DNA from: Arcobacter aquimarinus
Lineage (GTDB): Bacteria; Campylobacterota; Campylobacteria; Campylobacterales; Arcobacteraceae
Length of the DNA stretch: 64,000 nt
Reading direction: 5' to 3'
NCBI RefSeq assembly: GCF_013177635.1
Contig: NZ_CP030944.1
Coordinates: 2,418,001-2,482,000, forward strand
In this document: positions 1-64,000 of the stretch, in pieces
How the letters are laid out: every line of letters starts with the position of its first letter
Numbering within the stretch: the stretch's first letter is position 1
Notes under the pieces: model-generated
The model's database searches: none
Told to the model about the DNA's origin: nothing
Seen by the model: the letters and a program-made list of their open reading frames with translations, nothing else
Translations under genes and position numbers: made by a program

Positions 1-1160
1 ACTGCTGCTTTTTTACCCGATTTATATTTCCCTCTTTCAAATATATTTGAAAAAGTACTTCCTGGTAATTGATGTGTTTTTTTCATAAAAGTACCGATAA
101 CACGCTCGACTGCCCCACCAAATTCAGGACGTGCAACTGGACGATAGATATCTTCTATACCAAATTCACTACAAAAACCATGTAAACTTATTGACCTAAA
201 ATCTTTTCCATTGTCCATATGAATTTTGCGAGGCAATCCATATACAGGCCATTCTCCTGTAATACCATGTTGATTCAGAAAATCATCTTTTGGTAATACT
301 GCATTTAAAAAACATTGCCCTACACTAAAATAGCTTGGTGCATTTAATGAAATATAAAATCCATAAATCATTCTACTATACATATCAATAGCAACAGTGA
401 TAAATGGTCTTCCTATTTCTTCTCTTGTTTCCTCATCAACTAAAATTACATCAACTTTAGTATGATCAATTTGTATAATATCTAGAGGTAGTTTTACTTC
501 AGGAAATTTCCCAGGCATTCCTCTAGTTTCTCTTACACTAAGATTTTTTCTATGTTTTGCAATTAATTTAGGATTAATGTTATTAAGCCGATTCCTTATA
601 GCTCCTCTTTTAGGAATCTGAACATTAAATTTTTTACATTCATTTGCAATTACATTATAAATATTTGAAAATGGCAATTGCTGGTCATCTAAATAAACTT
701 CATTGATTATTGTATTTATAATTGCCTCTGTTTCTTGAGGAAATCTAGATTTTCCTTTACCTCCACAATTTTCTCTATTTCCAGCTAAGGAACTAACTGT
801 GCCAAACTTCTCAAAAGTTTCAATCCATCTATAAAGAGTTGCCATACCTTTTTTAAATTTTTTAGCTCGTTTTTCTACATCTTTAGCTGTTCTCTTCTCC
901 ATTTCAAGTAAAGGTTTAATTATTTCATACTTTTCATTTGCTTTATCTAGAGCTTTATCTCCATATTCAACTTGTGATTTTTCAGGTTCATTTGCATTTT
1001 TAGAATTTTTTATTAAATCATTTACTTTTACAATTATTTCTTCATAGGGACTAATACTCTTTTTTAATAAAACTTTATCAGCAGAAGGATAACTTTTTAT
1101 AATATATTCATTATCTTCATAAAATATTTTTGAGTTTATATTAAATTTAATTACTCCCAT
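1..1160 (-). CDS. tnsB: Tn7-like transposase TnsB (3' end beyond window)
   Basis: This is the integrase-type (DDE) transposase subunit that cuts and joins the 3' ends in Tn7-like transposition. Reading from an ATG at 1160, 386 codons are visible and the C-terminus runs off the left edge. An N-terminal helix-turn-helix-like part (residues about 60-200) precedes the rve/DDE core. The catalytic residues I can place are Asp232 (in IQIDHTKVD), Asp316 (in HMDNGKDF) and Glu352 (in GGAVERVIG), a DD(35)E arrangement, so the visible catalytic core looks intact. The start overlaps the end of tnsA by 14 nt, the usual tnsA-tnsB coupling. tnsC and any targeting genes would lie beyond the left edge. Confidence 0.93.
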   Translation of the reverse strand, partial: MGVIKFNINSKIFYEDNEYIIKSYPSADKVLLKKSISPYEEIIVKVNDLIKNSKNANEPEKSQVEYGDKALDKANEKYEIIKPLLEMEKRTAKDVEKRAKKFKKGMATLYRWIETFEKFGTVSSLAGNRENCGGKGKSRFPQETEAIINTIINEVYLDDQQLPFSNIYNVIANECKKFNVQIPKRGAIRNRLNNINPKLIAKHRKNLSVRETRGMPGKFPEVKLPLDIIQIDHTKVDVILVDEETREEIGRPFITVAIDMYSRMIYGFYISLNAPSYFSVGQCFLNAVLPKDDFLNQHGITGEWPVYGLPRKIHMDNGKDFRSISLHGFCSEFGIEDIYRPVARPEFGGAVERVIGTFMKKTHQLPGSTFSNIFERGKYKSGKKAA

Positions 1161-1818
1161 TATTTTTCTCCACAATAGATTTCATCGTGACTTTTTCATT
1201 TTCTAAATCAGTTTTTAAAATATTTTGAGCCACAAGTTTCCAAATATTATTTGAAACTATTTGATACTCACTTTGAGATTTCATAATTAAATTCGCAATT
1301 TCAAGTGCTGTCATTTTTTTGTCTTTTAAGACATCTAATATAATATCATCATACTTATCTTCAGAAGGATGAAGAATAAATCTGTACAAAAAATCAATAT
1401 TTGATATATAAATTTCATTAAAATTTAGTTCTGTTAGAAATTTAAAATCTACACCTATTTCATCAGATCTTATTTTTGCAGCATTAAATTTCTTTTCATA
1501 AATATCTTTATTTTTTTCAAATTCACTTAAGTATTTAACTTCAATAAGTGCATCTTTTAGATTTGATTTTTTACATCTTTTAACAAAACAATCTAGGTCA
1601 TACTTTTGTGGTTTACCATTTTTAATTATCATAATTCTTGGTTGTTCTCGGTAAGTTTCTACAGTATTATCAAATTCTAAAGAAAGGAAAAGTGTTTTTT
1701 CAAGTGAAGAGTCAAACCCAATAGATCTATTGTTTTTAACACTTGGGAAATGTCCCGTTACAGAACGATAGCTTTTTTTAATTTGTCTTTGTCCAAAAGT
1801 TATTGCATCATCATACAT
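1147..1818 (-). CDS. tnsA: Tn7-like endonuclease TnsA
   Basis: TnsA cuts the 5' ends of the transposon and works as a heteromeric transposase with TnsB. The 223-residue protein has a PD-(D/E)XK-like core: Glu40 (in SSLEKTLF), Asp76 (in YDLDCF), and Glu93/Lys95 (in LIEVKYL), matching the E-D-K pattern known for Tn7 TnsA. A helical C-terminal half (from about residue 130) corresponds to the TnsC-interacting domain of the family. It is immediately upstream of tnsB and overlaps it. In classical Tn7 the right transposon end lies just upstream of tnsA; here no obvious TGT/ACA terminus is visible between 1819 and 1972, so the end may be further right. Confidence 0.92.
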   Translation of the reverse strand: MYDDAITFGQRQIKKSYRSVTGHFPSVKNNRSIGFDSSLEKTLFLSLEFDNTVETYREQPRIMIIKNGKPQKYDLDCFVKRCKKSNLKDALIEVKYLSEFEKNKDIYEKKFNAAKIRSDEIGVDFKFLTELNFNEIYISNIDFLYRFILHPSEDKYDDIILDVLKDKKMTALEIANLIMKSQSEYQIVSNNIWKLVAQNILKTDLENEKVTMKSIVEKNNGSN

Positions 1819-1972
1819 AATTTATCCAAAGTAATTTTAATAAATTATAGTATAAATATTCTTTTATTAAAATATTAAAATTTTTCTTCGTATTATTAAT
1901 ATTTAATATGATTATATATCATTAATTTAAATTTAGCTATTATAATTGAAATTAAATATTGGTTAAAAAAAT

Positions 1973-4000
1973 ATGCATATTCAATCAACATTCATTCATT
2001 TAGATAAAATAGGAAAAAAATCAGAGAAAGAATTATGGGATAAAAATATTTTATCTTGGGAAGAATATCAAAACTACTATGAAAAAGATAACCTTTTCTT
2101 TGATTTTAAATCATCAAAGCTTTATGAATCTATAAATGCATATAATACTAGAGATATACAGTTTTTTACTAATGGACTACCAAATAATGAATACTACAGA
2201 TTAGCACTTTCTTTTCCTGAAGATGTAATTTTTTTAGATATTGAAACTACAGGCTTAAGTCATTACTATGACCACATTACAATGATTGGATGGAGTATTG
2301 GTGATGAATACAATTATTATGTAAATGGGATTTCAGATAAAGAAAAATTTAAAAACGATATGCTAAAAGCTAAAATCATTGTAACATTTAATGGTTCTAT
2401 GTTTGATATACCATTTATAAAAAAAGAATTTCCACATATTAATATCCCAAAATGCCATATTGATTTAAGATTTTTTTCCAAAAGAGTTGGACTATCAGGT
2501 GGTCAAAAGAAAATTGAAGATGAAATAAACTTTAAAAGGAATAAATCATTAAAAAATACAGATGGATATATGGCTACAATTTTATGGGATATGTATAAAT
2601 GGGGGAATAAACCCTCTCTAGAGAAGCTTATAGCTTACAATCATTCTGATATTGAAGGAATGAAAGCAATACTTGATTATTCAATTAAAGAAATTCATAA
2701 AAATTCTATTCTAAAAAAATATTTTAAAATACCATATAAATTTACAAGTAAAAAATCAAAATTAAAAAAACTAGAAATAAAAGAGTTTGTTAAAAATAAT
2801 AAAATACCATTTGACCCTAAATCAACATTAAAATATAATGAACTTTCATCAAGAATAAATAGAAATATAAAAATTGTAGGTATTGATTTAACAGGTAGTG
2901 AAGAAAGACTTACAGGTGTATGTTTAATGGATAACAATAATATAGAAACTATGCAAATAGGGACAGATAAAGATATGATTGAATGTATCTTAAAATTTAA
3001 ACCAGATTTAGTTTCAATAGATTCACCTCTATCATTACCCATTGGTAGAATTTCTGTATTTGATGATGATCCAGGAAGAGATGAATTTGGTATTTTAAGA
3101 GTTTGTGAACGTGTTTTAAAAAAAAGAGGAGTAAATGCCTATCCTACTTTATTACCAAGTATGCAAAAACTGACAAAAAGGGGAATAGAACTAGCTGATA
3201 AACTTAGAAAATTGGGTTTTCCTACAATAGAAAGTTATCCTGGTGTCGTTCAGGATATTATAGGATTGCCTAGAAAACAAGTTAGCCTTGATTTATTAAA
3301 AAAAGGATTAGGTAAGTTTGGTCTAAAAGGTGAATTTCTAAAAAAAGAAGTTAGTCATGATGAAATTGATGCAATTACTTCAGCAATAGTTGGGATGTTT
3401 TTTTTAAGTGGAGATTATGAAGGTATAGGTGATTTAAAAGAAAACTTAATGATTATTCCAAACTTAAAAGCCAAAAATAATCCCAGAAAAATTTTTGGAA
3501 TTGGTGGACAAATAGCTTCTGGTAAAACAACAGCTGCAGAAATATTAAAAGATAAGGGATATGAATATACTCGATATAGTCAAATACTCAAAGACATACT
3601 TAAAGAAAAAGGTGAAATAGTAAATAGAGATAATCTTCAAGCCCTTGGTTTAGAAATGAGTAAAAAGCAAACAGAGTTTTCAAAAAAACTTTTTGAAACT
3701 ATAAAAGACTTCAATTATGTTGTAATCGATGGCTTAAGATATCCTGAAGACTATACATTCTTTTTTGAAATGTACGGTTTTGATTTTAATTTTTTGTTTA
3801 TCGAAGCAGATGATAAATTAAAAGAAGCCAGATATATTTCTTTAGGAAACACAAAAGAAGACTATTTAAAAGCTATTTCAAATGATTCCGAAATAAACAT
3901 ACCTAAGTTAAAGCTTTTATCCAATAATATTATATATAATAATGAATCTATTGAAGTATTGAAAGATAAAGTCTATGAAATAATAGAGGAGCAAAAATAA
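1973..4000 (+). CDS. Triple fusion: YprB-like 3'-5' exonuclease / DUF429 / P-loop nucleotide kinase
   Basis: A 675-residue protein with three recognisable parts. Residues 1-250 resemble the YprB family of RNase H-fold exonucleases: DIETTG (Asp89, Glu91), FDIPF (Asp145) and YNHSD (Asp226) give a DEDD-like set. Residues about 299-480 match DUF429, a predicted RNase H-fold domain, with GIDLTG (Asp305), SIDSPLSLP (Asp350), a CER element, PSMQKLTKRG, SYPG and SHDEIDA. Residues about 505-675 are a small P-loop kinase (GIGGQIASGKTT, later VIDGLRYPED) resembling dephospho-CoA or dNMP kinases. Function is unknown; I infer handling of DNA or nucleotides. It heads a run of four genes and is followed after 1 nt by the PurZ-like gene. 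The Shine-Dalgarno before its ATG is weak, so the start is fairly but not fully certain. Confidence 0.8.
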   Translation: MHIQSTFIHLDKIGKKSEKELWDKNILSWEEYQNYYEKDNLFFDFKSSKLYESINAYNTRDIQFFTNGLPNNEYYRLALSFPEDVIFLDIETTGLSHYYDHITMIGWSIGDEYNYYVNGISDKEKFKNDMLKAKIIVTFNGSMFDIPFIKKEFPHINIPKCHIDLRFFSKRVGLSGGQKKIEDEINFKRNKSLKNTDGYMATILWDMYKWGNKPSLEKLIAYNHSDIEGMKAILDYSIKEIHKNSILKKYFKIPYKFTSKKSKLKKLEIKEFVKNNKIPFDPKSTLKYNELSSRINRNIKIVGIDLTGSEERLTGVCLMDNNNIETMQIGTDKDMIECILKFKPDLVSIDSPLSLPIGRISVFDDDPGRDEFGILRVCERVLKKRGVNAYPTLLPSMQKLTKRGIELADKLRKLGFPTIESYPGVVQDIIGLPRKQVSLDLLKKGLGKFGLKGEFLKKEVSHDEIDAITSAIVGMFFLSGDYEGIGDLKENLMIIPNLKAKNNPRKIFGIGGQIASGKTTAAEILKDKGYEYTRYSQILKDILKEKGEIVNRDNLQALGLEMSKKQTEFSKKLFETIKDFNYVVIDGLRYPEDYTFFFEMYGFDFNFLFIEADDKLKEARYISLGNTKEDYLKAISNDSEINIPKLKLLSNNIIYNNESIEVLKDKVYEIIEEQK

Positions 4001-4001
4001 A

Positions 4002-4967
4002 GTGAGTGTAACAATTGTAGTTGGTGGACAATATGGTGGAGAAGGTAAAGGTAAAGTAACATATTGTATTGCAAAAGAAAAAAATATCAGAATAGCAGTA
4101 AGAGTTGGAGGAACTAATTCTGGCCATACTGTAGTTGATGAAAACAATAATAAGTTTATTTTAAGGCAATTACCAACAACTGCTATTTTACCAAATTCTA
4201 TTTCAGTATTAAGTGCAGGAAGTTATATTGATTTAAATATATTAAAAGAAGAAATAAAATTAACAAAAATTTCTAATGATCAATTACTAATAGATGAAAA
4301 TGCCATGATTATTACAAATGAAGATCTAGAAAATGAAGCTTCTTCAGTATTAAGAAAAGAAATTGGTTCTACATTAAGTGGAACAGGGCAAAGTGTACTT
4401 AGAAGAATACAACGAAATAAGTCAACTAAACTTGCAAAAGATGTTGAAGAATTAAAACCTTTTATAAGCAATACAAAAGAGTTTTTATTTGAAAGAATAA
4501 TTAAAAAAGAAAAAATTATTATTGAAGGTACTCAAGGCTTTGGACTTTCTTTAATACATTCTCCACATTATCCATTCACAACATCTAGGGATACAACAGC
4601 AGCAGGCTTCTTATCAGAGGTTGGATTAAGTCCTTTTGATGTTGAAGATATTATTCTTGTAATAAGAACGTATCCTATTAGAGTTGAAGGTAATTCAGGT
4701 AAATTAGAAAATGAAATTTCTTGGGATGAGTTAGAGCAACTACCTGAATTTACCTCTGTTACAAAAAAAATGCGTAGAATTGCTAAATTTGATTCAAAAA
4801 TTGTTAAGAAGGCAATAATCGCAAATAGACCAACAAATATAGTTCTAAATCATCTTGATTATATAAATGAAGTAGATAGAATTAAATATTTAAAAGAGAT
4901 TGAAGAATCAATTGCACAAAAAGTTAATTATATAGGGTTAGATAATCAATGTATAACGAGCATATAA
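4002..4967 (+). CDS. Short adenylosuccinate-synthetase-like protein, PurZ-like
   Basis: 321 residues, close to archaeal PurA and phage PurZ and well short of the roughly 430 of bacterial PurA. Family motifs are clear: the P-loop at residues 8-18 (GGQYGGEGKGK), GGTNSGHT with the catalytic His42, GSTLSGTGQ, IIEGTQGFGLSL, YPFTTSRDTTA and TSVTKKMRRIAKFD. The residue aligning with the catalytic Asp13 of PurA (normally WGDEGKGK) is Gly13. Loss of that Asp is, as far as I recall, the hallmark separating PurZ (dGMP plus Asp to a succino-2-aminoadenine deoxynucleotide) from PurA. The start is GTG, after a GAGG at about 3988. The 3' end overlaps the next gene by 19 nt. It is probably not the housekeeping purA; the substrate is inferred. 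Confidence 0.82.
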   Translation: MSVTIVVGGQYGGEGKGKVTYCIAKEKNIRIAVRVGGTNSGHTVVDENNNKFILRQLPTTAILPNSISVLSAGSYIDLNILKEEIKLTKISNDQLLIDENAMIITNEDLENEASSVLRKEIGSTLSGTGQSVLRRIQRNKSTKLAKDVEELKPFISNTKEFLFERIIKKEKIIIEGTQGFGLSLIHSPHYPFTTSRDTTAAGFLSEVGLSPFDVEDIILVIRTYPIRVEGNSGKLENEISWDELEQLPEFTSVTKKMRRIAKFDSKIVKKAIIANRPTNIVLNHLDYINEVDRIKYLKEIEESIAQKVNYIGLDNQCITSI

Positions 4968-5935
4968 CTTTACAATATAAAAGTTTATTAGAAGAATTAA
5001 GACCTAATGAGATAAATAAACTTTCTCTTGAAGATCAAAATGATATTGCACAAAATAAATATGATTATTATAAAATTAAAGATCCATATCCTGAAATATC
5101 TCCCGCATTATTAAATCCTTATGATATTGATAAATATATAAATAAAACTGGAATGATTTTTCCTTATGAAAGAGATAATTTAAAAACAGCAACCTACAGA
5201 ATTCCATTATATGGAGATATTCATTATTGGGAGAATAATAGTAGAAAAAAGAAAACTCTTTCTAAAGATAAAAAAGATATATTCATTTTAAAACCTAATG
5301 CAATTATATATATACATATTTCAACAGTCTTTAGAGTTCCATATTATATAGCATTTAGATTTAATTTAAAAATTGATTTAGTACATAAAGGTTTATTATT
5401 AGGAACTGGGCCTGTTGTCGACCCTGGTTTTCAAGGTAGAATTATGATACCTATTCATAATTTAACTGCAAATGAGTATATATTGAGATCTGGAGATGGA
5501 TTAATATGGATAGAATTCACTAAACTAAGTCCATTTAAAGAAGATAAACCTTTTAGTGAATTTAAATCTTTATTAAATCATACAGCAGATGATTATTTTG
5601 AATCAGCAAATAAATTAAGGAGTATTCAAAGTGCAATTCCAAATGCTATGGATAAAGCAAAAGAAGATGCAAAACAAGCTAAAGAAGATGCAGAAGCTGC
5701 ACATAGTGCAGTAAAACTCATCTCATTTGCTACAGTTATTGCAGCTGTAATTGCTATTGGTGGAATTATCTATTCAGGGTATACATTATTAGCAAATGTA
5801 ATAACACCTACTATAAGTTTAGTTGATTCTCAAAAAGAACAGTTATTAAAAAATGAAGATGAAATTAAAAAATTAAATGCTAAATTAAAATTAATTGAGG
5901 AAAAATTAACAAAAGTTAAAAAAAATGAAGAATAG
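4949..5935 (+). CDS. Membrane-anchored dCTP deaminase/dUTPase-fold protein
   Basis: 328 residues. Residues about 60-215 have the trimeric dCTP deaminase/dUTPase fold, best seen in VVDPGFQGRIMIPIHN (about 155-170) and the following ILRSGDGLIWIEF. Where bacterial dCTP deaminases have a catalytic Glu shortly after the PG(F/W)xG motif I read Pro, so classical deamination is doubtful; a dUTPase-like or nucleotide-sensing role is possible. A short Ala/Lys-rich coiled region (about 225-245) leads to one hydrophobic membrane segment (about 249-278, with FATVIAAVIAIGGIIYSG). A Lys/Glu-rich coiled-coil tail follows, and there is no signal peptide. The gene overlaps both neighbours (19 and 11 nt), indicating coupled translation with the PurZ-like and kinase genes. 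Confidence 0.75.
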   Translation: MYNEHITLQYKSLLEELRPNEINKLSLEDQNDIAQNKYDYYKIKDPYPEISPALLNPYDIDKYINKTGMIFPYERDNLKTATYRIPLYGDIHYWENNSRKKKTLSKDKKDIFILKPNAIIYIHISTVFRVPYYIAFRFNLKIDLVHKGLLLGTGPVVDPGFQGRIMIPIHNLTANEYILRSGDGLIWIEFTKLSPFKEDKPFSEFKSLLNHTADDYFESANKLRSIQSAIPNAMDKAKEDAKQAKEDAEAAHSAVKLISFATVIAAVIAIGGIIYSGYTLLANVITPTISLVDSQKEQLLKNEDEIKKLNAKLKLIEEKLTKVKKNEE

Positions 5936-6521
5936 AAGAATTGAAATTTGTGGTGGTATTGCATCAGGTAAAACATCTCTTACAAAATTACTTGAAAATA
6001 ATAATTTAGGAACACCTATATATGAAAATTTTGAAGAAAATCCTTTTTGGAAACCTTTCTATGAAAATCCTGGAAAGTATATTTTTGAAACAGAAATCTC
6101 TTTCACTCTTCAGCATTATCATGAAATAAAAAAATTAAATCAATCTAACTTATTAATATGTGACTATTCTCTTCTTTTAGACCATGCATATGCAATGATA
6201 GGATTAACAGGTAAAAAATTGGAATTATATCTACAACTAATTCAAGAAATATATAATGATATTTCAACACCTGAATTAATCATATATTTAAAATGTAGTG
6301 CAGATGAAGAACTAAATAGAATTAAAAATAGAAATCGATCTGTTGAAACAAATATAGAACTTTCTTTTTTAGAACTTTTAAATAATGCTATTAATAAAGA
6401 TATAAAAAAAGAAAATAAAATATTAACAATTGATAGTGAAAAGTATAATTTTGTAGATAATGAAAATGATAAGAAGCACATTATAAGCTTAATAAAAGAT
6501 GAAATTAATAGTTTATTATAA
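5925..6521 (+). CDS. Deoxynucleoside kinase family protein
   Basis: 198 residues of the dNK family (deoxyadenosine/deoxyguanosine/thymidine-2 type kinases), which phosphorylate deoxynucleosides to dNMPs. Visible are the P-loop GGIASGKTS (residues 10-18), the family stretch ENFEENPFWKPFYENP with the substrate-base Glu, CDYSLLLD where the family usually has DRS, and a lid region LNRIKNRNRS with clustered basic residues. The ATG at 5925 lies inside the last codons of the preceding gene, so it is the distal gene of the four-gene unit. A hairpin at 6700-6729 is the probable terminator. The specificity (dA, dG or other) cannot be read from sequence alone. Confidence 0.82.
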   Translation: MKNRRIEICGGIASGKTSLTKLLENNNLGTPIYENFEENPFWKPFYENPGKYIFETEISFTLQHYHEIKKLNQSNLLICDYSLLLDHAYAMIGLTGKKLELYLQLIQEIYNDISTPELIIYLKCSADEELNRIKNRNRSVETNIELSFLELLNNAINKDIKKENKILTIDSEKYNFVDNENDKKHIISLIKDEINSLL

Positions 6522-6586
6522 AAAATTCAGATAGAAAAACTAGAAAGTATTTTAATTAGTCATTATCAATTTTTAATATATACATT

Positions 6587-6600
6587 AATATGTACATATT
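6587..6600. promoter_or_regulatory. 14-bp perfect palindrome downstream of the nucleotide cassette
   Basis: AATATGTACATATT is a perfect dyad in the spacer between the kinase gene and the convergent thioredoxin gene. It is followed by a possible -10 (TACAAT, 6615-6620) and two small hairpins before the terminator. It could be an operator or a transposon-end element; neither is proven. Confidence 0.35.
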
Positions 6601-6699
6601 TAACTAATTTATAGTACAATCCTTTATTAAGGTAGGTATTAGGAGAAAAACTTATTCTCAAATTTTAATGAATATGACAATGTTCAGCAAAAAACAATA

Positions 6700-6729
6700 A
6701 AAATAACACTTCTTTTGAAGTGTTATTTT
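6700..6729. terminator. Bidirectional intrinsic terminator
   Basis: A 13-bp stem (AAAATAACACTTC / GAAGTGTTATTTT) with a TTTT loop lies between the plus-strand kinase gene and the minus-strand thioredoxin gene. T-rich sequence flanks it on both strands, so it can end transcription from either side. Confidence 0.8.
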
Positions 6730-6735
6730 ATATTT

Positions 6736-7758
6736 TTACTCACCTAAATCTATATTTATTCCTTGTTTCAAAAGTTCATCTTGTCTTACTTTTAAATAAT
6801 CTAAATAACTATTTGGATATTGTTCATAATATTTTCCACTTACATATCTTAATAATTCTTTGAAATGGAAAGGGAATAACAACGCATCAACTGTAGAAAT
6901 AAGTTTCTTATTATCATAAAGTAAAACTCCTGGTCTATAATCTAAATTGATTTTTAAAGCCCATTGTTTTGCTGTTGTTTTGTTACCTTCAACATCAATA
7001 ATCTCTTCATCACTATTAGCATCAAGTCTTACTATTGTAAATTTAGAAAACTCTTCAATTACAGATTTTTCTTTTAATAATCTATTATGAAAATAATCAC
7101 ATTGAGTACAACTTCCATCTTCAAAAATTACTGCTAATGCTGTATTTATCTTCGATAAATCCTTTGTTTTTGTAAACATTTTATTATCTTTTAAAGTATA
7201 AAGCTCTTTTCTCTCAATCTTATTAATATATTCTGTTAATGTCATTTTCTCATAATGTTTACCTTGAACATATTCTAAAATATATTTAAAATCAGTTGGA
7301 TTTCTATATCCATTAACTCTTACAACAACCTCTTTTTCATAATTAAAAAATAAAATTGTAGGACTATATTGAATCTGTAATTTTTCAGCTAGTTCTTTTT
7401 CTGTTAAAGTAATCTCTTCATCCCAAGCGATTTCTCTACTTCCTTTAACATTTATATTAATTACATCAAAATATTTTTTTATAAATTCACTCGTTTTATT
7501 TTCATTTATAAAATTCTCTTTTAACATCTTAGAACAATATGGACAACCTTCTAAATCCATAAAAACCATAAAATGTTTATTATTTTCTTTTGCTTCTTCA
7601 ATATCTTCACTAATATCTAAAAAGCTATCTTTAAACCATTCAGGTGATTCATGCATTGAACCTCCTATAACTTTACCTTCAGTAGCATTCGCTGATATTG
7701 TAAACAATAAAATAATGCTAAAAAATAAAAACATAACTTTTTTAAATGATGCTTTCAT
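6736..7758 (-). CDS. Secreted protein with two thioredoxin-like domains
   Basis: 340 residues with an N-terminal signal peptide (FLFFSIILLFTISANA), so periplasmic. Two thioredoxin-fold units follow in tandem. The first (about 30-175) carries the redox pair in EGCPYCSKM and a cis-Pro context YSPTILFF. The second (about 185-330) carries DGSCTQCDYF and YRPGVLLYD. Each unit resembles SoxW-type thioredoxins, suggesting reduction of periplasmic disulfides or delivery of electrons to a partner; the partner is not encoded nearby. It is transcribed alone and convergent with the nucleotide cassette. Confidence 0.8.
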   Translation of the reverse strand: MKASFKKVMFLFFSIILLFTISANATEGKVIGGSMHESPEWFKDSFLDISEDIEEAKENNKHFMVFMDLEGCPYCSKMLKENFINENKTSEFIKKYFDVININVKGSREIAWDEEITLTEKELAEKLQIQYSPTILFFNYEKEVVVRVNGYRNPTDFKYILEYVQGKHYEKMTLTEYINKIERKELYTLKDNKMFTKTKDLSKINTALAVIFEDGSCTQCDYFHNRLLKEKSVIEEFSKFTIVRLDANSDEEIIDVEGNKTTAKQWALKINLDYRPGVLLYDNKKLISTVDALLFPFHFKELLRYVSGKYYEQYPNSYLDYLKVRQDELLKQGINIDLGE

Positions 7759-7950
7759 AACTCTTCCTTATTATAATTTTCTATATTTTATTAAATAGTT
7801 CTTTAATATCAATGAAAATAATATTTAATAGTTAAAAAATTGATTTTTAATTTCATTTAGATACACTATTCAAATTTAAGGCTATTATTTACTTTATTTT
7901 TATAAAATAAAACTAATTTTTTAAATTAATTATTTTTAAAGGTTTATATT

Positions 7951-8787
7951 ATGCAAGTTTATTTATATGCAAAAAGTGGTCATACAGTAGGACTTGAAGC
8001 TACAAAAAGATGTGCAACTATTGCAAATGTGTTAAAAGATTTTAATCCTATTTTATGTACAAGTGATTTTAGAGCAGGAGCTTTTGCAAAAGAGCATTTA
8101 GGTGTTAAAAAATACGTTAATGTTGATGTTTTAAGAAATCTAACAAATCTTATGCAAAGAAACGATATCTTAATTTATGAATCAGAAGAAGAAAATGAAC
8201 AAATGCAACAAGAAATAAAAAATTTCTGTTCTTTATCATATAAAATTGGGATAGATATTCAAAAGCCTATTGTAGATAATTTTATATATTCAAAAATCGA
8301 TACTCCTACTATTGAAAAAACTCTATTTTTTGGAGATGATGATTATGAAAACTTACTAATTGAGATGACAAAAGATTCTAAAAAATTTGATTTATCTCTT
8401 CTTATGGGGCATTATTTCTTTTTAGGAAATGAAAAAATATTTAAAAACAATTTTACAAATATTATAGATGAAGAAGAGTATGTACAAACTATTCAAAACT
8501 CTAAATATCTTTTAACCTCATCTTTACAAACAGCACTTGAATCTCTTGCTTGTGGGAATAAACCTGTTTTATTTCAAAGAAGAGATAAACAATTAGACCA
8601 TGAATTGATAAACAAATTTTCTTTACCTATAATCGAATATTCTGATTTTGATGATTTAATAAATAAATTTGAGAATTTAATAAAAAGTTATCCTAATATT
8701 AATTTTGATGAATCTAACAATTATGAAAATATTATTTTAGAAATAAAAGAGAAAATAGAATTATTTAACAAATTAACTCAATCATAA
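7951..8787 (+). CDS. Conserved protein of unknown function, possibly GT-B glycosyltransferase-like
   Basis: 278 residues, soluble, no signal peptide. The N-terminus (SGHTVGLEATKRCATIANVL) and a C-terminal segment (LTSSLQTALESLACGNKPVLF, about 190-210) recall the two halves of GT-B enzymes such as PseG or MurG, where the second motif binds the nucleotide. The similarity is only at pattern level, so I do not name a function. It is preceded by an AAAGG ribosome site and sits alone, upstream of ccoG on the same strand with a 98-bp gap. Confidence 0.55.
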   Translation: MQVYLYAKSGHTVGLEATKRCATIANVLKDFNPILCTSDFRAGAFAKEHLGVKKYVNVDVLRNLTNLMQRNDILIYESEEENEQMQQEIKNFCSLSYKIGIDIQKPIVDNFIYSKIDTPTIEKTLFFGDDDYENLLIEMTKDSKKFDLSLLMGHYFFLGNEKIFKNNFTNIIDEEEYVQTIQNSKYLLTSSLQTALESLACGNKPVLFQRRDKQLDHELINKFSLPIIEYSDFDDLINKFENLIKSYPNINFDESNNYENIILEIKEKIELFNKLTQS

Positions 8788-8885
8788 AAACCTTAAATAT
8801 TTTTATATAACTAAATCTTATAATAGTTTATGCAAATCATAAGGTTAGTTTATATAAAATTTTAAAAAATCATAAAGGTTTTAAA

Positions 8886-10268
8886 ATGAAAGAGAATACA
8901 GAGTTTTTAAAAAAAACTCCATACAGATTTAAAAGATATTATGGATACATTATAGCAACCCTTGTTGCTTTATCTTTACCATTTATTAAAATTGATGGGA
9001 ATCATATCTTTTTATTATCTTTTGACAAGAAACAGTTACATTTATTAGGTACAGCTTTTGATATGCAAGAGTTGTATTTAATGCCATTTTTATTAATGCT
9101 TTTATTCTTAGGAATTTTTGCAGTTACTTCTCTAGGAGGAAGAGCTTGGTGTGGTTGGGCATGTCCACAAACTATATTTAGGGTAATTTATAGAGATTTG
9201 ATTGAATCAAAACTTTTAGGATTAAGAAGAATAAAAAATAAACAAAAAGAACCTGATTGGTCAAAAGCTGAAAATAAAGCAAAAAAAGTTGTTGGTATTA
9301 TAATTTGGTCATGTCTAGCACTTTTAGCTGCATCAAATTTCATGTGGTATTTTGTTCCGCCTGAAGACTTTTTTGCATATTTACAAAATCCAACTGAACA
9401 TCTATTTTTAATCGGTTTTGTTTTAGCAATTGCTGGATTTTTAATTTATGATGTTATTTTTCTAAAAGAAGATTTCTGCGTATATATCTGTCCTTACTCA
9501 AGAGTTCAATCTGTTTTATATGATAATGATACATATCAAGCCATCTATTCTACAAATAGAGGTGGAGAAATCTATAATGATAGTAAAGAGAAAATAATTT
9601 TTAAAGCAAAAGATTTACCAAATCCATCAAATGAATGTACAACATGTGAATCATGTGTAACTGTTTGTCCTACACATATAGATATTAGAAAAGGTTTACA
9701 ATTAGAGTGTATTAACTGCTTAGAATGTGTTGATGCATGTACAACGGTTATGGGAAAACTTGGAAAACCGTCATTAGTTCAATGGTCAAGTACAAATGCT
9801 ATTAAAAATAATACTCCAACAAAAATAGTTAGAAAATCAACGGTTATGTATTTTGTTGCATTAGCTACTGTAATAGGTCTTTTATTTGTGATGAGTGGCG
9901 AAAAAGAGTATATGCTTTTAAATGTAAATAAAACAACAGAATTATATAAAGTAAAAGAAAACAATGTAGTTTCAAATAACTTTTTATTATTGTTCCAAAA
10001 TACAGAATCTAAACCTCTAACTTATAATCTTGAAGTAGTTGGAAATCCAGATATTACTATCTCAAGATTTGAACCATTTACTTTAAGTCCAGGAAAACTT
10101 GCAAAAAAAGTAGTAATTCTTCAAACAAATAAAGTTTTGGTAAGTGATAATACAAAAGATACACCTATTGAAATTACTTTAAAAGCTTATGCAAAAGAAG
10201 ACCCTGAAAAAGTTGTGGTATTCAGAAAAGCTGTATTTATCTATCCAAGATTAGATAAACTTAAATAA
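8886..10268 (+). CDS. ccoG: Cytochrome c oxidase accessory protein CcoG (FixG/RdxA family)
   Basis: 460 residues. CcoG is a membrane ferredoxin-like protein that handles copper during assembly of cbb3 oxidase. Several membrane segments lie in the N-terminal half, with CGWACPQT and YICPYSR motifs. Two 4Fe-4S clusters are indicated by CTTCESCVTVCP and CINCLECVDAC (about 252-285). One further membrane segment (about 320-337) precedes an Ig-like periplasmic C-terminal domain typical of the family. It is monocistronic: the cco structural genes are not in the window, and a strong hairpin follows at 10274-10303. Confidence 0.93.
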   Translation: MKENTEFLKKTPYRFKRYYGYIIATLVALSLPFIKIDGNHIFLLSFDKKQLHLLGTAFDMQELYLMPFLLMLLFLGIFAVTSLGGRAWCGWACPQTIFRVIYRDLIESKLLGLRRIKNKQKEPDWSKAENKAKKVVGIIIWSCLALLAASNFMWYFVPPEDFFAYLQNPTEHLFLIGFVLAIAGFLIYDVIFLKEDFCVYICPYSRVQSVLYDNDTYQAIYSTNRGGEIYNDSKEKIIFKAKDLPNPSNECTTCESCVTVCPTHIDIRKGLQLECINCLECVDACTTVMGKLGKPSLVQWSSTNAIKNNTPTKIVRKSTVMYFVALATVIGLLFVMSGEKEYMLLNVNKTTELYKVKENNVVSNNFLLLFQNTESKPLTYNLEVVGNPDITISRFEPFTLSPGKLAKKVVILQTNKVLVSDNTKDTPIEITLKAYAKEDPEKVVVFRKAVFIYPRLDKLK

Positions 10269-10273
10269 ACATC

Positions 10274-10303
10274 ATATAAGATAAGAGAACTCTTATCTTA
10301 TAT
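10274..10303 (+). terminator. Intrinsic terminator after ccoG
   Basis: A 14-bp perfect stem (ATATAAGATAAGAG / CTCTTATCTTATAT) with a 2-nt loop sits 5 nt after the ccoG stop and upstream of pyrG. Confidence 0.7.
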
Positions 10304-10380
10304 AAATTAACTTACTTATCAACTAAACTTAGATACAATCGCGATTATATATTTATCAACTATTTTATGGAGTATTTTTA

Positions 10381-11994
10381 ATGACAAAATTCATTTTTGT
10401 AACGGGTGGAGTTCTTAGTTCACTAGGAAAAGGTATAACTTCTGCTTCTATTGCAACAATATTAAAACAATCTGGCTTTAAAGTGAGTATGCTTAAAATC
10501 GACCCTTACTTAAATGTAGACCCAGGAACTATGAGTCCACTTGAGCATGGAGAAGTTTTTGTTACAGCTGATGGTGCTGAGACAGATTTAGATTTAGGAA
10601 ACTATGAAAGATTTATCGATAAAACTTTAACTAAAAAGAACAGTTTCACAACAGGTCAAGTTTATCAAAGTGTTATTAAAAGAGAGAGAGAAGGTGGATA
10701 CTTAGGTAAAACTATTCAAGTAATTCCACATGTAGTTGATGAGATTAAAGATAGAATTTTTGATGCAGCGGAAGATAATGATTTTTTAATTATTGAACTT
10801 GGTGGAACAGTTGGAGATATTGAAGGCTTACCTTTTATGGAAGCAATTAGATCAATAAGACATGAACTTCCAAAAACTAATACTATGAATATTCATGTAA
10901 GTTTAATTCCTTATATTAAAGCAGCTGGTGAATTAAAAACAAAACCAACTCAGCACTCTGTTCAAGAATTAAGAAGAATTGGTATAACTCCTCATATGTT
11001 AGTTTGCAGAACAGAAAAAGAGTTACCAAAAATCTTAAAAGATAAATTAGCATTATCTTGTGATATTGATAGAAATGCAGTTATTGAAGCAGGAGATGCA
11101 CAATCTATTTATCAAGTACCTCTTCATTTCATTAAAGAAGGAATATTAACACCTTTATCAGAGCATTTTAATATTAAAATTAAACCAAATATGGAAAAAT
11201 GGGATACTTTAGTAAAAAACATTCTAGTTCCTCAAGATGAAGTTACTATTGCTTTTGTTGGTAAATATCTTGATTTAAAAGAGTCTTATAAATCATTGAT
11301 TGAAGCTTTAATTCATGCAGGGGCTCACTTAAATACAAAAGTAAATATTCACTGGTGCGATAGTGAAAGAATAGAAGATGTTGGAGTTTACGATATCATT
11401 GGAAATGCTGATGGAATTTTAGTTGCTGGTGGATTTGGTCAAAGAGGTGTTGAAGGAAAATTAGCAGCTATAAGATATGCGAGAGAAAATCAAATCCCTT
11501 ATTTAGGAATTTGTCTTGGTATGCAGCTTTCGATTATTGAATTTGCTAGAAATGTTTTAGGAATAGAAGATGCAAACTCTATAGAGTTTGATGCAAATAC
11601 TAAAAATCCTTTAATATATTTGATTGATTCATTTATTGACCAAAGTGGAAATAAACAATTAAGAACACATGAATCACCAATGGGTGGAACTATGAGATTA
11701 GGTGAATATCCATTTGAACCACTAAAAGGTTCAAAATTACAAAAAGCTTATGGAAATGATGAAGTATACTATGAAAGACATAGACATAGATATGAAGCAA
11801 ATCCAGCATATAAAGAAGCTTTAGAAAATGCTGGTATGATTATCTCAGGTCAATCAAATGGTTTAATTGAAGCTGTTGAATTAAAAGATCATCCTTGGTT
11901 TGTCGGAGTTCAATTCCATCCAGAATTTACATCTCATTTAGAGACTCCAAATCCAATTATATTAGAATTTGTAAAACAAGCAAATAAATCTTAA
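10381..11994 (+). CDS. pyrG: CTP synthase
   Basis: 537 residues, full length. PyrG makes CTP from UTP, ATP and glutamine. The N-terminal synthetase domain starts with [15 protein letters not shown] (P-loop-like) and has [15 protein letters not shown]. The C-terminal class I glutamine amidotransferase domain (about 290-537) has the nucleophile in GICLGMQLS and the His/Glu pair in VQFHPEF. The ATG follows GGAGTATTTTT. recJ starts 2 nt after the stop, so the two are co-transcribed. Confidence 0.97.
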
Positions 11995-11996
11995 TA

Positions 11997-13562
11997 ATGA
12001 CTAAAATCACAAAAAGTAGACTTTTTGAGATTTTATCAGCAAGGCATTTAAATAATCCTTATTCAAAACTTGCTGATATACCATCTCCTGATAATTTCAA
12101 AGATATATCAATCGCTAGTAAAAGAATCAAACAAGCTATTTTAAATAATGAAACTATCACTATTGTTGGTGATTATGATGTTGATGGAGTAGTTTCAACT
12201 ACTATAATGCTAGATTTTTTCAAAACAATTAATGTAAAAGTAAATCACATTATTCCAAACCGATTTGAACATGGTTATGGACTTTCTACTAAAATTGTTG
12301 ATTTAATAGATGAAGGATTAGTAATCACTGTCGATAATGGAATTTCAGCATATGAAGCTTCAATTAAATTAAAAGAAAAAAATATTGACTTAATCATTAC
12401 TGACCATCATACGGTTGGAGATAAAATTCCTTTAGCATTTGCAATAATAAATCCAAAACAAAAAGATTGTAACTTTGAATTTAAAGATATTTGTGGAGCA
12501 CAAGTTGCTTGGTATTTATGTGCTGCAATAAAAAAAGAGATGAATTTAGATGTAAATATGGGAAATTTCTTGGATTTATTAAGCGTTGCAATAATTGCTG
12601 ATATTATGCCTATGACTGCTTTAAATTATACTATGGTAAAACAAGGTTTAAAAAAAATAAAATCTTCATCAAGACAAGCTTTTAAAATTTTAAATGAGGT
12701 TATGTCAAAAAAATCTTTAGTATCTGATGATATTGGCTTTTTTATTGCTCCAAAACTAAATAGTGCAGGAAGAATGGATGATGCAAGCATTGCTTTAGAA
12801 TTTTTACTTTCAGAGACATCACATAGTGCAAATGAAACTCTATCTTTATTAGATGAATTAAATAATTATAGAAAAACTTTACAAGAAGAGATTTCAAAAA
12901 AAGCTGATTCCAAAACAGATAAAAATGATAAAGCTGTTATTGTTTGGGGAGAGAATTGGCATGAAGGAGTTATTGGAATTGTTGCTTCAAAATTATCAAA
13001 TTCACATAAAAAACCTGCATTTATTTTTTCAATTCATAATGGAGTAGCAAAAGGAAGTGCAAGAGCTAACTCAAATATAAATTTATATGAACTTATTACA
13101 AAAGCATCTCATCTTCTTTTAGGATACGGAGGTCATAAAAATGCCGCTGGGTTATCTTTAAAAGAGGAAAATCTTGAAGAGTTTAAAAATATAATAAATA
13201 CTGAACTTAGAAACCAAAATGAAGATCTTCACATCGAACCAATAACATTAGGTGAATTGGATGTTTCAAGTGTAGATTTAGAATTTATATCGATAATCGA
13301 ACAATTTGAACCTTATGGCTTAGAAAATCATAGACCAATATTTAAAATCTCAAATGCATCATTAGTTAAATATGATTTAATAGGTCGTGACAAAAATCAT
13401 TTAAAACTAACTTTAAATAGTGATGGATATATTTTTGAGGCTTTAAAATTTAATGATTCAAATAAAGATATCTCTTCAAATTTAGATTTAATAGTATCCG
13501 TTTCAAAAAATGAATTTAGGGGAGAAGTTTCTCCTCAATTTTTAATTCAAGAGATATTATAA
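11997..13562 (+). CDS. recJ: Single-stranded-DNA-specific exonuclease RecJ
   Basis: 521 residues, a 5'-3' ssDNA exonuclease of recombination and mismatch repair. The DHH phosphoesterase motifs are visible: VGDYDVDGV (about 59-67), IIPNRFEHGYG, and ITDHHT (about 135). The DHHA1 domain has GYGGHKNAAGLSL (about 380), and an OB-like C-terminal part follows. The short length is usual for Campylobacterota. It is translated just after pyrG and overlaps the convergent lipoprotein gene by 6 bp. Confidence 0.94.
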   Translation: MTKITKSRLFEILSARHLNNPYSKLADIPSPDNFKDISIASKRIKQAILNNETITIVGDYDVDGVVSTTIMLDFFKTINVKVNHIIPNRFEHGYGLSTKIVDLIDEGLVITVDNGISAYEASIKLKEKNIDLIITDHHTVGDKIPLAFAIINPKQKDCNFEFKDICGAQVAWYLCAAIKKEMNLDVNMGNFLDLLSVAIIADIMPMTALNYTMVKQGLKKIKSSSRQAFKILNEVMSKKSLVSDDIGFFIAPKLNSAGRMDDASIALEFLLSETSHSANETLSLLDELNNYRKTLQEEISKKADSKTDKNDKAVIVWGENWHEGVIGIVASKLSNSHKKPAFIFSIHNGVAKGSARANSNINLYELITKASHLLLGYGGHKNAAGLSLKEENLEEFKNIINTELRNQNEDLHIEPITLGELDVSSVDLEFISIIEQFEPYGLENHRPIFKISNASLVKYDLIGRDKNHLKLTLNSDGYIFEALKFNDSNKDISSNLDLIVSVSKNEFRGEVSPQFLIQEIL

Positions 13563-14141
13563 AACTAAAAAAGGTCTTCTTGGAGGATTTTTTTTATCCA
13601 AAGTTCCCTCTAAACCTAAAATTTCCTCATCAATATCCGTTCTAGCATATGATGATGATAAAATATTTCCTGTTTGAATATCAATAAGTTTTATAAATAC
13701 ATTTAAACTTCTACTTGTTATAGAATAGGTTCCTACAACTGCATATCTAGTTTTTACTTTATCAGATAAAATTCTATTTTTTTCTCTTGTTAATAGATTA
13801 AATCCAGAATTACCTATTTCAAACTCTTTTCCTAACTCTATTTCACGAACTATTATATCAAGAGAAGATAATTTATCTTTTAGCATACTTGATAATAAAA
13901 ATCCCAATTGAGATCTATTTTTTAATTTATCTAAATTAACAAAATCAGATACTAAAACCACATCACCTAATGGAATATTTTTTTTAATTTTAGAAGCTGA
14001 TTCATCAACCATTTTTGAAACTAAATAGTGAAAATTATTTGATCCATTAATAGGATTTTTGAAAGCACAAGAAGTAAAAAAGAGAGTTAAGAAAACTAAA
14101 CCAAAAACAAGTTTTAATTTTCTTAATGATTCAATAATCAT
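13557..14141 (-). CDS. FlgO-family outer-membrane lipoprotein (copy 1)
   Basis: 194 residues with a lipoprotein signal ending in LFFTSC, so probably lipidated at Cys25. The mature part matches the FlgO domain: HYLVSKMVDESASKI, DVVLVSDFVNLDKL, GFLLSSMLKDKL, YAVVGTYSITSRSLNVFIKLID and TGNILSSSYA. FlgO proteins were first described near flagellar genes of vibrios, where they affect the outer-membrane collar; related proteins occur widely. Its upstream neighbour on the same strand is a second FlgO-family gene only 3 bp away, forming a two-gene unit. Confidence 0.8.
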   Translation of the reverse strand: MIIESLRKLKLVFGLVFLTLFFTSCAFKNPINGSNNFHYLVSKMVDESASKIKKNIPLGDVVLVSDFVNLDKLKNRSQLGFLLSSMLKDKLSSLDIIVREIELGKEFEIGNSGFNLLTREKNRILSDKVKTRYAVVGTYSITSRSLNVFIKLIDIQTGNILSSSYARTDIDEEILGLEGTLDKKNPPRRPFLVL

Positions 14142-14144
14142 AAA

Positions 14145-14810
14145 TTATCGCTCTTTAACTATTTTTATAGTTCTTGCTGGTGCACAATCTCCAAACATGA
14201 TACAGTCATTTGCCAATCCATGTTTGTATGTTGATCTAGCACTTGAAATTATTTTACCAGTAATATTATCTATAACCCTAGCATTTAAAATAACTCTTCC
14301 AGCTTGTCTTGAATAAGTTCCAACAACAACATAAGTACTTGGTACACTTCCTTTTAATTCATGGGGTTTTCTTGAAATAAAATATTCACCTTGTTCGTTT
14401 ATAGAAACAGCCATTTGACCTCTATATTCTATAACATTAAATCCTCTATTCGATAGTTCATTTATCATACTTTCACCAATAACTCTTCCAAATTCTGATG
14501 TCTCTTTTAACTTATCTAATCTAACAAATGATGTAATAAGCACTGGTTTATTTGTGTCAAGTTTTCTATTTTGCATAATTTGTGTAGATAATGATGCTAT
14601 CGTAGCTTCCAGTGATTTTTGCGTTGTTACGTTATTTTGCATATCCTGAGCAACTTCTAAATGTTGTTTAGCTGTTTGAACTTTACTATACTCTTTTACA
14701 ACTTCATCACTAACTGCTGTGTTTGAACTAATTTTTTTATAAGAACAACCCGTCATAACAAATAGAAGTAAAGAAGCTAAAACACTTACCCTAGAAATAT
14801 TTTTAAACAT
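14145..14810 (-). CDS. FlgO-family outer-membrane lipoprotein (copy 2)
   Basis: 221 residues with a lipoprotein signal (LLLFVMTGC). A helical stretch (about 40-75) precedes the FlgO domain: ITSFVRLDKLKETSEFGRVIGESMINEL, then TYVVVGTYSRQAGRVILNARVID and TGKIISSARS. It is the upstream gene of a tandem pair and a divergent paralogue of its neighbour. No flagellar structural genes are nearby, so a general outer-membrane role is as likely as a flagellar one. Confidence 0.8.
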   Translation of the reverse strand: MFKNISRVSVLASLLLFVMTGCSYKKISSNTAVSDEVVKEYSKVQTAKQHLEVAQDMQNNVTTQKSLEATIASLSTQIMQNRKLDTNKPVLITSFVRLDKLKETSEFGRVIGESMINELSNRGFNVIEYRGQMAVSINEQGEYFISRKPHELKGSVPSTYVVVGTYSRQAGRVILNARVIDNITGKIISSARSTYKHGLANDCIMFGDCAPARTIKIVKER

Positions 14811-14963
14811 AAAAACCCCTTTTTATAATTGGTTAGATTTTATTTAAAATTTGCTTATATATCCTTGAATAAATAATCCTAAAATAATATTAAAAACATC
14901 TATTTCTTTATATTTCAACTTCCTTTGTATATAATATTTCTAAATTAAATAAAGGATAAAAAG

Positions 14964-15509
14964 ATGGCAAAAATTCTTATTCCTATTTCGAATGGTTTTG
15001 AAGAAATAGAGGCAATTTCGATTATAGATATCTGTAGACGAGCAAATATTGAAGTTACCGTAGCAGCTGTTGAAGATATTCAAACTATAGGTGCACACAA
15101 TATAAAAATTGAAGCTGATTGTAAAATTGAAGATGTAAAATCTGATGATTTTGATATGATAGTTTTACCAGGTGGTCTTCCAAATGCCTTTACACTTGCA
15201 AATAATAATCATGTACTAACCCTATTAAAAGAATTTAAAACAAAAAATAAAAAAATAGGTGCAATTTGTGCAGCTCCTTATGCTTTACACAAAGCTGATG
15301 TTTTAAATGAAAATTTTACTTGTTATCCAAGTTTTGAAAATAAAATAAGAACCAATGGTTACCATGAAAATGATGATATTGTGATTGATAATAATGTAAT
15401 TACATCAAAAGGTCCAGCAACAGCTATGAATTTTGCTTTAGAAATAGTAGATATTCTTTGTGGTGAAGAGATTTATACAAATGTAAAAAATGGTTTATTA
15501 GCAAAATAG
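14964..15509 (+). CDS. DJ-1/PfpI family protein
   Basis: 181 residues of the DJ-1/ThiJ family (deglycase or glyoxalase III-like, and stress protection). The conserved Glu is in NGFEEIEA (about 15) and the nucleophile Cys in IGAICAAPYAL (about 102, the nucleophile elbow). LPGGLPNA and the TSKGPATAMNFAL segment complete the fold. It has a good AAAGGA ribosome site and lies upstream of an LpxH-like gene with a 37-bp gap. Confidence 0.9.
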   Translation: MAKILIPISNGFEEIEAISIIDICRRANIEVTVAAVEDIQTIGAHNIKIEADCKIEDVKSDDFDMIVLPGGLPNAFTLANNNHVLTLLKEFKTKNKKIGAICAAPYALHKADVLNENFTCYPSFENKIRTNGYHENDDIVIDNNVITSKGPATAMNFALEIVDILCGEEIYTNVKNGLLAK

Positions 15510-15546
15510 AAATCAAATTGTAATAAAAAATAATTAAAATGCTTTT

Positions 15547-16296
15547 ATGAAATATAAAAGCATATTTATCTCAGATGTTCATCTGGGAACTCGTTTTTCA
15601 AAGGCTAAACTATTATTAAACTTTTTCAAACATAATGAATGTGAAAATTTAATTTTAGTAGGTGATATAATAGATGGTTGGTCAATAAAAAGAAAATTAT
15701 ATTGGCCTCAAGAGCATTCTGATGTTATTCAAAAGATTTTAAAAAAAGCAAAAAAAGGTACAAAAGTGACTTTTATCACTGGTAACCATGATGAATTTTT
15801 ACGTCCTTTTGTTCCTTTATTACTTGGAAATTCCATAAATATCTCTAATGAACTAGAATATATAGCCTTAAATGGTAAAAAATATTATATAACGCATGGT
15901 GACTTTTTTGATTCTATAACAATGACAAAAAAATGGTTAGCTGTTTTAGGAGATTATGGCTATGATTTACTTTTACATTTAAATAGCATTTTAAACTTTT
16001 TTAGAAAATTATTTGGAATAAGAAAATATTGGTCTTTATCAAAATATGTAAAAGACAATGTTAAATCATCTGTCTCTTTCATCAATGATTTTGAATCAGT
16101 TTTAGCAAATCATGCAAGAAATAAAGCTTATGATGGTATCATTTGTGGACATATTCATAAAGCGGAAATAAAATTAATAGATGAAATAGAATACCTAAAT
16201 TGTGGAGATTGGGTTGAATCATGTACTGCTATTGTTGAAACTTTTGATGGAAAATTTGAAATTATTGATTGGTTAGAAAAAAATGCAACTAAATAA
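15547..16296 (+). CDS. LpxH-like metallophosphoesterase (UDP-2,3-diacylglucosamine diphosphatase family)
   Basis: 249 residues. Calcineurin-type metal motifs are complete: SDVHLGT (about 8-14), VGDIIDGW (about 38-45), TGNHDEF, THGDFFD and GHIHKAE. The family includes LpxH/LpxH2, which remove UMP from UDP-2,3-diacyl-GlcN in lipid A synthesis, and related enzymes of unknown substrate. Its end overlaps the patatin gene by 14 bp, suggesting coupled expression of two lipid-related proteins. Confidence 0.82.
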   Translation: MKYKSIFISDVHLGTRFSKAKLLLNFFKHNECENLILVGDIIDGWSIKRKLYWPQEHSDVIQKILKKAKKGTKVTFITGNHDEFLRPFVPLLLGNSINISNELEYIALNGKKYYITHGDFFDSITMTKKWLAVLGDYGYDLLLHLNSILNFFRKLFGIRKYWSLSKYVKDNVKSSVSFINDFESVLANHARNKAYDGIICGHIHKAEIKLIDEIEYLNCGDWVESCTAIVETFDGKFEIIDWLEKNATK

Positions 16297-17044
16297 TATA
16301 GCTTTTGCTTTAGGTGGAGGTGCTTCTCGTGGTGCTTTTCATTTAGGAGTTTTAGATTTTTGTGAAGAACAAAACATAGATATAAAAGCTTATAGTGGCT
16401 CTTCAATTGGAGCAATTATTGCAGCCTCCCATGCAAGTGGAATAAAAGCAAAAGAGCAACTAAAAATATTCTCTTCAAAAGATGTAAAACAAGCTTTAAA
16501 ATTTAATTATTTTAAAAATGGTTTACTTAAAATTGATACATCAAATAAAATTATTAAAGAGTTATTACCTATTGAAAAACTTGAAAATATTCCAAAACCT
16601 ATTTGGGTTAGTGCTTATGATATCAAAAAAAAGCAATTACACTATTTCAATAGTGGAGACACTGTCACTTTATGTATGGCATCAAGTGCATTAATTCCAC
16701 TTTTTAAACCGGTCTCTTATGAAGGAATGTATTTAATAGATGGTGGTTTATTTGATAATCTTCCCATAAAACCTCTTCAAAATAAAAGTTATGATATTCA
16801 TACTCTAGATTTATTTGCAAAAGAGCCCAAAATAGGAACAAAAAATAAAAATCCAATTAAAAATATAAAAAAATTACTCTTTAAGCAACTTCATCAAAAT
16901 CATAAACATAGTATAGAAAACACCCATTATTACATAGGAACTCATCATATAAGAAATTTTTCTTTATTCAGTTTTAAAGAACTAGAAGAGTGTTTTAAAT
17001 TAGGTTTTAAAGAGGCTCAAAAACATTTTTTAGATATACTATAA
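16283..17044 (+). CDS. Patatin-like phospholipase (RssA type)
   Basis: 253 residues. The oxyanion-hole element LGGGASRGAFHLG (about 10-22), the Ser nucleophile in YSGSSIGAI (about 38-46, GxSxG) and the Asp of the dyad in IDGGLFDNLP (about 156) are all present, so the lipase site is complete. It is predicted to hydrolyse acyl esters of phospholipids at the cytoplasmic face. It is translated from inside the preceding metallophosphoesterase gene. Confidence 0.88.
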   Translation: MQLNNIAFALGGGASRGAFHLGVLDFCEEQNIDIKAYSGSSIGAIIAASHASGIKAKEQLKIFSSKDVKQALKFNYFKNGLLKIDTSNKIIKELLPIEKLENIPKPIWVSAYDIKKKQLHYFNSGDTVTLCMASSALIPLFKPVSYEGMYLIDGGLFDNLPIKPLQNKSYDIHTLDLFAKEPKIGTKNKNPIKNIKKLLFKQLHQNHKHSIENTHYYIGTHHIRNFSLFSFKELEECFKLGFKEAQKHFLDIL

Positions 17045-17068
17045 ATAAAAACACAAAAGATTTATACA

Positions 17069-20000
17069 ATGTCACAAATCCCACAATTTACCCATTTACA
17101 TTTACATACAGAATATTCATTATTAGATGGGGCTAATAAAATAAAACCTCTGGCAAAAAAACTAAAAAAACTTGGTATGACAAGTGTTGCAATGACAGAT
17201 CATGGAAATATGTTTGGTGCAATTGACTTTTACAATGCAATGAGAGCAGAAGATATAAAACCAATTATTGGAATGGAAGCTTATATTCATAATAGCGATG
17301 ATATTGGAGATAAAACAAATAGGCAAAGATTTCACTTATGTTTATATGCTAAAAATGAAATTGGATATAAAAATCTTATGTTTCTAAGCTCTCAAGCATA
17401 TATGCATGGATTTTACTACTATCCCCGAATTAATAAACAACTTTTACGTGAAAATGCAGAAGGTTTAGTTTGTAGTGCTGCTTGTTTACAAGGTGAAGTA
17501 AATTGGCATTTAAATACTCAAAATGAAAGAAATGTAAAAAATGGTGCAAAAGGTTATGAAGAAGCAAAAAGAATTGCTTTAGAATACAAAGAAATTTTTG
17601 GAGATGATTTTTATTTAGAGATTATGAGGCATGGTATTGGTGACCAGCATTTTGTTGATGATCAAATTTTAAGAATCTCAAAAGAGACAGGAATAAAAGT
17701 TGTAGCTACAAATGATACACACTATTTAGAACAAAAAGATGCTGATGCACATGAAGCTTTTATGTGTATTGCAATGAATAAACTTTATGATGACCCAAAT
17801 AGATTAAGACATAGTGTTCATGAGTTTTATTTAAAATCACCTGAACAAATAGCAAAACTATATGCAGATATTCCTGAAGCCATCGAAGCTACTCAAGAAA
17901 TAGCCAATAAGTGTAATTTAACAATAAAATTAGGAAATCCAACTCCCCCAAATTTTAAGTTTACTAGACAAAAATTAAAAGAATTAAATCTTGATATTCC
18001 TGAACCAAATGAAGAGTACTCTTTAGAAAATGATAAAGTTTTATTTATTCACGAATGTAGAGCAGGACTTGAAGATAGACTTAAAATAGTTCCAAAAGAA
18101 AAACATCAAGAGTACAAAGATAGACTTGAAGTTGAAATAGAAATCATAAATAATATGCGATTTCCTGGATATATGCTAATTGTTTGGGATTTCGTAATTG
18201 TAGCAAAACAAATGGGAATTCCTGTTGGTCCTGGAAGGGGAAGTGCGGCTGGAAGCTTAGTTGCTTTCTCGCTAAAAATCACAGATATTGACCCTATTCC
18301 TTATGGACTTCTTTTTGAAAGATTTCTAAATCCAGAAAGGGTTTCAATGCCCGATATTGATATGGACTTCTGCCAAGCAAGACGGGGTGAAATAATTGAT
18401 TATGTTGTTCAACAATATGGTCGAGCAAACGTAGCTCAAATTATAACTTTTGGTAAGCTTTTAGCAAAAGGAGTTATACGAGATGTTGCAAGAGTTCTTG
18501 ATATGCCTTATGCAAAAGCTGATGCAATGGCAAAACTTATTCCTGATGAATTAGGAATAAATCTTACTTCATCTTGGGAAAAAGAACCAAAAATAAAGGA
18601 ACTTTGTGATTCTGACCCACAAGCTGCACGTGTTTGGGAATATGCTTTGGCACTTGAAGGATTAAATAGAAATGCAGGAACTCACGCAGCAGGTGTTGTA
18701 ATCTCAAATGAACCTTTATGGAAAAAAACTCCACTTTTTAAACCAAGTGGACTTGATACACTTGCAACTCAATACAACGGTAAATATGTAGAAGATGTGG
18801 ATTTAATCAAATTCGACTTTTTAGGTTTAAAAACCCTAACAGTTATTGAAGAAGCAAATAAACTAATAGAACAAAGACATGGAAAAAGAGTAGATTTTAT
18901 CACAGCAGATGTAAATGACAAAGGTGTTTATGACCTGATTCAAACCGGAAATACAATGGGATTATTTCAAATCGAGTCCGATGGTATGCAAGATTTATGT
19001 AAAAGATTGAAGCCATCAAATTTTGAGGATATAATAGCCGTTCTTGCACTTTATAGACCAGGTCCAATGGAATCAGGGATGCTAGATGACTTTATTGATA
19101 GAAAACATGGTCGAGCTGAAATTAACTACTTTTATGATGAGTTTGATGCACCACTTCGTCCAATTCTTGAAACAACTTATGGAGTTATTGTTTATCAAGA
19201 GCAGGTTATGCAAATCGTTCAAACGATAGGAGGTTTCTCACTTGGAGGCGCTGACTTAGTAAGACGTGCTATGGGTAAAAAAATTAAAGAAGAGATGGAT
19301 AGATTAAAAGGTGAGTTTGCAGAAGGAGGAGTAAAAAAAGGATACCAAAGAGCACACTGTGAAGAACTATTTGATTTAATTGTAAAATTTGCTGGATATG
19401 GATTTAATAAATCTCACTCAGCAGCTTATGCCTTGGTAACCTTTTATACTTCGTATTTAAAAAAATATTATCCATCAGAGTTTATGGCAGCATTACTAAC
19501 ACTTGAAAAAGATAATACAGATAAAGTTGTTAAGTATGTTGATGAAGTAAAAAGATTAGGACTTGATTTATTTCCACCTGATATTAATAAATCAGATTTA
19601 GTATTTAGTGCAAAAAAAATAGATGGAAAAGAAGTTGTAATGTTTGGAATGGGAGCAATTAAAGGTGCAGGTGATGTTGCGATTAATTCTATTTTAAAAG
19701 CAAGAAATGAAGGTGGTTCATTTAGTGATTTAGCAGATTTTATCTCAAGAATAGATGGAAGTAAAGTAAATAAAAGAGTAATTGAATCTCTAACAAAAGC
19801 TGGTGCTTTTGATAGTTTTGGCTACTCAAGACAAGCTCTACTTAATCAAATTGAAAAAATTATTGAAACAGTTGGAAAAGCAGCCGTTGCAAAAAAAATG
19901 GCTACAGGTTCACTTTTTGGAGATAGTGATGAACTTACAAAAATAGATATAGAACTAGAACATCTTCCTGAATTTGAAGCAAAAGAAATTTTAGAACTAG

Positions 20001-20635
20001 AAAAAGCCTCTTTAGGTTTTTATGTTTCTGGACATCCACTCGATGAATATAGAGAACAAATTGATAAAATCAATTATACTTTATCTTCTCAAATTGATGA
20101 ACTTGATGACGGAAGTCAGGCATTATTTGTAGGAAAAATCGAGAATATTACTGAAAAAATATCTAAAAAAGGTAATAAATTTGGAATTGCAACTATTATG
20201 GATTTTCACGGAACAATTGAACTCATGCTTTTTGAAGATAGATTAAAAGAGTTAAAAGAAGAGTACAATTTAGAAGAACCAATTGCATTTAAAGTAAGAA
20301 TTTCAAAAGATGAAAACTTTACACGAATGAATATCCTAAAAATTGAAACTATTTTAGATGCTCAAAAAGAGAAAATAAAAACTAAACAAAAAGAGATTCA
20401 AGAACCTCCTTTGGTTATTGCTATCCCTTTTTCTCATGATGAAAATAAAATATATCAACTATTTGAGATAGTTGCAGAAAATCAAGGTAAAAGAGAATTG
20501 AAAATTTTAATAAAATCTAAATTAGCTGATTTAGAACTTGAAACAGGTTTTAAAGTTACAAATAATGTAGAAAAACTACTACATAAAATTGAAGGAGCCT
20601 ATATAATAGATGAAACAAATACTAATAACCAATGA
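17069..20635 (+). CDS. dnaE: DNA polymerase III alpha subunit
   Basis: 1188 residues, the replicative polymerase. The N-terminal PHP domain begins with HLHLHTEYSLLDG. The polymerase active site has GPGRGSAAGSLV and PDIDMDF (about 428-434), with a third Asp in LIKFDFLG (about 580). The fingers, helix-hairpin-helix region and C-terminal OB domain (about 1025-1100) follow. It is downstream of the patatin gene by 24 bp and overlaps surE by 26 nt, so surE is translationally coupled. Confidence 0.97.
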   Translation: MSQIPQFTHLHLHTEYSLLDGANKIKPLAKKLKKLGMTSVAMTDHGNMFGAIDFYNAMRAEDIKPIIGMEAYIHNSDDIGDKTNRQRFHLCLYAKNEIGYKNLMFLSSQAYMHGFYYYPRINKQLLRENAEGLVCSAACLQGEVNWHLNTQNERNVKNGAKGYEEAKRIALEYKEIFGDDFYLEIMRHGIGDQHFVDDQILRISKETGIKVVATNDTHYLEQKDADAHEAFMCIAMNKLYDDPNRLRHSVHEFYLKSPEQIAKLYADIPEAIEATQEIANKCNLTIKLGNPTPPNFKFTRQKLKELNLDIPEPNEEYSLENDKVLFIHECRAGLEDRLKIVPKEKHQEYKDRLEVEIEIINNMRFPGYMLIVWDFVIVAKQMGIPVGPGRGSAAGSLVAFSLKITDIDPIPYGLLFERFLNPERVSMPDIDMDFCQARRGEIIDYVVQQYGRANVAQIITFGKLLAKGVIRDVARVLDMPYAKADAMAKLIPDELGINLTSSWEKEPKIKELCDSDPQAARVWEYALALEGLNRNAGTHAAGVVISNEPLWKKTPLFKPSGLDTLATQYNGKYVEDVDLIKFDFLGLKTLTVIEEANKLIEQRHGKRVDFITADVNDKGVYDLIQTGNTMGLFQIESDGMQDLCKRLKPSNFEDIIAVLALYRPGPMESGMLDDFIDRKHGRAEINYFYDEFDAPLRPILETTYGVIVYQEQVMQIVQTIGGFSLGGADLVRRAMGKKIKEEMDRLKGEFAEGGVKKGYQRAHCEELFDLIVKFAGYGFNKSHSAAYALVTFYTSYLKKYYPSEFMAALLTLEKDNTDKVVKYVDEVKRLGLDLFPPDINKSDLVFSAKKIDGKEVVMFGMGAIKGAGDVAINSILKARNEGGSFSDLADFISRIDGSKVNKRVIESLTKAGAFDSFGYSRQALLNQIEKIIETVGKAAVAKKMATGSLFGDSDELTKIDIELEHLPEFEAKEILELEKASLGFYVSGHPLDEYREQIDKINYTLSSQIDELDDGSQALFVGKIENITEKISKKGNKFGIATIMDFHGTIELMLFEDRLKELKEEYNLEEPIAFKVRISKDENFTRMNILKIETILDAQKEKIKTKQKEIQEPPLVIAIPFSHDENKIYQLFEIVAENQGKRELKILIKSKLADLELETGFKVTNNVEKLLHKIEGAYIIDETNTNNQ

Positions 20636-21398
20636 TGATGGATATGATGCAGTTGGATTAAAAGCGTTAATTGAAGCTTTAACTCCAATTGCAAAAATCA
20701 CAGTTGTTGCACCAGCACGTAATAAATCAGCTTGTGGTCACTCATTAACACTAGATAAACCATTGAGAATGGTAAGTGTTTCTGACGATTTTTATAAAAT
20801 TGATGATGGAACTCCAACTGATTGCATATATATTTCCATTTCAAATCTATTTAAAGAAGGTTATAAACCAGATTTGGTAATAAGTGGTATTAATATTGGT
20901 GCAAATATGGGTGAAGACATAACTTATAGTGGAACAGCAGCTGGTGCTATGGAGGCAGTTATTCATGGAATTCCATCTATTGCGATTTCTCAAGTTTGTA
21001 TAGATAATTGTCAAAGTATAAAAAATGGTTGGGATTTTGAATTAGCAAAAAAAACGATTTATGAATTAGCTTTAAAAATCTTAAATAGTAACTTTCCATT
21101 AGATGAAAGAAAGTTTTTAAATGTTAATATTCCACCTATTAAAGCCTCTGATTGTAAAGGTATAAAAGTTACAAAAGCTGGATTTAGAGAGTATGGAAAT
21201 GATACTCATAGACATTTAAATCCAAGAGGTGAAGAGTATTACTGGATAGGATTACATCCTTTGATTTGGAAATCTTCAGAAAATAAAAATTGTGACTTTG
21301 AAGCAATAAAAGCAAATTATGTATCAATTACTCCAATTATGCTTGATATGACTTCTTATAATGATATAAAATCAATTGAAAATTGGTTAACAAAATAA
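20610..21398 (+). CDS. surE: 5'-nucleotidase SurE
   Basis: 262 residues, a metal-dependent nucleoside monophosphatase of stationary-phase survival. The metal-binding ITNDDGYDAVG (residues 5-15), SGINIGANMGEDITYSGTVA-like segment (about 92-112) and DGTPTDCI (about 66) are family hallmarks. Its start lies inside the end of dnaE. Confidence 0.95.
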   Translation: MKQILITNDDGYDAVGLKALIEALTPIAKITVVAPARNKSACGHSLTLDKPLRMVSVSDDFYKIDDGTPTDCIYISISNLFKEGYKPDLVISGINIGANMGEDITYSGTAAGAMEAVIHGIPSIAISQVCIDNCQSIKNGWDFELAKKTIYELALKILNSNFPLDERKFLNVNIPPIKASDCKGIKVTKAGFREYGNDTHRHLNPRGEEYYWIGLHPLIWKSSENKNCDFEAIKANYVSITPIMLDMTSYNDIKSIENWLTK

Positions 21399-21408
21399 AA
21401 GGAAACAA

Positions 21409-21672
21409 ATGAATTTTACAAATTCTTTATTAAAACATATTGACAAATTAGTTGGTACATTAAGGTCTGAAGAACAATTACAAGAAATACTAAAAAGAAA
21501 ATTTACAAAAAAAGAGTATAAAGTTTTTGTTGCATTTGAAGAAGGGAAAACTATAGAAGAGATAAAAGCTATAGTAAAAGATGATGAAGAAAAAATAACT
21601 GAACATTATAAAGTTGCAAAGAAAAAACTTAATCAAGAAAAAATAAAAAAAGAACTAGTAAGTTATGAATAA
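21409..21672 (+). CDS. Small hypothetical protein, sigma-region-4-like helices
   Basis: 87 residues, highly charged and all-helical in appearance. The stretch KFTKKEYKVFVAFEEGKTIEEIKAI resembles a sigma-4/LuxR-like turn (about 29-55), but I do not recognise a family. It follows surE by 10 bp after AAAGGAAACAA and ends in a strong bidirectional terminator, so it is probably the last gene of the dnaE-surE unit. Confidence 0.6.
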   Translation: MNFTNSLLKHIDKLVGTLRSEEQLQEILKRKFTKKEYKVFVAFEEGKTIEEIKAIVKDDEEKITEHYKVAKKKLNQEKIKKELVSYE

Positions 21673-21673
21673 A

Positions 21674-21706
21674 AAAAGGGGAAAAGATAAAATCTTTTCC
21701 CCTTTT
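21674..21706. terminator. Bidirectional intrinsic terminator
   Basis: A 15-bp perfect stem (AAAAGGGGAAAAGAT / ATCTTTTCCCCTTTT) with a 3-nt loop lies between the plus-strand hypothetical gene and the minus-strand rpsU. A-rich and T-rich flanks allow it to work for both. Confidence 0.9.
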
Positions 21707-21725
21707 ATATTAACAAAACAGAATC

Positions 21726-21947
21726 TTATAATCTTGATTCGTATCTTCTTAACATATATAATCTTTTTAACATTTTCTTTCTAGCTGATATTTTTTGTTT
21801 TTTTCTGATCTCTGTCATTGGCTCAAAATATCTTCTAGCTCTAGTTTCAGTAACAATAAGATTTCTATCACATTGTTTCTTAAACCTTCTATAAGCTTCG
21901 TCAAAAGATTCGTTATCCTTAACTTTAATGCCTGGCACTAAAATCAC
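21726..21947 (-). CDS. rpsU: 30S ribosomal protein S21
   Basis: 73 residues, basic, with the S21 pattern: [22 protein letters not shown] and [23 protein letters not shown]21 binds near the 3' end of 16S rRNA. It is monocistronic, transcribed towards the shared terminator, with GAAAGAAAGTGGGTG upstream as ribosome site. Confidence 0.95.
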
Positions 21948-22052
21948 CCACTTTCTTTTTAAATTTAGATGTATATTATATTTAAAATTTACTTAATTCT
22001 CATTTAACAAAGAATAGACTACAATAATATTTTAAACTCTAAAGGAATTATT

Positions 22053-22529
22053 TTGAACCTAACTCATCTAGATAATAATAATAGACCTAAAATGGTTGAT
22101 GTATCAAATAAAAATGAAACTCAAAGAATAGCCATTGCTTCAGGTGAAATAACAATGTCTAAAGAAGCCTTTGATGCAATAATTTCTAAAAATACAAAAA
22201 AAGGTCCAGTTCTACAAACAGCTGTAATTGCAGCTATTATGGGAGTTAAAAAGACTTCTGATTTAATACCAATGTGCCATCCTTTACTATTAAGTGGTAT
22301 AAATTGTGATATTGAAGAAAAACCATTACTTCCTGGCTTTAAATTAATTGTAACAGCAAAATTAAATGGTCAAACAGGTGTTGAAATGGAAGCATTAACA
22401 GGGGTTTCTATTGGATTATTAACAATATACGATATGGTTAAAGCAATTGATAAATCTATGATAATTTCAAATGTACAATTAGAAAAGAAATCAGGTGGGA
22501 AAAGCGGTGATTTTGAAAGGAAAATATAA
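22053..22529 (+). CDS. moaC: Cyclic pyranopterin monophosphate synthase MoaC
   Basis: 158 residues, the second step of molybdenum cofactor synthesis. Family motifs: [29 protein letters not shown] (about 75) and [12 protein letters not shown] (about 109-120). I chose the TTG at 22053 because it follows AAAGGAATTATT at ideal spacing and gives the expected N-terminus. The stop overlaps the next start (ATGA). Confidence 0.94.
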
Positions 22530-22792
22530 TGATTGATTTAAGTAAAGAAAGATTAGAATTAAACTATCCATGTAACTGGGAATATAAACTTGTAGTTTTA
22601 GAACATATAAATATAAAAATGACAGTAAAAGAAATCATTTCAAATCGTGAACATAAAGTAAAAGAATCAAAAGTTAGTGCTAAAGGTAAATTTAAAAGTT
22701 ACACATTAGAATTACTTGTTCATAATGAAGATGATAGAAAAGAATTGTTCAAACAACTAGGGGAACATGAGAATATAAAGATGGTACTATAA
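22529..22792 (+). CDS. DUF493 family protein (HP0495-like)
   Basis: 87 residues matching the small DUF493/YbeD-like family with an alpha/beta ACT-like fold: LELNYPCNWEYKLVV, then SREHKVKESK-type charged centre and YTLELLVHNEDDRKELFKQLGEHENIKMVL. It probably has a regulatory role; no catalytic residues are evident. It is coupled to moaC by a 1-nt overlap. Confidence 0.85.
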   Translation: MIDLSKERLELNYPCNWEYKLVVLEHINIKMTVKEIISNREHKVKESKVSAKGKFKSYTLELLVHNEDDRKELFKQLGEHENIKMVL

Positions 22793-22965
22793 GAATAGAT
22801 ACTAAAAGAGGTATAAAATAGAAGGTATAAAAAGTCCTTCTAAAAATTATAAGATTGAATAAAAAGCATGCCAAATTAAAGAAAGAGTAAAAAAGCCTTT
22901 AGGAGAAAAGAGATAGAAAACAAGAACTAAAGAGGAAATAACAAACAAGGGTAAAAAGGGTAGGT
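22793..22965. other. Purine-rich intergenic segment between the DUF493 gene and the rRNA terminator
   Basis: About 170 bp whose plus strand is strongly purine-biased (runs of A and AGG). No gene, tRNA or convincing hairpin is visible. A matching pyrimidine-rich stretch lies on the other side of the rRNA operon. Confidence 0.5.
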
Positions 22966-23021
22966 AAAAAAAAAGCTTCTTCCAAAGAGAACTAGTAGTA
23001 GTTCAAATAGAAAGAAGCTTT
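22966..23021 (-). terminator. Terminator of the rRNA operon
   Basis: Read on the minus strand after 5S: AAAGCTTCTT pairs with AAGAAGCTTT (23012-23021 with 22972-22981). An inner GAACTA/TAGTTC stem lies inside (22989-22994 with 22999-23004), and nine T residues follow (22966-22974). Confidence 0.88.
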
Positions 23022-23040
23022 GTGTGTGTAAAAACTCAAA

Positions 23041-23156
23041 GCTGGCAGCGACCTACGTTTCCACCAGGGGACCCGGCAGTATTATCGGCGATGAAGTGCT
23101 TGACTTCCAGGTTCGGAATGGGACTGGGTATTTCCACTTCTCTGTAGCCACCAGCA
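23041..23156 (-). rRNA. rrf: 5S ribosomal RNA
   Basis: The minus strand reads GGTGGCTACAGAGAAGTGG, then CCCAGTCCCATTCCGAAC, AAGCACTTCATCGCCGATAA and GGTCGCTGCCAGC, a standard 5S sequence. It is the last gene of the rRNA operon; ends are accurate to a few bases. Confidence 0.95.
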
Positions 23157-23367
23157 AGTTGAGTATTAAATAAATTAAGAATAAAAAAGAACTAAAATTC
23201 TGTTCACTCATAAAAATCATCACTTAGATAATTTCTCTAAATTTACTTAATACTCAACTCGTTAAGGAGTTAAGAAAAAATAATGCTAAAGTCTTTGCTT
23301 CTTAAAAAAATTGACATTTTTTCAAGGTAACATTAAACACAATATATATTAAATATAAAAACATATA

Positions 23368-23394
<27 letters not shown>
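23157..23394 (-). other. 23S-5S spacer with a 12-bp stem
   Basis: AT-rich spacer without genes. GTTGAGTATTAA (23158-23169) pairs with TTAATACTCAAC (23247-23258), forming a hairpin just upstream of 5S, probably used in 5S precursor processing. The left arm of the 23S processing stem starts at 23368. Confidence 0.6.
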
Positions 23395-26374
<2,980 letters not shown>

Positions 26375-26674
26375 TATTACTTAAAATATATCTAATAAAA
26401 CATGTTGTGTTCTATCTATAGTTTTATTTCTAAAATTTAGATATGAAATTTTTTTTGTTTTAAATTATTTAACATTGCTGTTATATAATTCTTACGAAAA
26501 AATTAAAGACTTTAACATTATATTTTTAAATATCATTTTCAAATCTCTTTGAAAAACTTTGATTCGAAAATCAAATATAAATTCAATCTCTTTGAACTTA
26601 TATTTAACTTTCTATCATCTTTTTTTATCTTAATTGAACTATTTCTATTTAAAACTCTCATTTTAAATAATAGG

Positions 26675-26750
26675 TGGTGGAGAATAGCGGGATCGAACCG
26701 CTGACCTCCTGCGTGCAAAGCAGGCGCTCTCCCAGCTGAGCTAATTCCCC
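26675..26750 (-). tRNA. tRNA-Ala (anticodon TGC)
   Basis: The minus strand reads GGGGAATTAGCTCAGC at the 5' end. The anticodon arm is CCTGC-TTTGCAC-GCAGG, the T arm GGTTCGATCC, and the end is encoded CCA. 76 nt, located in the 16S-23S spacer. Confidence 0.97.
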
Positions 26751-26781
26751 AACCTAAATTAATCTTTACTAGATTATTTAA

Positions 26782-26858
26782 TGGTGGGCCTATCAGGACT
26801 TGAACCTGAGACCTCACGATTATCAGTCGAGCGCTCTAGCCAGCTGAGCTATAGGCCC
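26782..26858 (-). tRNA. tRNA-Ile (anticodon GAT)
   Basis: The minus strand reads GGGCCTATAGCTCAGC, anticodon loop CTGATAA, T arm GGTTCAAGTCC, and encoded CCA; 77 nt. With tRNA-Ala it forms the common Ile-Ala spacer pair, closer to 16S. Confidence 0.97.
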
Positions 26859-26877
26859 CTTTTACTACCTATTTAAA

Positions 26878-28675
<1,798 letters not shown>

Positions 28676-28776
28676 CTTCATAAACTTCAATTAAATTATT
28701 TTAAAGATCATCCTAATAAACTAAAACCTTTCTCATCTCTCTTTCGTTTGATGCGCTTCAGTCAATTTGGACGGGA

Positions 28777-28805
28777 ATTATAATAGGATTTTTTATCCTT
28801 GTCAA
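28777..28805 (-). promoter_or_regulatory. Consensus sigma-70 promoter of the rRNA operon
   Basis: Minus strand: TTGACA (28805-28800), a 17-bp spacer, and TATAAT (28782-28777), a perfect match to consensus. The spacer contains the palindrome AGGATAAAAAATCCT. The discriminator is C/G-rich (TCCCGTCC), as expected for a growth-rate and ppGpp-controlled rRNA promoter. Confidence 0.92.
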
Positions 28806-29035
28806 GAGCTTACAGCTTAAATTTAGCTAAAATTTTCAAATTTACTGTTTTTTATTCCTTTTTTCCTTTTTTACTAGCTTTTTATTGCCTTTACTCTTCT
28901 TTTCTTCCTTATTAATCTTTTATTTACTTTTTTTATATATTATAATGTTTATAACGTAATAAATAAGTTGTAATTTATAAACCATTAAATTATCTACTTA
29001 ATATAAAATTACGAAAAATAAAAAAAGGAAAGAAT
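28806..29035. other. Pyrimidine-rich region upstream of the rRNA promoter
   Basis: The plus strand is T/C-rich at 28848-28935 (A/G-rich on the transcribed side of the promoter), possibly an UP-like region. No gene is seen; the last 40 bp hold the AAAAAGGAAAG ribosome site of the next gene. Confidence 0.5.
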
Positions 29036-29737
29036 ATGTATAATAGAGATTATTTATCAAATCAATCTTCACAATATACACAAGAATCATCTAAAGTTCA
29101 ATTAATGAGTTTCTTAAAAGCAACGTATCAACTATTTGCTGGTTCTTTATTAGCAGCAACTGCTGGTGCATATATTGGATTAGGAATTGTATCGTTATTG
29201 ATGGGACCAGTTAAGTGGGTTTTATTTGCAATTGAATTAGCATTAATATTTTTTGTTATTCCAAGAGTTAAACATACTCCAGGATTAAATTTAGCTGTAT
29301 TATTTGCATTTACATTTATCACTGGTTTAACTATTGCTCCATTATTAGCATCTATTTTTGCAATGCCTAGTGGTGCTTCTATTGTAGGTCAAGCATTTTT
29401 AATGACTTCAGTTGCATTTGGTGCAATATCAATGTTTGCAATGACAACTAAAAGAGATTTCTCTTCAATGGGGAAATTTTTATTTATTGCTTTAATTATA
29501 ATGATTGTTGCAGGTATTTCTAATATCTTCATTCAATCTTCATTATTTCAATTAGCAATTGCAAGTGCCGGAGCATTATTATTCTCTGCATTTATTTTAT
29601 ATGATACTCAAAATATCATCAAAGGTAATTACGATTCTCCTATAGAAGCTGCATTATCTTTATATTTAGATTTCTTTAATCTATTTATATCTTTATTACA
29701 AATTTTAGGAATTATGAATAGTGGAGATAAAGAATAA
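29036..29737 (+). CDS. Bax inhibitor-1/YccA family membrane protein
   Basis: 233 residues with seven predicted membrane segments. Family features include an N-terminal cytosolic stretch, ALIMMI-like hydrophobic helices, and the C-terminal SAFILYDTQNIIKG (about 183-197) with the conserved Asp, followed by ALSLYLDFFNLFISLLQILG. Relatives act as pH-sensitive ion leak or protease-regulating proteins. It is monocistronic and followed by a strong terminator. Confidence 0.93.
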   Translation: MYNRDYLSNQSSQYTQESSKVQLMSFLKATYQLFAGSLLAATAGAYIGLGIVSLLMGPVKWVLFAIELALIFFVIPRVKHTPGLNLAVLFAFTFITGLTIAPLLASIFAMPSGASIVGQAFLMTSVAFGAISMFAMTTKRDFSSMGKFLFIALIIMIVAGISNIFIQSSLFQLAIASAGALLFSAFILYDTQNIIKGNYDSPIEAALSLYLDFFNLFISLLQILGIMNSGDKE

Positions 29738-29761
29738 AACTAACTCGAAAGAGTTAGTTTT
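29736..29761 (+). terminator. Intrinsic terminator with GAAA tetraloop
   Basis: AAAACTAACTC / GAGTTAGTTTT, an 11-bp stem closed by GAAA, directly after the BI-1 family stop. Confidence 0.85.
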
Positions 29762-29779
29762 AAATCTATAACTAAATAT

Positions 29780-30184
29780 ATGAATGAAAACTACTTAAGA
29801 CTTATTGATGCTAATTTAAATAGACTACGAGAAGGTATTCGTGTAGTTGAAGATATTTTCAGATATTTATACAATGATAAACAAACTGCTTTAAAACTTA
29901 AAGAATTAAGACATTTGTCAAGATTAGAAAATTATATTGAATTACTTGAAACAAGAAATGTGAAAAATGATGTCTTAAGAAGTTCTATTAAAAGTGAACA
30001 AAATAGAAGTGATTTATCTTCTATATTAATAGCTAATTTTAAAAGAGCTCAAGAGAGTTCAAGAGTTCTTGAAGAATTTACAAAATTAACTTCTATAAAA
30101 GATAGTGAAAATTTTAAGTATATTAGATATGAACTTTACAATTTAGAAATAGTTTTAACAAAAATCACTTCAAATTCTAAATAA
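29780..30184 (+). CDS. ThiD2-like domain protein (thiamine metabolism)
   Basis: 134 residues. The opening RLIDANLNRLREGIRVVEDIFR followed by LKLKELRHLSR matches the small ThiD2 domain, which in several bacteria is fused to the thiamine phosphate synthase ThiE. Here it stands alone. The later FKRAQESSRVLEEFTKL repeats the same theme, as in the family. The expected role is HMP-phosphate handling or partnership with ThiE; that is inference. Its 3' end overlaps convergent bioC by 49 bp. Confidence 0.7.
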   Translation: MNENYLRLIDANLNRLREGIRVVEDIFRYLYNDKQTALKLKELRHLSRLENYIELLETRNVKNDVLRSSIKSEQNRSDLSSILIANFKRAQESSRVLEEFTKLTSIKDSENFKYIRYELYNLEIVLTKITSNSK

Positions 30185-30831
30185 TTTAAATTATACTCTT
30201 TATATAACTTTTTTGCTTCTTTAAAATCTAAAGATGTATTTCCTCCACTTACTCCTGATTTTTTTATATAATCAAATAACTCTTTTTTATCATCAAACTC
30301 TAATTTATACATTATAGTTTCAAATTCACATTTAAAATATTTTGAAAATGCTTTTTTGATTGAAAATTCATCTAAAATAGGTGATTTTATTTTTGTGATA
30401 TTTTGTATTGTTTTAAAAGTATTAGAAGTAAACAAAACTGCATTTATTTCATTTGTAATGTATGAAAGATGTTTGATAATTTTTGATAAATCCTTTGACC
30501 ATTGTAATGCCGATGAAGACAATACAATATCATAGGAATCACTTTTTATCTCATTTATAAACTCTTGAGTATCAAAATCAAAACATTTTACTTCTATGTT
30601 GCTAGCTTTTGGATGTAATTCACACATTGAGGCTGAAAAGTCTATTGCTTTATAAAAATCAATTTCCCAAGAAATATGACTGAATACTTGACCTGAACCG
30701 CATCCCAATTCTAAAATTCTTTTTGGTTTAAAATTCAATTCTCTTACTAGAGATTTTGCTACTATTTGCTGAATAATATTATGATTTTGATACTCTTTTG
30801 CATATTTTGAGAATTGATTCTTAACTGACAA
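30136..30831 (-). CDS. bioC: Malonyl-ACP O-methyltransferase BioC-like
   Basis: 231 residues, class I SAM-dependent methyltransferase. Motif I is ILELGCGSGQVFSHI (about 40-54), motif II AIDFSASM, and motif IV YDIVLSSSALQWS. The sequence QWSKDLSKII and C-terminal SGVSGGNTSL resemble BioC, which methylates malonyl-ACP to prime pimelate synthesis for biotin. No other biotin gene is in the window, so the assignment rests on the motifs. Confidence 0.78.
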   Translation of the reverse strand: MSVKNQFSKYAKEYQNHNIIQQIVAKSLVRELNFKPKRILELGCGSGQVFSHISWEIDFYKAIDFSASMCELHPKASNIEVKCFDFDTQEFINEIKSDSYDIVLSSSALQWSKDLSKIIKHLSYITNEINAVLFTSNTFKTIQNITKIKSPILDEFSIKKAFSKYFKCEFETIMYKLEFDDKKELFDYIKKSGVSGGNTSLDFKEAKKLYKEYNLNYLEFEVIFVKTISKL

Positions 30832-30938
30832 TTTTACTCTTTATTATAAATCTTGAAATCTTTTTTAATATTCATTTTAACTTATTCTTAATAAGTTTTA
30901 GATAAAATAATTACCATTTTTAAAAAAGGAAATAGATA

Positions 30939-31292
30939 ATGACATCTACACTTTTAATCGTTCAGTTTGTTTTAGCAATTTTACTAACAATAATCATTTT
31001 ACTTCAAAAAAGTTCAAGTATTGGTCTTGGAGCGTATAGCGGAAGTAATGATTCGTTATTTGGAGCAAAAGGTCCAGCAAATTTCTTAACAAAAGCAACG
31101 ATGGCATTAGGTTTAGTATTTGTAATAAACACTCTTGTATTAGGTTACTTGTACAATGAACAAAGAAATCAAAGTGCTGTTGATAAAATTCAAACAGACT
31201 CTTTAATACCTTTAACACCTATAACACAAACTCCTGTGGCTCCAACGGCTCCTGAACAACCTTTAGTGCCAACTGTTCCAGAAAATAAATAA
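30939..31292 (+). CDS. secG: Preprotein translocase subunit SecG
   Basis: 117 residues. Two membrane helices (about 3-22 and 54-72) are separated by the conserved LLQKSSSIGLGAYSGSNDSLFGAKGPANFLTK loop segments. A Pro/Thr-rich C-terminal tail follows. It starts a same-strand run secG - deacetylase - frr - pyrE - RDD - MFS - mscS. Confidence 0.94.
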   Translation: MTSTLLIVQFVLAILLTIIILLQKSSSIGLGAYSGSNDSLFGAKGPANFLTKATMALGLVFVINTLVLGYLYNEQRNQSAVDKIQTDSLIPLTPITQTPVAPTAPEQPLVPTVPENK

Positions 31293-31310
31293 TACAAAGA
31301 AAAAAGAAAA

Positions 31311-32252
31311 ATGAAGTATTTCTTACTTCTTTGTTTATCTTATCTCTATTTAAATGCAAACGGACATATTTTTGTATATCACCGTTTTGGAGATTCTAAA
31401 CATGAAAGTACAAATACTTCTATAAAAGAGCTAGAACAGCAATTTGATTATTTAAAAAAATATAATTATGAGGTTGTTCCTCTTTCTAAAATAATAGATA
31501 GACTTGCAAAAAAAGAGAATATTCCTAATAATTGGGTAGCATTTACTATTGATGACGCTTACAAAAGTTTTTATCAAAATGGTCTTGAAATATTCAAGAA
31601 ATATAATTATCCATTTACACTTTTTGTTTATGTTGAAGCAACAAATAAAAAGTATGGTGATTTTATGAACTGGGAAGAGATAAAAGAGAGTTCAAAATAT
31701 GGAGATATTGAATTACACTCTTATTCACATGAACAATTAATTAAATTATCTGACGAAGAGATTTATAATGATACAAAAAAATCTTTTGATATTTTTGAAA
31801 AAGAGATGGGATTTAAACCAAAAGGATATTCATACCCGTATGGAGAATATGATGATAGGGTTAAGAACGTTATAAAAAAGTTTGATTTTAAGTATATTGC
31901 AAATCAAAATAATGGTTCTATAAATGAAAATAGTGATATTTTTGATTTAAATAGAGTTGCATTAGTCGGAAAAGTAAATTTAAAAGAAAAACTAAAATAT
32001 AAAACACTAGAAGTTGAGTGGATTGAACCACAAAATTATCCTAAAAATGGTATTTTGACAAAGGTAAAAGCGAAAGTTAATCCTGAAGTAAAAACCGCAA
32101 AATTATTTATATCAACTTATGGTTGGCAAGATATCAAAGTTAAAAATGGTATAATAGATATCAAATTAGATAAAAAGTTAAATCTAAATAGAAATAGAGT
32201 TGCAATTAGTACAGATTACTACACTATTTCAAATAAATTACTTATCAAATAA
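31311..32252 (+). CDS. Exported polysaccharide deacetylase family protein
   Basis: 313 residues with an N-terminal signal (YFLLLCLSYLYLNANG). The NodB-type domain shows FTIDDAY (metal Asp pair, about 82), HSYSHEQL (two His ligands, about 142-147) and YPYGEYDD. A beta-rich C-terminal part (from about 235) may bind glycan. It is predicted to deacetylate cell-wall or surface polysaccharide in the periplasm. It lies between secG and frr. Confidence 0.85.
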   Translation: MKYFLLLCLSYLYLNANGHIFVYHRFGDSKHESTNTSIKELEQQFDYLKKYNYEVVPLSKIIDRLAKKENIPNNWVAFTIDDAYKSFYQNGLEIFKKYNYPFTLFVYVEATNKKYGDFMNWEEIKESSKYGDIELHSYSHEQLIKLSDEEIYNDTKKSFDIFEKEMGFKPKGYSYPYGEYDDRVKNVIKKFDFKYIANQNNGSINENSDIFDLNRVALVGKVNLKEKLKYKTLEVEWIEPQNYPKNGILTKVKAKVNPEVKTAKLFISTYGWQDIKVKNGIIDIKLDKKLNLNRNRVAISTDYYTISNKLLIK

Positions 32253-32264
32253 AGGAGAAAATAT

Positions 32265-32822
32265 ATGTTAGAAGAAGTTTATGCCCAAACAAAAGAGCAT
32301 ATGGAAAAATCAATTGAATCATTAAAAAAAGATTATAAATCTTTAAGAACTGGAAAAGTTAGTACTAATATTTTAGATGGTATTAAAGTAGATTATTATG
32401 GAACACCTACTGATTTGAGTCAAGTTGGTTCTGTATTAGCTCCTGATGCTACAACAATTACTATTAGTCCATGGGAAAAGAATCTTCTAGGAGCAATTGA
32501 AAAAGCCATTCAAAGTGCAAATATTGGTGTAAATCCAAATAATGATGGTCAAATAATAAAACTATTTTTCCCTCCAATGACTGTTGAACAAAGACAAGAA
32601 ACAGCTAAACAAGCAAAAGGTATGACTGATAATGCAAAAGTTGCAATTAGAAATATCAGACAAAACTCTAATACAAAAATCAAAAATTTATTAAAAGATA
32701 AAGCTATTACTGAAGATGAGAGTAAAAAAGCTCAAGATGAAATCCAAAAGATTACTGATTCTTATGTTTCAAAAGCAGATGATACATTCAAAGCTAAAGA
32801 AGCTGAAATCTTAAAAGTATAA
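32265..32822 (+). CDS. frr: Ribosome recycling factor
   Basis: 185 residues, the normal RRF length. Motifs: [42 protein letters not shown], and the coiled-coil C-terminal helix with [12 protein letters not shown]. It splits post-termination ribosomes together with EF-G. AAAGGAG precedes the ATG; pyrE follows after 2 nt. Confidence 0.97.
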
Positions 32823-32824
32823 TT

Positions 32825-33424
32825 ATGAACGTAGAACAAATATACAAAGATGCGAATGCTTTATTAGAGGGGCATTTTAAATTAAGTAGCGGAAATTACT
32901 CTAAATTTTATTTACAATCAGCAAAAGTTCTTGAAGATCCTAAAACTGCAAAGTTACTAGCAGATGCTCTAGCAGAACAAATTAAAAAATCTGGAATTAA
33001 AGTAGATGCTGTTTGTTCTCCTGCACTTGGTGGATTAATAGCTGGTTTTGCACTTGCAACTGCTTTGGATGTAAGATTTATTTTTGCAGAACGAGCAGAA
33101 GGTGAAATGACTATTAGAAGAGGTTTTGAAGTTAAAGAAGGTGAAACGTATATTATCTGTGAAGATATTATTACAACTGGAGGAAGTGCTTTAGAAGCAG
33201 CCAGAGAAGTTGAAAAAGCTGGAGGAATCGTAGTAGCTTATGCAGCTTTGGCAAATAGAGGATTCTGTTCAAGAGTTGGAAGTGATATCGAAAGAAAAGA
33301 TAACTGTAAATTACCTTTAGATAAACCACTTTTTGCTTTAGAAGATTTTGCATTCCAAATGTACACTCCTGATGAGTGTGATTTTAAAGACATTGCTTAT
33401 AAACCAGGAAGTAGAGGAAACTAA
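32825..33424 (+). CDS. pyrE: Orotate phosphoribosyltransferase
   Basis: 199 residues. The PRPP loop is [16 protein letters not shown] (about 112-127). The flexible loop [16 protein letters not shown] and the substrate region [20 protein letters not shown] are present. It converts orotate and PRPP to OMP. It is coupled to frr upstream and an RDD gene downstream. Confidence 0.96.
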
Positions 33425-33427
33425 TTA

Positions 33428-33910
33428 GTGGCAAAATGGAGAGATGTAAAACAAAATAAAATTCAACAAGAAAAAATTGTTGAAAAAAATTCTAAATTAC
33501 AAAAAAGTAATTTAGCATCTCTTCCACTAAGATTAAAAGCTTTCTTAACAGATACTTTTTTAATCACTACTCCTATTTTTTACATAGTTATCTATTTAAT
33601 CATGGGAAGTGGTGAAGAATTTGCTCAAGATAGAGCTTTTGGATGGGGAATAATATTTGCAGTTCATGCAACTATTATTTTAATATTTTGGCTAAAAAAT
33701 GGTCAAACTCCAGGACTAAAAGCTTATGATATAAAACTTGTAGATAATAATACGAAACAAAGAGTTTCTGTTATACAAGTTCTTGTTAGGTATATTGCAA
33801 CACTGTTTGCTGTTATATCAATCTTTTTACTTTTTGTTCCATTTTTCAATAAAGACAAAAAAACATTTCAAGATATTCTTTCAAATACTATTATAATCAA
33901 CGATAAATAA
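33428..33910 (+). CDS. RDD family membrane protein
   Basis: 160 residues with the RDD signature LPLRLKAFLTDTFLI, then three hydrophobic segments and NGQTPGLKAYDIKLVD plus VSVIQVLVRYI. I use the GTG at 33428 because it is 4 nt after the pyrE stop and no in-frame ATG precedes the domain. Function unknown; some relatives are Na+/H+ antiporters. It overlaps the next gene by 1 nt. Confidence 0.82.
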   Translation: MAKWRDVKQNKIQQEKIVEKNSKLQKSNLASLPLRLKAFLTDTFLITTPIFYIVIYLIMGSGEEFAQDRAFGWGIIFAVHATIILIFWLKNGQTPGLKAYDIKLVDNNTKQRVSVIQVLVRYIATLFAVISIFLLFVPFFNKDKKTFQDILSNTIIINDK

Positions 33911-34989
33911 TGCTTTTTTTTAATTTATCTGCATTTTATTTCTTTTATTTTGCAGCAGTTGGAGTTTATGTAATATTTTTACCAAAGGTACTTCATGATA
34001 TTGGATATAGTACTTTTGATATTGGTATTATTTTGGCAATTCCTTTATTAATGAAATTTATAACACCTTTTATGTTCTTAAAATATATAAAACTTGATAA
34101 AAATATGTTCAAAACAGCACTTGCTATTTTACTTATTTTATCATCCTTGTTTTATTTAACGTTAGAAAACTTTTATCTTTTTTTGATTAATAATGCTCTT
34201 TTGGGAGTTTGTTTATCTTTGATTTTACCATATCTTGAAGTAACTGCTGTTTCAAATTTAGGAAAAGAGAAATATGGCAAATCAAGACTTTTTGGCTCAA
34301 TTGGTTTTGCAATAATCTCTTTGGTTTTAGCAAAATTTCTGACACAACCTTATGTTGCTATTCATTTTTATTTAGTCTTAAATATTTTAACTGTTATTTT
34401 TGCACTATTACTTTTAAAATTTGATATGGAACAAAAAGAAGAAGAGAAAAAAATTCCTTTTTCATTTTTAAAATTCTTACCATTTTGGTTAAGTCTGTTT
34501 TTTATGCAAATAAGTTTTGGGGCATTTTATAACTTCTTTACTATTTATGAAACACAACATGGAATAAGTCTTGAAATGACATCTTATCTTTGGTCTTTTG
34601 GTGTCCTTTGTGAAATTTTAATGCTTTATTTTCAAGCACCACTTTTAAAAAATAATCTTTTAAATATTATAAAGTTTTGTGTTGCAATTACAACTCTTAG
34701 ATGGTTATTATTATATTTATATCCTGATTCTTTAGGAATTACATTTTTTACTCAGTCAATTCATGCTTTTTCATTCGGGCTTTATCATAGTGCTGTAATC
34801 ATATATTTATTTACTCTTTATGAAAACAAAAAATTAGCTCAACAATTCATGTATGGAGTGACTTATGGACTTGGTGGATTTATAGGAGCTTTAGTTTCAG
34901 GAGCTGTTTATGGGGAGTTTCTATTCCTTTATAGTGCTTTATTTTCTCTTTTATCTTTTTTTGCACTTTATTTCATAAAAAAAGTGTAG
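33910..34989 (+). CDS. Major facilitator superfamily transporter (MFS_1-like/HcaT type)
   Basis: 359 residues with about 11-12 membrane helices. The segment KEKYGKSRLFGSIGFAI (about 118-134) matches the loop of the MFS_1_like group that includes HcaT and LacY-related permeases. The substrate is unknown. It starts within the RDD stop codon (TAATG). Confidence 0.8.
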   Translation: MLFFNLSAFYFFYFAAVGVYVIFLPKVLHDIGYSTFDIGIILAIPLLMKFITPFMFLKYIKLDKNMFKTALAILLILSSLFYLTLENFYLFLINNALLGVCLSLILPYLEVTAVSNLGKEKYGKSRLFGSIGFAIISLVLAKFLTQPYVAIHFYLVLNILTVIFALLLLKFDMEQKEEEKKIPFSFLKFLPFWLSLFFMQISFGAFYNFFTIYETQHGISLEMTSYLWSFGVLCEILMLYFQAPLLKNNLLNIIKFCVAITTLRWLLLYLYPDSLGITFFTQSIHAFSFGLYHSAVIIYLFTLYENKKLAQQFMYGVTYGLGGFIGALVSGAVYGEFLFLYSALFSLLSFFALYFIKKV

Positions 34990-35016
34990 AATTCCATTTT
35001 TTAAAGGAGTTTATTT

Positions 35017-36819
35017 ATGAAATTATTACTATTTATTTTTCTTTTTAGTTTAAACCTATTTGCTTTAAATATAGACAAAACTTGGTACGAACAATCAAGT
35101 GAAAATTTAGAAAAAATTTATTTAGAGCAACTAAAAAAAATCGAATTTCAAGAAAATAATTTCTCTAATGAAGATAAAGAACAAATTGATTATCAAATTC
35201 TTTTGTTAAAAAAATTATCTACTTTAGTAAAACAAGAAAACAACATAAAAATACAAGAAGTTTCTAAAATAGAAGATTTAGAAAGTTATATAAAACAGAT
35301 TAAAGAGTATATAAAATTAGAGAAAGAATTAACAAATAGAAAAAATGAATATGATGATAATATCAAAAAAATTGAATTATTAGAAGAACAAATATCAAAA
35401 TTAACAGAAAAAAACTCTATTACTTCAATCAATTCTCAACTACTTTATGCTTTTTATAAACTAAAAAATAAACAAAATAAATTCATTATTGATAAATATA
35501 TAAAAAATCAAAATAATTTTAGAAAATCTCTTCTTGATAGTTTAAAAAATATAAAAATTCCAAATAATGAAACACTACAAGCTAAGATAACAAAAATAGA
35601 AAATATACATGAACAAATTTTAAAGGAAGAAAAAAGATTATCTCTTGCTTTAGATAAAGCAAAAATAAGTGAAAATGAACAAAAAATCAATTCATTAAAT
35701 AATGAAATTGATATATTAAAAAATGAAAAATCAAAAGTTATTGACTCTATGATTTATACTAAAATAGAATTCTTAATTCCTCTTTTAAAAAACAAAGATT
35801 CAAAATATTTTGAAATAAACAAAGGATTACAAGATTTTATTGAAAAAAGTCCTGAAACTTATACAAGTTTAGTTGAACTCCTAAAATATCTTTCAAGAGA
35901 ACATTTGGGAGTTACAAAAACTACTTTTATAGATACAAAAGAGAGTTTTTTTGATATTTTAAAATATACTTGGGAAGAGATAAATAATCCAATTATTCCA
36001 ATTGGTGAAGGAATATCTATATTGGCGATTAGTAAATTCTTTTTAATTTTCATTATAGGTTTTACAATTGCTACTTTTTATAAAAAGAAAATATCAAATT
36101 CTACAACTCACTATTTAAGAAATACCTCTATTGCAACAAGAACAATGCTTGCAAATCTTGGTTATTATTTTTTAGTTGCTATAACTTTTGTTTTTGGACT
36201 TAAATCTGTTGGTATTGATTTATCTTCACTTACTATTTTAGTTGGGGCATTATCAGTTGGTATTGGATTTGGTTTACAAAATATAGTTTCAAATTTTATT
36301 TCAGGAATTATATTAATATTTGAAAAATCAATTCAAGTTGGACATATTATAGAGATTTCAACAGGACTTAGAGGAAAAGTTTCTCAAATAAATATGAGAA
36401 GTAGTGTCGTTACAACTTTTGATAATATTGATATTATTATTCCAAACTCAACTTTAATTCAAAATAATGTAATAAATCTTACATTTTCAGATGATATTAG
36501 AAGATTAAATGTTCCTTTTGGTGTAGCTTATGGTTGTGATATTGATGAAGTAATAAAAATAGTTTTAGATTCTTTACAAACAAGTAACTTAATATATATA
36601 AGAAATATGCCACAAAAAGCTCCAAAGGTTAGAATGACTTCTATGAATACAAGTTCTATTGACTTTGAATTACTTGTTTGGATTAGTGAGAATCCTGATG
36701 AAAATGGTGTTGGTTCTTCTAATATGTCAGATTTTTTAATCTTCTTATATAAAACTTTACAAAAAAACAATATTGAAATTCCATTCCCTCAAATGGATAT
36801 ACATTTAAAAAGAAGTTAG
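35017..36819 (+). CDS. Mechanosensitive ion channel (MscS/MscK family)
   Basis: 600 residues. A signal peptide (LLLFIFLFSLNLFA) leads into a long periplasmic coiled-coil region (about 20-290). Membrane helices follow, then the MscS pore helix and beta domain: LVGALSVGIGFGLQNIVSNFISGI (about 408-431), then VGHIIEISTGLRGKVSQINMRSS. It opens upon membrane tension to release osmolytes. It ends in a hairpin shared with the convergent corA-type gene. Confidence 0.9.
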   Translation: MKLLLFIFLFSLNLFALNIDKTWYEQSSENLEKIYLEQLKKIEFQENNFSNEDKEQIDYQILLLKKLSTLVKQENNIKIQEVSKIEDLESYIKQIKEYIKLEKELTNRKNEYDDNIKKIELLEEQISKLTEKNSITSINSQLLYAFYKLKNKQNKFIIDKYIKNQNNFRKSLLDSLKNIKIPNNETLQAKITKIENIHEQILKEEKRLSLALDKAKISENEQKINSLNNEIDILKNEKSKVIDSMIYTKIEFLIPLLKNKDSKYFEINKGLQDFIEKSPETYTSLVELLKYLSREHLGVTKTTFIDTKESFFDILKYTWEEINNPIIPIGEGISILAISKFFLIFIIGFTIATFYKKKISNSTTHYLRNTSIATRTMLANLGYYFLVAITFVFGLKSVGIDLSSLTILVGALSVGIGFGLQNIVSNFISGIILIFEKSIQVGHIIEISTGLRGKVSQINMRSSVVTTFDNIDIIIPNSTLIQNNVINLTFSDDIRRLNVPFGVAYGCDIDEVIKIVLDSLQTSNLIYIRNMPQKAPKVRMTSMNTSSIDFELLVWISENPDENGVGSSNMSDFLIFLYKTLQKNNIEIPFPQMDIHLKRS

Positions 36820-36840
36820 TTTATAACCACTTCTTTTTTT
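36806..36840. terminator. Bidirectional terminator between convergent genes
   Basis: AAAAGAAGT (36807-36815) pairs with ACTTCTTTT (36829-36837), with A- and T-runs outside. It overlaps the last codons of both flanking genes. Confidence 0.7.
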
Positions 36841-37789
36841 TAAAAATAAAAAACTGCAAAGTTATAACTATAAATAAAATAATTATAAAAACATAAAATG
36901 CATTTTCATTTTCAGCACCTGGAATTCCACCTATATTTATTCCTAAAAGTCCTGTTAAAAATGTAAGTGGTAAAAAAATTGCTGAAATTATAGATAACAT
37001 ATACATTTTCTTATTTAGTTGTTCATTCATGCTATTAGCTAACTCTTCTTGAATTAATATCACTTTATCTCTAATAGTATCAAGTTCTTCTATATGCCTC
37101 ATTAATTGGTCATTTGTCTCTCTTAATTCTATTCTTTGATATTCATCTATCCAAGATATTTTTTCATTATAAAGTTTTATTAACGCATCTTTTTGAGGAG
37201 TTAAATATCTTTTTAAAACTATAGTTTCTCTTCTAATTGCCAAAATCTCACTTCTATATTCTGTATTTTCAGAATCAATAAAATTCTCTTCTAATAAATC
37301 TGTTCTATCTTGAATCTCATCAATAACCATATCCATTCTATCAGTGACTTTTCGTGTTAGTTCAACTAAAAACTCTGCAGAAGATTTAACACCTTTAGAA
37401 TTTTTTAAATCATCTATTATTTCATCAACGGATAAAAGATTTCTTTTTCTTGTACTAATAATTAAATTAGGTGAAATATAAAGTCTGATTGATATCATAT
37501 CCTCAGGTTTGGAATTTGGGTTTAAATTTACGCCTCTTAAAGCAATAAGTAAAGCTTCACCCAAAATAGTAGTTCTTGGTCTTGTCTCTTCTGTTAATAA
37601 AGCATCAATAGCAACTGAATCTATACCACTTTTATTTGTAATCCAATCAATTGCCTCTTTGCTTGAATAATCAAAATGAACCCATAAAATTTTATCTTCA
37701 TTGTTTATATTTTCTAATTCATCATAACTTAGTTCTAAAGATGAACCTTTTTTATCAAGTAAAAAAGCTTTAACGGGACTATTTGGCAT
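36821..37789 (-). CDS. CorA/ZntB family divalent cation transporter
   Basis: 322 residues. A large cytosolic N-terminal domain with long helices is followed by two C-terminal membrane helices. The signature after helix 1 reads GLLGINIGGIPG, that is GIN rather than the GMN of CorA, which resembles the ZntB branch (zinc). The acidic loop (GAENEN) follows. Selectivity is not certain. It is upstream of nothing in its unit; yaaA lies 14 bp away on the same strand. Confidence 0.88.
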   Translation of the reverse strand: MPNSPVKAFLLDKKGSSLELSYDELENINNEDKILWVHFDYSSKEAIDWITNKSGIDSVAIDALLTEETRPRTTILGEALLIALRGVNLNPNSKPEDMISIRLYISPNLIISTRKRNLLSVDEIIDDLKNSKGVKSSAEFLVELTRKVTDRMDMVIDEIQDRTDLLEENFIDSENTEYRSEILAIRRETIVLKRYLTPQKDALIKLYNEKISWIDEYQRIELRETNDQLMRHIEELDTIRDKVILIQEELANSMNEQLNKKMYMLSIISAIFLPLTFLTGLLGINIGGIPGAENENAFYVFIIILFIVITLQFFIFKKKKWL

Positions 37790-37803
37790 AAGTTCTTCCT
37801 CTT

Positions 37804-38544
37804 TTAAAAAATTGAATAAACAATTTCTGTTTTTAATTTACTCTTTTTTATCTCTTCAATTTTTAGATTTTCTATTTCCATACTCATTAATTCATCAATA
37901 GTTTTTATACCATTTTTTGCAAGAAGTTTTAAAATAATTCCTCTGTAAGCTTTTGCCCAATGGCTTACTACTTTTCCATCTTTTATAAATTTCATTGTTG
38001 TATATGGTTTTTCTATTTTGTAAAACTTTTCATAAAATCCAGCTCTTAAATCAATAATGTCTTCATCTTTTAAATATTCATTTAAAGCTTTTGAAAAATT
38101 ATCCATATAAAATTTCTCTATTTTTAAATCAAAAAAAGTCTCTCCTTGTTTTAGTTTATAATCAGGGAGTCCTTTATTCCCTGCTTTTAAAACTCCAAAG
38201 AGATTCGAAAAAATCAAAACATTTTCATCAATATAAGATTTTTCATTTTCTTTTAATTTTGAATATTCCAAATAATCAAAAGCAACTCCGTCATATCTTT
38301 GAATTACTTTCATCGTAGGAGTTTTAAATAAATCCTTTGAATATTGCTCTAATACATCTTCTTTTTTTGTTCCAAAAAGTTTTATCAACTCTTCTTTTGA
38401 AGCAGTTGTAATGAAATCATTATATTGTTTTACAATTTCCATTCTTTTTTCAAAAAGTTCGGGAAAAATAAAACTATTTTTATCAAAAGATATTTCATCT
38501 CCACCTGCTATTTTTGTTTCACTTGGTGAAAATAGTATTTTCAT
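37804..38544 (-). CDS. yaaA: Peroxide stress protein YaaA
   Basis: 246 residues. KILFSPSETK at the N-terminus, then the RYDGVAFDYL segment, IFSNLFGVLKAG and YRGIILKLLA identify the YaaA/DUF328 family, which limits free iron during H2O2 stress and binds DNA. I use the ATG at 38544, not an upstream one, because the family starts with MKILFSPS; this ATG overlaps the stop of the upstream SEC-C gene (ATGA). Confidence 0.92.
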   Translation of the reverse strand: MKILFSPSETKIAGGDEISFDKNSFIFPELFEKRMEIVKQYNDFITTASKEELIKLFGTKKEDVLEQYSKDLFKTPTMKVIQRYDGVAFDYLEYSKLKENEKSYIDENVLIFSNLFGVLKAGNKGLPDYKLKQGETFFDLKIEKFYMDNFSKALNEYLKDEDIIDLRAGFYEKFYKIEKPYTTMKFIKDGKVVSHWAKAYRGIILKLLAKNGIKTIDELMSMEIENLKIEEIKKSKLKTEIVYSIF

Positions 38545-38969
38545 TTTTCTTCCTCTTCTATAAATTGTCCATCTATATATTTCCAAATTCCCTCAACTTT
38601 TAAAAATCTACTTTTTTCAATAAATGAAATATCATTTTTATCTTGAAACAAAGTAGCTTTAAATGTTACAAAACTCTCAATTTCATCATCAATAATCTCT
38701 AAAATTTCTAGTTTTTCAAATTTTGTATTTTTTGAAAAATTCAATATATCATTATTCCAAGATTTTAAATCTAAAGTAAAATCACAATTATTTGGATGTG
38801 TTGTAAAAATTATATATTCGCTATTGCAAAGAGCAAAAGCTGAAAATCTTGATTTCATAAGTTCTAAAGCAGTTTTAGGAAAATTGATTTTGTCGTGAAA
38901 TGATTTACAACATTTTTTGTACTTTTTCAAAGAGCCACAAGGACAGTTATCATTTGGAGAGAATTTCAA
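38541..38969 (-). CDS. YchJ-like SEC-C motif protein
   Basis: 142 residues. The N-terminal zinc-binding SEC-C motif is complete: CPCGSLKKYKKCC (residues 9-21). The rest resembles the NTF2-like YchJ domain (PKTALELMKSRFSAFALCNSEYI). Function unknown. It is coupled to yaaA. Confidence 0.88.
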   Translation of the reverse strand: MKFSPNDNCPCGSLKKYKKCCKSFHDKINFPKTALELMKSRFSAFALCNSEYIIFTTHPNNCDFTLDLKSWNNDILNFSKNTKFEKLEILEIIDDEIESFVTFKATLFQDKNDISFIEKSRFLKVEGIWKYIDGQFIEEEEK

Positions 38970-39047
38970 AATAGAACCTTATTAAATTTTAGGGATTCTA
39001 TCATAATTGAAGTAAAAATCTAAAATGGGAAAAACTTCCCATTTAGA

Positions 39048-39401
39048 CTATAATTTAGGTACTAAAGCTCCTGTAGTTTTTTCTATTTTTTTATCAACAG
39101 CTTTATTTAACTCTTTTTTCTTTTCTTCTTTTTTATCTTGAACTTTCTTTTCTGTTTTTTCTTTTGAAGTTTTACCTGACTCTTTTACATTTCCAACTAT
39201 ACTATCTCCAAAACCTTTGATATTTTTCAAATCTTCAGGATTTTTAATAGTATTTTTTTTTCTATACTCCATAATCTGTTCAGCTTTTTTCTCACCAATT
39301 CCTTTTATACTCATAAGTTCTTCTTTACTTGCTGTTTGCAAATTTATTTGAGCAACTAAAAAAGTTCCACAAAGCATTAATAATGCAACTATTTTTTTCA
39401 T
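39048..39401 (-). CDS. Secreted helix-hairpin-helix protein (ComEA-like)
   Basis: 117 residues with a signal peptide (ALLMLCGTFLVAQ). One HhH pair: INLQTASKEELMSIKGIGEKKAEQIMEYR and NPEDLKNIKGFGDSIV. The Lys/Glu-rich tail (about 78-117) is unusual. ComEA-type proteins bind incoming DNA in the periplasm during natural transformation. No other competence gene is close by. Confidence 0.83.
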   Translation of the reverse strand: MKKIVALLMLCGTFLVAQINLQTASKEELMSIKGIGEKKAEQIMEYRKKNTIKNPEDLKNIKGFGDSIVGNVKESGKTSKEKTEKKVQDKKEEKKKELNKAVDKKIEKTTGALVPKL

Positions 39402-39547
39402 AACTTCTCCTTTAAAATAATTTAATTAATTATACATAAATTATTTTAAATATTATTTATATAATAATTAAAATTATCTTTTTTTATTAAATAAACTATT
39501 ATATAAAATTATGCTAATCTAGAAAAATTTAAATTAAAAGGTGTAAA

Positions 39548-39958
39548 ATGGAACAATTTCCTATTGAATTTGTATCTAATATTGCTTCAATAATTTTAGT
39601 AGTAGTCTTAGTTATTAATTATTTGAAACATAAAAAAAGAGTTGAAGTTATCCAACAACTTGATTCTTTAAAAAGTGAAAATCAATTAACTCAACAAGAT
39701 ATTTCATACATCTTTGAAAATGAAAAAGAGTATAAGGAAAAAGCAGAAAAAGCAGAAGGATTTACAAAGCTTTTAAATCCAATTTTTATTTTGATTGTAG
39801 GTATTTTATTTATATATCTTCCTTTTTCTGAAGCAATGATTCATTTAAACGTATTTGTTGTAGCTTTTATTTTTGTTCAACTTGATAAGATTAACAAAAA
39901 AAATACATATATACTTCTAAATGAGTTAAAAAAAGATATTAAAAAAGAGGGAAATTAA
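39548..39958 (+). CDS. Small membrane protein, unknown
   Basis: 136 residues with an N-terminal membrane helix (ASIILVVVLVINYL), a charged middle (about 30-78, coiled coil likely) and two more hydrophobic segments (about 80-115). I recognise no family. It is alone, with a hairpin over its stop codon. Confidence 0.65.
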   Translation: MEQFPIEFVSNIASIILVVVLVINYLKHKKRVEVIQQLDSLKSENQLTQQDISYIFENEKEYKEKAEKAEGFTKLLNPIFILIVGILFIYLPFSEAMIHLNVFVVAFIFVQLDKINKKNTYILLNELKKDIKKEGN

Positions 39959-39967
39959 CTCTTTTTT
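39941..39967. terminator. Bidirectional terminator spanning a stop codon
   Basis: AAAAAAGAG (39941-39949) pairs with CTCTTTTTT (39959-39967). The stop TAA of the membrane protein gene is in the loop, and the convergent Crp/Fnr gene ends in the right arm. Confidence 0.75.
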
Positions 39968-40616
39968 AATTAGTAAAACAAGCTTTCAATTTTTCATGAT
40001 TTAAAATCTTAATATAACCCTTCTCATTTTGAATAATTTTCTCTTTTTTAAGTTTTGCTAGTTTTCTTGAAAATGTTTCAGGAGTTATATTTAATAATTG
40101 AGCTATTTTTACTTGTTTTAAATTTATCAAAATTGATTCATTATCAATTAAAAATTTTGCAATTTTCTCTAAACTATTAGAGCTAATATTATAATTTATA
40201 AAACTCTCTAAGGCTTTTATTTTTCTTGTAAGTGATTTTATAAAAAACATTGATATTTCAGGTTTTAATAAAAATTCTGTTTTAAACTTTTCATAATCGA
40301 TAAGTAAAACCTCTGCTTTTGTTTCAAATGAGCAATTTGCTGGAAATTTTAAATCTTCATAATTTACAATTTCAGCTATTAATGAAGGTGCCATTAAATT
40401 ATGAATTACTACCTCATTCTCTTTATGGTCATAAGTATAAAGTTTTGCTATTCCTTTTATCAATAAATGTAAGTATTTAGGCTCATCACCTTTATAAAAA
40501 AGTATTTCATCTTTATTAAAATATTTTTTAATTGTTATCTCTTTTAATCTGTTTAAATCCTCTTCTTTTAAAAAACTAAAAAAATTAAAATCATTTTGTG
40601 CTATATTTATCATCAT
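39966..40616 (-). CDS. Crp/Fnr family transcription regulator
   Basis: 216 residues. A cyclic-nucleotide-binding-type beta barrel (about 10-125), a dimer helix (about 128-150) and a winged helix-turn-helix follow. The recognition helix reads TPETFSRKLAKL, with Glu, Ser and Arg at the positions that in FNR read TTGAT. There is no N-terminal Cys cluster, so it is not an oxygen sensor of FNR type; haem-based NO sensing as in NnrR/Dnr is possible. A perfect TTGAT-N4-ATCAA lies in its upstream region, shared with the divergent YgbA-like gene. Confidence 0.88.
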   Translation of the reverse strand: MMINIAQNDFNFFSFLKEEDLNRLKEITIKKYFNKDEILFYKGDEPKYLHLLIKGIAKLYTYDHKENEVVIHNLMAPSLIAEIVNYEDLKFPANCSFETKAEVLLIDYEKFKTEFLLKPEISMFFIKSLTRKIKALESFINYNISSNSLEKIAKFLIDNESILINLKQVKIAQLLNITPETFSRKLAKLKKEKIIQNEKGYIKILNHEKLKACFTN

Positions 40617-40625
40617 CTCTCTTTC

Positions 40626-40639
40626 TTGATTATAATCAA
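40626..40639. promoter_or_regulatory. FNR-type box TTGAT-TATA-ATCAA
   Basis: A perfect 14-bp dyad in the 106-bp gap between the divergent Crp/Fnr gene and the YgbA-like gene, 10 bp from the regulator's start. The recognition helix of the adjacent regulator has the residues expected to bind it, so autoregulation and control of the divergent gene are likely. Confidence 0.85.
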
Positions 40640-40722
40640 TGTGTAAAAATGTATTTTATGTAAAAATATTAAAATGTTATATTAAATAAGACAATAATTA
40701 TCCTAAATATAAGTAATAAATT

Positions 40723-41070
40723 ATGACAAAAGAAAAATTTGAACTAGAAATAAAAACATTAAAAACTTTTTATGAACTATATTGTAAAGATAAACATGAA
40801 ATTCAAGAAAAAATACAAAATAATATTGAATATAAATCAAATTTTTTTACTCTTGAATTAAGTTTATGTCAAGATTGTCAAAAAGCAATTAATTATTCCT
40901 TTAAAAAACTCCAATCTTGTCCCCATGAAATAAAACCAAGATGTAGAAAATGTCCAAATCCTTGTTATGAAAAAGAAAATTGGAAAGAAACAGCAAAAGT
41001 CATGAAATATTCATCAATAAAACTAAGTTTAGGAAAAATAAAATCAAGGATATTTAATCTTTTTAATTAA
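40723..41070 (+). CDS. YgbA-type protein (nitrous oxide-stimulated promoter family)
   Basis: 115 residues with the Cys pattern of the YgbA family: LCQDCQKAINYSFKKLQSCPH, then PRCRKCPNPCYE, and KVMKYSS. In other bacteria the gene is induced by nitric oxide or nitrosative stress. Four to six Cys suggest a metal or Fe-S site. It diverges from a Crp/Fnr gene across an FNR-type box. Confidence 0.85.
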   Translation: MTKEKFELEIKTLKTFYELYCKDKHEIQEKIQNNIEYKSNFFTLELSLCQDCQKAINYSFKKLQSCPHEIKPRCRKCPNPCYEKENWKETAKVMKYSSIKLSLGKIKSRIFNLFN

Positions 41071-41718
41071 TTACCAGTTGATTGGCTCTTTTTTTAAACT
41101 AGTTAATATCTCATTTGTTTTAGAAAATTGTTTTGAACCAAAAAATCCTCTATAAGAAGAAAGAGGACTTGGATGTGGTGAAGTTAAAATATGATGTTTT
41201 GACTTATCAATTAATTTTGTTTTAGCAATCGCTGGAGCTCCCCAAAGTATAAATACTATATCACTACAATTTTCACTAATATATTTAATTATATTGTCTG
41301 TAAATATTTCCCATCCAAGTTTGTGATGAGATTTTGGTTTGCTCTCTTCTACAGTTAGAATAGTATTTAAAAGTAATACTCCTTGTTTTGCCCAAAGTGT
41401 TAAATCACCATCTTCACAAATAGATTTTTTTCCTAAATCATCATTTATCTCTTTTAAAATATTTACCATTGAAGGTGGATTTTTTATTTCACTTGGTGTT
41501 GAAAATGCTAAACCTTGAGCTTGTCCAAATCCATGATAAGGGTCTTGCCCTAAAATCACAACTTTTAGATTTTCTAATTTTGTAAGAGAAAAAGCTTTAA
41601 AGATATTTTTCTTTTCAGGGAAAACAGTTGATGTTTTATATCTTTTTTCTATCTCATTATGTAAATTTTTATAATAATCTTTTTCTTTTTCTAAATTTAT
41701 CACATCTTCCCAAGTCAT
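41071..41718 (-). CDS. ung: Uracil-DNA glycosylase
   Basis: 215 residues, family 1 UDG, which removes uracil from DNA. The water-activating loop VVILGQDPYHGFGQAQGLAFS (Asp about 57), the LLLNTILTV strand and the minor-groove loop HPSPLSSYRGFFGS (His about 183) are all present. Monocistronic. Its end abuts the YgbA-like gene. Confidence 0.97.
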   Translation of the reverse strand: MTWEDVINLEKEKDYYKNLHNEIEKRYKTSTVFPEKKNIFKAFSLTKLENLKVVILGQDPYHGFGQAQGLAFSTPSEIKNPPSMVNILKEINDDLGKKSICEDGDLTLWAKQGVLLLNTILTVEESKPKSHHKLGWEIFTDNIIKYISENCSDIVFILWGAPAIAKTKLIDKSKHHILTSPHPSPLSSYRGFFGSKQFSKTNEILTSLKKEPINW

Positions 41719-41746
41719 ATCTATCCTTTTAAATTTTTAAATAAAA

Positions 41747-41774
41747 AAAGCTAAGGTTATAAAACCTTAGCTTT
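41747..41774 (-). terminator. Intrinsic terminator after the aldehyde dehydrogenase gene
   Basis: AAAGCTAAGGTT / AACCTTAGCTTT, 12-bp stem with ATAA loop. On the minus strand it is followed by a T-run (41743-41749). Confidence 0.88.
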
Positions 41775-41796
41775 GAAAAAATCTATAATTTATTGA

Positions 41797-43188
41797 TTAT
41801 AAAACTGGTGATTTAATAACCATCATTTTTTGATTTTGCATTTCTCTCATAGAATCAGGAATTCCACCTAATCCTAATCCAGAAGTTCTAGCTCCACCAA
41901 ATGGCATCCAATCAACTCTAAATGCTGTATGGTCATTTACCATAACAGCAGTTGCATTTAATCTTTTTACTGCTTTTAAAGCTGTATCAAGATTTTTTGT
42001 AAATACTGCTGCTTGGAAAGAAACATCCAGTTGATTTGCTCTTTTGATTGCTTCATCTAATGTTTTATATGAATATACACAAACAACTGGTCCAAAAATC
42101 TCTTTTTGAGAGATAATTGCATCATCAGCAGGATTTACAATAACTGTTGGTTCAAAACAAGAATCAGAAATTCTTTTTCCACCAGTTAAAATTTTTCCAC
42201 CTTTTTCTACTGCTTCATTAACCCACTCTTCAACCCTATTTACTTCATTATGGTTAATTAATGGTCCAACTTCAGTTTTAGGGTCTAATTGGTCTCCAAC
42301 TATTAATTTTGAAGCTTTTTCAGCAATTTTAGAAGCTACAACTTCTGCTAATGATTCATGTACAAAAATTCTTTGAACAGAAACACAAACTTGACCAGCA
42401 TGGTAGAATCCACCTTTTACAAGGTCTGGAATCATAGCTTCAACGTCTGCATCTGGCTCAACGATTACTGGTGCAACTCCACCATGTTCTAAAGCACTTC
42501 TTGTCCCAGCACTTGCTTTTGAATTTAAATACCAACCAACAGGTCCTGAACCAATAAATGTAAAGAATGCAGTTTTAGGACTTGTAACTAATAACTCTCC
42601 ACCTGCTCTATCACAAACAACAGCTTGTGCCCAACCGTCAGGAAGTCCTGCTTCTTTTAATAACTCTACAAGTCTTAATGCAGACATTGGAGTTTGTGTA
42701 GCAGGTCTAATAATAACTGGACAACCAACAGCAATTGCAGGAATTACTTGATGAATTGCTAAATTAAATGGGTGGTTAAATGCAGAAATTGCAGCAACTA
42801 CACCAATTGGTTCTTTCATTGTATAAGCCATTCTATTTGCACTTGAAGGTGTATGACCCATAGCAATTTCTTGACCTTCTTGTAATCCAATTTGCTCAAT
42901 AGCGATTTTTACACCATTAATAGCTCTTTGAATCTCAACTTTAGAGTCAATATAAGGCTTCCCACCTTCACTTGCACAAAGAATTGTTAACTCTTCAACT
43001 TGAGAAGACATAATCTTCATCAAGTTTTCTAAAATCTCAATTCTTTTATATTTTGGGATCCAGTTATCTACATCCAAAAATCTTTCGTATGCAGTATCGA
43101 TAGCTTGTTGTACTCCTTCAACTGTAGTGAATGGAACAGATCCTACAACTCTTCCATCAAATGGTGATGTTACTTCTATTGTACTCAT
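41797..43188 (-). CDS. NAD(P)-dependent aldehyde dehydrogenase
   Basis: 463 residues of the ALDH superfamily. The catalytic Cys is in GGFYHAGQVCVSVQR (about 250), the general-base Glu in ALEHGGVAP, and the cofactor region in GSGPVGWYLNSKA. EIFGPVVCV and the C-terminal MPFGGARTSGLG are standard. Substrate unknown. It is the downstream gene of a two-gene unit with a thiamine-diphosphate enzyme (18-bp gap), so it may oxidise the aldehyde that enzyme makes. Confidence 0.92.
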   Translation of the reverse strand: MSTIEVTSPFDGRVVGSVPFTTVEGVQQAIDTAYERFLDVDNWIPKYKRIEILENLMKIMSSQVEELTILCASEGGKPYIDSKVEIQRAINGVKIAIEQIGLQEGQEIAMGHTPSSANRMAYTMKEPIGVVAAISAFNHPFNLAIHQVIPAIAVGCPVIIRPATQTPMSALRLVELLKEAGLPDGWAQAVVCDRAGGELLVTSPKTAFFTFIGSGPVGWYLNSKASAGTRSALEHGGVAPVIVEPDADVEAMIPDLVKGGFYHAGQVCVSVQRIFVHESLAEVVASKIAEKASKLIVGDQLDPKTEVGPLINHNEVNRVEEWVNEAVEKGGKILTGGKRISDSCFEPTVIVNPADDAIISQKEIFGPVVCVYSYKTLDEAIKRANQLDVSFQAAVFTKNLDTALKAVKRLNATAVMVNDHTAFRVDWMPFGGARTSGLGLGGIPDSMREMQNQKMMVIKSPVL

Positions 43189-43206
43189 ATTTTTCCTTTC
43201 AAATTA

Positions 43207-44853
43207 TTATATTAAACACTGTTTTTTAGCTAATAAATCATTTAATATTGCATGATTTAAAGAGTAATCAACTGCTAAATCGATTAAATGAACACCTTTT
43301 CCATTTACACATTTTTCTAGAGTTTCAGTAAATTCTTCAACTGATTGAGGTCTATGTCCATGAGCTCCATAAGATTCAGCATATTTAACAAAATCAGGAT
43401 TATCTAAATCTAATCCAAATGTTTCAAATCCCATACCAGTTTGTTTCCATTTAATCATACCATATGCATTATCATTTAAAATAATTACAGTTAAATCAAG
43501 ACCTAATCTTACAGCTGTTTCCATCTCTTGTGAGTTCATCATAAATCCACCATCACCACAAACTGCAACAACTTTTTTATCAGGATTTATCATTTTAGCA
43601 GCCATTCCAGAAGGAAGTCCAGCACCCATAGTTGCTAAGGCATTATCTAATAATAATGTATTTGGTTTTGCACATCTATAATTTCTTGCAAACCAAAGTT
43701 TATAAACACCATTATCTAAAGTTACAATATCCTCATCATTTAATGCTTGTCTAATAGCTCTAACTGCTCTTTGTGGTAAAATTGGGAATCTATTGTCACC
43801 AAAATATTTTGATAATCTTGTTCTAATATCATCTGCTAATCTTGCATAATAATCAAAATCCCAATGCTCTTGTGCAGTAATTGCCTCTGTCATTTCTTGA
43901 ACGCTTCCAGCAATATCACCAACAACATCAAGTTGAGGGAAATAAGTATCATCAACTTCACTTGGGAAGAAGTTTACGTGAATAACTTTAGTTGCATCTG
44001 GAGTATTTTCCATAAAAAATGGTGGTTTTTCAATAACATCATGTCCAACATTGATGATTAAATCTGCTCTTTCAATAGCGCAGTGAATAAAGTCATCTTT
44101 AGATAATGCAGCTGTAGATAAACATAATGGATGGTTTTCATCAATAACACCTTTACCCATTTGCGTAGAGAAAAATGGCATTCCAGTTTTATTTACAAAA
44201 TCAGTTAAAGCATTTCCGATTCTAGTTCTATTTGCACCTGCTCCAATTAATAACAGTGGTCTTTTTGCACTTTCAATCATTTTAATTGCATCTGCAACAG
44301 CACCTTTACAAGCAGTTGGATATCTAAATGGTTTAACAGGATAAATATTAAATTCAACTTCTTCAGCTGCAATATCTTCTGGTAATTCAATATGAACAGC
44401 ACCTGGTCTTTCTGTTGTTGCTATTTTGAATGCTTCTCTAACCATTGATGGAATATTATTTCCATTTACAACTTGTTTAGCATATTTTGTCATTGGTTTC
44501 ATCATACCAACGATGTCAATAATTTGGAATCTACCTTGTTTAGATTTTTTGATTGGTTTTTGCCCTGTAATCATCATCATTGGCATTCCACCAAGTTGTG
44601 CATAAGCTGCACTTGTAGCAAAGTTAGTAGCTCCAGGTCCTAAAGTTGAGATACAAACTCCAACTTTTCCTGTAAGTCTTCCATAAGTAGCTGCCATAAA
44701 TCCAGCACCTTGCTCATGTCTTGTTAAAATCAATTTGATATTTGAAGTTCTTAAGGCTTCAAGAAAATCAAGATTCTCTTCACCTGGAATTCCAAAAATA
44801 TATTCAACACCTTCATTTTCTAATGCTTTTACAAATAATTCTGATGCATTCAT
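43207..44853 (-). CDS. Thiamine-diphosphate-dependent enzyme, acetolactate synthase large-subunit family
   Basis: 548 residues. The activating Glu is in TRHEQGAGFMAA (about 47), the ThDP/Mg motif is GDGGFMMNSQEMETAVRLGLDLTVIILNDN-like (about 430-460), and the middle DHS-like domain has PLLLIGAGANRTR. No small regulatory subunit follows; instead an aldehyde dehydrogenase gene does. That pairing suggests a 2-oxo-acid decarboxylase or carboligase of catabolism rather than valine/isoleucine synthesis. Exact substrate unknown. Confidence 0.85.
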   Translation of the reverse strand: MNASELFVKALENEGVEYIFGIPGEENLDFLEALRTSNIKLILTRHEQGAGFMAATYGRLTGKVGVCISTLGPGATNFATSAAYAQLGGMPMMMITGQKPIKKSKQGRFQIIDIVGMMKPMTKYAKQVVNGNNIPSMVREAFKIATTERPGAVHIELPEDIAAEEVEFNIYPVKPFRYPTACKGAVADAIKMIESAKRPLLLIGAGANRTRIGNALTDFVNKTGMPFFSTQMGKGVIDENHPLCLSTAALSKDDFIHCAIERADLIINVGHDVIEKPPFFMENTPDATKVIHVNFFPSEVDDTYFPQLDVVGDIAGSVQEMTEAITAQEHWDFDYYARLADDIRTRLSKYFGDNRFPILPQRAVRAIRQALNDEDIVTLDNGVYKLWFARNYRCAKPNTLLLDNALATMGAGLPSGMAAKMINPDKKVVAVCGDGGFMMNSQEMETAVRLGLDLTVIILNDNAYGMIKWKQTGMGFETFGLDLDNPDFVKYAESYGAHGHRPQSVEEFTETLEKCVNGKGVHLIDLAVDYSLNHAILNDLLAKKQCLI

Positions 44854-45087
44854 CTTTTGTTTACTCCGATTTTTTTTAAAAATAATTTATTGATAATCAT
44901 ATTCAATATCTGTTTAATTTATTCTTCATTATTAGGTTTTTTTTCCAAATATGAAAATTTTTATGTTATTACATAACTTGCGAATTATAGTTGATTAACC
45001 CTTAATATTTTAATGATTTTAATAATCTTGTTTAGAATATATTGATATTATTTTTAATATGATAAAAAATTACTCAAAAGGTTACAT

Positions 45088-45678
45088 ATGAAAAAAATTA
45101 TCCTCATTTTAGTTTTAGCTATTGTTTTACCATTAATCTATATTGTTGTGGTAAATTATAATAATGTTCCAAAACTTGATGAAAATGTTAAAGAGAAATG
45201 GTCTCAAGTACAAAATCAATATAAAAGAAGAGCTGATTTAATACCAAATCTTGTAGAAACTGTAAAAGCTTATGCAAGTCATGAAAAAAGCACTTTTGTA
45301 GAAGTAACAGAAGCTAGAAGTAAAGTTTCTCAAATAAATTTAGATGTAAATAATCTAAATCCACAAATGTTAGAACAATTTTCACAAGCACAAGCAGGAC
45401 TTTCAAGTGCTCTATCAAAACTTATGGTTGTTGTTGAAAAATATCCAGAACTTAAAGCAAATGAAAATTTTCTATCTTTACAATCTCAACTTGAAGGAAC
45501 AGAAAATAGAATTACTGTTGCAAGACGTGATTTTATTGAAGCAGTTAAACTTTACAATTTAGAATTAAGAACTATGCCTGGAAAACTTGTAGCTGCGATT
45601 GCGCATCCTGATGCTCAGATAAAAGAGACTTTTTCAGCAAGTCAAACAGAGCAAGAAGCACCAAAAGTGAAATTTTAA
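45088..45678 (+). CDS. LemA family protein
   Basis: 196 residues. One N-terminal membrane helix (IILILVLAIVLPLIYIVVV) is followed by the LemA helical domain: YNNVPKLDENVKEKWSQVQNQYKRRADLIPNLVETVKAYASHE and ENRITVARRDFIEAVKLYN. Role unknown. It overlaps a TPM gene by 1 nt and is the first gene of a lemA-tpm-tpm-gph-rof cluster. Confidence 0.93.
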   Translation: MKKIILILVLAIVLPLIYIVVVNYNNVPKLDENVKEKWSQVQNQYKRRADLIPNLVETVKAYASHEKSTFVEVTEARSKVSQINLDVNNLNPQMLEQFSQAQAGLSSALSKLMVVVEKYPELKANENFLSLQSQLEGTENRITVARRDFIEAVKLYNLELRTMPGKLVAAIAHPDAQIKETFSASQTEQEAPKVKF

Positions 45679-46295
45679 TGATTTTAAAAGATAATGAAAA
45701 AGAACTAATCTCTCAAGAAATTGAAAATCTTGAAAGATTTAGTTCTGCTGAATTAGTTGCAGTTATTACTCAAAAAAGTTCAGATTACAAATATGCTTCA
45801 TTAATAATATCTATATTTTTAACTTTTTTATTCTCTTTTATTTTATATTTTCTAAAAGAAATATCAACTTTAGAACTTTTGCAATATCAACTTTTGATTT
45901 TTATAGGAACTAATCTATTTTTCATTAAATTTAACAATTTAACTTTAAAACTTCTTCCTTTAAGTTACAAACATCAAAAAGCTTCTTTAAAAGCAAATGA
46001 GCAGTTTTATAATTTAGGATTAAATAAAACAAAATCTAAACAAGCAATTATGTTTTTTGTAAGTCTTGATGAAAAATATGTAGAGATTATTACGGATACA
46101 GAAATCTCAAAAAAAATTCCTAATGAATTTTGGGAACAATTAGTTTATGAATTTACTCTGGATATAAAAAAAGATGATTTTTTAAGTGGTTATTTAAAAG
46201 CTATTAAAACTTCAAAGGCTATGTTAATTCAACATTTTCCAATACAAAATGATGATGAAAATGAACTTTCAAATGAAGTAATCGAGTTAAAATGA
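45678..46295 (+). CDS. TPM domain protein (short, membrane)
   Basis: 205 residues of the TPM (TLP18.3/Psb32/MOLO-1) family: ISQEIENLERFSSAELVAVI at the start. Two membrane helices (about 34-80), then a C-terminal VSLDEKYVEIITDTEISKKIP strand pair. Such proteins usually partner a second TPM protein and LemA; both are adjacent here. It overlaps the next gene by 4 nt. Confidence 0.82.
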   Translation: MILKDNEKELISQEIENLERFSSAELVAVITQKSSDYKYASLIISIFLTFLFSFILYFLKEISTLELLQYQLLIFIGTNLFFIKFNNLTLKLLPLSYKHQKASLKANEQFYNLGLNKTKSKQAIMFFVSLDEKYVEIITDTEISKKIPNEFWEQLVYEFTLDIKKDDFLSGYLKAIKTSKAMLIQHFPIQNDDENELSNEVIELK

Positions 46296-47200
46296 AAAAG
46301 ATTATAATTTTTTTATTATTTATATTTAGTTTTTTAAATGCTGATATTTCCCAATATTTTCCAAAATTAGATTCAAGAGTTATAGATGAAGCAAAAATTT
46401 TATCACCAAATGTTAAAAAAGATATAGATTTAATTTTAAAAGAGGAAGAGGAAAAGAGTTCAAATCAAATTGTTGTTGTAATCCTAAACTCACTTCATGG
46501 TTATACAATTGAAGAGTATTCATATCAATTAGGTAGATATTGGCAAATCGGACAAAAAGACAAAAACAATGGAGTTTTACTCGTAATTTCAATGGATGAG
46601 CGAAAAATAAGAATAGAAGTTGGTTATGGACTTGAAGGTGCATTAACCGATAAAATAGCCCATGAAATTATAAACTATACTATAAAACCAAATTTCAAAG
46701 CAAACCAATATGAACTAGGAATTTTAAAAGCTGTAAATGAAATGATAGCCTCTATAAAAGGTGAATATGTTGCAAAACCTAAAAATAGTGAATTTAATGA
46801 TGTAATAAATGCTTTTATTCCTTTAGCTTTTTTTGCATTGATTTTTATATCTATGTTTATAAATAGTATTTCAAGAAAATTAAAAAGTCAATTTTTATAC
46901 AAAGTTACAAATTCATCTATGGGTTCATCATTTTTTGCTTTTTTTTCTTATATTATGTCTGAAGCATTTACAACATCTAATTTGATTGTTGCTTTAATTG
47001 TATTTATAGTTGTATTTATTTTTAATTTGAAAACTGCAAGAGATGTAGATTTTGATAAACTCTCAAAATCTAATTACACGAACAGTTCAAGAAATTCAGG
47101 TGGATTTGGAGGATTTAATTCTTCAAGAAGAAGCTCAGGTGGTGGATTTAGTGGAAGAGGAGGAAGTTTTGGTGGAGGAGGCGCAAGTGGCGGCTGGTAA
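46292..47200 (+). CDS. TPM domain protein with Gly/Ser-rich C-terminus (YgcG-like)
   Basis: 302 residues. Signal peptide (IIFLLFIFSFLNA), periplasmic TPM domain (about 25-160: VIDEAKILSPNVKKDI, NGVLLVISMDERKIRIEVGYGLEG), two membrane helices (about 170-250), and a tail of Gly, Ser and Arg ending GGGGASGGW. The Gly-rich tail is typical of YgcG proteins. The same DNA carries the ribosome site and start of gph. Confidence 0.9.
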   Translation: MKKIIIFLLFIFSFLNADISQYFPKLDSRVIDEAKILSPNVKKDIDLILKEEEEKSSNQIVVVILNSLHGYTIEEYSYQLGRYWQIGQKDKNNGVLLVISMDERKIRIEVGYGLEGALTDKIAHEIINYTIKPNFKANQYELGILKAVNEMIASIKGEYVAKPKNSEFNDVINAFIPLAFFALIFISMFINSISRKLKSQFLYKVTNSSMGSSFFAFFSYIMSEAFTTSNLIVALIVFIVVFIFNLKTARDVDFDKLSKSNYTNSSRNSGGFGGFNSSRRSSGGGFSGRGGSFGGGGASGGW

Positions 47201-47846
47201 AAAAACAATAATATTTGATTTAGATGGGACACTTATAGATTCTTTAGAAGATATAGCTGTTTGTATGAATCAAGTTTTAAAAGAGTTAAATCTTCCTATT
47301 CATAAAATAGAAGATTATAGATATTTTGTTGGTGGTGGAATTTCTGTTTTAGTTGATAATGCTTTAAAAGGATATTCAAATGAAATTAAAGAAGAAATTA
47401 CAAAAAAATTTAAAGTACTTTATGACCAACAATTGCATTCAAAAACAAAACCCTATGATGGAGTTTACGAGCTATTAGATGAGCTAGAAAAACTTGATAT
47501 TAATTTGGCAATTCTTTCAAATAAACCTCATGAATTTACATTGCAATATGCAAATTCTTTATTTGATAAATACAATTTCAAAGAAGTTCATGGACAAAAG
47601 CAAACTATTCCTAAAAAACCTGACCCAATTGCAGCTATAAATATAGCAAAAAGTTTTGATGCAAATTGTGAAGAGGTATATTTTGTGGGAGATACAATGG
47701 TAGATATGCAAACTGCTAAAAATGCAGGGATGATAGCTATTGGTGTTTTATGGGGTTTTAGAGATGAAAAAGAGTTGAGTGAACATGGAGCTGATTTTTT
47801 AATAACTCATCCTTTAGAAATTTTAAAGATTATAAATGACAAATAG
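47187..47846 (+). CDS. gph: Phosphoglycolate phosphatase (HAD family)
   Basis: 220 residues. HAD motif I is FDLDGTLIDS (nucleophile Asp), motif II LSNKPH, motif III Lys in KKPDP and motif IV VGDTMVDM. I choose GTG at 47187: it follows GGAGGAGG at good spacing and gives a normal N-terminus, whereas upstream starts would add an Asp/Glu-Gln-rich frame-shifted shadow of the Gly-rich tail. It overlaps the preceding stop by 14 nt. Confidence 0.85.
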   Translation: MAAGKKTIIFDLDGTLIDSLEDIAVCMNQVLKELNLPIHKIEDYRYFVGGGISVLVDNALKGYSNEIKEEITKKFKVLYDQQLHSKTKPYDGVYELLDELEKLDINLAILSNKPHEFTLQYANSLFDKYNFKEVHGQKQTIPKKPDPIAAINIAKSFDANCEEVYFVGDTMVDMQTAKNAGMIAIGVLWGFRDEKELSEHGADFLITHPLEILKIINDK

Positions 47847-48054
47847 TTATAAACCTATTTCATGTCATTTCTATGATAAATTAGAAGAATTAGCAGTTAA
47901 AAAACAAAAAGTGAAGATAATATATTTAGATAATGAATTAACTCTCGAAACAGAAGACTTAATAGTAGATTTCAAAACAAAAAATAAAGAAGAATTTGCG
48001 ATATTATCAAATGGTTTAATTATTAGATTAGATAAAATTGTTGAAATAATATAA
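47836..48054 (+). CDS. rof: Rho-binding antiterminator (Rof/YaeO family)
   Basis: 72 residues. The N-terminal YKPISCHFYDKLEELAVKKQKVKIIYL and C-terminal GLIIRLDKIVEI match the small Sm-like Rof fold that binds Rho and blocks RNA loading. It overlaps the end of gph by 11 nt and is followed by a terminator, so it ends the lemA cluster. Confidence 0.75.
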   Translation: MTNSYKPISCHFYDKLEELAVKKQKVKIIYLDNELTLETEDLIVDFKTKNKEEFAILSNGLIIRLDKIVEII

Positions 48055-48096
48055 TTATTTTTTTGATATTTAATCTCATTTAATATTGAAAAATAT

Positions 48097-48123
48097 AAAG
48101 GAGGGTTTTTGCTCTCCTTTTTT
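48097..48123 (+). terminator. Intrinsic terminator after rof
   Basis: AAAGGAG / CTCCTTT stem (48097-48103 with 48114-48120) with a 10-nt loop, followed by TTT. Confidence 0.75.
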
Positions 48124-48138
48124 AATATTTATCAAAGG

Positions 48139-48165
48139 TTGTATATGCAACTATTGCATATACAA
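48139..48165. promoter_or_regulatory. MarR-type operator, perfect 12-3-12 palindrome
   Basis: TTGTATATGCAA-CTA-TTGCATATACAA lies 13 bp upstream of the marR start and overlaps its leader. The length, symmetry and position fit an autoregulatory operator of the MarR protein. Confidence 0.85.
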
Positions 48166-48178
48166 TTAAAGGAAAATA

Positions 48179-48601
48179 ATGACTTATGAATTAGAAAAAT
48201 CACTTGGATTTAAAATAAATCGTACAGCAAATAAAATCAATAATAAATATAACAAAATACTTCAAGAGTACGATATAGCACCTGAACAAAGGGCAACTTT
48301 AGAAATTATAAAATATGAAAAAGATGTAAATCAAACAAAAATTGCAGAGATTCTTGGAAAAGATAAAACAACTATAAGTAGAACCTTAGCAACACTAGAA
48401 AAAAAAGATTTTATTACAAAAATACAATTAGATAAAAGAACTAATCAAATAAAATTAACTTGTAAAGCCGAAGAAATGCTAGAGAAAAGTGCTTTAATAG
48501 TAAAAAATTTTAGAGAAAAACTAAAAACAAATTTAAATGAAAAAGATATAAAAACTTTAATAGAGTTACTTGAAAAAGTAACTTTAAATATAAAAGAGTA
48601 A
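48179..48601 (+). CDS. MarR family transcription regulator
   Basis: 140 residues, winged helix. The HTH is VNQTKIAEILGKDKTTISRTLATLEKKDFI and the wing KIQLDKRTNQIKLT. It is followed after 2 nt by a drug-exporter gene; the palindrome just upstream is its likely operator, so it probably represses both genes until an inducer binds. Confidence 0.93.
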   Translation: MTYELEKSLGFKINRTANKINNKYNKILQEYDIAPEQRATLEIIKYEKDVNQTKIAEILGKDKTTISRTLATLEKKDFITKIQLDKRTNQIKLTCKAEEMLEKSALIVKNFREKLKTNLNEKDIKTLIELLEKVTLNIKE

Positions 48602-48603
48602 AG

Positions 48604-49755
48604 ATGAAAAAAGCTACAAATCACATATATTTAATCATTCTACTTTCTATTTTATCATCGGTTGCTCCAATGGGTGTGGATACTTATTTACCTTCTATTC
48701 CAGATATTGCAAAATATTTTGATGTGAGTATTCATAAAATTGAACTATCTTTATCTATATTTTTAATAGGTTTTTCTATTGGTCAAGTCTTTGGAGGACC
48801 AATTTCTGATAGATATGGAAGAAAGATGAGTTCTGTATTTGGTCTTTTAGGTTTTGCATTCTTCAGTTTTATAATCATCTTTAGTTCAAATATTTATGAA
48901 CTATGGGTTTATAGATTTTTTGAAGCATTTTTTGGAGGAATTGTAGTTGTAAATGCTGCTGCTGCTGTTAGAGATAGATTTCATGGAGCTGAAGCTGCAA
49001 AGATATTCTCACTTATTGGAATGGTTAGAAGTTTAGCACCACTTTTAGCACCTGCTATTGGAGCTTTTATAATACATTTTTATTCTTGGAAAGCTATTTT
49101 TATTTTTCTAACTATTTATTCTTTAGTAGTTGCATTTTTTGTATATAAAGATCTTCAAGAGAGTTTTGTTTACAACAATCAAAAAATTATAGACTCTTTT
49201 AAACTTGTTTTATCAAATAAAAATGCTATGAAAATAATGCTTACATTAGGTTTTTCATTTGGTGGATTCTTTATAATTATTGCAAAAACTTCTTTTATAT
49301 ATATAGAATATTTTGAGATTTCAACAGATTATTTTCCTTTTTTCTTTGGAATAAATTTTATTATTTTAGTTTTGATGATAAAAGTAAATGTAACTTTATT
49401 AAAAAAATATTCACCAATTAGTTTAGTAAAAATGGCAATATTTATACAAACTTTTTCAGGATTTATTTTTATTTTACTTTATAAAGATATTTCTATTGTG
49501 ATGATTATGATAATAATTGCTTCATATATGAGTATGATGGCTTTTATCTTTGGAAATTGTATGGCTTTGATTTTAGAACATTTTCCTAAAAATGCAGGTG
49601 TTGCTTCAGGAGTTGCAGGTGTATTACAATTTGGATTAGGAGCAATTATTTCTTCAATTGCACTTAGTTTTCATAGCCCTACTTTTTTTCCGATAGCTTT
49701 TAGTATAACAATAATTTCTCTATTCTCTTTCATGCTTATAAGAGTTTATAAATAA
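48604..49755 (+). CDS. Bcr/CflA-type multidrug MFS transporter
   Basis: 383 residues with 12 membrane helices. Features: SVAPMGVDTYLPSIPDIAKYF at the N-terminus, the MFS loop motif GGPISDRYGRKMS (about 64-76), and the RSLAPLLAPAIGAF motif C-like segment, typical of drug/H+ antiporters of the Bcr/CflA group. It is co-transcribed with marR. Confidence 0.92.
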   Translation: MKKATNHIYLIILLSILSSVAPMGVDTYLPSIPDIAKYFDVSIHKIELSLSIFLIGFSIGQVFGGPISDRYGRKMSSVFGLLGFAFFSFIIIFSSNIYELWVYRFFEAFFGGIVVVNAAAAVRDRFHGAEAAKIFSLIGMVRSLAPLLAPAIGAFIIHFYSWKAIFIFLTIYSLVVAFFVYKDLQESFVYNNQKIIDSFKLVLSNKNAMKIMLTLGFSFGGFFIIIAKTSFIYIEYFEISTDYFPFFFGINFIILVLMIKVNVTLLKKYSPISLVKMAIFIQTFSGFIFILLYKDISIVMIMIIIASYMSMMAFIFGNCMALILEHFPKNAGVASGVAGVLQFGLGAIISSIALSFHSPTFFPIAFSITIISLFSFMLIRVYK

Positions 49756-49926
49756 TGGTAAAGATTAAAATTTTACCACTAAAAAATTATTATTATTGGG
49801 TTATTTTGTTTCATAGAGTATCAAAATGATTGCATTTTTAAATATTTTCTTCTTCTAATAGATTTTTTTGTTATTTTATTATATAAAAAATAGTAATATA
49901 AGTCTTTACAAAAAAGGACGCAAACT

Positions 49927-51870
49927 ATGTTAAAAAATCTTAATACAAAGAAGAAACTCTTCTTATTTCCTATATTATTTATCTTAATAATAATAGGTGC
50001 AGCATTTGTTTATAAGCACTATAGCAATACTGCAAAAGCTAGAAACAATATTGCAATTCATACAGATGAATTTGTACAACAAGTTCTTACTGCTAGAATA
50101 TCTGTTTATCAATTTCTTAGAAACCCTACTAATGAAATAGCACAAACAGTAAATTCTCAATTTAATGAACTAAAGAAAAATGTTCTTCATTTAAAAAATA
50201 AATTAAACGTTGAAGAAAATAGAGTTTTATCTGATGAAATAGCTAAACTTACAGACGAATATTTAAAACATTTTGATTTATTATCAGAATTTAGAATCAA
50301 AAATTTTAATAGTGGGACTATTGAAGAATCTGAAGAAATGAGAAAAAAAATCTCTCAAATGTCAGAAATTGGAGCTCATTTAGAAGATAGAATTACACAA
50401 ATAAATAAAAATGCTTCAATATTAAGAGATGACTCTTTTGAAACATTAGATTTTATGTTAATTGTTTTAGCTGTAGTTGCTACAGTGATTTTTATCATTA
50501 TCTCTATTTTAATATCAAATATAATCGTTAACTCTTTAAATTCATTTAAAGAAGGATTATTAAACTTTTTCTCTTACTTGAATAGAGAAGCAAAAGATGT
50601 ATCTTTATTGGAAGATAGTGCAAAAGATGAATTTGGTGAAATGTCAAAAGTTGTAAATGAAAACATTTCAAAAACTAAAAAAGGTATAGAAGAAGATAGA
50701 AAACTAATCGATGAAACTATTATGGTTTTAGGTGAGTTTGAACAAGGTGATTTATGTCAAAGATTAAATATTGATGTTTCAAATCCAGCATTAATGCAAC
50801 TAAAAAATGTTGTAAATAATATGGCAAATAATCTTGAAACAAATATTGATAATGTTTTAAATATCTTAGAACAATATGCACACTATAGTTATCTAAATAA
50901 AATCTCTACAAAAGATTTGAAAGAACATTTATTAAAACTTGCAAATGGTGTAAATATGCTTGGTGATTCAATAACTGAAATGTTAATTGAAAATAAAACA
51001 AATGGTTTAACGCTTGATGAAAGTTCAAATATTTTATTAACAAATGTTGATAAATTAAATGTTAGTTCAAATGAAGCTGCATCAAGTCTTGAAGAAACAG
51101 CAGCAGCAATTGAACAAATTACAAGTAATATCAGACACAATACAGAAAGTATTGCAAAAATGGCAAGTTTCTCACAAAATGTAACAACATCAGCAACACA
51201 TGGTGAAAAACTTGCAAATCAAACAAATGTTTCAATGGATGAAATAAATGCTCAAGTTACAGCAATAAATGAAGCAATTACAGTAATTGATCAAATAGCA
51301 TTCCAAACAAATATTCTTTCACTAAATGCAGCTGTTGAAGCAGCAACTGCTGGAGAAGCTGGAAAAGGATTTGCTGTTGTTGCTCAAGAGGTAAGAAATC
51401 TAGCAAGTAGAAGTGCTGAAGCAGCTAAAGAGATAAAAGATTTAGTTCAAAATGCTACAACAAAAGCAAATCAAGGAAAAGAAATAGCTTCTAATATGAT
51501 AGATGGTTATAAACAACTAAACGAAAATATTTCTCAAACTATAAACTTAATAGCAGATATTCAAAATGCTTCAAAAGAACAACTTTTAGGAATTGAACAA
51601 ATCAATGATGCTGTAAATAGCTTGGATCAACAAACTCAACAAAATGCAATGATTGCAAGTCAAACACATGATGTTGCAGTATTAACAGATGAAATAGCTA
51701 AACTTGTTGTAAGTGATGCTGACAAAAAAGAGTTTAAAGGTAAAAATGAAGTAAAAGCTAAAAGTGTAGATGTTGCATCAAATCATAAAGCAGTTCATAA
51801 CCATAAACCAAAAGAGACAAAAATAGCCTCTAAAACAGTTTCTCAAAACGATGAATGGGAAAGTTTTTAA
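49927..51870 (+). CDS. Methyl-accepting chemotaxis protein
   Basis: 647 residues. Membrane helix 1 (about 11-29), a periplasmic helical-bundle sensor (about 30-175, 4HB-like), helix 2 (about 176-200), a HAMP-like region and a long signalling domain with the hairpin tip [20 protein letters not shown] and [18 protein letters not shown]. The C-terminus ends EWESF, matching the xWxxF tether that docks CheR/CheB. Ligand unknown. Monocistronic. Confidence 0.95.
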
Positions 51871-51909
51871 AAACTTTCCTTTGTAGTTGATATTGGATGT
51901 ATAAAAATA

Positions 51910-52293
51910 TTATACATCCAACTCAAAAAACTCTTCTTCAACTTTTTCATATTTAGATACAGAACAACTAATTTTTATAGCATTATCATAATCTTTAAAC
52001 TCTTCTAAAAACAATTTTTTTAATTTTTCTATTTCTACTGCTCTAAATATAAAATATCCTAAAATTTCACTTCCTCGTGAACCTGCTTTTTCTATACCAA
52101 AACTATCAAATTTCCAATCTATTCCTCTAGAAAAAAAGAAAACTTCACTTATTCTTTTTTCTAAATCTTCTCTTACATTGTTATTATATGCTTTTAAATG
52201 TACATAAAATGCTACATTTGTATTAAATTGTGATTGCACTAATTTTTCTTGTTCTGGTGTCTGTGGTTTTTCTATTAAATTTTTATTACTCAT
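51910..52293 (-). CDS. Hypothetical protein
   Basis: 127 residues, soluble, charged. The central FSRGIDWKFDSFGIEKAGSRGSE segment is distinctive but I recognise no family. It lies convergent to the chemoreceptor gene. Confidence 0.6.
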   Translation of the reverse strand: MSNKNLIEKPQTPEQEKLVQSQFNTNVAFYVHLKAYNNNVREDLEKRISEVFFFSRGIDWKFDSFGIEKAGSRGSEILGYFIFRAVEIEKLKKLFLEEFKDYDNAIKISCSVSKYEKVEEEFFELDV

Positions 52294-52474
52294 AATTAAT
52301 ACTTTCCTAGTTTTTGGCTTATTATATTCAAGTTTCTTAAAATAAAACTTGTAAAGTAAAAATAAACAAATTATTTTTAGCTATATTTTAACTTTCTTTA
52401 ATAATAAAATTAAAATTATTTTTATTTTAATATTAAATTATATATAATCAATTTAGACAATAAAAAGGGACTTA

Positions 52475-53323
52475 ATGGAACAAAAAGTTGAAAACATTTC
52501 TATTATTTGGAAATCAGAATACAATATAAATAATTTTAAAATTGATAGAGAACATCAACAATTATTTTCTATAGCAAGAGAAGCTTTAAGTATTTCCAAA
52601 CTTAAAAAGGATGAAGAACAAATAGAAAAATTAAAAAAGACTATTACAAAACTTTTTGATTATGTAGGAACGCACTTTTCCAATGAGCAAAAACATATGG
52701 AAAGTATTTCTTATCCAGAACTAGAAGAACATAAACTTCTTCACAAAAATATGATAAATATGCTTACAAATTTAGTTTCAAAATTAAACTCTATGGAACT
52801 TGAGCAAATCCAACAAGCTTTATTCAATTTCATCGAAGAGTATTTTATAAGACATATTATTTTAGAAGATAAAAAAATAGAATTATGGTCTACAAATTTA
52901 GAGGATTTAAGAAAAAGCTTTGGATGGAAGCAAATTTATAGCATAAATAACCCTAAAATTGATGCTGAACATAAAATGCTTTTTGATATTGCAAAAGAAG
53001 CATTTACAGAAGTTGAAGCTAGCGAAAAAACTGCAAAAATCAAAGATATTTTAACAAGATTATATGATTATATGAAAACTCACTTTAAGCATGAAGAAGA
53101 GTATATGCAACAAATAAATTATCCAGCATTTAAAGAACACAAAAAACTACATTCTGAAATAATTTCAAAAATAAATGATTTTGTAAAAAAACTTCCAACT
53201 TTAAACGAAGATTTATTTGAAAAAGAATTGGCAAAAATTATAGATATTTCATTGGTTTACCATATTATTCAAGAAGATAGAAAAATTATTAACTGGGTAA
53301 AAGCAAATGAAAATAAAAACTAA
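52475..53323 (+). CDS. Tandem bacteriohemerythrin
   Basis: 282 residues with two hemerythrin domains. The first (about 10-140) has DREHQQLF, HFSNEQKHMESISYPELEEHKLLH and HIILEDK. The second (about 148-278) has DAEHKMLF, HFKHEEEYMQQINYPAFKEHKKLH and HIIQEDR. Both keep the His and acidic ligands for a di-iron, O2-binding centre. Role: oxygen binding or delivery, or sensing. Single-domain forms are the common ones. Confidence 0.92.
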   Translation: MEQKVENISIIWKSEYNINNFKIDREHQQLFSIAREALSISKLKKDEEQIEKLKKTITKLFDYVGTHFSNEQKHMESISYPELEEHKLLHKNMINMLTNLVSKLNSMELEQIQQALFNFIEEYFIRHIILEDKKIELWSTNLEDLRKSFGWKQIYSINNPKIDAEHKMLFDIAKEAFTEVEASEKTAKIKDILTRLYDYMKTHFKHEEEYMQQINYPAFKEHKKLHSEIISKINDFVKKLPTLNEDLFEKELAKIIDISLVYHIIQEDRKIINWVKANENKN

Positions 53324-53515
53324 ATGAACATAGAATACAAATTTTTACAAAAAGCTATAGTTGATAAAAACTATGTTTGTTTTAGTTATGAAAATAAAAA
53401 TTATAAAAATGTTAAACCTCTAAAACTAGATAGTGAAAATAGACTAACTAGCGATAAAGGTGTTTTTGAGTTTGAGAAGATTAGGAAATTGGTGGTTTTG
53501 AAAGAGAGGTTTTGA
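53324..53515 (+). CDS. Small hypothetical protein
   Basis: 63 residues beginning 1 nt after the hemerythrin stop. KNYVCFSYENKNYKNVKPLKL is loosely like the beta strands of WYL domains, but the protein is too short to assign. Conserved context unknown. Confidence 0.5.
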   Translation: MNIEYKFLQKAIVDKNYVCFSYENKNYKNVKPLKLDSENRLTSDKGVFEFEKIRKLVVLKERF

Positions 53516-53520
53516 AATCT

Positions 53521-53563
53521 TTGACAAATTAGAATAATATAGTATATAATACTTTTAAAAGTA
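53521..53563 (+). promoter_or_regulatory. Promoter and operator of the toxin-antitoxin pair
   Basis: TTGACA (53521-53526), 18-bp spacer, TATAAT (53545-53550). The palindrome TACTTTTAAAAGTA (53550-53563) abuts the -10, and AGTAT-ATA-ATACT (53541-53553) spans it. This suits autorepression by the antitoxin. Confidence 0.75.
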
Positions 53564-53579
53564 CTATTAAGGATACTAT

Positions 53580-53834
53580 ATGATAATAAATGCAAATGAA
53601 GTAAAAACAAAAGGTGTATCTATTTTTGGAACTCTTCTTGAAAAATTTGATGAACTAATTATAAATGTTAGAGGAAAAAATCAATATGTAGTTCTTGATA
53701 TAGAAAGATATAAAGAACTAAGAGCAAATGAACTTGACTTGGCTTATCTAAAATCTCTACAAGACATAAAAAAAGGAAATTTCAAAATACAAAGCGCAAA
53801 AGAGCATGTTGAAGAGATAAAAAATGAATTATAA
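53580..53834 (+). CDS. Antitoxin, Phd/YefM-like
   Basis: 84 residues. INANEVKTKGVSIFGTLLEKFDELIINVRGKNQYVVLDIERYKEL is the prevent-host-death fold with its DNA-binding N-terminal half. The C-terminal tail would wrap the toxin. It overlaps the toxin gene by 11 nt. Confidence 0.85.
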   Translation: MIINANEVKTKGVSIFGTLLEKFDELIINVRGKNQYVVLDIERYKELRANELDLAYLKSLQDIKKGNFKIQSAKEHVEEIKNEL

Positions 53835-54099
53835 ACTAATCATCACAGATGAATACAAAAAGCGATTAAAAAAGTTTTTGAAAAAACATCCTGATATGAT
53901 TGAACGATATGCTAAATGTATCTTTATCCTAGAAAATGACCCTTTTCATCCAAGCCTTAGACTTCATAAGCTAAAAGGAAAATTGGCTGATTTTCACTCA
54001 ATTTCTATAAATATGGAGTATAGAGTTATTATTGATTTTATTATAAAAGATGATGAGATTATTCCTATTGATATAGGAACTCATGATGATGTGTATTAA
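53824..54099 (+). CDS. RelE/ParE-type toxin
   Basis: 91 residues. KLIITDEYKKRLKKFLKKHPD at the start, LRLHKLKGKLADFHSISINMEYRVIIDF in the middle and IDIGTHDDVY at the end match the YafQ/RelE mRNA interferase-like group. The basic core and C-terminal His-Asp-Asp-Val-Tyr are as in the family. Paired with an upstream antitoxin. Confidence 0.88.
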   Translation: MNYKLIITDEYKKRLKKFLKKHPDMIERYAKCIFILENDPFHPSLRLHKLKGKLADFHSISINMEYRVIIDFIIKDDEIIPIDIGTHDDVY

Positions 54100-54106
54100 T
54101 ACTTCA

Positions 54107-54269
54107 TTCTTTTCTTTTTAGTAAAGAAAAGAAGCAAAAGAAAATCGTTCGCAAAGTTCCAAAATAGCTAAAAAATAAAATGAAATCTTAAAATTTGAAA
54201 ACTCGCTTATCGCTCAAACAGTTCAAATTTCTTAACAGATTTAATTTAATTTTTCTTTACGCTATTTTG
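54107..54269. repeat. Hairpin-rich spacer, possible repeat element
   Basis: An 11-bp hairpin (TTCTTTTCTTT / AAAGAAAAGAA, 54107-54133) ends the toxin gene region. It is followed by a nested inverted repeat: CAAAATAGC (54160-54168) with GCTATTTTG (54261-54269), AAATCT (54183-54188) with AGATTT (54237-54242), and AAATTTGAA (54191-54199) with TTCAAATTT (54222-54230). It may be a MITE-like or REP-like unit. Confidence 0.5.
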
Positions 54270-54284
54270 AAAATGCTCACTTTT

Positions 54285-55016
54285 TTATAAATATTTATTT
54301 TTATCTAGTTCATCAAAATCTAATTCAAATTTTCCAGGTACTATTCTAGCTTTTTTAAAAATTACATGTTTAAATCCATTTAATTGGCATAATTGAATTA
54401 TTTTCTTAATATTGGTTTCATCAGCTTTACAGCCAAATAATATTTCTTTTAAATATTTATTATTAAATCTTTTTAAACCATAGCTATTCTTTAAATCTAA
54501 TAATCGAAATTCCTCCTCATATTCCCAATATCTTGATTTCAAGGTAAACATTCTTTTTATATCTTCTATTTCACAGCCAAGATAAGGAATTAATTCATAC
54601 CTATCATCTTCTGAATAAATTACTTTACTCATAGTAATGCCACTTTCTTTATAAAAATCATTCTTAAAACCAAAACACAAACCTTTGTGATTATCTGCAT
54701 AATGAGACCACATTAAAATATTTTTATTATTTGTACTCATAGATAATATACCAACTTTTGATTTTTCAATTATTAAATTTCTTTTTAAATCTTTTTTATA
54801 GTCTTCAATTGTTTTTTCACCTAATAAAGATTTTTCTGTTTTATTTAAAGTTTCACAATGTTTATTGAAATCTCCATCTTCTTCAAATTCTAAATTACAA
54901 TCAAATGGGTCATTAAAACTAGTATGTGATGCAAAATATAATTCTGAATTTAATATAATTTTATCAGCATATTCACCAAAACTACGATATTTATATAAAA
55001 TTAAACTTCTATTCAT
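54285..55016 (-). CDS. DUF2971 family protein
   Basis: 243 residues. LYKYRSFGEYADKIILNSELYFASHTSFNDPFDC and ILMWSHYADNHKGLCFGF are the DUF2971 hallmarks. This family is common in accessory regions and its function is unknown; some members sit in defence contexts. It stands alone next to the toxin-antitoxin pair. Confidence 0.88.
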   Translation of the reverse strand: MNRSLILYKYRSFGEYADKIILNSELYFASHTSFNDPFDCNLEFEEDGDFNKHCETLNKTEKSLLGEKTIEDYKKDLKRNLIIEKSKVGILSMSTNNKNILMWSHYADNHKGLCFGFKNDFYKESGITMSKVIYSEDDRYELIPYLGCEIEDIKRMFTLKSRYWEYEEEFRLLDLKNSYGLKRFNNKYLKEILFGCKADETNIKKIIQLCQLNGFKHVIFKKARIVPGKFELDFDELDKNKYL

Positions 55017-55138
55017 TTATTCTCCAAAATAGTAAATTTTTGTAAAGATCAAGGCTAGCAGTAAAAAATATTATAGGAGTTTACTATTGTAAATGACTAT
55101 AATATTTTTTGCAATAACGCTGAGATTTGCAAAAAGAA

Positions 55139-56365
55139 CTATTTTACTAATGATTTTCCTACAAGATACCCACTCGCCCACGCAAAGTGTAAGTTAAATC
55201 CTCCCCTATTCCCTACGATATCTAAAACCTCACCTGCAAAATATAGATTCTTCACTAGCTTACTCTCATAAGTTCTATTATCAACCTCGATAGTTCGTAC
55301 ACCGCCACCACTAGCTTCCGCATGACCGAAACCTTGAGTATCTACAATCTTCATCTTCCAAGAGTTTAACTGATAAGCTATTGCTTTAATCTGTTTTGCA
55401 TTTATCTCGTTTGCTTTTGTATCAATATTTATTTTACAAATATCAAGTAACACAGGAGCAATTTTATTTGAAACCATTCCTGTCAAAATATCCACAACTC
55501 TTTGATTTGGAACTGTTTTTAGCAAACTTTGTATTTGGTCAGCTAAATCATTTTTATTAATTTTTGGGAAAAAATTAATAGCGATTTTCACATCTTGATA
55601 AGAACTAAGATTTAAAACAGCAAGTTGTGAAATATCTAAAATAGCAAAACCAGACACTCCATAACTTGTAAAAAGTACATCTCCAAAAATCTCTTGCTCT
55701 AAATTGTTATTCACAAATAAGATTACATTACACTCTTTTTTTACCCCTTGAAGTTTTCCATTGTAAGTATTGTCAGTTTTTAATCCAACTAATGAAGGAT
55801 AAGTTGAATTGTATGTGTGTCCAAATTTTGAAGCAAATTCAAGACCACTCTCATTTGCATTTAGTTGAGGAGCTGCTCCTAAACCATTTGAGATAAGAAC
55901 TTTATCATAGCCTTTATATTCTGTTTCATCAAGTTTGATATTGAATTTTTCATCAACTTTTTCAATATCCCTTATAAAACTCTCTAAATAGATATTTACT
56001 CCTAACTCATTTAAAGCCAGCTCCAAAAGATTTGTTACAGATTTTGCTTCATTTGAAAGGGGATAAACTTTACAACTCTCTTTCACATCAAGCAAAAGTC
56101 CGACACTTTTACAAAACTTTTCAAAGGCTTTAAAATCAAACTCTTTTAAAGCAAAGTTTACAAAATCAGGATTCTCTCCTATATAGTTTTTTGAAGTGAT
56201 AGAACTATTTGAGATATTGCATCTTCCATTTCCACTTGCTAGGATTTTTTTACCTATTCCTTTATTTGCATCAAATAAATCTATTTGTAAATTTTTGTTT
56301 AATCTTTTGGCTGTAATACAAGCCATTATTCCAGCTGCACCTGCGCCTATTATTGCTATTTTCAA
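55139..56365 (-). CDS. HI0933-type FAD-dependent oxidoreductase
   Basis: 408 residues. The FAD-binding GAGAAGIMACITAKR at the N-terminus, ASGNGRCNISN, and the C-terminal YFAGEVLDIVGNRGGFNLHFAWASG match the HI0933/YhiN family (sometimes called aminoacetone oxidase). Substrate unproven. Monocistronic. Confidence 0.9.
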   Translation of the reverse strand: MKIAIIGAGAAGIMACITAKRLNKNLQIDLFDANKGIGKKILASGNGRCNISNSSITSKNYIGENPDFVNFALKEFDFKAFEKFCKSVGLLLDVKESCKVYPLSNEAKSVTNLLELALNELGVNIYLESFIRDIEKVDEKFNIKLDETEYKGYDKVLISNGLGAAPQLNANESGLEFASKFGHTYNSTYPSLVGLKTDNTYNGKLQGVKKECNVILFVNNNLEQEIFGDVLFTSYGVSGFAILDISQLAVLNLSSYQDVKIAINFFPKINKNDLADQIQSLLKTVPNQRVVDILTGMVSNKIAPVLLDICKINIDTKANEINAKQIKAIAYQLNSWKMKIVDTQGFGHAEASGGGVRTIEVDNRTYESKLVKNLYFAGEVLDIVGNRGGFNLHFAWASGYLVGKSLVK

Positions 56366-56460
56366 AATGTTGCCTATTAATATTTTTTTTGATTATAGCT
56401 AATAGACTCTTTTAAATTAAAAATTCATTTTTAATTTTAATTTTTTAATTCTTACAAATA

Positions 56461-56790
56461 TCAATAAAACACTGCAAACCAAATAGTAGTTTCATCTAAA
56501 CTTGTAAATTTAACTCTATGTTTTTGATAAGCTTTTATATTTAAACAATCACCTTTTTTCAGCTCAACTTCAAAATCTTCAAATTCAACTATGGCAAAAC
56601 CCTCCATAACTAAAACAAATTCATTTTTTTCCTGTTCATACCAAAAATCTTGAGGTGATTTTTGTCCATTTGAGACAATTTTTTCTATTTTTATCTTCTC
56701 ATCTTTAAAAATTTCAAAAAATTTTTCTTCACTTTTATCTACTGGAATTTCATCAAAAATATTATATTTTTCCATTTTTAAACTATCCAA
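56461..56790 (-). CDS. Cupin domain protein
   Basis: 109 residues with a single cupin barrel: WYEQEKNEFVLVMEGFAIVEFEDFEVELKKGDCLNIKAYQKHRVKFT. Metal-binding residues Glu and His are partly present (KNEFVLV, KHRV), so metal binding is uncertain. Function unknown. Confidence 0.85.
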   Translation of the reverse strand: MDSLKMEKYNIFDEIPVDKSEEKFFEIFKDEKIKIEKIVSNGQKSPQDFWYEQEKNEFVLVMEGFAIVEFEDFEVELKKGDCLNIKAYQKHRVKFTSLDETTIWFAVFY

Positions 56791-56842
56791 ATTATTGATT
56801 TTTTGGTATTTTACCTAAAATTACTTAATCATCTGATATAAT

Positions 56843-56943
56843 CTTGATAGATTTAATCAAGTTAGATAAACACACCTTATTTAAAGGTTATTATATTAAT
56901 TTTGATTAAACTACTTGACATTGATAAAAAAATGTTCTATAAT
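56843..56943 (+). promoter_or_regulatory. metY promoter with upstream dyad
   Basis: TTGACA (56915-56920), 17-bp spacer, TATAAT (56938-56943): a consensus promoter. CTTGAT-N7-ATCAAG (56843-56861) lies upstream, and TTGATTAAA occurs on both sides of the promoter (56902 and 56960). These could be sites for the Rrf2-type regulator encoded after metY. Confidence 0.7.
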
Positions 56944-56986
56944 TCCAACATAATTAAAGTTGATTAAATTAAAAAGGATTAACAAA

Positions 56987-58255
56987 ATGCAAAAAGAAAC
57001 TATTGCAATACATGCAGGATACGACAAAAAACAAGGTAACGGAGAGATGGCTGTTCCAATTTCTCAAACAACAGCGTATGCTTTTAGAGATAGTGAACAT
57101 GCAGCAAATCTATTTGCACTAAAAGAACTTGGACCAATCTATACAAGATTAACAAATCCAACTTCTGATGTTTTAGAGCAAAGATTTGCACAACTAGAAG
57201 GTGGAGCAGCTGGTATTGCAACTGCAAGTGGAGCTTCTGCAATTTTTTACTCTATTGCAAATGTAGCTGAAGCTGGAGATAACATAATAATCTCTGATAA
57301 ACTTTATGGAGGAAGTGTAACACTTTTCTATTTCACTTTAAAAAGATTTGGAATTAGTGTAAAAGTATTTAATAGTGATGATGCTTCAAATTTAGAAGAG
57401 TTGATTGATGATAAAACAAAAGCAATTTTCTTTGAATCATTATCAAATCCACAAATTGCTATCCCAGCTATTGAAAAAATTGTTGAAGTTGCAAAAAAAC
57501 ATGGAATTATTACTATTTGTGATAACACTGTTGCAAGTGCAGCTTTATTTAATCCAATTGAATGGGGAGTTGATGTTTCAGTTCATTCAACATCAAAATA
57601 TACAAGTGGAAATGGAACAGCTCTTGGTGGTATTATTGTAGAAAGAGATGGATTAGCAGAATTTTTCAAAAAAAATGTAGCTAGATATCCACATTTTTCT
57701 ACTCCTGATGCTTCATATCATGGATTAGTTTATACAGATGTTCCTCTTCCAAACTTTTGTTTGAGAATTAGACTATCTTTATTAAGAGATATTGGAGCAA
57801 CACCATCACCTCATAACTCTTGGTTATTAATTCAATCATTGGAAACTTTAGGATTAAGAGTTGATAAACACTCTGATAATGCACTTGAAGTTGCAAAATT
57901 TTTGGAATCACATCCAAAAGTAAAAAAAGTAAGTTATCCAGGGCTAAAAAGTGATAAATATTATGAAAAAGCTCAAAAATATTTCAAAGGTGGAAAAGCT
58001 TCAGGATTAATTTCATTTGAAGTTAGCTCTTTTGAAGAAGCTAAAAAAGTTATAGATAGTGTTAAACTATTTAGTGTAGTAGTAAATATTGGAGATAGTA
58101 AATCGCTTATTACTCATCCAGCATCAACTACTCACTCTCAAATGACTCCAGAAGAGTTGGTAAAAGCTGGTGTAAATCCAGTTACAGTTAGGCTTTCTAT
58201 TGGTTTAGAAAATACAGCAGATTTAATTCAAGATTTAAATCAAGCATTAAACTAA
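56987..58255 (+). CDS. metY: O-acetylhomoserine aminocarboxypropyltransferase (MetY)
   Basis: 422 residues, PLP enzyme of the Cys/Met family, making homocysteine from O-acetylhomoserine and sulfide. The N-terminus ETIAIHAGYD, the SVHSTSKYTSGNGTALGG lysine region (PLP Lys about 204), and the FCLRIRLSLLRDIG insertion are typical of MetY. I use the ATG at 56987, which follows AAAGGATTAAC, rather than an upstream ATG inside the promoter region. The Rrf2 gene follows 4 nt later. Confidence 0.93.
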   Translation: MQKETIAIHAGYDKKQGNGEMAVPISQTTAYAFRDSEHAANLFALKELGPIYTRLTNPTSDVLEQRFAQLEGGAAGIATASGASAIFYSIANVAEAGDNIIISDKLYGGSVTLFYFTLKRFGISVKVFNSDDASNLEELIDDKTKAIFFESLSNPQIAIPAIEKIVEVAKKHGIITICDNTVASAALFNPIEWGVDVSVHSTSKYTSGNGTALGGIIVERDGLAEFFKKNVARYPHFSTPDASYHGLVYTDVPLPNFCLRIRLSLLRDIGATPSPHNSWLLIQSLETLGLRVDKHSDNALEVAKFLESHPKVKKVSYPGLKSDKYYEKAQKYFKGGKASGLISFEVSSFEEAKKVIDSVKLFSVVVNIGDSKSLITHPASTTHSQMTPEELVKAGVNPVTVRLSIGLENTADLIQDLNQALN

Positions 58256-58259
58256 AAAA

Positions 58260-58673
58260 ATGCCATTAATTTCAACAAAAGGTGTATATGGTCTAACAGC
58301 CATGTACGAATTAAGTAAGCATCAAGAAGATAGTCCCATGCAAATCAAGGATATATCAGCAAATGCTAATATTCCTCAAAACTACTTGGAACAGCTCTTA
58401 AGTAAATTAAGACGTGCTGAACTTGTAAAAAGTATAAGAGGTGCAAGAGGCGGATATATTCTTGCAAAAACTCCTGATGAAATCAAAGTAGTGGATATTT
58501 TGATTGCATTGGAAGATGATATAAAGATTATTGATTCAAAAGCGGAAAACCCTATTTTGAATATCTTTTTTGATGAGTCAAAAAATAGTATGAAAAAAAT
58601 CTTTGATATTCAACTATCAAAACTAGATGAGTATCAAGATAAATATAATGAATTTTTACATTACAATATATAA
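58260..58673 (+). CDS. Rrf2 family regulator, CymR-like
   Basis: 137 residues. LISTKGVYGLTAMYEL and the winged helix with IPQNYLEQLLSKLRRAELVKSIRGARGGY are classical Rrf2. There are no Cys residues, so no Fe-S cluster as in IscR; this is as in CymR, the cysteine regulator of Gram-positives that is bound by CysK. Position between metY and cysK fits that role. Its stop is followed at once by structured leader A. Confidence 0.9.
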   Translation: MPLISTKGVYGLTAMYELSKHQEDSPMQIKDISANANIPQNYLEQLLSKLRRAELVKSIRGARGGYILAKTPDEIKVVDILIALEDDIKIIDSKAENPILNIFFDESKNSMKKIFDIQLSKLDEYQDKYNEFLHYNI

Positions 58674-58801
58674 GTAAGGCTTTATTCTTAAAGCCCTTTA
58701 GGTTTTGCTACTTTTAAGGATTTTTTATAAATCCTGCTAAAAAGTAGATAAATATGAAAAGGTTCCCTTACAAATGGGAACTATTTGAAAGGAATAATAA
58801 G
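58674..58801 (+). ncRNA. Candidate cis-regulatory leader A (before cysK)
   Basis: About 125 nt with three hairpins. P1 is GGCTTT/AAAGCC (58678-58683, 58690-58695). P2 is CTACTTTT/AAAAGTAG (58708-58715, 58740-58747) with inner GGATTT/AAATCC. P3 is GGTTCCC/GGGAACT (58761-58767, 58776-58782) just ahead of GAAAGGA. It is nearly identical to leader B before cysD. The differences preserve pairing, so structure is selected. Confidence 0.7.
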
Positions 58802-59734
58802 ATGAAATATGCAAATAACATAACAGAATTAATTGGTAACACACCTTTAGTAAAATTACAAAAAGCAAGTGAAGTAAGTGGAGCAACAGTTTTAGGTAAA
58901 TGTGAGTTTATGAATCCATCACATTCAGTAAAAGATAGAATTGGAACAAATATGATAAATAGTGCTTTAAAAGCAGGACTTATCAACAAAGACACAACTG
59001 TGATTGAACCTACAAGTGGAAATACAGGGATTGCATTAGCTTCTGTTTGTGCAGCTTTAGGTATCAAATTAATTCTTACAATGCCAGCTTCTATGAGTAT
59101 TGAAAGAAGAAGATTATTAAAAGCTTTAGGTGCTGAACTTGTATTAACCCCACCTGAAAAAGGAATGAAAGGTGCAATTGAAAAAGCAAATGAAATAAAA
59201 GAAACTACGCCAAATTCTTTTATTCCTCAACAATTTCAAAATGCAGCAAACCCTGAAATTCATAGACTTACAACAGCAAAAGAGATTTTAGCTGATACAG
59301 ATGGAAAAATTGATATTTTTGTAGCTGCTATTGGAACAGGTGGAACAATAACAGGAACAAGTGAAGTTTTAAAAGCTCATAATCCAAATATCCAAATTAT
59401 TGCAGTTGAGCCAGAAGCAAGTCCAGTTTTAAGTGGTGGAAAACCAGGACCTCATAAAATTCAAGGAATTGGAGCAGGATTTGTACCAGATGTTTTAAAT
59501 ACAAATATTTATGATGAAGTTGTACAAGTTTCAAATGAAGATGCAATTGAAAGTTCAAGAGCTTTAGCTCAAAATGAAGGATTATTAGTAGGAATTAGTG
59601 CTGGAGCAAATGCTTATGTAGCATCTCAAATTGCATCAAGACCAGAAAACAAAGGTAAAGTAATCGTAACAATTTTATGTGATACAGGTGAAAGATACTT
59701 AAGTTCTGGATTATATAACTATGATGAAGAGTAA
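58802..59734 (+). CDS. cysK: Cysteine synthase
   Basis: 310 residues, PLP-dependent O-acetylserine sulfhydrylase. [11 protein letters not shown] has the PLP lysine (about 43). [11 protein letters not shown] and the glycine loop [16 protein letters not shown] are present. I use the ATG at 58802, after AAAGGAATAATAAG; an upstream in-frame ATG at 58754 lies inside the conserved leader hairpins. Confidence 0.97.
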
Positions 59735-59765
59735 AAACTCTTCATCAATATAAAAAAGGAAACAA

Positions 59766-59996
59766 ATGCACGAAAAAGCATATAGGTCAGTTGTAAAAAC
59801 TATCTCTTGGAGAACAGTTGGAACTTTAGATACGATGATTATTTCATATTTTGTAACGGGTAATTTAGTAATGGCAGCCTCAATAGGAACTATTGAATTA
59901 GTTACTAAAATGGTTTTATATTATTTTCATGAGAGAGCTTGGAATAAACTATCTTTTGGAAGAGTAAAAACACAAGAAAATGATTATCAAATTTAG
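59766..59996 (+). CDS. DUF2061 small membrane protein
   Basis: 76 residues with two membrane helices. KAYRSVVKTISWRTVGTLDTMIISYFVTG and KMVLYYFHERAWNKLSFGR are the DUF2061 signature. These often sit among sulfate-assimilation genes and may assist sulfate or sulfite handling at the membrane; this is inference from context here. Confidence 0.88.
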   Translation: MHEKAYRSVVKTISWRTVGTLDTMIISYFVTGNLVMAASIGTIELVTKMVLYYFHERAWNKLSFGRVKTQENDYQI

Positions 59997-60004
59997 GTTA
60001 TAAA

Positions 60005-60706
60005 ATGAGTAAAGAATTAATAGAAAATATAAATAAAGAATTAGAAAATAAATCAACTCAAGAAGTAGTAGCTTATTTTTTAACAAAATTTAAAAATGTA
60101 GCTTTAAGTTCAAGTTTAGCAGCAGAAGACCAAGTTTTAACAGATGTTATTTTAAAACAAGATAAGAATGCAACAATATTTACATTAGATACAGGAAGAC
60201 TTCATCCAGAAACTTATGATGTTATGGATGCAACAAATTTAAAATATGGTGTAAAAATTGATGTATTTTTTCCAAATAGTGAAAAAGTACAAGAGCTTTA
60301 TCAAACTCAAGGTGTAAATGGTCAATACGAAAGTATTGATAATAGAAAAAACTGCTGTAATATCAGAAAAATCGAGCCATTAAAAAGAGCTTTAAAAGAT
60401 GTTGAAGTTTGGATTACTGGTTTAAGAGCATCTCAAAGTGTTACAAGAGTTGATATGCCTTTAGTTGAATGGGATGAAAACTTTAAAGTAATTAAAGTAA
60501 ATCCTTTAATCAACTGGAGTGAAAAAGATGTTTGGGATTACATAAAAGAAAATAGAGTTCCATATAACAAACTTCATGATATTGGTTTCCCTAGTATTGG
60601 ATGCGCTCCTTGTACAAGAGCTATAAAAGAAGGTGAAGATATAAGAGCAGGAAGATGGTGGTGGGAGAACCCAGAACATAAAGAGTGTGGTTTACACAAA
60701 AAATAA
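60005..60706 (+). CDS. cysH: Assimilatory APS/PAPS reductase
   Basis: 233 residues, PP-loop family. LSSSLAAEDQVLTD is the nucleotide site. The Cys set NCCNIRK (about 117), GCAPCTR (about 200) and ECGLH near the C-terminus mark the iron-sulfur, APS-type enzyme rather than the clusterless PAPS type. It yields sulfite for the downstream sulfite reductase. Leader B follows the stop. Confidence 0.94.
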   Translation: MSKELIENINKELENKSTQEVVAYFLTKFKNVALSSSLAAEDQVLTDVILKQDKNATIFTLDTGRLHPETYDVMDATNLKYGVKIDVFFPNSEKVQELYQTQGVNGQYESIDNRKNCCNIRKIEPLKRALKDVEVWITGLRASQSVTRVDMPLVEWDENFKVIKVNPLINWSEKDVWDYIKENRVPYNKLHDIGFPSIGCAPCTRAIKEGEDIRAGRWWWENPEHKECGLHKK

Positions 60707-60708
60707 GA

Positions 60709-60834
60709 GTAAGGCTTTGTTCTCAAAGCCCTTTAGGTTTTGCTACTTTTAAGGATTTTTTACAAATTCTGTTAAAAAGTAGTTATATAAAAAAATAGGT
60801 TCCTTTAAAATGGGAACCATTTGAAAGGAAAAAA
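60709..60834 (+). ncRNA. Candidate cis-regulatory leader B (before cysD)
   Basis: Second copy of the structured leader. P1 is at 60713-60718/60725-60730, P2 at 60743-60750/60775-60782, and P3 at 60798-60803/60813-60818. The block from P1 through the 5' arm of P2 is identical to leader A apart from the P1 loop. In P3 a G-U pair becomes G-C and a C-G becomes U-G, both still paired. Confidence 0.7.
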
Positions 60835-61749
60835 ATGCAAATAAGCCAAGATAGGTTAACTCATCTAAAACAACTAGAAGCAGAATCAATGCATATTATG
60901 AAAGAAGTAGTAGCAGAATTTTCTAATCCAGCAATGTTATACAGTGTTGGAAAAGATAGTTCAGTTATGTTACATCTTTTACAAAAAGCATTTTATCCAG
61001 CGCCTCCACCGCTACCTTTAGTTCATGTTGATACAACATGGAAATTTAAAGAGATGATTGAGTTTAGAGATAAAAGAGCTAAAGAAGTTGGTATGGAACT
61101 TTTAGTTTATATCAATCCAAAAGGAGCAGAAATGAATATCTCTCCATTTACTCATGGTTCAGCGTTACACACAGATATCATGAAAACTGAAGGTTTAAAA
61201 AATATGTTAAACATTCAACAGTTTGATGCTGTTTTTGGTGGAGCTAGACGTGATGAAGAAAAATCAAGAGCTAAAGAGAGAATTTACTCATTTAGAGATA
61301 AAAACCATAGATGGGATCCCAAAAATCAAAGACCTGAACTTTGGAATATTTACAACGGAAGACACACAAAAGGTGAGTCTATCAGAGTATTCCCATTATC
61401 AAACTGGACAGAACTTGATATTTGGCAATATATCTATTTAGAAAATATTTCTATTCCTGATTTATACTTTGCAAAAGAAAGAGATGTAGTAGAATATATG
61501 GGTACAAAAATCATGGTTGACGATGATAGAATGCCTGAAAATTTGCGAAAAACAGCTAAAAAAGAGATGGTAAGATTTAGAACTTTAGGGTGTTATCCAT
61601 TAACTGGAGCAGTAAATTCAACTGCTACAACATTACCTGAAATTATTCAAGAAATGCTTATTTGTACAACAAGTGAGAGACAAGGAAGATTAATAGATAG
61701 TGATGGTGACGCATCAATGGAGAAAAAGAAACAAGAAGGATATTTTTAA
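60835..61749 (+). CDS. cysD: Sulfate adenylyltransferase subunit 2
   Basis: 304 residues. The PP-loop is [13 protein letters not shown] (about 39-51). [21 protein letters not shown] and the C-terminal [13 protein letters not shown] are CysD-typical. With CysN it forms APS from sulfate and ATP. The gene follows leader B and overlaps nothing; cysN starts after 1 nt. Confidence 0.97.
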
Positions 61750-61750
61750 G

Positions 61751-63208
61751 ATGGCACATCAATCAGATTTAATTTCACAAAATATAGAACAATATTTAAA
61801 AGAACATGAGAATAAAGAAATCTTAAGATTTATTACTTGTGGAAGTGTTGATGACGGTAAATCAACTCTAATTGGAAGATTATTATACGATTCAAAAATG
61901 ATTTTTGAAGACCAATTAGCTGCTATTGAAAAAGATAGTAAAAAAGTTGGAACAACTGGTGATAAAATTGACTTAGCACTTTTAGTTGATGGATTAGCAA
62001 GTGAAAGAGAACAAGGTATTACTATCGATGTTGCTTATAGATTTTTCTCAACAGAAAGAAGAAAATTCATCATCGCAGATACTCCAGGTCACGAGCAATA
62101 CACAAGAAATATGGCAACAGGTGCAAGTACAGCTGATGTTGCTATTATTTTAATTGATGCAAGACAAGGTATTTTAACACAAACTAAAAGACACTCTTAT
62201 ATTGCAAGTCTTTTAGGAATTAAAAACCTAATTGTTGCAATAAATAAAATGGATTTAGTTAACTTTAGCCAAGAAGTATTTGAAAAAATCAAAAATGATT
62301 ATAATGAGATTATTGAATATCTTCCTCATAACAAAGATTTGAATATTCAATTTATTCCTATTTCTGCATTGGATGGAGATAATATTTTAACAAATTCTCC
62401 GAAGTGTCCTTGGTATAAAGAGCTTCCATTGATGCCGTTGTTAGACACAATTCCTATACATAAACAAGAGTCTTCTTCATTTAGACTTCCTGTTCAATAT
62501 GTGGTACGTCCTCATCTAAACTTTAGAGGTTTTAGTGGAACAATTGCAAGTGGGGAAATCAAAGTTGGTGATGAAATTACTGTATTACCATCAAGAAAAA
62601 CATCAAAAGTTAAATCAATAGTATCAAATGATATTAAAGATTTAAGACCAATTGGAAAAGATGAAACTGTTGAAACAATACAAAAAGCATTTGCTCCAAT
62701 GGCAACAACAATTACTCTTGAAGATGAAATTGATATTAGTCGTGGTGATATGATAGTTAAAACTGGAGATATTCCAAAAGTATCAAATCACCTTTCAGTT
62801 ATGGTTGTTTGGATGGATGAAGCTCCTATGAAACTAAATCAAAACTATGTAATCAAAAGAGCAACATCAGTAATTAATGGTGCATTTAATGCTATTGAAT
62901 TTAAAAAGAATATTAATACATTTGAAGAAATTGATGCAACAGAATTAGCATTAAATGATATTGCAAAATGTACTTTATCATTAGATAGAGAAATTGCAGT
63001 TGATCCATACCATGAAAACAGATACACAGGAAGTTTTATCATTATTGATAAATACAATAACTCAACTGTTGGGGCTGGTATGATTGTATCTTCAGTTGAA
63101 GGTTTTGCTCATTTAGAAGAAGAGAAAAAAGTTTATTCAAAAGCAGAAATTGAGTTAAATGAATTTATTAGAAGAAATTATCCTGAGTGGGAATGTAAGG
63201 CAATCTAA
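61751..63208 (+). CDS. cysN: Sulfate adenylyltransferase subunit 1 (GTPase)
   Basis: 485 residues, EF-Tu-like GTPase: G1 GSVDDGKST, G2 region EREQGITIDVAYRF, G3 DTPGHEQY, G4 NKMD. No C-terminal APS-kinase domain is present, in line with an APS-type CysH. I use the ATG at 61751, 1 nt after cysD, since an upstream start at 61700 lies in another frame of cysD and lacks a ribosome site. Confidence 0.96.
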   Translation: MAHQSDLISQNIEQYLKEHENKEILRFITCGSVDDGKSTLIGRLLYDSKMIFEDQLAAIEKDSKKVGTTGDKIDLALLVDGLASEREQGITIDVAYRFFSTERRKFIIADTPGHEQYTRNMATGASTADVAIILIDARQGILTQTKRHSYIASLLGIKNLIVAINKMDLVNFSQEVFEKIKNDYNEIIEYLPHNKDLNIQFIPISALDGDNILTNSPKCPWYKELPLMPLLDTIPIHKQESSSFRLPVQYVVRPHLNFRGFSGTIASGEIKVGDEITVLPSRKTSKVKSIVSNDIKDLRPIGKDETVETIQKAFAPMATTITLEDEIDISRGDMIVKTGDIPKVSNHLSVMVVWMDEAPMKLNQNYVIKRATSVINGAFNAIEFKKNINTFEEIDATELALNDIAKCTLSLDREIAVDPYHENRYTGSFIIIDKYNNSTVGAGMIVSSVEGFAHLEEEKKVYSKAEIELNEFIRRNYPEWECKAI

Positions 63209-64000
63209 TGTCTAATAATTTAGCTTTAAATATTGAAAAAATCAAAAAAGAGAAAAGTGGAATAGATGTCTTAGCCGATATCTATTTCCATGCTGTTTTT
63301 GGTGAAAAAATTAGTCCTGAAAATTTAGAAAGATTTAAATGGTATGGAATTTATGCACAAGATGAACAACAAAACTATTTTAGTATAAAAATTCCTCTTA
63401 ATATGGGAGAATTAAATTTAATCCAATTAAAAACATTAAGTCTTATATCTAAACAATTTAGTGATGATAGTTTGATTTTTTCAAATGAACAAAAAATTGA
63501 GTTTAAAAATATAAAGATTTTTGATTTACCAAAAATTTTCAAACTTCTTCAAGAAGTAAATTTAAACACTTTTTTTGAAGCAGGACACACAGTACGAAGA
63601 GTTTTAACTTGTCCCGTAAATGGAATAGATAAAACTCAATTAATTGATGTTGAACCTTTAGCAAATAAACTAAATGAAACTTTTATAGGAAATAAAAAAT
63701 TTGAAAATCTACCAAATAAACTACAAATTGCAATAAGTGGTTATGAAGAGGGTTGTGATGTTCAATTTACTCCTGATGTTAGTTTTAATGCAATAAAAGA
63801 TTCAAAAGAAAAAATTCTTTTTAATGTGAAGATTTTAGGTAATTCAATTGGTTTTATATCACCTTCACAAGTTTTAAAAACTGCAATTGCAATTGCAAAC
63901 ATTTATAAAGATTTTGGTGAAAGAGATGATGTTGAAAAAAGTAGTTTTGAATATCTTGTTAAAAATTTAGGATTAATTAGATTTTATGATATTTTAAATT
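63208..64000 (+). CDS. Nitrite/sulfite reductase-like hemoprotein, 5' part
   Basis: 264 codons visible, cut by the right edge. The ATG overlaps the cysN stop (TAATG). Features of the sulfite/nitrite reductase ferredoxin-like fold: ENLERFKWYGIYAQDEQQNYFSIKIPL at the start, GHTVRRVLTCPVNGID (about 129-144) and LPNKLQIAISGYEEGCD. The Cys ligands of the siroheme/4Fe-4S would lie beyond the edge. Context makes it the assimilatory sulfite reductase. Confidence 0.85.
   Translation, partial: MSNNLALNIEKIKKEKSGIDVLADIYFHAVFGEKISPENLERFKWYGIYAQDEQQNYFSIKIPLNMGELNLIQLKTLSLISKQFSDDSLIFSNEQKIEFKNIKIFDLPKIFKLLQEVNLNTFFEAGHTVRRVLTCPVNGIDKTQLIDVEPLANKLNETFIGNKKFENLPNKLQIAISGYEEGCDVQFTPDVSFNAIKDSKEKILFNVKILGNSIGFISPSQVLKTAIAIANIYKDFGERDDVEKSSFEYLVKNLGLIRFYDILN

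Follow-up and report, generated by a model that had tools for sequence, protein, structure and literature searches.

A mobile four-gene operon pairs a phage-type PurZ enzyme with a degenerate dCTP deaminase-fold membrane protein: a candidate nucleotide alarm against phages

The closest described systems use or rewrite deoxynucleotides during phage infection. In Kongming (KomABC), a base-modifying enzyme and a dNMP kinase supplied by the phage make dITP, and a nucleotide-binding activator and an effector complete the logic of the system (PMC12948488, PMC12774641). In Clover (CloA dGTPase and CloB nucleotide signal), deoxynucleotides control an anti-phage protein (PMC12265719). Phage Z-clusters combine PurZ with DatZ/MazZ/DpoZ or with DutZ/DmtZ; through DatZ/MazZ or DutZ they additionally eliminate dATP and convert dGTP to dGMP (PMC12884076). 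Here we analysed a window of Arcobacter aquimarinus DNA (the whole stretch of 64,000 nucleotides), in which four genes on the + strand form an operon (1973-6521, intergenic spacings of +1, -19 and -11 nt). Its likeness to Kongming is one of logic, and the parts are unrelated. Indeed, Pfam and PADLOC searches found no KomA, KomB or KomC among the four proteins and no deaminase, SIR2 or related domain. A PurZ-type enzyme takes the place of the Kongming deaminase and a DCD-fold membrane protein that of the KomB/KomC NADase, the kinase is encoded by the cassette rather than by the phage, and the product would not be dITP. The operon differs from Clover in having neither a dNTPase nor a nucleotidyltransferase. 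We propose, with a probability of about 0.45, that it is a mobile anti-phage operon in which a base-modified deoxynucleotide (2-aminoadenine-type, made from dGMP) serves as an internal alarm that is sensed by a membrane protein. A search of the open-access literature found no description of this four-gene combination, in agreement with the original prediction, and no relevant work linking PurZ or adenylosuccinate synthetase to defence against phages.

Domains of the four proteins were assigned by profile search (Pfam, NCBIfam, PADLOC, phrog); the ORFs and the profile matches agree with the four overlapping or 1-nt-spaced genes, and their families, that had been predicted. A search for co-occurrence found the genes together rather than as single core genes: all four lie in identical order, adjoining an integrase, in a genome of another Campylobacterales family (G130), where genes 1, 2 and 4 are 66-68% identical to those of the window and gene 3 is 25% identical. 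This recurrence in another family and on another mobile element establishes that the linkage of the four genes is not due to chance, and bears out the view that they work as a unit. The unit is also mobile, as predicted, since it lies beside the integrase in G130 and, in the window, within a 17.2-kb Tn7-like element inserted at the 3′ end of mnmG. This element has tnsA, tnsB, tnsC and a TniQ-type gene, ends in TGTC...GACA and is flanked by a 5-bp target-site duplication, ATGTT; the empty site is found in genome G019. TnsA (1147-1818, - strand), the endonuclease subunit, was assigned by HMM (PF08722, 5e-8); reading of the sequence, along with synteny, identified the remaining tns genes, among them tnsB (1-1175, - strand; ORF L006:17274-19175), the DDE transposase subunit, which runs on to the left of the window. 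The right terminus (GAATATGACA; 6670-6679, + strand), the reverse complement of which starts with TGTC, is also the end of a sister element in genome G018, the tns block of which shows 90% nucleotide identity. One copy of ATGTT follows at 6680-6684, and the other is found at genome positions 2407481-2407485, at the mnmG 3′ end. The operon had been placed next to tnsAB; Tn7-like tns genes do adjoin it, but the element reaches as far as 6679 on the right and encloses the operon as cargo.

Gene 2 (4002-4967, + strand; 321 aa, GTG start) encodes a PurZ-type (2-amino)adenylosuccinate synthetase. It matches the phage PurZ profile (phrog_1211, 3e-75), and in our tree it is nested inside phage PurZ with supports of 99/95 and 99/97, the PurA rows falling outside on long branches. 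Its score against NF038379 (PurZ) was 251 bits, under the cut-off of 300, and the cut-off of PRK04293 was also missed; given the missed NCBIfam cut-off for PurZ, we name it PurZ-type and not PurZ. Alignments show that its active-site loop GGQYGGEGKGK (4023-4055, + strand) has a Gly where PurA has its catalytic Asp. The same loop is present in the G130 PurZ, the PurZ found on Sinorhizobium plasmids has a Ser there, and Ser occupies the position in all 94 viral PurZs having the motif. Replacement of this Asp is known for PurZ, by Ser in phages and by Ser or Gly in archaeal members (PMC12884076); our literature search found no characterised PurZ with Gly in place of Ser, which counts against the alarm reading. 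On the other hand, the base-pocket residues N39, T124, Q178 and V228 are kept and correspond, when matched by eye, to N49, T132, Q190 and V241 of S-2L PurZ. These retained residues and the active-site substitution speak for an alarm, as does the presence in the host of its own PurA besides gene 2. PurZ-type chemistry on deoxynucleotides, which had been foreseen, is likely.

The operon shares with phage Z-clusters a PurZ of the same clade and a dUTPase-fold partner, and differs from them by the Gly, by a membrane anchor and by its setting in a bacterial transposon. Nesting among phage PurZs is also what one would expect if the operon were left over from a Z-DNA pathway of phages and served the element's own DNA, producing it in modified form or shielding it, in an anti-restriction role. 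Marking of element DNA had indeed been suggested, but we found no positive evidence for it: the ORF list and profile searches revealed no Z-polymerase (DpoZ) and no active dATP/dGTP hydrolases in the cassette, MazZ and DatZ are absent, replication of the integrated element falls to the host, and gene 3 would be left without a role. We regard this explanation as highly improbable. Surveillance of 2-aminoadenine phages is hardly more credible. Here the task of the kinases and of the degenerate DCD domain would be to detect phage-made Z or succino nucleotides, in line with the phage type of gene 2, with the dUTPase-fold DutZ that accompanies phage PurZ0 (PMC12884076) and with the DutZ-like genes that we find adjoining viral PurZs; for detection alone, however, the operon would need no PurZ of its own, and the one that it has shows a distinctive active site.

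Gene 3 (4949-5935, + strand; 328 aa) combines a degenerate DCD/dUTPase-fold domain (5123-5524, + strand) with a transmembrane helix and a predicted long helix. The domain matches DCD (PF22769, 8e-7) and also TIGR02274, and the top 20 Foldseek matches of its AlphaFold model are all dUTPase/DCD, despite the low confidence of the model (pLDDT 46), of which the fold class was the sole thing used. The transmembrane segment (5717-5773, + strand; residues 257-275) is a single strong window with a hydropathy of 2.4. A membrane-anchored dCTP-deaminase/dUTPase fold had been predicted; the fold and the anchor stand, but the catalytic residues are lost. The motif-1 Asp has become Arg, the Ser-Ser of motif 2 is gone and the catalytic Glu has become Pro. 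Across the three PurZ-linked DCD proteins (window, G130, Sinorhizobium), the Glu is Pro in all three, the metal-binding Asp is replaced by Arg, Asn or Leu, and the serine pair is gone or displaced. We therefore ruled out gene 3 as an active deaminase on its residues, which leaves the predicted depletion of dNTPs by a dCTP deaminase unsupported. This loss of catalysis suggests that the domain is probably a nucleotide receptor, making gene 3 a candidate receptor/effector, and is counted in favour of the alarm reading. DCD folds usually bind pyrimidine dNTPs, which weighs against it.

Gene 1 (1973-4000, + strand; 675 aa) is a fusion of three domains, and its G130 homologue is 68% identical over the full length. 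The RNase_H_2/DEDD 3′-5′ exonuclease domain (2228-2677, + strand; PF13482, 9e-28) keeps D89, E91, D145 and the motif Y222xxxD226, which we read as DEDD exonuclease motifs, in both known copies. The DUF429 domain, of predicted RNase-H fold (2861-3460, + strand; PADLOC PDC-S44, 3.7e-5), is the best-kept part, with 85% identity to G130; its clearest link is a stand-alone Dyadobacter protein, 53% identical and itself matching PF04250. We know of no role for DUF429, a point against the alarm reading. The P-loop dNMP-kinase-like domain (GQIASGKTTAAE; 3482-3994, + strand) matches the T4-type dNMP kinase phrog_139 (2e-13). An AlphaFold model of gene 1 was unusable (pLDDT 34). No relative of gene 1 was found by tblastn against 50,697 phage records, in viral contigs, or as a further copy in the class survey and in the family of G130, and a genome-wide scan with patterns limited to the exonuclease domain matched the G130 contig alone. 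Phylum matches with alignment A1 were set aside: nearly all were short and covered the kinase part alone, and one (G055) covered the DUF429 part. Gene 4 (5925-6521, + strand; 198 aa) is a deoxynucleoside kinase of the dAK/dGK family (dNK, PF01712, 5e-28), and its nearest solved relatives include the Mycoplasma deoxyguanosine kinase.

Two further explanations turn on these enzymes. Nucleotide depletion is an established defence, and PurZ and the exonuclease could drain dGMP/dGTP or other dNTPs and so starve the phage. Between the gene 1 kinase stretch and the PADLOC model of the anti-phage dCTP deaminase (dCTPase) there is indeed a match, in the P-loop part (1.5e-9); the operon, however, has no cytidine-deaminase domain, since gene 3 contributes a DCD domain of another, catalytically dead fold, it has no dNTPase or HD domain, and its kinases would raise dNTPs. 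We consider such an attack on the pool quite unlikely. Alternatively, PurZ, the two kinases and the exonuclease could supply and recycle a flood of 2-aminoadenine dNTP, the incorporation of which into phage DNA would interfere with replication or transcription of that DNA; gene 3 would act as a regulator. In E. coli, expression of the S-2L Z-cluster did lead to Z in the DNA and proved toxic (PMC8342488). Yet nothing comparable to DatZ/MazZ or DutZ is present in the operon, its DCD-fold protein is catalytically degenerate, and a fast-diverging membrane-anchored protein would go unexplained, so that we hold this poisoning of the substrate to be unlikely.

The full set of four genes was found in two genomes, those of the window and of G130, and this rarity counts against the alarm reading. 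A phylum survey of 397 sampled Campylobacterota genomes found no second copy of the operon, no further PurZ of the gene 2 type and no further gene 3. A pair of PurZ and DCD-TM genes is present on Sinorhizobium plasmids. The window gene 3 is nearer to this PurZ-paired counterpart (35% identity) than to that of G130, which we take as a point for the alarm; the Sinorhizobium transmembrane segment is weak, a point against. The divergence of gene 3 from G130, next to the conservation of genes 1, 2 and 4, also fits an exchangeable sensor/effector. Furthermore, a separate cassette on eight rhizobial/Methylobacterium plasmids, of which we found no description, adjoins defence genes and pairs a PurZ fused to a dNMP-kinase-like domain with another candidate effector, DUF7002, for which no solved relative was found by sequence. 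It resembles the operon in joining PurZ, a dNMP-kinase-like domain and one candidate effector, and differs from it by a PurZ from another phage branch, a Ser active site, DUF7002 instead of DCD-TM and a divergent HD dNMP phosphatase. As an independent bacterial cassette it argues for the alarm reading. A Rhizobium FolE-PurA-PurB-QueE cluster was rejected as belonging to a different, deazapurine-type pathway.

Every domain of the operon is a nucleotide enzyme or fold, and it might accordingly be no defence at all but a mobile nucleotide-salvage operon of metabolic benefit. This is improbable given that the operon is rare and carried on mobile elements, that it includes a degenerate membrane-anchored domain, and that the same cargo slot in the G018 sister element holds restriction-type genes (DUF262 and AAA). 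The Tn7-like cargo slot and its contents in the sister are counted for the alarm reading, and it is from such context that the defence role originally predicted draws its support.

In the alarm scheme, where we infer the substrate, the identity of the signal, the receptor role, the signalling step and the membrane killing, dGMP would be abundant upon DNA degradation during infection, and its supply could be raised by the exonuclease of gene 1 and by the kinase of gene 4, which would form dGMP from deoxyguanosine. The phage-type PurZ would join dGMP and aspartate into succino-2-amino-dAMP (dSMP), which host PurB may convert into the 2-aminoadenine dNMP. Once phosphorylated by host NDK and the kinase domain of gene 1, the product would be bound, without catalysis, by gene 3 through its degenerate DCD domain; the membrane part of gene 3 would then damage or depolarise the membrane and stop phage spread. 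The need for PurB and NDK from the host is a weakness of the scheme, and the Kongming precedent a strength.

PurZ has so far been regarded as an enzyme of phages, and marginally of archaea, that rewrites viral DNA. That it occurs in mobile bacterial operons, in the company of kinases and degenerate nucleotide-binding folds, suggests that the viral pathway was adopted by hosts, perhaps to generate a further novel type of immune signal, dITP being the earlier one. More tentatively still, and with doubts that outweigh our confidence, it may be that phage PurZ was domesticated by bacteria on two or more occasions, to make an immune second messenger, a deoxynucleotide of the 2-aminoadenine (or succino) type, that would be read by a dead house-cleaning fold on a membrane effector.

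Four genes lie on the plus strand between positions 1973 and 6521, with intergenic spacings of +1, −19 and −11 nt that fit a single operon. HMM searches assigned an RNase_H_2 exonuclease (9e-28) and a T4-type dNMP kinase (phrog_139, 2e-13) to gene 1, whose central DUF429 domain was recognized through 53% identity to a stand-alone Dyadobacter protein; a phage PurZ (phrog_1211, 3e-75) to gene 2; a DCD fold (8e-7) with a transmembrane (TM) helix to gene 3; and a deoxynucleoside kinase (5e-28) to gene 4. Both spacings and domain matches agree with the original prediction of four linked nucleotide-enzyme genes. In PADLOC, PurZ had no match and the other three proteins matched only weakly or in part. 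No paper tying PurZ or adenylosuccinate synthetase to bacterial defence was found in the open-access literature; an earlier description is possible, subscription papers and preprints being mostly outside this scope. The Dyadobacter DUF429 gene is located on a plasmid (L011:3010-6306), immediately 3′ of the gene for a diadenylate cyclase that carries DACNG/DACNH sensor domains; a holin-like membrane protein is encoded at this locus too.

The cassette belongs to a Tn7-like element in a complete 2.52-Mb Campylobacterales genome, with tnsA, tnsB, a TnsC-like ATPase gene and a TniQ-like gene on the minus strand to its left. The element has the termini 5′-TGTCAAAAACAC and ...GAATATGACA-3′, spans genome positions 2407486-2424679 (17,194 bp), ends on the right at window position 6679 and is flanked by a 5-bp duplication, ATGTT, within the final codons of mnmG. 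One compared genome (G019) has the identical site without the element, its flanks being ~95-97% identical, and in another (G014) mnmG runs straight into the right flank at the corresponding site. A third (G018) harbours a sister element at the same site, with tns genes 90% identical, in which the slot from tnsA to the right end holds a gene of the DUF262 type (HEC-06/Orf5, 1e-38) together with one for an AAA ATPase. Because these genes occupy the same slot, the four genes are, judging from this comparison, exchangeable cargo of the defence type. Further cargo of the 17,194-bp element (L006:9294-14705) includes an ExoIII-like nuclease, a gene resembling type II methyltransferases, and a GajB-like UvrD helicase of 1020 aa. 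Tn7-like elements targeting the 3′ end of mnmG form a family in the genus (L006:7486-20000 with window 1-6679; L099; L050, L051, L054, L056, L063), and several share a left-end gene of ~570 aa.

The four-gene system is rare. No second copy was found among 397 sampled Campylobacterota, and gene 1 was not found in phages. All four genes occur, in the same order and adjoining a tyrosine-integrase gene, in a MAG from another family of the order (G130, JAJRSK010000002.1), a family in which no other cassette was found. Identity between both cassettes is 68% for gene 1 (exonuclease 66%, DUF429 85%, kinase 53%), 67% for gene 2 and 66.5% for gene 4, but just 25% for gene 3. On plasmid pMl2 of Sinorhizobium medicae, from a different phylum, a gene 3 homologue directly follows a PurZ gene (44-47% identity) and is nearer to the window protein (35% for the whole protein, 40% for its DCD domain) than that of G130. 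Gene 3 therefore differs in history from the cassette enzymes, as do many defence-system effectors. On a viral contig (L133:4697-5129), the contig end truncates a gene 1-type kinase fragment that stops 1 nt before a PurZ start; this is possibly another cassette.

Gene 2 is not the housekeeping PurA, since the host encodes its own full-length enzyme. The PurA catalytic Asp position is Gly in the window and in G130, and Ser in Sinorhizobium. Every viral PurZ found here that has the motif (94 in total) carries Ser; a 2026 study (PMC12884076) reported the same for all 147 phage sequences, and either Ser or Gly for four archaeal ones. Other base-pocket positions, taken from those listed for S-2L PurZ (PMC8342488), are mostly retained in a by-eye comparison with the solved phage PurZ 7vf6. 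Gene 2 scores 251 bits, under the curated NCBIfam PurZ cut-off of 300; as a PurZ-type enzyme, its putative substrate would be dGMP. In a maximum-likelihood tree with long PurA branches and an uncertain root position, the cassette PurZs fall within a supported clade (99/95) alongside viral-contig PurZs, and rhizobial kinase-PurZ fusions form a separate branch with viral fusions (97/98). The nearest viral relative of the cassette PurZ (53% identical; L104:5001-6038) is on a 312-kb viral contig close to an RtcB-like gene; the fusions of viral contigs L144:4470-6053 and L184:4440-6062 cluster with the rhizobial plasmid ones.

Compared with active enzymes, the three PurZ-linked gene 3 proteins have Arg, Asn or Leu in place of the motif-1 Asp, missing or displaced motif-2 serines, and in every case Pro in place of the deaminase Glu. 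Loss of the Glu by itself would be compatible with dUTPase activity; because the motif-1 Asp and motif-2 serines are lost as well, catalysis by gene 3 is unlikely on sequence grounds. The AlphaFold prediction has low confidence (pLDDT 46); its top Foldseek matches are nonetheless all dUTPase/DCD structures. Nothing else in the genome matched the dCTP-deaminase model. TM segments number one in the window protein and two each in the G130 and Priestia relatives; the Sinorhizobium segment is weak. The Priestia megaterium protein (plasmid, L043:5995-6783) stands alone with no PurZ partner nearby, and has Val at the deaminase Glu position. The cassette has five rival readings: 2-aminoadenine (Z) could poison phage DNA, dNTPs could be depleted, the element's own DNA could be protected, Z-phages could be under surveillance, or the genes could serve plain nucleotide salvage. 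None of them explains both the degenerate, rapidly diverging membrane protein and the absence of the Z-cluster partners.

Eight plasmids, from Rhizobium, Agrobacterium, Sinorhizobium and Methylobacterium, carry a kinase-PurZ fusion (~535 aa) with a DUF7002 protein after it (~5400-7700 of each of L039, L040, L041, L044, L045, L203, L204 and L205). Close by are a 452-aa protein and an HD protein, which in the plasmids scanned is a deoxyribonucleoside 5′-monophosphate phosphatase (phrog_318), and several cassettes lie near AbiE, SIR2 + DUF87 (SIR2-HerA) or AAA + UvrD genes. No solved relative of DUF7002 was found; by impression, we take it to resemble an ADP-ribosyltransferase-type fold. PurZ, a kinase and a single candidate effector thus recur as a theme built from different components. 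A separate Rhizobium leguminosarum plasmid cluster (L042:5309-11562: FolE, PurA-like, PurB, QueE, IMPDH, QueC) is likely a deazapurine pathway.

The best reading of the observed linkage, mobility, domain identities and active-site states is that the cassette is a base-modified deoxynucleotide alarm. It resembles Kongming in the logic of its signal but has no recognized component in common with that system, in which a dNMP kinase assists the conversion of dAMP into dITP, the activator of KomB-KomC (PMC12948488; PMC12774641). The PurZ-type enzyme would yield a base-modified deoxynucleotide, gene 3 would be its receptor, and the outcome would be membrane killing, giving the cassette a role in defence.

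Follow-up and report, generated by a model that had tools for sequence, protein, structure and literature searches.

A four-gene operon within a Tn7-like transposon

The window, that is, the whole stretch of 64,000 nucleotides of Arcobacter aquimarinus DNA that was analysed (NZ_CP030944.1, positions 2,418,001 to 2,482,000), opens inside a Tn7-like transposon. Between tnsA and the right end of this element lie four genes, A to D, all on the plus strand; A and B are 1 base apart, B and C overlap by 19 bases, and C and D by 11. The features, in window coordinates, are:

1-6679, unstranded: window part of the Tn7-like transposon (17,194 bp, genome C1:2407486-2424679; from its ends, the duplication and an empty site), with the right terminus TGACA at 6675-6679
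3-1175, minus strand: tnsB-like transposase, 633 aa in the genome and truncated here by the edge of the window (assigned by eye, from the sequence and the position between tnsA and tnsC)
1147-1818, minus strand: tnsA-like endonuclease (Pfam PF08722, 5.2e-08; NCBIfam TnsA_like, 1.2e-08, below its cut-off)
1973-4000, plus strand: gene A, with an RNase_H_2 exonuclease (residues 86-235), a DUF429-like middle (about 298-496) and a dNMP-kinase-like C-terminus (about 500-675) (Pfam, PHROGs)
4002-4967, plus strand: gene B, PurZ-clade adenylosuccinate-synthetase-like enzyme with Gly13, 321 aa, GTG start
4023-4055, plus strand: P-loop GGQYGGEGKGK, gene B residues 8-18, with the Gly13 codon at 4038-4040
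4949-5935, plus strand: gene C, dCTP-deaminase-fold (DCD) protein with a C-terminal membrane segment and a coiled-coil-like end (Pfam DCD, 7.7e-07)
5123-5530, plus strand: DCD domain of gene C, residues 59-194, lacking two motifs, RSS and Glu, that solved dCTP deaminases have
5717-5773, plus strand: residues 257-275 of gene C, a predicted membrane segment (19 residues with a mean hydropathy of 2.4)
5925-6521, plus strand: gene D, deoxynucleoside kinase (Pfam dNK, 5.3e-28)
6561-6579, minus strand: end repeat, TnsB-site-like, 17/19 to the consensus from the left end
6653-6671, minus strand: end repeat, TnsB-site-like, in the right terminus, 17/19 to the consensus from the left end
6680-6684, unstranded: 5-bp target site duplication ATGTT, the same as the left-end copy

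Both transposon ends begin TGTCA and are flanked on each side by ATGTT; the 19-bp repeats, inverted relative to each other, lie at the two outer edges, and the uninterrupted target site is present in a relative (G350), where 605/605 bases aligned at 96.2%. Upstream of the operon, on the opposite strand, are TnsA, TnsB, TnsC and TniQ and then a GajB-like helicase; tnsA was named by Pfam, and tnsB, tnsC and tniQ by eye. With the bounds of the element mapped to 2407486-2424679, the operon is cargo between tnsA and the right end. The original prediction had placed gene B next to a transposon; a transposon is indeed present, but gene B lies inside it. The single 2.52-Mb contig and the empty site in the relative speak against chance or contamination. 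The GajB-like helicase, of the UvrD kind, scored 6.2e-68; the transposon also carries a type II methyltransferase (MTase_II, 2.5e-111; both PADLOC), and the further upstream genes in the element gave no PADLOC match. The left end (C1:2407486; L117 7486-7507) falls in the 3' end of an mnmG-like gene (by eye), to which the left terminus supplies the last codons and the stop; it may be the attachment site.

Gene A matched RNase_H_2 in Pfam (9.1e-28) and the dNMP kinase family PHROG_139 (2.2e-13). Its middle part is 53% identical to a Dyadobacter protein, which itself matched DUF429 at 4.7e-04, below the cut-off. No relative of gene A was matched in 50,697 phage records. The nearest solved relatives of gene D are the deoxynucleoside kinase 8puu (1e-11) and the deoxyguanosine kinases 2jas (2.7e-09) and 2jaq. 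PADLOC returned no full-length match for any of the four operon genes. As foreseen for DatZ and MazZ, neither of these partners nor DpoZ was recognised among the operon genes with Pfam, NCBIfam or PHROGs; a weak exonuclease-domain match to DpoZ reached 14.2 bits against a cut-off of 500. Nor did the family searches recognise a polymerase domain or an enzyme that removes dATP among the operon genes.

Gene B falls in the PurZ clade

Residues 6-19 of gene B, translated from the window, read VVGGQYGGEGKGKV. In the alignment, Gly13 stands opposite Asp13 of PurA, and Lys16, Asn39, His42, Thr124, Arg138, Gln178, Thr194, Arg227, Arg258/259 and the TSVT loop are all kept. Translation and alignment thus confirm what had been read from the letters, namely a glycine at the catalytic Asp13 position within the P-loop GGQYGGEGKGK, a length of 321 residues (4002-4967), and retention of His42 and the aspartate-binding TSVT region. 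Across a 70-row alignment, the PurA Asp13 column is Asp in all 10 PurA-type rows, Gly in two (window gene B and its relative in genome G042) and Ser in 58, a Ser count that is biased among the viral-contig PurZ rows because these came from a pattern scan requiring [SG] at position 13. Pattern-free tblastn contributed seven named phage rows and nine plasmid rows with Ser13. Gene B also has the insertion typical of PurZ, PIRVEGNSGKLENEISW, which follows a conserved Val (Val228) close to the 2' position; the longer loop is present in 60/60 non-PurA rows and 0/10 PurA-type rows. The accessible part of PMC8342488 describes a PurZ-specific longer loop that follows a Val crowding the 2' position.

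A maximum likelihood tree was built from 64 rows, six near-copies having been dropped from the 70-row alignment. The PurZ rows form a clade of 54 with 100/99 support that includes gene B and zero PurA-type rows. Such a tree had been named beforehand as the test that could refute a PurZ-like rather than PurA assignment, and it upholds the assignment. Gene B and the G042 protein form a 100/99 pair (68% identity over 320 columns) within an eight-row subclade (99/96) of virus PurZ and Sinorhizobium medicae sequences. Gene B lacks the catalytic Asp13 of PurA and does not lie among the PurA rows. Family scores were 265.6 bits for the NCBIfam archaeal-type adenylosuccinate synthetase (below the cut-off of 368), 250.8 bits for the NCBIfam PurZ family NF038379 (below the curated cut-off of 300) and 3.4e-75 for the PHROGs phage '2-aminooxy adenylosuccinate synthetase' family. 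The best solved sequence match is PurZ0 (7vf6, 2e-47). The predicted structure (pLDDT 88.1, from a 21-row alignment) matched P. horikoshii PurA with Z 40.0 and PurZ0 with Z 39.1; because the two tie, the fold is no evidence either way.

Gene B shares with PurZ and PurZ0 of Z-genome phages (S-2L, phiVC8, Archimedes) its clade, the loop after Val228, the loss of Asp13 and the overall fold, but differs from them in having Gly13 rather than Ser and in its setting, a bacterial transposon operon with gene A, a DCD-membrane protein and a deoxynucleoside kinase. It resembles archaeal-type PurA (P. horikoshii) in its short length and fold (Z 40.0), yet lies outside that part of the tree and differs from the PurA-type rows, with their Asp13 and short loop. 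In the sections of PMC12884076 available, Ser occupies the Asp13 position in all 147 phage PurZ sequences, no exception being given, and four archaeal PurZ-like sequences have Ser or Gly. Since gene B has Gly in place of the phage-type Ser, and its archaeal relatives either residue, we call it 'PurZ-clade' and not a proven PurZ.

When the S-2L contacts were mapped onto gene B, those of the base pocket were kept except for Ser23, which is Gly13, and Ala50, which is Ser40; several nucleotide-base contacts differ. Gln308 of S-2L corresponds to Asp286, and the host's own PurA and PurZ0 likewise have Asp. Retention of this base-binding Asp suggests that GTP is the co-substrate. Gly13 is neither the PurA Asp nor the phage Ser, and the predicted catalysis could consequently be altered or lost. 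In another explanation, the PurZ-clade protein might have no activity of its own and instead sense infection by binding dGMP or dNTPs, controlling the exonuclease or gene C in response. Such a pseudoenzyme would fit with the glycine of the two full operons, which leaves no side chain where PurA has Asp and phage PurZ has Ser, but most of the other mapped substrate-contact residues are kept and the S. medicae PurZ has Ser, and we consider it unlikely.

The clade of gene B, and the role of PurZ in phages as given in the accessible parts of PMC8342488 and PMC12884076, also raise the idea that the operon substitutes 2-aminoadenine into the DNA of the element or host, as camouflage or anti-restriction. 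The operon has neither a polymerase domain nor a recognised dATP-removing enzyme, however, and replication of the host would need uptake of Z genome-wide; we give this explanation very little chance.

Since the host, whose genome is a single contig of 2,520,808 bases, already has a full-length purA and a purB, gene B is an extra gene. The tree and the host's own purA speak against a housekeeping second PurA. Two archaeal loci (L004 and L005, 39 and 35% identity) that were considered as PurZ proved to be plain PurA from their Asp13 and tree position. The Rhizobium leguminosarum candidate (L032) was also set aside, as an archaeal-type PurA in a 7-deazapurine cluster. On that plasmid (7309-15656) the PurA homologue accompanies folE, queE, queC, a carboxytetrahydropterin synthase gene, IMPDH and purB, and the cluster presumably resembles a toyocamycin-type one. 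Amongst the viral rows, one IMG/VR contig (L034 7104-9835) has low-complexity, non-phage-like sequence after its PurZ gene and is possibly chimaeric or mislabelled.

Gene C has a DCD fold without the deaminase motifs

A seven-row family profile of gene C matched solved DCD/dUTPase structures, reaching 1.6e-21 to 8y1w. The solved dCTP deaminases 4xjc and 4a6a have RSS or KSS, and Glu before a conserved Asn, where window gene C has FNL and Pro; we take the RSS motif and this Glu to be catalytic in dCTP deaminases. RSS is absent from 6/6 distinct DCD-membrane proteins aligned. The solved 8y1w and 9ln0 also have no Glu before the Asn but keep RSS, and the missing RSS is thus the stronger sign. From these motifs we infer that gene C is a receptor and not an enzyme. 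A single-sequence AlphaFold model of gene C had a pLDDT of 39.5 and was set aside; the membrane role is predicted from hydropathy. Hits to S_4TM, ZorA and CorA among the gene C proteins (E 0.0005 to 0.005) were taken as coiled-coil or membrane noise. Fifteen stretches in viral contigs fitted a gene C pattern, none of them a relative.

Gene C (4949-5935) is the sole DCD-family match in the host genome. Elsewhere, DCD-fold proteins that have membrane segments but no neighbouring PurZ were seen: one in Sinorhizobium meliloti KH46 (L120 6827-7732), beside restriction/methylase-like genes (by eye), and one in Priestia (L121 6986-7774). RSS is missing from both.

Relatives of the operon on other mobile elements

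A genome of the same order and another family, G042, carries all four genes, likewise arranged A to D, beside a tyrosine-integrase-like gene (by eye). Between the window and G042, gene A is 68% identical, and its DUF429-like part 84% (blastp). Gene C is the most diverged of the operon genes, at 24% overall, and has two hydrophobic segments in the G042 form against one in the window. With the window's own genome counted each time, copies were found in 1/104 genomes of the family (E <= 1e-28), 2/348 of the order (above the PurA level) and 1/397 of the phylum (E <= 1e-35); these genome sets overlap, and the kinship searches cover this phylum.

On S. medicae plasmids, PurZ (with Ser13) and gene C form an overlapping pair (three records matched, two of them read), and this gene C is 34% identical to that of the window over its length. 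The pair of PurZ-clade and DCD-membrane genes is found on three kinds of mobile element, a Tn7-like transposon, an integrase island and a plasmid, beside known defence systems. In the tree, however, PurZ of S. medicae joins two viral contigs (96/96) rather than the window/G042 proteins, so the pairing of PurZ with gene C may not have a single origin. On pMl5, a complete BilABCD follows the pair (1.6e-51 to 1.6e-170). A divergent HD protein near the S. medicae pair (L028 8236-8838) resembles phage dNMP phosphatases (8e-59). Because Dmp enzymes are a phage counter-weapon to the Kongming system, as reported in the accessible part of PMC12948488, this HD gene could serve as a safety valve.

These comparisons bear on a further explanation, that dZTP or its succino form would flood the infected cell as a poison and spoil phage DNA synthesis, with gene C tethering or limiting the pathway and sensing nothing. 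The operon does have a ligase and the two kinase-like parts that a higher phosphate would require, and a Z gene triad was toxic when expressed in E. coli according to the part of PMC8342488 available. This leaves unexplained why the one partner kept by the S. medicae PurZ is a DCD-fold membrane protein without catalytic motifs, and why the window and G042 differ most in gene C. We regard a poison as improbable.

A second bacterial PurZ family and its defence neighbourhood

A kinase-PurZ fusion was found on eight rhizobial and Methylobacterium plasmid records; in the tree it makes up a separate clade (100/99) close to viral rows of about the same length. The records of this second module are L126 99-9681, L029 7380-11943, L123, L124, L125, L031, L030 and L122; on the viral contigs L049, L050, L054, L060 and L072 the PurZ frames are 527-561 aa, about the length of the rhizobial fusion, and lie on the same tree branch. 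At A. rubi, the one locus tested, the fusion is followed by a DUF7002 protein (2.6e-67) and an HD dNMP-phosphatase-like protein (6.5e-63). A 450-500 aa protein of the rhizobial module gave no Pfam match (one locus tested). Outside S. medicae, a DCD gene lies near the rhizobial modules at one of the seven annotated loci (A. rubi); mostly there is none.

Named defence genes occur in the fetched flanks of 4/7 annotated plasmid PurZ loci (S. medicae, A. fabrum, Kim5 and CB3171). In A. fabrum, Gabija lies upstream of the kinase-PurZ module (2.6e-203 and 8e-181, fetched flank); the locus of Rhizobium sp. CB3171 has AbiE, SIR2 and DUF87 genes nearby, and that of Kim5 has AbiJ-NTD4 and RelA/SpoT genes. 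None was found by product name or PADLOC in the fetched flanks at A. rubi, NLR16a and Norway. As a control, 50-kb stretches were taken from the same rhizobial plasmids, three in all with 126 annotated genes; they held no named defence system, only two antitoxin genes and one methyltransferase. This control is small, its stretches were chosen by the authors, and PLSDB product names are incomplete. The seven loci do not include the unannotated L030, L122 and L127, the eight records H42-H49 (one of which, L032, was read as plain PurA) or the ordinary PurA matches H50-H68. The original prediction did not include the four-gene operon or the copy of it in another lineage, nor the relatives in Sinorhizobium and rhizobia or the defence-island setting.

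The neighbourhood also bears on a metabolic explanation, in which the operon would perform nucleotide salvage, or use a repurposed adenylosuccinate synthetase in ordinary metabolism, on a mobile element. Kinases do stand together with a PurA-fold enzyme, and the genome supplies purB; but a full-length purA is already present in the host, the operon is rare and patchy (1/104 family genomes, 2/348 order genomes), and PurZ loci are repeatedly placed beside defence genes. It is, in our view, quite improbable.

A possible nucleotide signal in anti-phage defence

We favour, at a probability of roughly 45%, a mobile four-gene anti-phage operon around a phage-derived PurZ, in which an unusual deoxynucleotide would be sensed by a pseudo-DCD protein and would trigger a membrane effector. 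By analogy with Kongming, phage nucleases or the operon's own exonuclease would degrade DNA to dNMPs and deoxynucleosides, and the exonuclease and the deoxynucleoside kinase would supply dGMP to PurZ. From dGMP and aspartate, probably with GTP, PurZ may then make N6-succino-2-aminodeoxyadenylate, which host PurB would convert to dZMP and the kinase part of gene A would raise towards the triphosphate. The unusual nucleotide would bind to gene C at its DCD-fold domain, itself presumably without catalytic activity, and the membrane segment would act at the membrane to halt the infected cell, presumably by killing it. The candidate signals are dSMP, dZMP and dZTP, and the candidate receptor is gene C. 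That a phage Z-DNA enzyme has been turned into an immune signal generator, with dZTP or its succinylated precursor as the second messenger for a dead DCD-fold receptor and membrane effector, is put forward more tentatively. If true, the chemistry of an alternative DNA letter would have been borrowed for immunity. Finding a PurZ homologue in bacterial DNA is also not necessarily a sign of a Z-phage. No report of a bacterial PurZ operon or of a defence role was found in the literature searched, which comprised titles and the starts of abstracts among the matches listed and few subscription papers.

Kongming offers the closest comparison in logic. An adenosine-type deaminase and SIR2, which we take to be among the domain types of its KomA, KomB and NAD-depleting KomC, are absent from the four operon genes (Pfam). 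In the accessible part of PMC12948488, its messenger dITP is made from phage dAMP with dNMP kinases. The proposed logic is alike in that an unusual deoxynucleotide is made from a dNMP, raised by kinases, bound by a receptor and coupled to an effector (PMC12948488, in the part available). Unlike Kongming, of which no part was seen here, the operon has an enzyme of the PurZ ligase clade, a DCD-fold candidate receptor and a membrane segment in place of NAD depletion; the Kongming kinase is supplied by the phage, whereas here the kinase is within the operon. The deoxynucleotide-pool theme is shared with dCTP deaminase defence proteins and with Clover, which senses dTTP according to the available part of PMC12265719; in contrast to these, the DCD protein here is without the motifs of the true enzymes, and the operon has no dGTPase. 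Another nucleotide-signal setting was noted on a Dyadobacter plasmid (L119 5444-7606), where a stand-alone DUF429-like protein comes right after a diadenylate cyclase bearing DACNG/DACNH sensor domains.
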